The position numbers and the translations under genes were made by a program. DNA of 17,647 nt from a bacterium (GTDB lineage: Bacteria; Blakebacterota; Blakebacteria; Blakebacterales; Blakebacteraceae): positions 1-17,647 of the forward strand of contig JALGVQ010000117.1 in the NCBI GenBank assembly GCA_025774615.1. Reading direction: 5' to 3'. Numbering within the stretch: position 1 is the stretch's first letter; the number at the start of each line of letters is the position of its first letter. The notes beneath the pieces are model-generated. The model did no database searches, was not told where the DNA came from, and saw only the letters and a program-made list of their open reading frames with translations. This document shows, piece after piece, positions 1-17,647 of this stretch.

Positions 1-2
1 CT

Positions 3-461
3 GCTCGCATTATCCCAGGCGCAATACTGCTGGTAATCACCTATCTGGTCACCTGGTATTCAGGAGTTATTATCTGCTCGATTTTTGGCGAGGTACGGGG
101 TCTGATCGCAGGATTCCTGCCCTCACTTGGTTTCTTTGCTCTCGGGATTTCCTTTCTCAACCTGTATCTCCTTTCATCTCTTATCTGCCTCCGGTTCCAA
201 CAGCCCTATCGCTGGCTGTTCATGTATTGCCCACTGACCATTCTGGGCTTGTGGGGTGTACAGATGCTTCTGGATATACATCTGATCCGTCTCCTCTTCA
301 GCCCACTGCTTCCTCCCAATGGAGTGCTGGGGGGGTTGGGGATCGCCATATGGGACAAAATGGGAGGTGTCGTGGAACCTGTCATCTGGGCCCCCTTCCT
401 CTGGTTCGGGATCATTTCAGTGAGTCTGTTGTTCACGGCGTCACGACATCAGGAAGCCTGA
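3..461 (+). CDS. Integral membrane protein, 5' end outside window
   Basis: The frame is open from the first bases of the window to a TGA at 459-461, giving 152 visible residues and no start codon, so the gene begins upstream. The product is strongly hydrophobic, with about four likely membrane segments: residues near 4-25, 35-62, 71-95 and 125-145. Aromatic residues and short charged loops (for example RFQQPYRW) separate them, and the tail is polar (TASRHQEA). There are no cofactor or catalytic motifs that I recognise, and I cannot assign a family. It is the only plus-strand gene here and converges on the symporter gene, sharing a terminator with it. An ATG at 222 also opens this frame, but it lies inside a membrane segment and is unlikely to be the start. 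Confidence 0.7.
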   Translation, partial: ARIIPGAILLVITYLVTWYSGVIICSIFGEVRGLIAGFLPSLGFFALGISFLNLYLLSSLICLRFQQPYRWLFMYCPLTILGLWGVQMLLDIHLIRLLFSPLLPPNGVLGGLGIAIWDKMGGVVEPVIWAPFLWFGIISVSLLFTASRHQEA

Positions 462-474
462 CATACCTGCAGAG

Positions 475-508
475 AAAAAGGGCCAGGTATTGTTGCCCGG
501 CCCTTTTT
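475..508. terminator. Bidirectional intrinsic terminator between convergent genes
   Basis: A perfect 10-bp inverted repeat (AAAAAGGGCC at 475-484 and GGCCCTTTTT at 499-508) encloses a 14-nt loop. On the plus strand the GC stem is followed by TTTTTCATT, and on the minus strand by TTTTTCTCT. It lies 13 nt after the plus-strand membrane gene and about 105 nt after the stop of the minus-strand symporter gene, so it can end both transcripts. A second, weaker hairpin without a T tract (6 + 3 bp with a bulged C) sits at 551-576, closer to the symporter stop. Confidence 0.85.
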
Positions 509-613
509 CATTACCACCATGCTGTATCCAGATGCTGAGTACTTCCAGATCGATCCCTGTCGCGCCTACAGGATCGCCGATGGGACTGTTCCTGGTAGCC
601 CCCGAATCGTTCT

Positions 614-2008
614 CTAGATCAGTCCCCTCCCGAAGATCAGTGTCCAGACCTTGTTGAGCAGGATCACGATAAGTACCGTCGGACAGACGAACTTGATCAG
701 GAACGACCATATCTGATGGAAGCGGAAGGCGTTCCCTTCCAGTTCCACCTCCGCCGCGGCATTGGTCACACCCCACTTCCAGCCGACGAAGATGCTGATG
801 AAGAGAGCCCCTATCGCCAGTGCGTATTGACCGAAGACTTCGAACAGGAAAGAGAGGAAGTCGGTGCCGATCACCGGCAGGTTCGTGAGCCACGATACCG
901 CACCGTTTCCGAGCGCCGACGGAATGCCGAGCAGGAAGGCCAGCCCACCGAGGAAAAGTCCTGCTTTCTTGCGCGAGATCTTTCGCTCATCCACGATGTA
1001 GGCCACACCTACTTCAAGGAGTGAGACACTCGAAGTTATCGCTGCGATGCCCAGCAGGAGGAAGAAGCCGGTACCGAAGATGATCCCGCCCAGCGGAGCC
1101 GGCGGCATCTCACCCAACAGGGAGGTCAGGACCACGAAGACCATCCCCGGTCCACCCTCCTGAAGGCCGAGGCCCGCGTGGAAGAGAGTCGGAAAGATGA
1201 TCAGTCCCGCCAGGATGGCGATCGCGGTATCAAGGGTGCTCACCCAGAGGGTCGATGAGACGAGGTCATCCTTCTTCGCAATGTAGGAACCGTAGGTGAT
1301 CATGGTCCCCATACCAAGACTGAGGCTGAAGAACGCCTGCCCCGCCGCTGAGAGGATGACTTTGCCGTTGATCAGGCTGAAATCGGGTTTGAGATAGAAA
1401 GCCAGTCCGGCGCCCGCTCCGGAGAGCGTCACCGCCCGGATGCCGAGCAGAACGAGAAGAACGAGCAGGATCGGCATCAGGACCTTCGTCCATCGCTCTA
1501 TCCCTTGACGCACGCCCCCGACTACCACATAGACCGAGAGCGCCATGAACGCTGCCAGATAACCGATGGCGTTCAGCGGATCTCCCGACATCTGCTCAAA
1601 GATGGCTGCGGTATCGACGCCCGGCTTGAAGGTTCCCGCGAGGCACTTGAAGATGTAAGAGACCGTCCAGCCGGCAATGACCGCATAGAAGGAGAGGATG
1701 ACGACACCTGCCACCACCCCGAGACCTCCCAGATATTTCCAGCCAGATTTCGGAGCCAACGCCTTGAACGCACCGACCGGGTTCCGCTGTGTCGCTCGAC
1801 CGATCGCGAACTCGGCCAGCATGACCGGTGCCCCGATCAGCACCACGCAGATCAGGTAGACGACCAGGAACGCGCCGCCGCCGTTAGCTGCCGCGTTGGT
1901 GGGGAACGCCCAGATATTCCCCAGACCGATGGCACTGCCGGCCGCGGCCATTATAAAGGCGAGTTTTGATCCCCAATTTTCGCGGGGCTGTGATCCGTTC
2001 ATCTCCAT
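614..2008 (-). CDS. Sodium-dependent transporter, SNF/NSS family
   Basis: This is a predicted secondary transporter using the Na+ gradient to import an amino acid or similar solute across the inner membrane. The substrate cannot be read from the sequence. The 464-residue protein has about 11-12 hydrophobic segments. The first carries the family signature GSAIGLGNIWAFP (residues 24-36), followed by NGGGAF (42-47). TM6 (about 219-242) and the TM8 stretch AITSSVS (323-329) match the substrate and Na2-site regions of LeuT. LeuT-type proteins usually have Arg after the Trp (NLWRFP); this one has Ala34, while an Asp that may match the gate partner is present at 383. The ATG at 2008 is preferred over ATGs at 2029 and 2059 because GGAAGGAAG lies 10 nt upstream of it. 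It is a single-gene unit, with terminators on both sides. Confidence 0.9.
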   Translation of the reverse strand: MEMNGSQPRENWGSKLAFIMAAAGSAIGLGNIWAFPTNAAANGGGAFLVVYLICVVLIGAPVMLAEFAIGRATQRNPVGAFKALAPKSGWKYLGGLGVVAGVVILSFYAVIAGWTVSYIFKCLAGTFKPGVDTAAIFEQMSGDPLNAIGYLAAFMALSVYVVVGGVRQGIERWTKVLMPILLVLLVLLGIRAVTLSGAGAGLAFYLKPDFSLINGKVILSAAGQAFFSLSLGMGTMITYGSYIAKKDDLVSSTLWVSTLDTAIAILAGLIIFPTLFHAGLGLQEGGPGMVFVVLTSLLGEMPPAPLGGIIFGTGFFLLLGIAAITSSVSLLEVGVAYIVDERKISRKKAGLFLGGLAFLLGIPSALGNGAVSWLTNLPVIGTDFLSFLFEVFGQYALAIGALFISIFVGWKWGVTNAAAEVELEGNAFRFHQIWSFLIKFVCPTVLIVILLNKVWTLIFGRGLI

Positions 2009-2018
2009 GTGTTCTCTG

Positions 2019-2027
2019 CTTCCTTCC
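2019..2027 (-). promoter_or_regulatory. Ribosome binding site deciding the symporter start
   Basis: The minus strand reads GGAAGGAAG, then 10 nt, then ATG at 2008. The longer in-frame starts at 2029 and 2059 have no purine-rich stretch at a suitable distance, so they are less likely. Confidence 0.6.
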
Positions 2028-2034
2028 ATCTCAG

Positions 2035-2057
2035 AAAAAATCGGGCGGGAACCCCCC
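2035..2057 (-). terminator. Possible attenuator-like hairpin in the symporter leader
   Basis: On the minus strand a G6 tract can fold back on CCCGCCC (a 5-bp stem with one bulged G and a 4-nt loop). It is followed by GA and six T residues, and lies 27 nt upstream of the symporter ATG. The layout resembles a small intrinsic terminator inside a leader, but the stem is short and no competing antiterminator is obvious. The rest of the 2009-2139 leader has no promoter I can call with confidence. Confidence 0.25.
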
Positions 2058-2139
2058 ATCCGGAAACGGCATCATACTGTATGTGCTCGGGGTCGGGCCA
2101 ACCTTCAATTTCCGCTGGATAATCATTCCGGCCGGACAG

Positions 2140-2173
2140 AAAAAGGCCCCACCGGGAAGAACCCGACGGGGCC
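2140..2173 (-). terminator. Intrinsic terminator after the lipoprotein/barrel pair
   Basis: Read on the minus strand, GGCCCC-GT-CGGG, loop TTCTT, CCCG-GT-GGGGCC, then TTTTT. The stem is about 10 GC pairs with one small internal mismatch and leads directly into a T tract. It lies about 90 nt after the barrel gene's stop, so it ends that transcript before the symporter gene. Confidence 0.9.
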
Positions 2174-2264
2174 GTTCAGAAGCGTTATCGTTGTTCGTTC
2201 AGGCAGCCAGCCGGAGCCAGCGCAAGCCGCAGTTGGAGTGTTTCTCCGACAGGCTCCTATTGGA

Positions 2265-3671
2265 TCAGAAGCTCATCTTCAGGCCGGTCGCGATTCCGAA
2301 ACCGCGGATCCCGCCGGGGGTGAGACCGGTGTTCGCCACCGCGATCTCGAAGACGAATGCTCTGAGGTCGAGTCCGAATCCGAATGCCCCGATCATCCCA
2401 TGCCGACCTCCAAGACTCATGCCGGCCCGTATAGGGATGACATTCAGCAGACGATACTCGAAACCGAAGGCCACCCGCGGCACCGTCCGGTACCCCAACC
2501 CCCGGCTGAGGGCCTGCTCGAACTCCGCGTTCAGTGACAGATTCCGGCCCACCTTGTAGGTGGTACCGAAGCGGAGGATCACCGGGACCGGGGTGTGGAA
2601 GCTGTCGATCCTCTCGAGCTCGACATCTGAAGAGGTGAGTGAATCGGTATCAACCGCATCGGCGTCTTCATCGAATGTCATGAACGTACCGATACCGATT
2701 GTATCGGCCGTTGCCGTCAGGCGGACATTATACGTGGAGTTGTCCCATTTGATGCCCGGACTCAGATTCAGCAGTCCTGCGTGGAACGTAAAACCGGTAT
2801 CGATGACCGCGGCGATCCCGAGGTCGATCCCGAACCCACTCCCTGCCGAGGCTCCGAATGTATCATCCCGCATGATCAGCGGATCATCCGATTCTGAATC
2901 GAGTTCAGCACCGGGTATACCGGCACTGTGGTAGAGGTAATCGGCGTTCCCCCAGATACCGCTCTCCCCGAAGGTGAAGTCGATCGTTCCCTCATCCACA
3001 CCCATGTAGAGGTGCCCCATGTAGTACTTGATCCCGATACCGCCCCAGATCTCCTTGACGGGCAGGACCATCAGTTTCAGAAGAGTATCGATGGCTGCCG
3101 GGAACCTGAAGGCGTAGGAAGCATGGAATACCGAGACCGCTTCGGTGGCCACTCCGAACTCCCCGAAATGATAGGTCCGGTCGAGCTGATTCCCGTTCAG
3201 GACTATATCGAAGAGATCGGTGGGAACACGTGCTTCGGCATCGACCACATGGTAGGCGCCCAGCGCGAACCGTCCGAGCTGGAGCCCGAATGTCGCTATT
3301 TCAGCCTGCAGGCGGATATTCGCGGCATCGCCGAGGGAATTGAGATAACTCTCCTTCTCCGCGGCATCGAGGAATTCTCCCTGCCAGCGGTTCCACCGCC
3401 CCAGCGACATGATGTTCTGATCTACGTGGGTGTTGAGTGAGAAGAGCCGCAAGCTGAACGTGCGGCGGCCAGGAAGTCCGAGAATGGCCGGATTCACCAG
3501 CGCCGCGTCGATATCCTTGAGCGCTGTGCCCCGCGCCCCTGCCATCGAATAGCCCGCCACGCTGTAGGTGCCCTGTGCTCCCACGGTCGTGGGCAGGGCC
3601 AGATCAGAAACCAGGATGCCGGTCGCCAGGAGGAGGGCCAGCGTAAGTTGCGTCATCGGAGTGCGTGACAT
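2265..3671 (-). CDS. Predicted outer-membrane beta-barrel protein (DUF5723/PorV-TraF-like)
   Basis: The 468-residue protein has a clear Sec signal peptide (hydrophobic core TLALLLATGILV, likely cleavage near VGA/QG). An N-terminal block with the pattern 'SMAGARG...DIDAALVNPAILGLPG' follows; it is typical of DUF5723, PorV or TraF-like barrel proteins. The rest alternates hydrophobic and polar residues as in beta strands, and the chain ends GLKMSF. The terminal Phe is the usual signal for insertion by the BAM complex. The ATG at 3671 overlaps the lipoprotein stop by one base (TGATG) and has GGAGG 9 nt upstream; a GTG at 3674 and an ATG at 3656 are alternatives. Coupling to the lipoprotein suggests a joint role in the outer membrane. 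Barrel and location are fairly certain, the family name less so, and no function is known. Confidence 0.75.
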   Translation of the reverse strand: MSRTPMTQLTLALLLATGILVSDLALPTTVGAQGTYSVAGYSMAGARGTALKDIDAALVNPAILGLPGRRTFSLRLFSLNTHVDQNIMSLGRWNRWQGEFLDAAEKESYLNSLGDAANIRLQAEIATFGLQLGRFALGAYHVVDAEARVPTDLFDIVLNGNQLDRTYHFGEFGVATEAVSVFHASYAFRFPAAIDTLLKLMVLPVKEIWGGIGIKYYMGHLYMGVDEGTIDFTFGESGIWGNADYLYHSAGIPGAELDSESDDPLIMRDDTFGASAGSGFGIDLGIAAVIDTGFTFHAGLLNLSPGIKWDNSTYNVRLTATADTIGIGTFMTFDEDADAVDTDSLTSSDVELERIDSFHTPVPVILRFGTTYKVGRNLSLNAEFEQALSRGLGYRTVPRVAFGFEYRLLNVIPIRAGMSLGGRHGMIGAFGFGLDLRAFVFEIAVANTGLTPGGIRGFGIATGLKMSF

Positions 3672-5740
3672 CACCGACCACCTCCCTTCCCGGCACCGCC
3701 ACCTTCCGGATCGATCAGCACCTTTATTGTCGCAAACGCCTTGAAGAAGAGCCGGTCGTTCTTCGCCAGACGGAATGGGGATCCGGGAGTGGTGGGCGGA
3801 ATGGTGATCTTCACACCTGACCAGAAAGGATTTTCGAGTATCTCGAACTGTTCTCTGGTGATGGTTATCACCGTATCCGCTGCAGTAGCTGCGGGATACT
3901 GCAGAGCAAGTACGAAAGCTACGTCGGGATCGGTATACACCTGCGCCGAATCGGCGTCGATGTTGTATCGGGCTTCGAGATTCAGTCCCAGCGTACTCGA
4001 CAGACGATAGGTGAGCGTAGCCTCCTGAATCTCAACGGCTGAGTCCTGCGCGTCTATCAAGCCATCTGCCTGGAACTCTTTGTCGAGCTCTATCTCGATC
4101 GGCGAAACGATATCGAACGCGAGCGGCAGGCTGAACCGGAAATCCGCCTCCAGGGAGGAGGTGCTCGATACGTTGCCTTCCGTTACTCCATCTCCGACGG
4201 TGAATGACCCGGAGTAGCGAACCGTTTCGGGAAAGGCGTTCAGGAACTCGACGATGTTGGAGTTTGTCCCGTTGAGTACCGTAGAGCTCGTATCGGGAAC
4301 AGAAGGGGTTCCCGGCTGAAGGTCGAACTCGATATCGAGGGTCACAGGATCGGGAGTGCCTCCCTCGCCGCTAAGTGTGAGCACGAGGCCGGCAGGGAAT
4401 CCGATCGAGTGTCTGACCGTTAGTTCGAGTTCCACGTCGGTCAGGTTCACACTTCTCAGTTGATCGAGGATGTTACCGCTGTCGCCGGCAAGATCGAAGG
4501 TCTCTTCCGGGATATCCACCGTGGTGCTGTCAAGTATCCCCTCAATCGAAGCCAGTACCAGATCGGTCATCGAAGCCACTATCGAAACTGCATCGGTAGC
4601 GGAAAGTGTCACTTCGGCTCCACCACTGCCGGATGAATGCACATTGATCTGCAGTTCCATGGTCTGGTTGCCCAGACCGTCATCGCCGGGTGTGAGTGTG
4701 TGGTCAGCCAGGTCCGCAGTGTCACTCACTTGAGACATCGAATCAGGGTTGAGTCCGAAAAAGACCGGATTCCCGAAACTGTCGGTCAGGTTCGGCATTT
4801 CGATTGAAAGATCGAGAGGAATAGCAAGCTGGTTGTCCAGACTCAGCGTGAGGGTACCGCTGGCCAGTGTCGCTGCGGTGATGATGGCATCGTTCGGCAA
4901 GGTCACGGTATCGGAGAAGTCGAAATCGATCTCACCGACTTCTGCCGTAGCTGATGATACCGTCATCTGGCCGATCGAGACCTGGATCACTATTTCTTCG
5001 CTGCCATCGATGAGGATGTTTGTGCCAGCATCGCTCGTTCCGGCAATTTCTACTTTCATGTTGTTCCCCAGCGATTTACCGGCAAGGGAAGGATTGATGA
5101 CTCGCGTCTCCCCATGAACGATGGGTACTCCACCAGCTACATCAATATTCAGTATTGTGGAGTCAGTAATTGCATCCATGAGACGAACACTGAGCGCACT
5201 GAACGTGAGTTTGGTGGAATTGGTAACCGACACGCTCATGGTGCCCGACTCGATCGTGACCTGGGAGAACCCGCTGAAACCAGATCCGAAAGGCACGACA
5301 GTATCAGCTGGAACATTGAACGAAGGTATTATCGGGACAGGGAAGCCGGTGGGCGCAGGAAGCCCCGGGAAAAGCACATTCAGACCGATGTTCACCGGCT
5401 GTGCCGGGATCGCCGGCACGGTGAAGTTGCCCATTGATGCAGAGACCGACTGGTTGAGACCTCCGATGGAGATGTCACTGCCTATCTCGATCGGATCCAC
5501 CGAGGCGTCGAATTCGATGAAGAAGAGACTGTCGCCGCCGAAGGAGGAGAATGCATCCTCACCCATCAGGTCGATGAGGTCGATCCACTCATCCAGCAGG
5601 GGGATGTTGTATTCCACTTCCCACGAAGGGGCTTTCGGCTCGGTGATATCACAACCCACCCCGAGGGTGAGCAGGAGCACGACCACGAGGGCAACCCGAC
5701 TCCGTTCCGGCCCATTACCGGAAGAGATCTTCCCGAACAT
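3671..5740 (-). CDS. Large beta-rich lipoprotein of unknown function
   Basis: The N-terminus is a lipoprotein signal: a basic stretch, then VALVVVLLLTLGVGC with the lipobox Cys at residue 30. I see no other Cys in the 689 residues. The mature part begins near 'PSWEVEYNIPLL', a pattern I associate with surface lipoproteins of FCB-type bacteria. It continues as long runs of Ser, Thr, Asp and Val with few Lys or Arg, which suggests stacked beta-sandwich domains. The end is Gly-rich (GGGAGKGGGR). Asp follows the lipobox Cys; in Escherichia coli Asp at +2 retains lipoproteins in the inner membrane, but that rule does not hold in all phyla. The start at 5740 is chosen because GAGGAG lies 5 nt upstream and it puts the signal peptide at the N-terminus. 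The frame also extends to 5809. It overlaps the barrel gene downstream. I do not recognise a function. Confidence 0.75.
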   Translation of the reverse strand: MFGKISSGNGPERSRVALVVVLLLTLGVGCDITEPKAPSWEVEYNIPLLDEWIDLIDLMGEDAFSSFGGDSLFFIEFDASVDPIEIGSDISIGGLNQSVSASMGNFTVPAIPAQPVNIGLNVLFPGLPAPTGFPVPIIPSFNVPADTVVPFGSGFSGFSQVTIESGTMSVSVTNSTKLTFSALSVRLMDAITDSTILNIDVAGGVPIVHGETRVINPSLAGKSLGNNMKVEIAGTSDAGTNILIDGSEEIVIQVSIGQMTVSSATAEVGEIDFDFSDTVTLPNDAIITAATLASGTLTLSLDNQLAIPLDLSIEMPNLTDSFGNPVFFGLNPDSMSQVSDTADLADHTLTPGDDGLGNQTMELQINVHSSGSGGAEVTLSATDAVSIVASMTDLVLASIEGILDSTTVDIPEETFDLAGDSGNILDQLRSVNLTDVELELTVRHSIGFPAGLVLTLSGEGGTPDPVTLDIEFDLQPGTPSVPDTSSTVLNGTNSNIVEFLNAFPETVRYSGSFTVGDGVTEGNVSSTSSLEADFRFSLPLAFDIVSPIEIELDKEFQADGLIDAQDSAVEIQEATLTYRLSSTLGLNLEARYNIDADSAQVYTDPDVAFVLALQYPAATAADTVITITREQFEILENPFWSGVKITIPPTTPGSPFRLAKNDRLFFKAFATIKVLIDPEGGGAGKGGGR

Positions 5741-5745
5741 ATACA

Positions 5746-5751
5746 CTCCTC
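5746..5751 (-). promoter_or_regulatory. Ribosome binding site deciding the lipoprotein start
   Basis: GAGGAG on the minus strand lies 5 nt before the ATG at 5740. It rules against the longer reading frame from 5809, which would place 23 extra residues ahead of the signal peptide. Confidence 0.75.
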
Positions 5752-5840
5752 GATTCAGGATCCCAGGGGTTTTGACCCGGAACCGCACACGGGGATGGCG
5801 GCTGGCCAACCCCTATAAGAAACGGTACGGGGTCCGACGA

Positions 5841-5860
5841 AGCAACATCCGTTGGATTAT
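5841..5860 (-). repeat. Degenerate copy of the GCAAC-N4-GTTGC element
   Basis: The minus strand reads AATCCAACGGATGTTGC, sharing AAT-N-CAACGG-N-TGTTGC with the two 31-bp copies. It is about 14 bp closer to the lipoprotein gene than the full copy at 5874-5904. The inner inverted repeat CAAC-GGAT-GTTG is intact, but the outermost pair is lost. The similarity stops after the core. Confidence 0.45.
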
Positions 5861-5873
5861 TCGCAGGAGTCCT

Positions 5874-5904
5874 GGTGCCCTGTCACGCAACAACCGTCGC
5901 ATTC
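5874..5904 (-). repeat. 31-bp dispersed element, copy upstream of the lipoprotein gene
   Basis: It matches the element at 15745-15775 in 30 of 31 positions. The core on the minus strand is GCGACGGTTGTTGC, followed by GTGACAGGGCACC. Its single difference from the other copy is in the stem and keeps pairing as an RNA (G-U in place of A-U). It begins 20 nt after the ahcY stop and ends about 130 nt before the lipoprotein start, in a 184-bp gap with no gene. Confidence 0.8.
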
Positions 5905-5924
5905 GAGCGGCGCCGAATTTCGGA

Positions 5925-7184
<1,260 letters not shown>

Positions 7185-7253
7185 TTAAGAGGTGTCGATC
7201 TGTGGGGTTTTTCCGACAGTGCCGTTGACGGTAACGCCCGGATTCAATTGGTG

Positions 7254-8437
7254 TCACACCGCCTTTTCGGCGGCGGACTTGAGATCATCAAGAAGGAAGG
7301 GCTGCTCCCAGGTAAATTCCGGGAGCTCCCTGCCGAAGTGACCGTAAGCGGCGGTTTTCCGGTATATGGGCCTGCGGAGATCGAGCAGATCTATCATCGC
7401 CCCGGGAGTCAGGGGGAATACTTCCCTGACCAGATCAGAGAGTCTGTCATCAGACATTGTCCCCGTCCCGAAGGTATTGGCCAGGACACTCACCGGTTCC
7501 GCGACACCGATCGCGTATGCCAGCTGGATCTCGACTTCATCGGCCAAGTCAGCCAGGACGATGTGCTTTGCGATCGCCCGGGCCATGTATGAGGCCGAAC
7601 GGTCCACCTTTGTCGGGTCCTTGCCGGAGAAGGCGCCGCCCCCATGGCTGCCGTGGCCTCCGTAGGTGTCAACGATGATCTTGCGTCCCGTGAGCCCGGT
7701 GTCCGCGTGTGGGCCACCCTTCACGAACCGCCCCGTCGGGTTCACCAGGAACCGGGTATTCTCATCCATCAGGTCTGCCGGCATGACCGCCTGTACCACG
7801 TGCTCCATGAGGTCATCCCTGATCGTCTGCTGGTCCACACCATCCTCATGCTGGGCAGAAAGGAGTATCGTGTCGATCCGGACCGGTTTTCCCTCCACGA
7901 ACTCGATCGAAACCTGTGATTTTCCGTCCGGACGCAGGTAGCTGATCACATCATTCTTGCGTACCGCTGCCAGCTGTTCGGCGAGCCGGTGGGCAAAGAC
8001 GATCGGCATCGGCATAAGCACATCGGTCTGCCTGCAGGCGAATCCGAACATGATGCCCTGGTCTCCCGCACCATCCCGATCCACGCCCATGGCGATATCA
8101 GACGATTGCTGGTGGATCGTTGTCAGTACCGCGCACGTTTCGAAGGAGAAGCCCATTTTAGCGCTCGTGTACCCGATATCCCTGATTGTCTCTCTGACGA
8201 CTTCGGGTACTTCGACGTACCCCGCACAGGTAACCTCACCACCCACCAGTGCCATGCCGGTCGTCAAAAAGGTCTCGACTGCCACCCGGGAGAGTGGATC
8301 CTCCCTGAGCATGGCATCGCCACCCGGGAGAGTGGATCCTCCCTGAGCATGGCATCGAGAACGGCGTCGGATATCTGATCGGCCATCTTGTCAGGGTGGC
8401 CCTCGGTGACCGATTCACTTGTAAATATGTAACGCAT
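7254..8437 (-). pseudogene. metK: S-adenosylmethionine synthetase, frame broken by a 38-bp duplication
   Basis: MetK makes S-adenosylmethionine from methionine and ATP in the cytosol. The start at 8437 encodes the canonical N-terminus [17 protein letters not shown], with the catalytic HPDK. This frame is lost after the 38-bp tandem repeat at 8281-8357 and stops at a TGA (8264-8266) after 57 codons. The rest, from 7254 up through an internal ATG at 8312, is intact in another frame. In repaired numbering it carries GAGDQG (110-115) and [18 protein letters not shown] (252-269). With one repeat copy removed the protein is a normal 381 residues. Translation from 8312 alone would lack HPDK and could not give an active enzyme. 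The gene lies 44 bp after pfkB, with AGGAGA upstream. Since metK is nearly always essential, this may be a sequence or assembly error, a minority allele, or a case with a second metK elsewhere. Confidence 0.93.
8281..8357. repeat. Perfect 38-bp tandem duplication inside metK
   Basis: Two identical 38-bp units lie head to tail at 8281-8318 and 8319-8356; the identity runs one base further, to 8357. Each unit encodes the metK segment around [13 protein letters not shown]. The length is not a multiple of three, so the second copy shifts the frame. The only homology at the junction is one base, and no other repeat of this sequence is seen in the window. Confidence 0.97.
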
Positions 8438-8481
8438 GGATCAACTCTTTCTCCTGTGTACCGCACTTTCAGTGTCCTGAT

Positions 8482-9405
8482 TCAGAACACCGACCCGTCA
8501 CTGTCAATATGTATCATTCTCTCGAAATGTCCCGCCCTCATTGTGATATCTTCCCGCGTTATGGAAAGAAGCCGGCCGAGACTGAAGTCTTCAACGTTAT
8601 ACGATGCAAGGACACTGCCCACCATGAGCCCCCGTCGCAGGTCTTCCGTCTGGTGTCCATCACTGGCGGCCAGATAGCCGAAGAGCCCGCCGGCGAACGT
8701 GTCACCGGCGCCGGTTGGATCGATCACTTCCTCGAGTGGGAAGGCGGGTATGAAGAATATCTCCCCCCGGTGCCAGAGCACGGCTCCATACTCACCCCGC
8801 TTGACCACGATGTACTCCGGCCCCAGTTCCTCTATCACCCTGACGGCGCGGAAAATGTTCGATTCCCCTGAGAATTCGAGCGCTTCCGCTTCATTTATCA
8901 TCACACAATCGACCCGCCGGAACACCTCTTCGAGCAGACTTCGCTCCCCCTCGATCCAGTAATTCATGGTGTCGGCACCGGTAAAGGCATCCCCGGATGT
9001 CTGCTCCAGGACCTTCAATTGCAGTGCCGGGTGAAGATTGGCAAGAAACACATAGGGGCTATCTTTATAGGAATCAGGCAGTTCGGGGTCGAAGGTCTCA
9101 AACACGTTTAATTGGGTATCGAGTGTCACAGCCTGGTTGAGGTCATCCACGTAACGGCCCGACCACCGGAAGGTACGCCCGGGTACCCGCTGCAGCCCCT
9201 CCAGGTCAATCCCCCGTCCCCGGAGCGTTTCCAGGTGATCCTCGGGAAAATCCTCTCCCACAACCGCTACAACCCGCACCCCGGTAAGAAGGGATGCCGC
9301 TGTTGAGAAGTAGGTCGCGGAACCACCAAGCGCATCTTCAACGCTGCCGAATGGAGTTTCGACACTGTCGAGCGCGACTGAGCCTATTACCAGGAGTTCC
9401 GCCAC
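8482..9405 (-). CDS. PfkB-family (ribokinase-like) kinase
   Basis: This is a cytosolic ATP-dependent kinase of a sugar or nucleoside. The 307 residues show the N-terminal PfkB pattern with LGGSATYFS (26-34), a lid region rich in aromatic and polar residues (TFRWSGRYVDD, 78-88), and the C-terminal signature DPTGAGDTFAGG (229-240). Asp235 of that signature is the catalytic base. The start is GTG at 9405, two bases after the stop of the nucleotidyltransferase gene, with GAGGAG overlapping that gene's end 5 nt upstream. The substrate is not clear. Its place between sugar genes and the SAM-cycle genes fits either a hexose-phosphate or sugar kinase, or an adenosine kinase that would remove the adenosine made by AhcY. 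The second idea is inference from context only. Confidence 0.9.
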   Translation of the reverse strand: MAELLVIGSVALDSVETPFGSVEDALGGSATYFSTAASLLTGVRVVAVVGEDFPEDHLETLRGRGIDLEGLQRVPGRTFRWSGRYVDDLNQAVTLDTQLNVFETFDPELPDSYKDSPYVFLANLHPALQLKVLEQTSGDAFTGADTMNYWIEGERSLLEEVFRRVDCVMINEAEALEFSGESNIFRAVRVIEELGPEYIVVKRGEYGAVLWHRGEIFFIPAFPLEEVIDPTGAGDTFAGGLFGYLAASDGHQTEDLRRGLMVGSVLASYNVEDFSLGRLLSITREDITMRAGHFERMIHIDSDGSVF

Positions 9406-9407
9406 TT

Positions 9408-10394
9408 TTACTCCTCACATCTATCGATGGTGGATGAGTCGCCGATGTTCAGGTTCAATGGACACCCCCTCACCAGGCAGTTGTCACCAATGATGCTGGC
9501 ATCAAGCACTCCCCCCTCCACAACACTGTTCTCTCCAATGATCGAGTTGCGCACCACACTGCCGCGAATGATAGTTCCATTTCCCAACGTGACATGCGGA
9601 CCGACAACCGAGCCGGTCAGTTCCACATCATCACCGATATGCACAGGAGGTACGATTATCGCCTGATCCCCTGTCTCTGTTGCTCGACCACCTGAGGCGT
9701 CAAGAAGCGCGCGGTTCGTCTCGAGAACGGTCGCGGGCACCCCGCAATCATACCAGGCATCGAGCCCGAAGGTCCTGAAAGTGGCTCCCCCCTCCAGCAT
9801 CAGGGCCAGGGCGTCGGTGAGTTGAAATTCGCCCCTGGTACGGATGTTCTCTTTCACCAGATGTTCAAGTGATGAGAGGAGGAGTTCACTGTCTGTGATG
9901 TGGTAGAGTCCAGCGATGGCCAGGTGGCTGATCGGCTGATCAGGTTTTTCAACGAGTTTGACCACCTTCTCCCCTTCCACGACGACGACTCCGAACCGGC
10001 TGGGATCATCCACTTTCATCACCCCGAGGCTGTTGCCTCCCCGCTCCAGCACACCCTCTATATCGGCCTTGAAGATGGTATCACCCAGCACAACGAACAC
10101 CGGCTCATCCGCGAATTCATTTCCCGCCTGGAGAACCGCATGTCCCAGTCCGGCCATTTCCTTCTGCACGACCCATTCCATGGAGATGTCATAGGTCTCC
10201 TCGGTCCACTGCCGCACGCGATCCCCCATATATCCAGTCACAAAGACGAACTCATCAATACCGGCATCGAGAAGGATATCGATGATGTGTCCGAGGATGG
10301 TCTTCCCGGCAACATTGATCAGAGCTTTCGGGATCGTCCAGGTGTGGGGTCGCAGACGTGTGCCGGTGCCGGCTACCGGGATCAGGGCCTTCAT
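9408..10394 (-). CDS. Sugar-1-phosphate nucleotidyltransferase with left-handed beta-helix domain
   Basis: The enzyme joins a sugar 1-phosphate to a nucleoside triphosphate to make an NDP-sugar for glycan synthesis. The first 230 or so of 328 residues form the nucleotidyltransferase domain: GTGTRLRPHTWTIPKAL (9-25, the nucleotide-binding G-G-T-R...PK motif), LGDT (103-106, metal-binding Asp), EKP (149-151) and WYDCG (214-218). From about 243 to 322 there are hexapeptide-type repeats (IGDDVE, VGPHVT, IGENSV, IGDNCL) typical of a left-handed beta helix. The ATG at 10394 overlaps the preceding stop by one base (TGATG) and has GGAGG 7 nt upstream; a GTG at 10397 is also possible. It resembles glucose-1-phosphate thymidylyl- or uridylyltransferases, but the sugar and the nucleotide cannot be told from the sequence. 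Confidence 0.9.
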   Translation of the reverse strand: MKALIPVAGTGTRLRPHTWTIPKALINVAGKTILGHIIDILLDAGIDEFVFVTGYMGDRVRQWTEETYDISMEWVVQKEMAGLGHAVLQAGNEFADEPVFVVLGDTIFKADIEGVLERGGNSLGVMKVDDPSRFGVVVVEGEKVVKLVEKPDQPISHLAIAGLYHITDSELLLSSLEHLVKENIRTRGEFQLTDALALMLEGGATFRTFGLDAWYDCGVPATVLETNRALLDASGGRATETGDQAIIVPPVHIGDDVELTGSVVGPHVTLGNGTIIRGSVVRNSIIGENSVVEGGVLDASIIGDNCLVRGCPLNLNIGDSSTIDRCEE

Positions 10395-11494
10395 CACTCA
10401 GCCTCCGCGAGTTTTGATTTCAGATGATCGATCTTTTCCACCGGAGTCGGGTCCATACCCCAGGCAGCTCCCAGATACACGCTGGTGTAATCTCCCAGAC
10501 TGATGAGACTCATCATGCGTGTCAGCAGGTTTTCACCGCTGGCCGATACACGTCTGACCGATGCCCCCGCTCCTTCGAGAACTCTGGCCGTGATCCCGAT
10601 CCGCATCGCCGTTCTCTCCCCCTGATCCCGGTCCTCCATCATCACTACCCTCGTCATCGGGTAGATCTCTTTCTGTGCCTCCCAGCCCACGATCTCGTTA
10701 TGGTTCATCTCGGGAAGAAGGTGGCCTGATGCTACCCGCTTGGCGTTTTCTCCCAGTTGTCCCCGCCATCTGAGGGCAACGGGAGCAAGCGGGTAATCAG
10801 GTGCATAGATCACCGGCCATCCGATCCCCATCCAGAGAGCCAGCTCTTTGGCAGGATTCCTGAGAACGACGACTTCGCGTCCATATGTCGAACGAAGCTC
10901 GCTCAGCGTCGCTGGTACCGACTCGATCTCCCGCAGGGTCGTCTCCCCGCCGGGAGCGTTATCATCTTCCGGTCCCACACCGGAAAAAAGGCGCACGAGA
11001 CTCACAAAAGCAGAGGGGAAGGCCGCTCGGGGCGGTAGACCCCCGGCAAGCGTGATCGAAGGGATCCCCTCCCTGTCGGCTTCCTCCCCGAGTTCACCAC
11101 CGGTGGTGATCACTGCTCTCTCCATCCCCCGTTCGCCCGCCTCCCGCCATGCTGACAGTGTCTCCTCGGTATTTCCGGAATAGGAACAGGCAACGAAGAG
11201 GGTGTCCTTGTCCACCCACAGGGGAAGGGAGTAATCACGCACGACCTGGATCGAAACCGGCCATCTCCTGCTCAGCCAGGTTGCCGTGACATCGGCGGCA
11301 ATCGCCGATCCTCCCATCCCTGCCACCACTACACTGCGGAACCGGCGCCACTCTTCAGGGGGCGAAAAAATGGAGGCTGTTGCCGCTTCCTTCCACTGGT
11401 CAGCGGCATTCTCCACCAGTCCGAGCATATCAGCCGGATCCCTCTGTGAGAGAGCGTCTACATTATCAAGAAGGTGCCGCGGATCTTCACGCAT
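10394..11494 (-). CDS. Bifunctional phosphoglucose/phosphomannose isomerase (SIS domain)
   Basis: This protein probably interconverts glucose 6-phosphate and mannose 6-phosphate with fructose 6-phosphate. The 366 residues carry two SIS folds with GMGGSA (59-64), SYSGNTEET (104-112) and PPRAA (154-158). Also present are ENAKR (249-253) and the PEMNHNE stretch (261-267), whose Glu and His match the catalytic residues of the Pyrobaculum-type enzyme. The ATG at 11494 overlaps the end of the EI gene by 8 bp, and the stop overlaps the next start, so it is translationally coupled on both sides. Its place straight after PTS EI suggests it handles the sugar phosphates that a mannose-type PTS would deliver. 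Confidence 0.9.
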   Translation of the reverse strand: MREDPRHLLDNVDALSQRDPADMLGLVENAADQWKEAATASIFSPPEEWRRFRSVVVAGMGGSAIAADVTATWLSRRWPVSIQVVRDYSLPLWVDKDTLFVACSYSGNTEETLSAWREAGERGMERAVITTGGELGEEADREGIPSITLAGGLPPRAAFPSAFVSLVRLFSGVGPEDDNAPGGETTLREIESVPATLSELRSTYGREVVVLRNPAKELALWMGIGWPVIYAPDYPLAPVALRWRGQLGENAKRVASGHLLPEMNHNEIVGWEAQKEIYPMTRVVMMEDRDQGERTAMRIGITARVLEGAGASVRRVSASGENLLTRMMSLISLGDYTSVYLGAAWGMDPTPVEKIDHLKSKLAEAE

Positions 11495-13301
11495 TTTCTA
11501 TTTCCCCGTTCCCGTCAGACGCATCTGCTGAAGAGGCCGGCACAGGTTCCAGCATCTCGGTGATCAGGTCGCCCAATTTACCTTTCGTGTAACGGCGGGC
11601 AACGCGGGTGACTCCTTCTATTGTCGTTTCCTGCAGTGCTTCATCAGCGCACGCCTTCGCTTCGGCATGAGTACATGAACGGATGATCTTCTTGATCTCA
11701 GGCAGGCTATCCGGATTCATGCTGAACTCGTCGAGCCCCATTCCGACCAGGATCATCGTCGCAAGGGGATTGGCCGCCATTTCACCGCACATCCCCACCC
11801 ACCTTCCGTGCTGGTGAGCGGCATCGATCACCGCTTTGATCTGTCTCAGAATAGCCGGGTGCAGTTCCTGATAGAGGTAGGCAACCCGTGGATTTCCACG
11901 ATCGACAGCCAGGGAATACTGGATCAGATCGTTGGTTCCAAGAGAGAGAAAATCGGCTTCAAGGGCAAGAGAGTCGGCCATGGCGCATGCCGAAGGCAAC
12001 TCCATCATGATCCCGACGGGGATATCCTCGTCAAAGGCAATCCCCTCCTCGCGAAGACTTTCGCAGGCCCGTTCGAGAGCCTCCTTTGACTGCCGGAGTT
12101 CCTCGAGTCCGCTGATCATCGGGAAGAGGAGTTTCACGGACCCATGAGCCGAGGAGCGCAGTATGGCCCGCAGCTGGGTGTGGAAGAGGTCTGTTTCGGA
12201 GAGACTGACACGGATCGCCCGCCAACCGAGGAAAGGGTTCCCTTCGAGTGGCGATTCAGGCCCCACACCAATTTTGTCGCCACCCAGATCGAAGGTGCGG
12301 ATGATGACCGAATCGGGAGACGCCTTTTCCACGATATCGCGGTAATCGGCGTACTGTTCATCTTCGCAGGGAAGTTCCTCGTGGTCGAGGTAGAGGTATT
12401 CGGTGCGCAGCAGACCGATCCCGCGCGCACCATATCTGATCACACTCTCCATATCCATCGGGGTCTCGACGTTTGCGGAGAGTTCCACTTCCCGCCCATC
12501 CAGAGTGACGGCGGGAAGATTCTTCAGTTTCAGCAGTTCCCGCTCAAGCTCGGCAAAGACCGCTTTCTGCGACTCGAAGAACTTGATCGTCCGCTCGTCA
12601 GGGTTCAGGGCAACCTGTCCGGAGGTTCCGTCGACCGCCATCAGCGATCCGGTTCTGGCCCGTTCCGTGATCCTGGATACTCCCGCCACAGCGGGCACGC
12701 CGAGACTGCGGGCCATGATCGCCGCATGGCTGGTACGACCACCGGCCTCGGTCACGAAAGCGAGTACTTTTTCCGGATCGAGATGGGCGGTCTCGGAAGG
12801 TGTGAGTTCTCGCGCTATGACCACAACCGGTCTCTGCAGCTGCTTCAGGAAGAGCCTGCCCCCCGGCACCAGGTGTCCGAGAACGCGACGCCGCACATCC
12901 TCGATATCTATGGCCCGCTGGGCCAGGTACTCGTCGGCCGCGTTCGAAAGCCCATCCCTCATTCTGGTGATAATGCCGTTGAAGACGGTCGCGCTGTTGG
13001 TCAGTGTTTCCCGGACGCCCTTGATGGTTTCCTCAACCACCATGGGATCCTGGAGGATCATCAGGTGGACACCGAAGATGCCGACGCCCTCTTCCCCCAT
13101 CGTCTGCGCGATCCGCTTCTGGAGGGCCTTGACCTCGGAACGCGCCAGGCCGAGCGCGAGTTCGAACCGATCGATCTCTGCAGGTACTTCATCAGGATCG
13201 AGCGCGCGCTCCTCGACGGTCAGACTTCCCCGCTCGAGCAGATGAACTTCTCCAACAGCAAATCCCGGCGAGGCGGGGATGCCACTGATCATACGGTCCA
13301 T
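11487..13301 (-). CDS. ptsI: PTS enzyme I (phosphoenolpyruvate-protein phosphotransferase)
   Basis: EI takes phosphate from phosphoenolpyruvate and passes it to His of HPr, starting the PTS relay in the cytosol. The 604-residue protein has the N-terminal HPr-binding helical domain and the phospho-His motif GGRTSHAAIMA (187-197, His192). The C-terminal PEP-binding barrel follows, with RTEYLYL (299-305), MMELPSA (432-438), LGTNDLIQY (454-462) and MCGEMA (504-509, the active-site Cys). It is slightly longer than usual because of a C-terminal tail rich in Ser, Ala and Glu (about 588-604). The ATG at 13301 has GGAG 9 nt upstream. A short hairpin (CCGGA/TCCGG) in the 31-nt gap after the HPr gene touches this ribosome site and might modulate translation. 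It is downstream of HPr and overlaps the isomerase gene. Confidence 0.97.
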   Translation of the reverse strand: MDRMISGIPASPGFAVGEVHLLERGSLTVEERALDPDEVPAEIDRFELALGLARSEVKALQKRIAQTMGEEGVGIFGVHLMILQDPMVVEETIKGVRETLTNSATVFNGIITRMRDGLSNAADEYLAQRAIDIEDVRRRVLGHLVPGGRLFLKQLQRPVVVIARELTPSETAHLDPEKVLAFVTEAGGRTSHAAIMARSLGVPAVAGVSRITERARTGSLMAVDGTSGQVALNPDERTIKFFESQKAVFAELERELLKLKNLPAVTLDGREVELSANVETPMDMESVIRYGARGIGLLRTEYLYLDHEELPCEDEQYADYRDIVEKASPDSVIIRTFDLGGDKIGVGPESPLEGNPFLGWRAIRVSLSETDLFHTQLRAILRSSAHGSVKLLFPMISGLEELRQSKEALERACESLREEGIAFDEDIPVGIMMELPSACAMADSLALEADFLSLGTNDLIQYSLAVDRGNPRVAYLYQELHPAILRQIKAVIDAAHQHGRWVGMCGEMAANPLATMILVGMGLDEFSMNPDSLPEIKKIIRSCTHAEAKACADEALQETTIEGVTRVARRYTKGKLGDLITEMLEPVPASSADASDGNGEIENA

Positions 13302-13332
13302 TGAGGTTCACTCCGGAAAGGAGACTCCGGGC

Positions 13333-13608
13333 TTACTGCCCGTCTTTTTCCAGATCAGCACTCAGAACAGCGGAGAGGGCTTCGATACACTCTTCCGCAT
13401 CATCACCCTCGATCTCAACAACGATCTCCGCACCCTGTTCTGCTGCAAGCATCATAATCCCCATGATGCTCTTACCGCTAACCCGAATATCCCCCCGCAC
13501 CACATGGATCTCACTGCTGAATCGGGATGCCGCCTGAACGAAGATCGCTGCGGGACGTGCATGCAGACCCAGAGGATTCTCGATGGTGATGGTTCTGACT
13601 ATCTTCAT
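13333..13608 (-). CDS. ptsH: Phosphocarrier protein HPr
   Basis: HPr is the small carrier between EI and the EII proteins. The 91 residues contain the active-site motif GLHARPA with His16. The stretch GKSIMGIMMLAA (45-56) has Ser47 at the place phosphorylated by HPr kinase/phosphorylase in regulatory HPr proteins. That residue leaves room for Ser-based control, but no HPr kinase gene is in the window. The ATG at 13608 is 10 nt after the EIID stop, with only a weak GGGG upstream, so its translation probably depends on EIID. The length and the single-domain form are normal. Confidence 0.97.
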   Translation of the reverse strand: MKIVRTITIENPLGLHARPAAIFVQAASRFSSEIHVVRGDIRVSGKSIMGIMMLAAEQGAEIVVEIEGDDAEECIEALSAVLSADLEKDGQ

Positions 13609-13618
13609 CGTCCCCGTC

Positions 13619-14386
13619 TCAGGTCATCCGGGCAGTGAATGCCAGGATGAGTATCAGAACAACAGCCAGGGCAAAGAGGGTAAGAGTTCGCAGTTCTCTT
13701 CTTCTGAGGAAAAACCAGCCGGCCCCCACCGTACCGGCGACCAGCACCACGCCGGTGAATCCGCCGGGCATGGCTGGATGGGCAATCAGAAACGGGATGA
13801 CCATACCGAGAGCCAGCGCCCCCAGTCGTTTCACCCAGATGATGGCCTTCGAGCCACGATCTCCGATAGCCGAAGTGACTACTCCCCTGCCCGCTTCATA
13901 TCCCAGCCTCATTCCCTCGGCCCTGATTACGATCTGGGGGATGTTGAATACGACGATAATGGCGAGCGCCCCGTAGAGTGGTGAGAGCAGGTAGGCCAGG
14001 ATACCTGTCAGGCCGGCCAGCGGCCGGAGGCCTCCCCAGAAAAATCTGTCACCCAGGTTGCCCAGTACACTCCCGCTGGCACGCTTGAAGCGATCAGTCC
14101 ATGGTTCATCACCCTCATGGATATCGTGATCAGTGCTATCCTCCTCGGCGCGTATGAGAGCCCCCGCGGTGAAGGTCGCCAGATAGGGATTGGTGTTGAA
14201 GTAGCCGGAATGTCGCGTCAGAGCCTTCTTCAGGTCGTCTGGATCGGGATTGATGTCCTTTAGAGCAGGCAGCAATATGGCGAGCAGTCCCAGGTTCTGG
14301 TATCGCTCGTAGTTGTAGCCCGCCTGCACCGCAAAGCTTGAGAGGAACCCGGCAAAGAGACTCGATTGCCGAACCTTGCCCGCCAT
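13619..14386 (-). CDS. PTS mannose-family component EIID
   Basis: EIID and EIIC together form the membrane channel of mannose-family PTS systems. The 255-residue protein has the family's N-terminal region (SLFAGFLSSFAVQAGYNYERYQNLG), the motif SGYFNTNPYLA and the block LGNLGDRFFWGGLRPL. The last third is hydrophobic (around 190-250), with two or more membrane segments and a basic RRRELR loop. The ATG overlaps the EIIC stop by one base (TGATG), so the two proteins are made together. Family assignment is firm. The sugar is unknown, and no EIIA or EIIB partner is encoded nearby. Confidence 0.92.
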   Translation of the reverse strand: MAGKVRQSSLFAGFLSSFAVQAGYNYERYQNLGLLAILLPALKDINPDPDDLKKALTRHSGYFNTNPYLATFTAGALIRAEEDSTDHDIHEGDEPWTDRFKRASGSVLGNLGDRFFWGGLRPLAGLTGILAYLLSPLYGALAIIVVFNIPQIVIRAEGMRLGYEAGRGVVTSAIGDRGSKAIIWVKRLGALALGMVIPFLIAHPAMPGGFTGVVLVAGTVGAGWFFLRRRELRTLTLFALAVVLILILAFTARMT

Positions 14387-15069
14387 CAGATCACAACCAT
14401 GGTGATCACTCCGACCACTACGCCGACCGCTACCCAGGGCAGCAGCTCACGACGGTCGAAGAGTTCCAGTACCGATCCCACTCCGAGCCCGAGTACACCA
14501 GCAAGGAGCGCATAGGGCTGGATCACGTTTTCAAGTGGAAGCGCGCTAAGGCCGGTCAGAAGCAGCAGCAGAAATCCCGCGGCGGCCACCGACATGATGA
14601 CGCCGCGGGTTGCAGACATGGCGATCCCCTCCAGCAGCATCAGCCTGATCCGGCCGGGTCGGCCGGCTTCGATCGCCTTTTCGACACGAGGGATGAATCC
14701 GCCCTGGGCTTCCCGCTGCAGAACCATCAGCCGTCCGCCCAGCCGTACAAAGATGATCGTTGTCAGGAGAACCGCTATACCCGCGATACCCATATCCATC
14801 AGATTCGACTCGAATGCTATCAATGCGCCACCTGCAGCCCCGACCGCCACAGGACCGATGTCTGGATAGATCGAGACCCCTACCGGCAGTCGTTTGAGCC
14901 ACAGCAACTGGAGCAGGGCACCAAAGTAAGCGCCCTCCATGGGCAGACCGAGCGCTGAGCCGAGGATGGTGCAGATGACCAGCGGCTGGTGCAGCATTCC
15001 CTGGAAGAACGCTGCGCTGTCGATCGCGGCAACCGCACCGAGCGCTGCCAGCAGGACCCAACTGCTCAC
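14386..15069 (-). CDS. PTS mannose/sorbose-family component EIIC
   Basis: The 227-residue integral membrane protein forms the sugar path with EIID. It has about six hydrophobic segments and the family pattern GLPMEGAYFGALLQLLWLKR-PVG...YPDIGPVAVGAA (about residues 41-78). The start is GTG at 15069, overlapping the lolA stop as GTGA, with AGGGA just upstream. Translation is therefore coupled both to the carrier gene before it and to EIID after it. In most mannose-type loci the genes before EIIC encode EIIA and EIIB; here that place is taken by lolA and ftsK. Confidence 0.92.
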   Translation of the reverse strand: MSSWVLLAALGAVAAIDSAAFFQGMLHQPLVICTILGSALGLPMEGAYFGALLQLLWLKRLPVGVSIYPDIGPVAVGAAGGALIAFESNLMDMGIAGIAVLLTTIIFVRLGGRLMVLQREAQGGFIPRVEKAIEAGRPGRIRLMLLEGIAMSATRGVIMSVAAAGFLLLLLTGLSALPLENVIQPYALLAGVLGLGVGSVLELFDRRELLPWVAVGVVVGVITMVVI

Positions 15070-15743
15070 TCCCTGTCTCCACGCCGCATATCCACCACCG
15101 TGACGCCTTCAGGGATAGTAAAGGTGAACAGCTCTTCAGGTTGGATACCCAGCTCTACCTCTTCCATGTCATACCGGTGGATATTACCGGCACCATCGGT
15201 ATATTCAGCGCGGAGGGCGAGCATCCTCAGAGGATCGACCACTATTTCCACCACCTTCGGATCGGCATCAGGACCACGGTCGATACGGATCACCACCCGC
15301 CGGTTCTCATCCCTTCCCTCCTGCCTGACCCAGGTGGCGTCAACGTTCTCCATGTAGGCAAGAAAGAGCTGCTGCTGGTTCGCGATCCCTTTTGAGGGGT
15401 CCGCGTTCATGAGAAGAACCTGCTTCTGCTTCTTGTCGTGATCCCAGATGGTGGTACCGTCCGAGACCATCACCCGATCTTCGAATTCCATCCTGAACTG
15501 ATTGCGGCCGGCAAGCCACAGCTGGCCCCGGGTTACCTGCCTCTCTCCCGCGAGGACCCACTCGAAGGTATGGGTGAAACGGGCGGAGAGTCCCTCCATC
15601 TCCTGCCAGGTCATGCGGAGACCCGACATGATGTCCATCAGTTCACGTGTATGGGTGTCCTGCGCAGAGGTCAACACCGGTACTGAAAAGAGAAGACCTC
15701 CCAGGAGGATCACCATGCAGGCACGGCTGATCAGAAATTTCAT
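15066..15743 (-). CDS. lolA: LolA-like outer-membrane lipoprotein carrier
   Basis: The periplasmic chaperone carries lipoproteins from the LolCDE complex to the outer membrane. The 225 residues start with a Sec signal peptide (MKFLISRACMVILLGGLLF, cleavage likely near TSA/QD). The LolA-type half-open beta-barrel pattern follows: SARFTHTFEW, GQLWLAGRNQFRMEF, VSDGTTIWDHDKKQKQV, and a late PEGVTVVDMR. The start at 15743 is chosen because it puts the signal peptide first. The frame runs back to 15773, but those ten extra codons are made by the 31-bp repeat. AGGG inside the repeat, 7 nt before the ATG, may serve as the ribosome site. The ftsK-lolA order is the same as in Escherichia coli, which supports the call. 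Confidence 0.88.
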   Translation of the reverse strand: MKFLISRACMVILLGGLLFSVPVLTSAQDTHTRELMDIMSGLRMTWQEMEGLSARFTHTFEWVLAGERQVTRGQLWLAGRNQFRMEFEDRVMVSDGTTIWDHDKKQKQVLLMNADPSKGIANQQQLFLAYMENVDATWVRQEGRDENRRVVIRIDRGPDADPKVVEIVVDPLRMLALRAEYTDGAGNIHRYDMEEVELGIQPEELFTFTIPEGVTVVDMRRGDRE

Positions 15744-15744
15744 A

Positions 15745-15775
15745 GGTGCCCTGTCACGCAACAACCGTTGCATTC
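15745..15775 (-). repeat. 31-bp dispersed element, copy between ftsK and lolA
   Basis: The element fills nearly the whole 33-nt gap, starting just after the ftsK stop and ending one base before the lolA ATG. On the minus strand the core GCAACGGTTGTTGC (15758-15771) is a perfect 5-bp inverted repeat with a GGTT loop. It is followed by GTGACAGGGCACC, in which GTG and CAC could also pair. The same sequence, with one change, lies at 5874-5904. Confidence 0.85.
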
Positions 15776-15776
15776 T

Positions 15777-17492
15777 TCACCTTCCGTCCCAGGAGACATC
15801 CTCCAGGTGTTCTTCATCTATCGTCACATCCCGTGCCTTGGTACCGTCGGGCGGACCGACAACTCCCAGCATCTCAAGCTGGTCCATGATCCGGGCCGCA
15901 CGCGTGTAGCCGACTCCCAGTCTCCGCTGTATGAGACTGATTGAGCCCTGTTTGTTGGTCACCACGATCCAGGCGGCATCCCGCAGGAGTTCGTCCATTG
16001 AATTACCAGCCGCACCCATACCGCCCGGGTCGCCACCAGCGGGAGCGAATATGTTCACCTCCTCACCTTCAAACTCCTGACCGCTGGCGAGGTTCGCCAG
16101 TGCTTCGATCTCTTCATTCGATATATAGGAACCGTGGATTCTGAGCGCCTCGGGAAGAACGGGATTCATAAAGAGCATATCCCCCTGTCCCAGAAGCTTT
16201 TCCGCCCCATTCGCATCAAGGATTGTGCGGGAATCGATCTTCGATGGAACCTGGAACGCGATACGTGTCGAGAAGTTGGCCTTGATCGGTCCGGTGATAA
16301 CATCAACGGAGGGGCGCTGAGTGGCAAGAATCAGGTGTATGCCTACGGCCCTGGCTTTCTGGGCGAGTCGCTGGATAAGAGTTTCAATATCGGCCGACGC
16401 GGTAAGCATCAGATCAGCGAGCTCATCCACAACCACGATGATATAGGGAAGATGTTCGGCAATCTCCCCGCTGTCATCTATCTCGGCCGTGTCATCATCC
16501 CTCTTTTCCTGTTCCTCCCTCATCTTCGCCAATTTGGCATTGTACTGCAGAATGTCGCGGACCATCGCCGCAGCCAGCTTGTCATATCGCCGTTCCATCT
16601 CCAGGACGGCCCAGCGCAGGGCGTCGAGCGCCTTTTTCGGATTCGTGACAACCGGTGTGATCAGGTGGGGGATCGTGTTATAGATCGCCAGCTCGAGCAT
16701 CTTCGGATCTACCATGATGAACCGGCACTCCTCCGGACCCATACGAAGGAGGATGCTCGCTATGATGGCGTTGATACTCACACTCTTGCCTGAACCGGTA
16801 GTCCCGGCCAGAAGCAGGTGGGGCATGCCAGCCAGGTCGGCAACGAAGGGCGTTCCACCGATATCCATGCCGAGGGCCATGGGTATCTTTAGTTTCGGAT
16901 CCGCCCATGCCTCCGATTCGAGTATTTCGCGGAGACGAACGATCCGTGGAGTGTGATTCGGGATCTCCACACCGACCGCGGCCTTGCCCGGAATCGGCGC
17001 TACGATCCGGATCCGCTTTGCCCGCATCGCGAGAGCGAGGTCGTCAGCCAGATTCACGATCTGGTTCACCTTGACACCGGGAGCCGGTTCAATCTCGAAG
17101 CGGGTGACGATCGGGCCGGTCTGCCAGCCGTTCACCTCGGCCTTGACTCCGAAGGAGAGCAGTTTCTCCTGCAGGAGTGTTGCTTCCTTTCTGATCTCTT
17201 CCTCGTCGGGACCCCGCTCATCCGCAGCGGGCAGGGAAAAAATTTCCAGTGACGGCAGGTCGGATGTCCCGTCTCCGGGTGACGAACCGGTCGAGGTACC
17301 GGCCTTCCGCTTCCCCGAAGGCCTGCTTCGAACCGGTTTGACTTCGATGAGTCCTGCTTCATCAGGTACATCTTCCACCACGTCCGGCACCGGAGCAGGA
17401 ACAGGGTCGGGCAACGGAGTGAATCCTGTCCCGAGTGGCGATGGCGGTTTCCGCGGCCCCGGCTGCATCCCGGGCTTCGTCCCCTGCTGCAT
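15777..17492 (-). CDS. ftsK: DNA translocase FtsK/SpoIIIE, motor and gamma domains
   Basis: FtsK pumps DNA through the division septum and helps resolve chromosome dimers. This frame covers a Pro-rich linker (1-90), then the alpha domain (LQEKLLSFGVKAEV...TGPIVTRFEIEPAPGVKV, about 107-142). The RecA-like motor has Walker A GTTGSGKS (230-237), Walker B IIVVVDELADLM (351-362) and LATQRPSVDVITGPIKAN. The C-terminal gamma winged helix (about 497-571, QGSISLIQRRLGVGYTRAARIMDQLE) reads KOPS-type DNA signals. No membrane segment is present in this frame, which is open only from 17510 because of a TGA at 17511-17513. The expected N-terminal part is probably in another frame just upstream (see 17362-17646). 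The ATG at 17492 lies inside a 12-bp repeat and has no convincing ribosome site, so it is probably not the real start. lolA follows after 33 bp. Confidence 0.93.
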   Translation of the reverse strand: MQQGTKPGMQPGPRKPPSPLGTGFTPLPDPVPAPVPDVVEDVPDEAGLIEVKPVRSRPSGKRKAGTSTGSSPGDGTSDLPSLEIFSLPAADERGPDEEEIRKEATLLQEKLLSFGVKAEVNGWQTGPIVTRFEIEPAPGVKVNQIVNLADDLALAMRAKRIRIVAPIPGKAAVGVEIPNHTPRIVRLREILESEAWADPKLKIPMALGMDIGGTPFVADLAGMPHLLLAGTTGSGKSVSINAIIASILLRMGPEECRFIMVDPKMLELAIYNTIPHLITPVVTNPKKALDALRWAVLEMERRYDKLAAAMVRDILQYNAKLAKMREEQEKRDDDTAEIDDSGEIAEHLPYIIVVVDELADLMLTASADIETLIQRLAQKARAVGIHLILATQRPSVDVITGPIKANFSTRIAFQVPSKIDSRTILDANGAEKLLGQGDMLFMNPVLPEALRIHGSYISNEEIEALANLASGQEFEGEEVNIFAPAGGDPGGMGAAGNSMDELLRDAAWIVVTNKQGSISLIQRRLGVGYTRAARIMDQLEMLGVVGPPDGTKARDVTIDEEHLEDVSWDGR

Positions 17493-17646
17493 CCCCGGCT
17501 GTGTCCCCGGTCACGGTACCTTTTGTCTTCTTTGCACTCCGCCTGCTGCTGATCGATGATCCAACCGACCGGATACCCGATACAATCGCTGTGAACACCT
17601 TGCCCACTGTCCCTGAGATGGATGCCGCCCCGCTCCCGGTCGTGCG
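17362..17646 (-). CDS. Probable FtsK N-terminal linker in a different frame (partial)
   Basis: The frame is open from the window edge to a TGA at 17362-17364. Its first part (GTVGKVFTAIVSGIRSVGSSIS, then SSRRSAKKTK) looks like an amphipathic and basic segment just after membrane helices, as expected between the FtsK membrane domain and its linker. It then becomes four-residue repeats of the type GDxA and ends in a Cys- and Arg-rich stretch that looks non-coding. The real protein probably changes to the frame of the motor domain somewhere between 17364 and 17510, where both frames are open. A one-base extra, or two missing bases, would explain it. It could instead be a separate small frame of no meaning. 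Confidence 0.4.
   Translation of the reverse strand, partial: RTTGSGAASISGTVGKVFTAIVSGIRSVGSSISSRRSAKKTKGTVTGDTAGDAAGDEARDAAGAAETAIATRDRIHSVARPCSCSGAGRGGRCT
17451..17510 (-). repeat. 12-bp minisatellite in the ftsK linker
   Basis: Five imperfect units follow each other on the minus strand: CCGGGGACACAG, CCGGGGATGCAG, CAGGGGACGAAG, CCCGGGATGCAG and CCGGGGCCGCGG. In the motor-domain frame they encode PGTQ, PGMQ, QGTK, PGMQ, PGPR, which fits the Pro-rich linker that follows. In the upstream frame they encode GDTA, GDAA, GDEA, RDAA, GAAE. Repeats and G runs of this kind are prone to slippage and to sequencing error. Confidence 0.8.
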
Positions 17647-17647
17647 T

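Follow-up and report, generated by a model that had tools for sequence, protein, structure and literature searches.

The locus raises the question of whether metK, a gene essential in most bacteria, has truly been broken by a short tandem duplication or only appears broken as assembled. The window analysed was the whole of contig C170 (17,647 nucleotides), part of a 3.30-Mb draft metagenome genome that comprises 324 contigs and is 82% complete. Within it, the 38-bp unit GCCACCCGGGAGAGTGGATCCTCCCTGAGCATGGCATC at 8281-8318 is followed side by side by an identical second copy at 8319-8356. The match continues for 1 bp to 8357, giving a periodic run of 8281-8357 and a maximal repeat of 39 bp, with 1 bp common to both copies. 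For any single site, a perfect adjacent match of this length greatly exceeds what chance would give. A dispersed repeat or mobile element was rejected as the source of the unit, as it occurs only twice in the whole draft genome. At 17453-17510, the window also holds an imperfect 12/24-bp repeat in the proline-rich N-terminal part of an FtsK-like gene.

On the minus strand, metK starts with an ATG at 8437, passes out of frame beyond the duplication and is read for 57 amino acids up to a stop at 8264-8266 (5′ fragment, 8264-8437). The remainder is open in a different frame at 7254-8312 on the same strand, encoding 352 amino acids from an internal ATG within a stop-to-stop frame of 7257-8390. Both halves are matched by the TIGR01034 profile, the 5′ fragment over profile positions 1-38 (nucleotides 8315-8428) and the main fragment over positions 25-376. 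The latter scored 501 bits, above the curated cut-off of 309, and carries the Pfam S-AdoMet_synt N, M and C domains. As assembled, the GHPDK motif sits in the 57-aa fragment, out of frame with the rest of MetK. Following in silico removal of one 38-bp copy, the motif came into frame and a stop-free metK of 381 amino acids was obtained. No further lesion was found in metK besides the duplication. The original prediction had stated that an exact 38-bp tandem duplication knocks metK out of frame, that the start and the rest of the gene are both intact in different frames, and that removing one copy restores an uninterrupted 381-residue enzyme; on these points it was confirmed.

The neighbourhood is undamaged. 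An intact ahcY (5925-7169, minus strand; Pfam AdoHcyase and AdoHcyase_NAD), encoding S-adenosylhomocysteine hydrolase, adjoins metK on the same strand, and its product acts at the next step of the SAM cycle. Upstream of metK lies an intact gene for a PfkB-family kinase (8482-9405, minus strand; Pfam PF00294). A comparison of related genomes at the site had also been proposed. The duplication falls within residues 20-55, a segment free of indels and stops at all 109 related metK loci, and a conserved insertion in relatives was rejected on this count (0/109). In the same-family genome G002, metK is intact and shares 73% identity across residues 1-379.

Perfect duplications were then surveyed in a sample of the same draft genome, consisting of 97 stretches including the analysed contig (0.88 Mb of readable sequence, as a few of the short contigs were masked). 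This sampled 0.88 Mb contained seven perfect two-copy tandem duplications, with units of 25, 32, 38, 38, 40, 45 and 72 bp. The duplication is thus not special to metK and recurs across the draft genome, at six further, unrelated sites with junctions of the same kind. Two of these, of 45 bp (L130:257-346) and 72 bp (L189:9447-9590), keep the frame; those of 40 bp (L179:500-579) and 32 bp (L194:8690-8753) are intergenic or sit at the beginning of a gene. The remaining two split genes: the 25-bp duplication at L187:1492-1543 interrupts a PadR-family regulator, and the second 38-bp duplication, at L245:3965-4040, divides a PEMT/ICMT-like methyltransferase into two frames. In each of these two genes, removal of one copy gave a single continuous frame. 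The PadR frame is immediately preceded, in the region L187:1092-1404, by a long stretch of glycine-rich repeats (GRGGGGGQGGG...), which is also found in the same-genus genome G001.

Five of the seven duplications thus lie within genes and three of these five break the frame (metK, the PadR regulator and the PEMT/ICMT-like methyltransferase), which is near the two-thirds expected without selection, i.e. for blind placement. Homology beyond the unit at the seven junctions amounts to 0, 0, 0, 0, 0, 1 and 2 bp, a pattern that random ends would give and that differs from slippage between pre-existing repeats. At the PadR site, G001 has just one copy and its frame is intact. Its match to the L130 region does not span the duplication, and for the methyltransferase site in L245 none of three relatives gave a DNA match.

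For statistical comparison, tandem repeats of 80-98% identity were defined as diverged; the perfect ones of this genome have periods of 25-72 bp. Controls consisted of 0.77 Mb of mixed genome sequence, to which comparison genomes add 0.37 Mb. Perfect duplications numbered 7 per 0.88 Mb in this genome, versus 1 per 0.77 Mb in the controls and 2 per 0.37 Mb in the comparison genomes. The ratio of perfect to diverged repeats was 7:5 here, 1:12 in the controls and 3:22 in controls and comparison genomes together (Fisher p = 0.011 against the controls and 0.006 with the comparison genomes added, the metK site being counted). With the metK site, which had prompted the search, left out, the corresponding values were p = 0.023 and 0.012. 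When only their number is compared, the excess of perfect duplications is borderline or not significant with metK (p = 0.05 and 0.09) and not significant without it (p = 0.08 and 0.14). Since genuine duplications diverge after they arise, a genome is expected to contain repeats of varying identity; this is the case in the controls, while this genome holds mostly perfect repeats.

The ends of the sampled contigs bear on how such repeats could have been made. Eight pairs of contigs have identical ends, and six of the eight overlap by exactly 114 bp (L113/L122, L130/L176, L151/L173, L160/L191, L185/L260 and L190/L197), the others by 105 and 106 bp. Overlaps of 114 bp are characteristic of de Bruijn assembly at a k of about 115. 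All seven duplications (25-72 bp) are shorter than these end overlaps and so lie within the k-1 bound. A fixed 38-bp period was considered as the signature of a single k and rejected, since 38 bp occurs in only two of the seven and the lengths vary. Such genomes are commonly assembled by iterative k with IDBA-UD, with published largest k values of 100, 105 and 145. For one IDBA-UD assembly, scaffolding errors have been described in short regions of wrongly joined contigs, those left unrepaired being replaced by Ns (PMC5079060).

Where coverage is thin, neighbouring contigs may truly overlap by fewer than k-1 bases. At metK, two contigs or assembly-graph ends would have had a true overlap of 38-39 bp, below a k of about 115. 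Paired reads would have placed them adjacent, and their ends might then have been joined without the overlap being collapsed, in which case it would appear twice, perfectly. Because the repeat is perfect, the one-copy frame is intact, similar junctions recur elsewhere in the genome and contig ends overlap by a fixed 114 bp, the metK duplication is, judged from this pattern, most probably a false join in the draft assembly. The absence of any other lesion in metK, the intact ahcY, the 109 related loci lacking an indel and the single copy at the PadR site in G001 all agree with this. Against it stand the two duplications of seven that are intergenic or at a gene start together with the two that are in frame, a distribution that true duplications under selection could also give. 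Further points against are the count-only excess, which loses significance without metK, and the single N run in the readable sampled contigs (11 Ns, in L149). Most likely, the metK of this organism is an ordinary, single-copy, intact gene for a 381-aa SAM synthetase beside ahcY. Of the meanings listed in the original prediction, assembly error is therefore favoured; an on/off switch or uptake of SAM lost ground, since six other sites carry such duplications.

The strongest of the alternatives, itself unlikely, is a genuine tandem duplication of recent origin that is carried by some or all of the sampled population and keeps metK off until slippage or recombination between the copies reverts it. 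It has the right form, with perfect copies, a shifted frame and a gene restored by one copy, and a broken essential gene would be tolerable only if the variant were transient. It has to contend, however, with the six other perfect duplications, which lie at unrelated places in both genes and intergenic DNA, with the lack of junction microhomology, with the scarcity of partly diverged copies, which a lineage steadily making duplications should also show, and with the essential role of metK in most bacteria when no other copy was found. Short tandem duplications that cause phase variation within open reading frames are on record, as cited in PMC4022640 (Waite 2001, 2003). A broader version would have the organism making short perfect tandem duplications genome-wide at a high rate, in essential genes as well, with part of the population transiently off before reverting. 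This is distinctly improbable.

Less probable still is that metK has begun to decay, with a second metK or the uptake of SAM making up for it. The original prediction had named a second metK elsewhere as one possible meaning. None of the bacterial type was found in the 324-contig draft genome, which at 82% completeness could be missing one, and no archaeal-type MAT (SAM synthetase) was found in four genomes, this one included. The same-genus genome G001 likewise gave no metK match in its draft. There, however, contig C432 ends at its last base inside the upstream kinase and contig C37 begins at base 1 inside ahcY. As the contigs of G001 thus break on both sides of metK, the absence of metK there is a gap, and it was rejected as support for a true loss. 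The intact ahcY and the otherwise lesion-free metK also speak against decay. Finally, translational bypass or frameshifting across the repeat, restoring MetK from the two-copy message, would find identical takeoff and landing sequences by construction but is extremely improbable, as the insert is absent from all 109 related loci, similar repeats also lie between genes, and a special RNA fold was rejected (z = -1.5, with 15 of 200 shuffles as good).

The observation of a duplicated, frame-shifted metK is thus confirmed, and its striking reading as a loss of metK is probably an assembly artefact. If the duplication is such an artefact, which is likely, it warns that intact genes may seem disrupted in this draft genome and in any produced likewise. 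Draft genomes could then be screened cheaply by looking for too many perfect, undiverged two-copy repeats of a length below k. Were the duplication real, an essential enzyme would have been lost reversibly, which would be unusual. Read mapping should come before any report that this lineage lacks metK.

Among known systems, the gene product resembles bacterial MetK (TIGR01034) in having all three Pfam domains, the GHPDK motif and an ahcY neighbour, and differs in that, as assembled, it is split in two frames by the duplication. Duplications that disrupt an open reading frame and are reversible in principle have also been described, in the accounts cited, for pneumococcal capsule genes (type 3 capsule locus, cap8E and tts; Waite 2001, 2003). 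In those accounts they were seen as phase variation and in dispensable genes. The present duplication, in contrast, lies in an essential gene, has counterparts with the same junctions at unrelated sites and is known from one assembled state. Nor are the sites restricted to contingency genes, as phase variation would have it; they comprise an essential enzyme, a PadR gene, a methyltransferase and intergenic DNA. There is also a likeness to false tandem duplication from uncollapsed contig overlap, a scaffolding error of short-read metagenome assembly. Although the joining step itself is inferred here, the perfect copies, the lengths below k-1, the random frame, the genome-wide scatter and the fixed 114-bp end overlaps are all shared with it.
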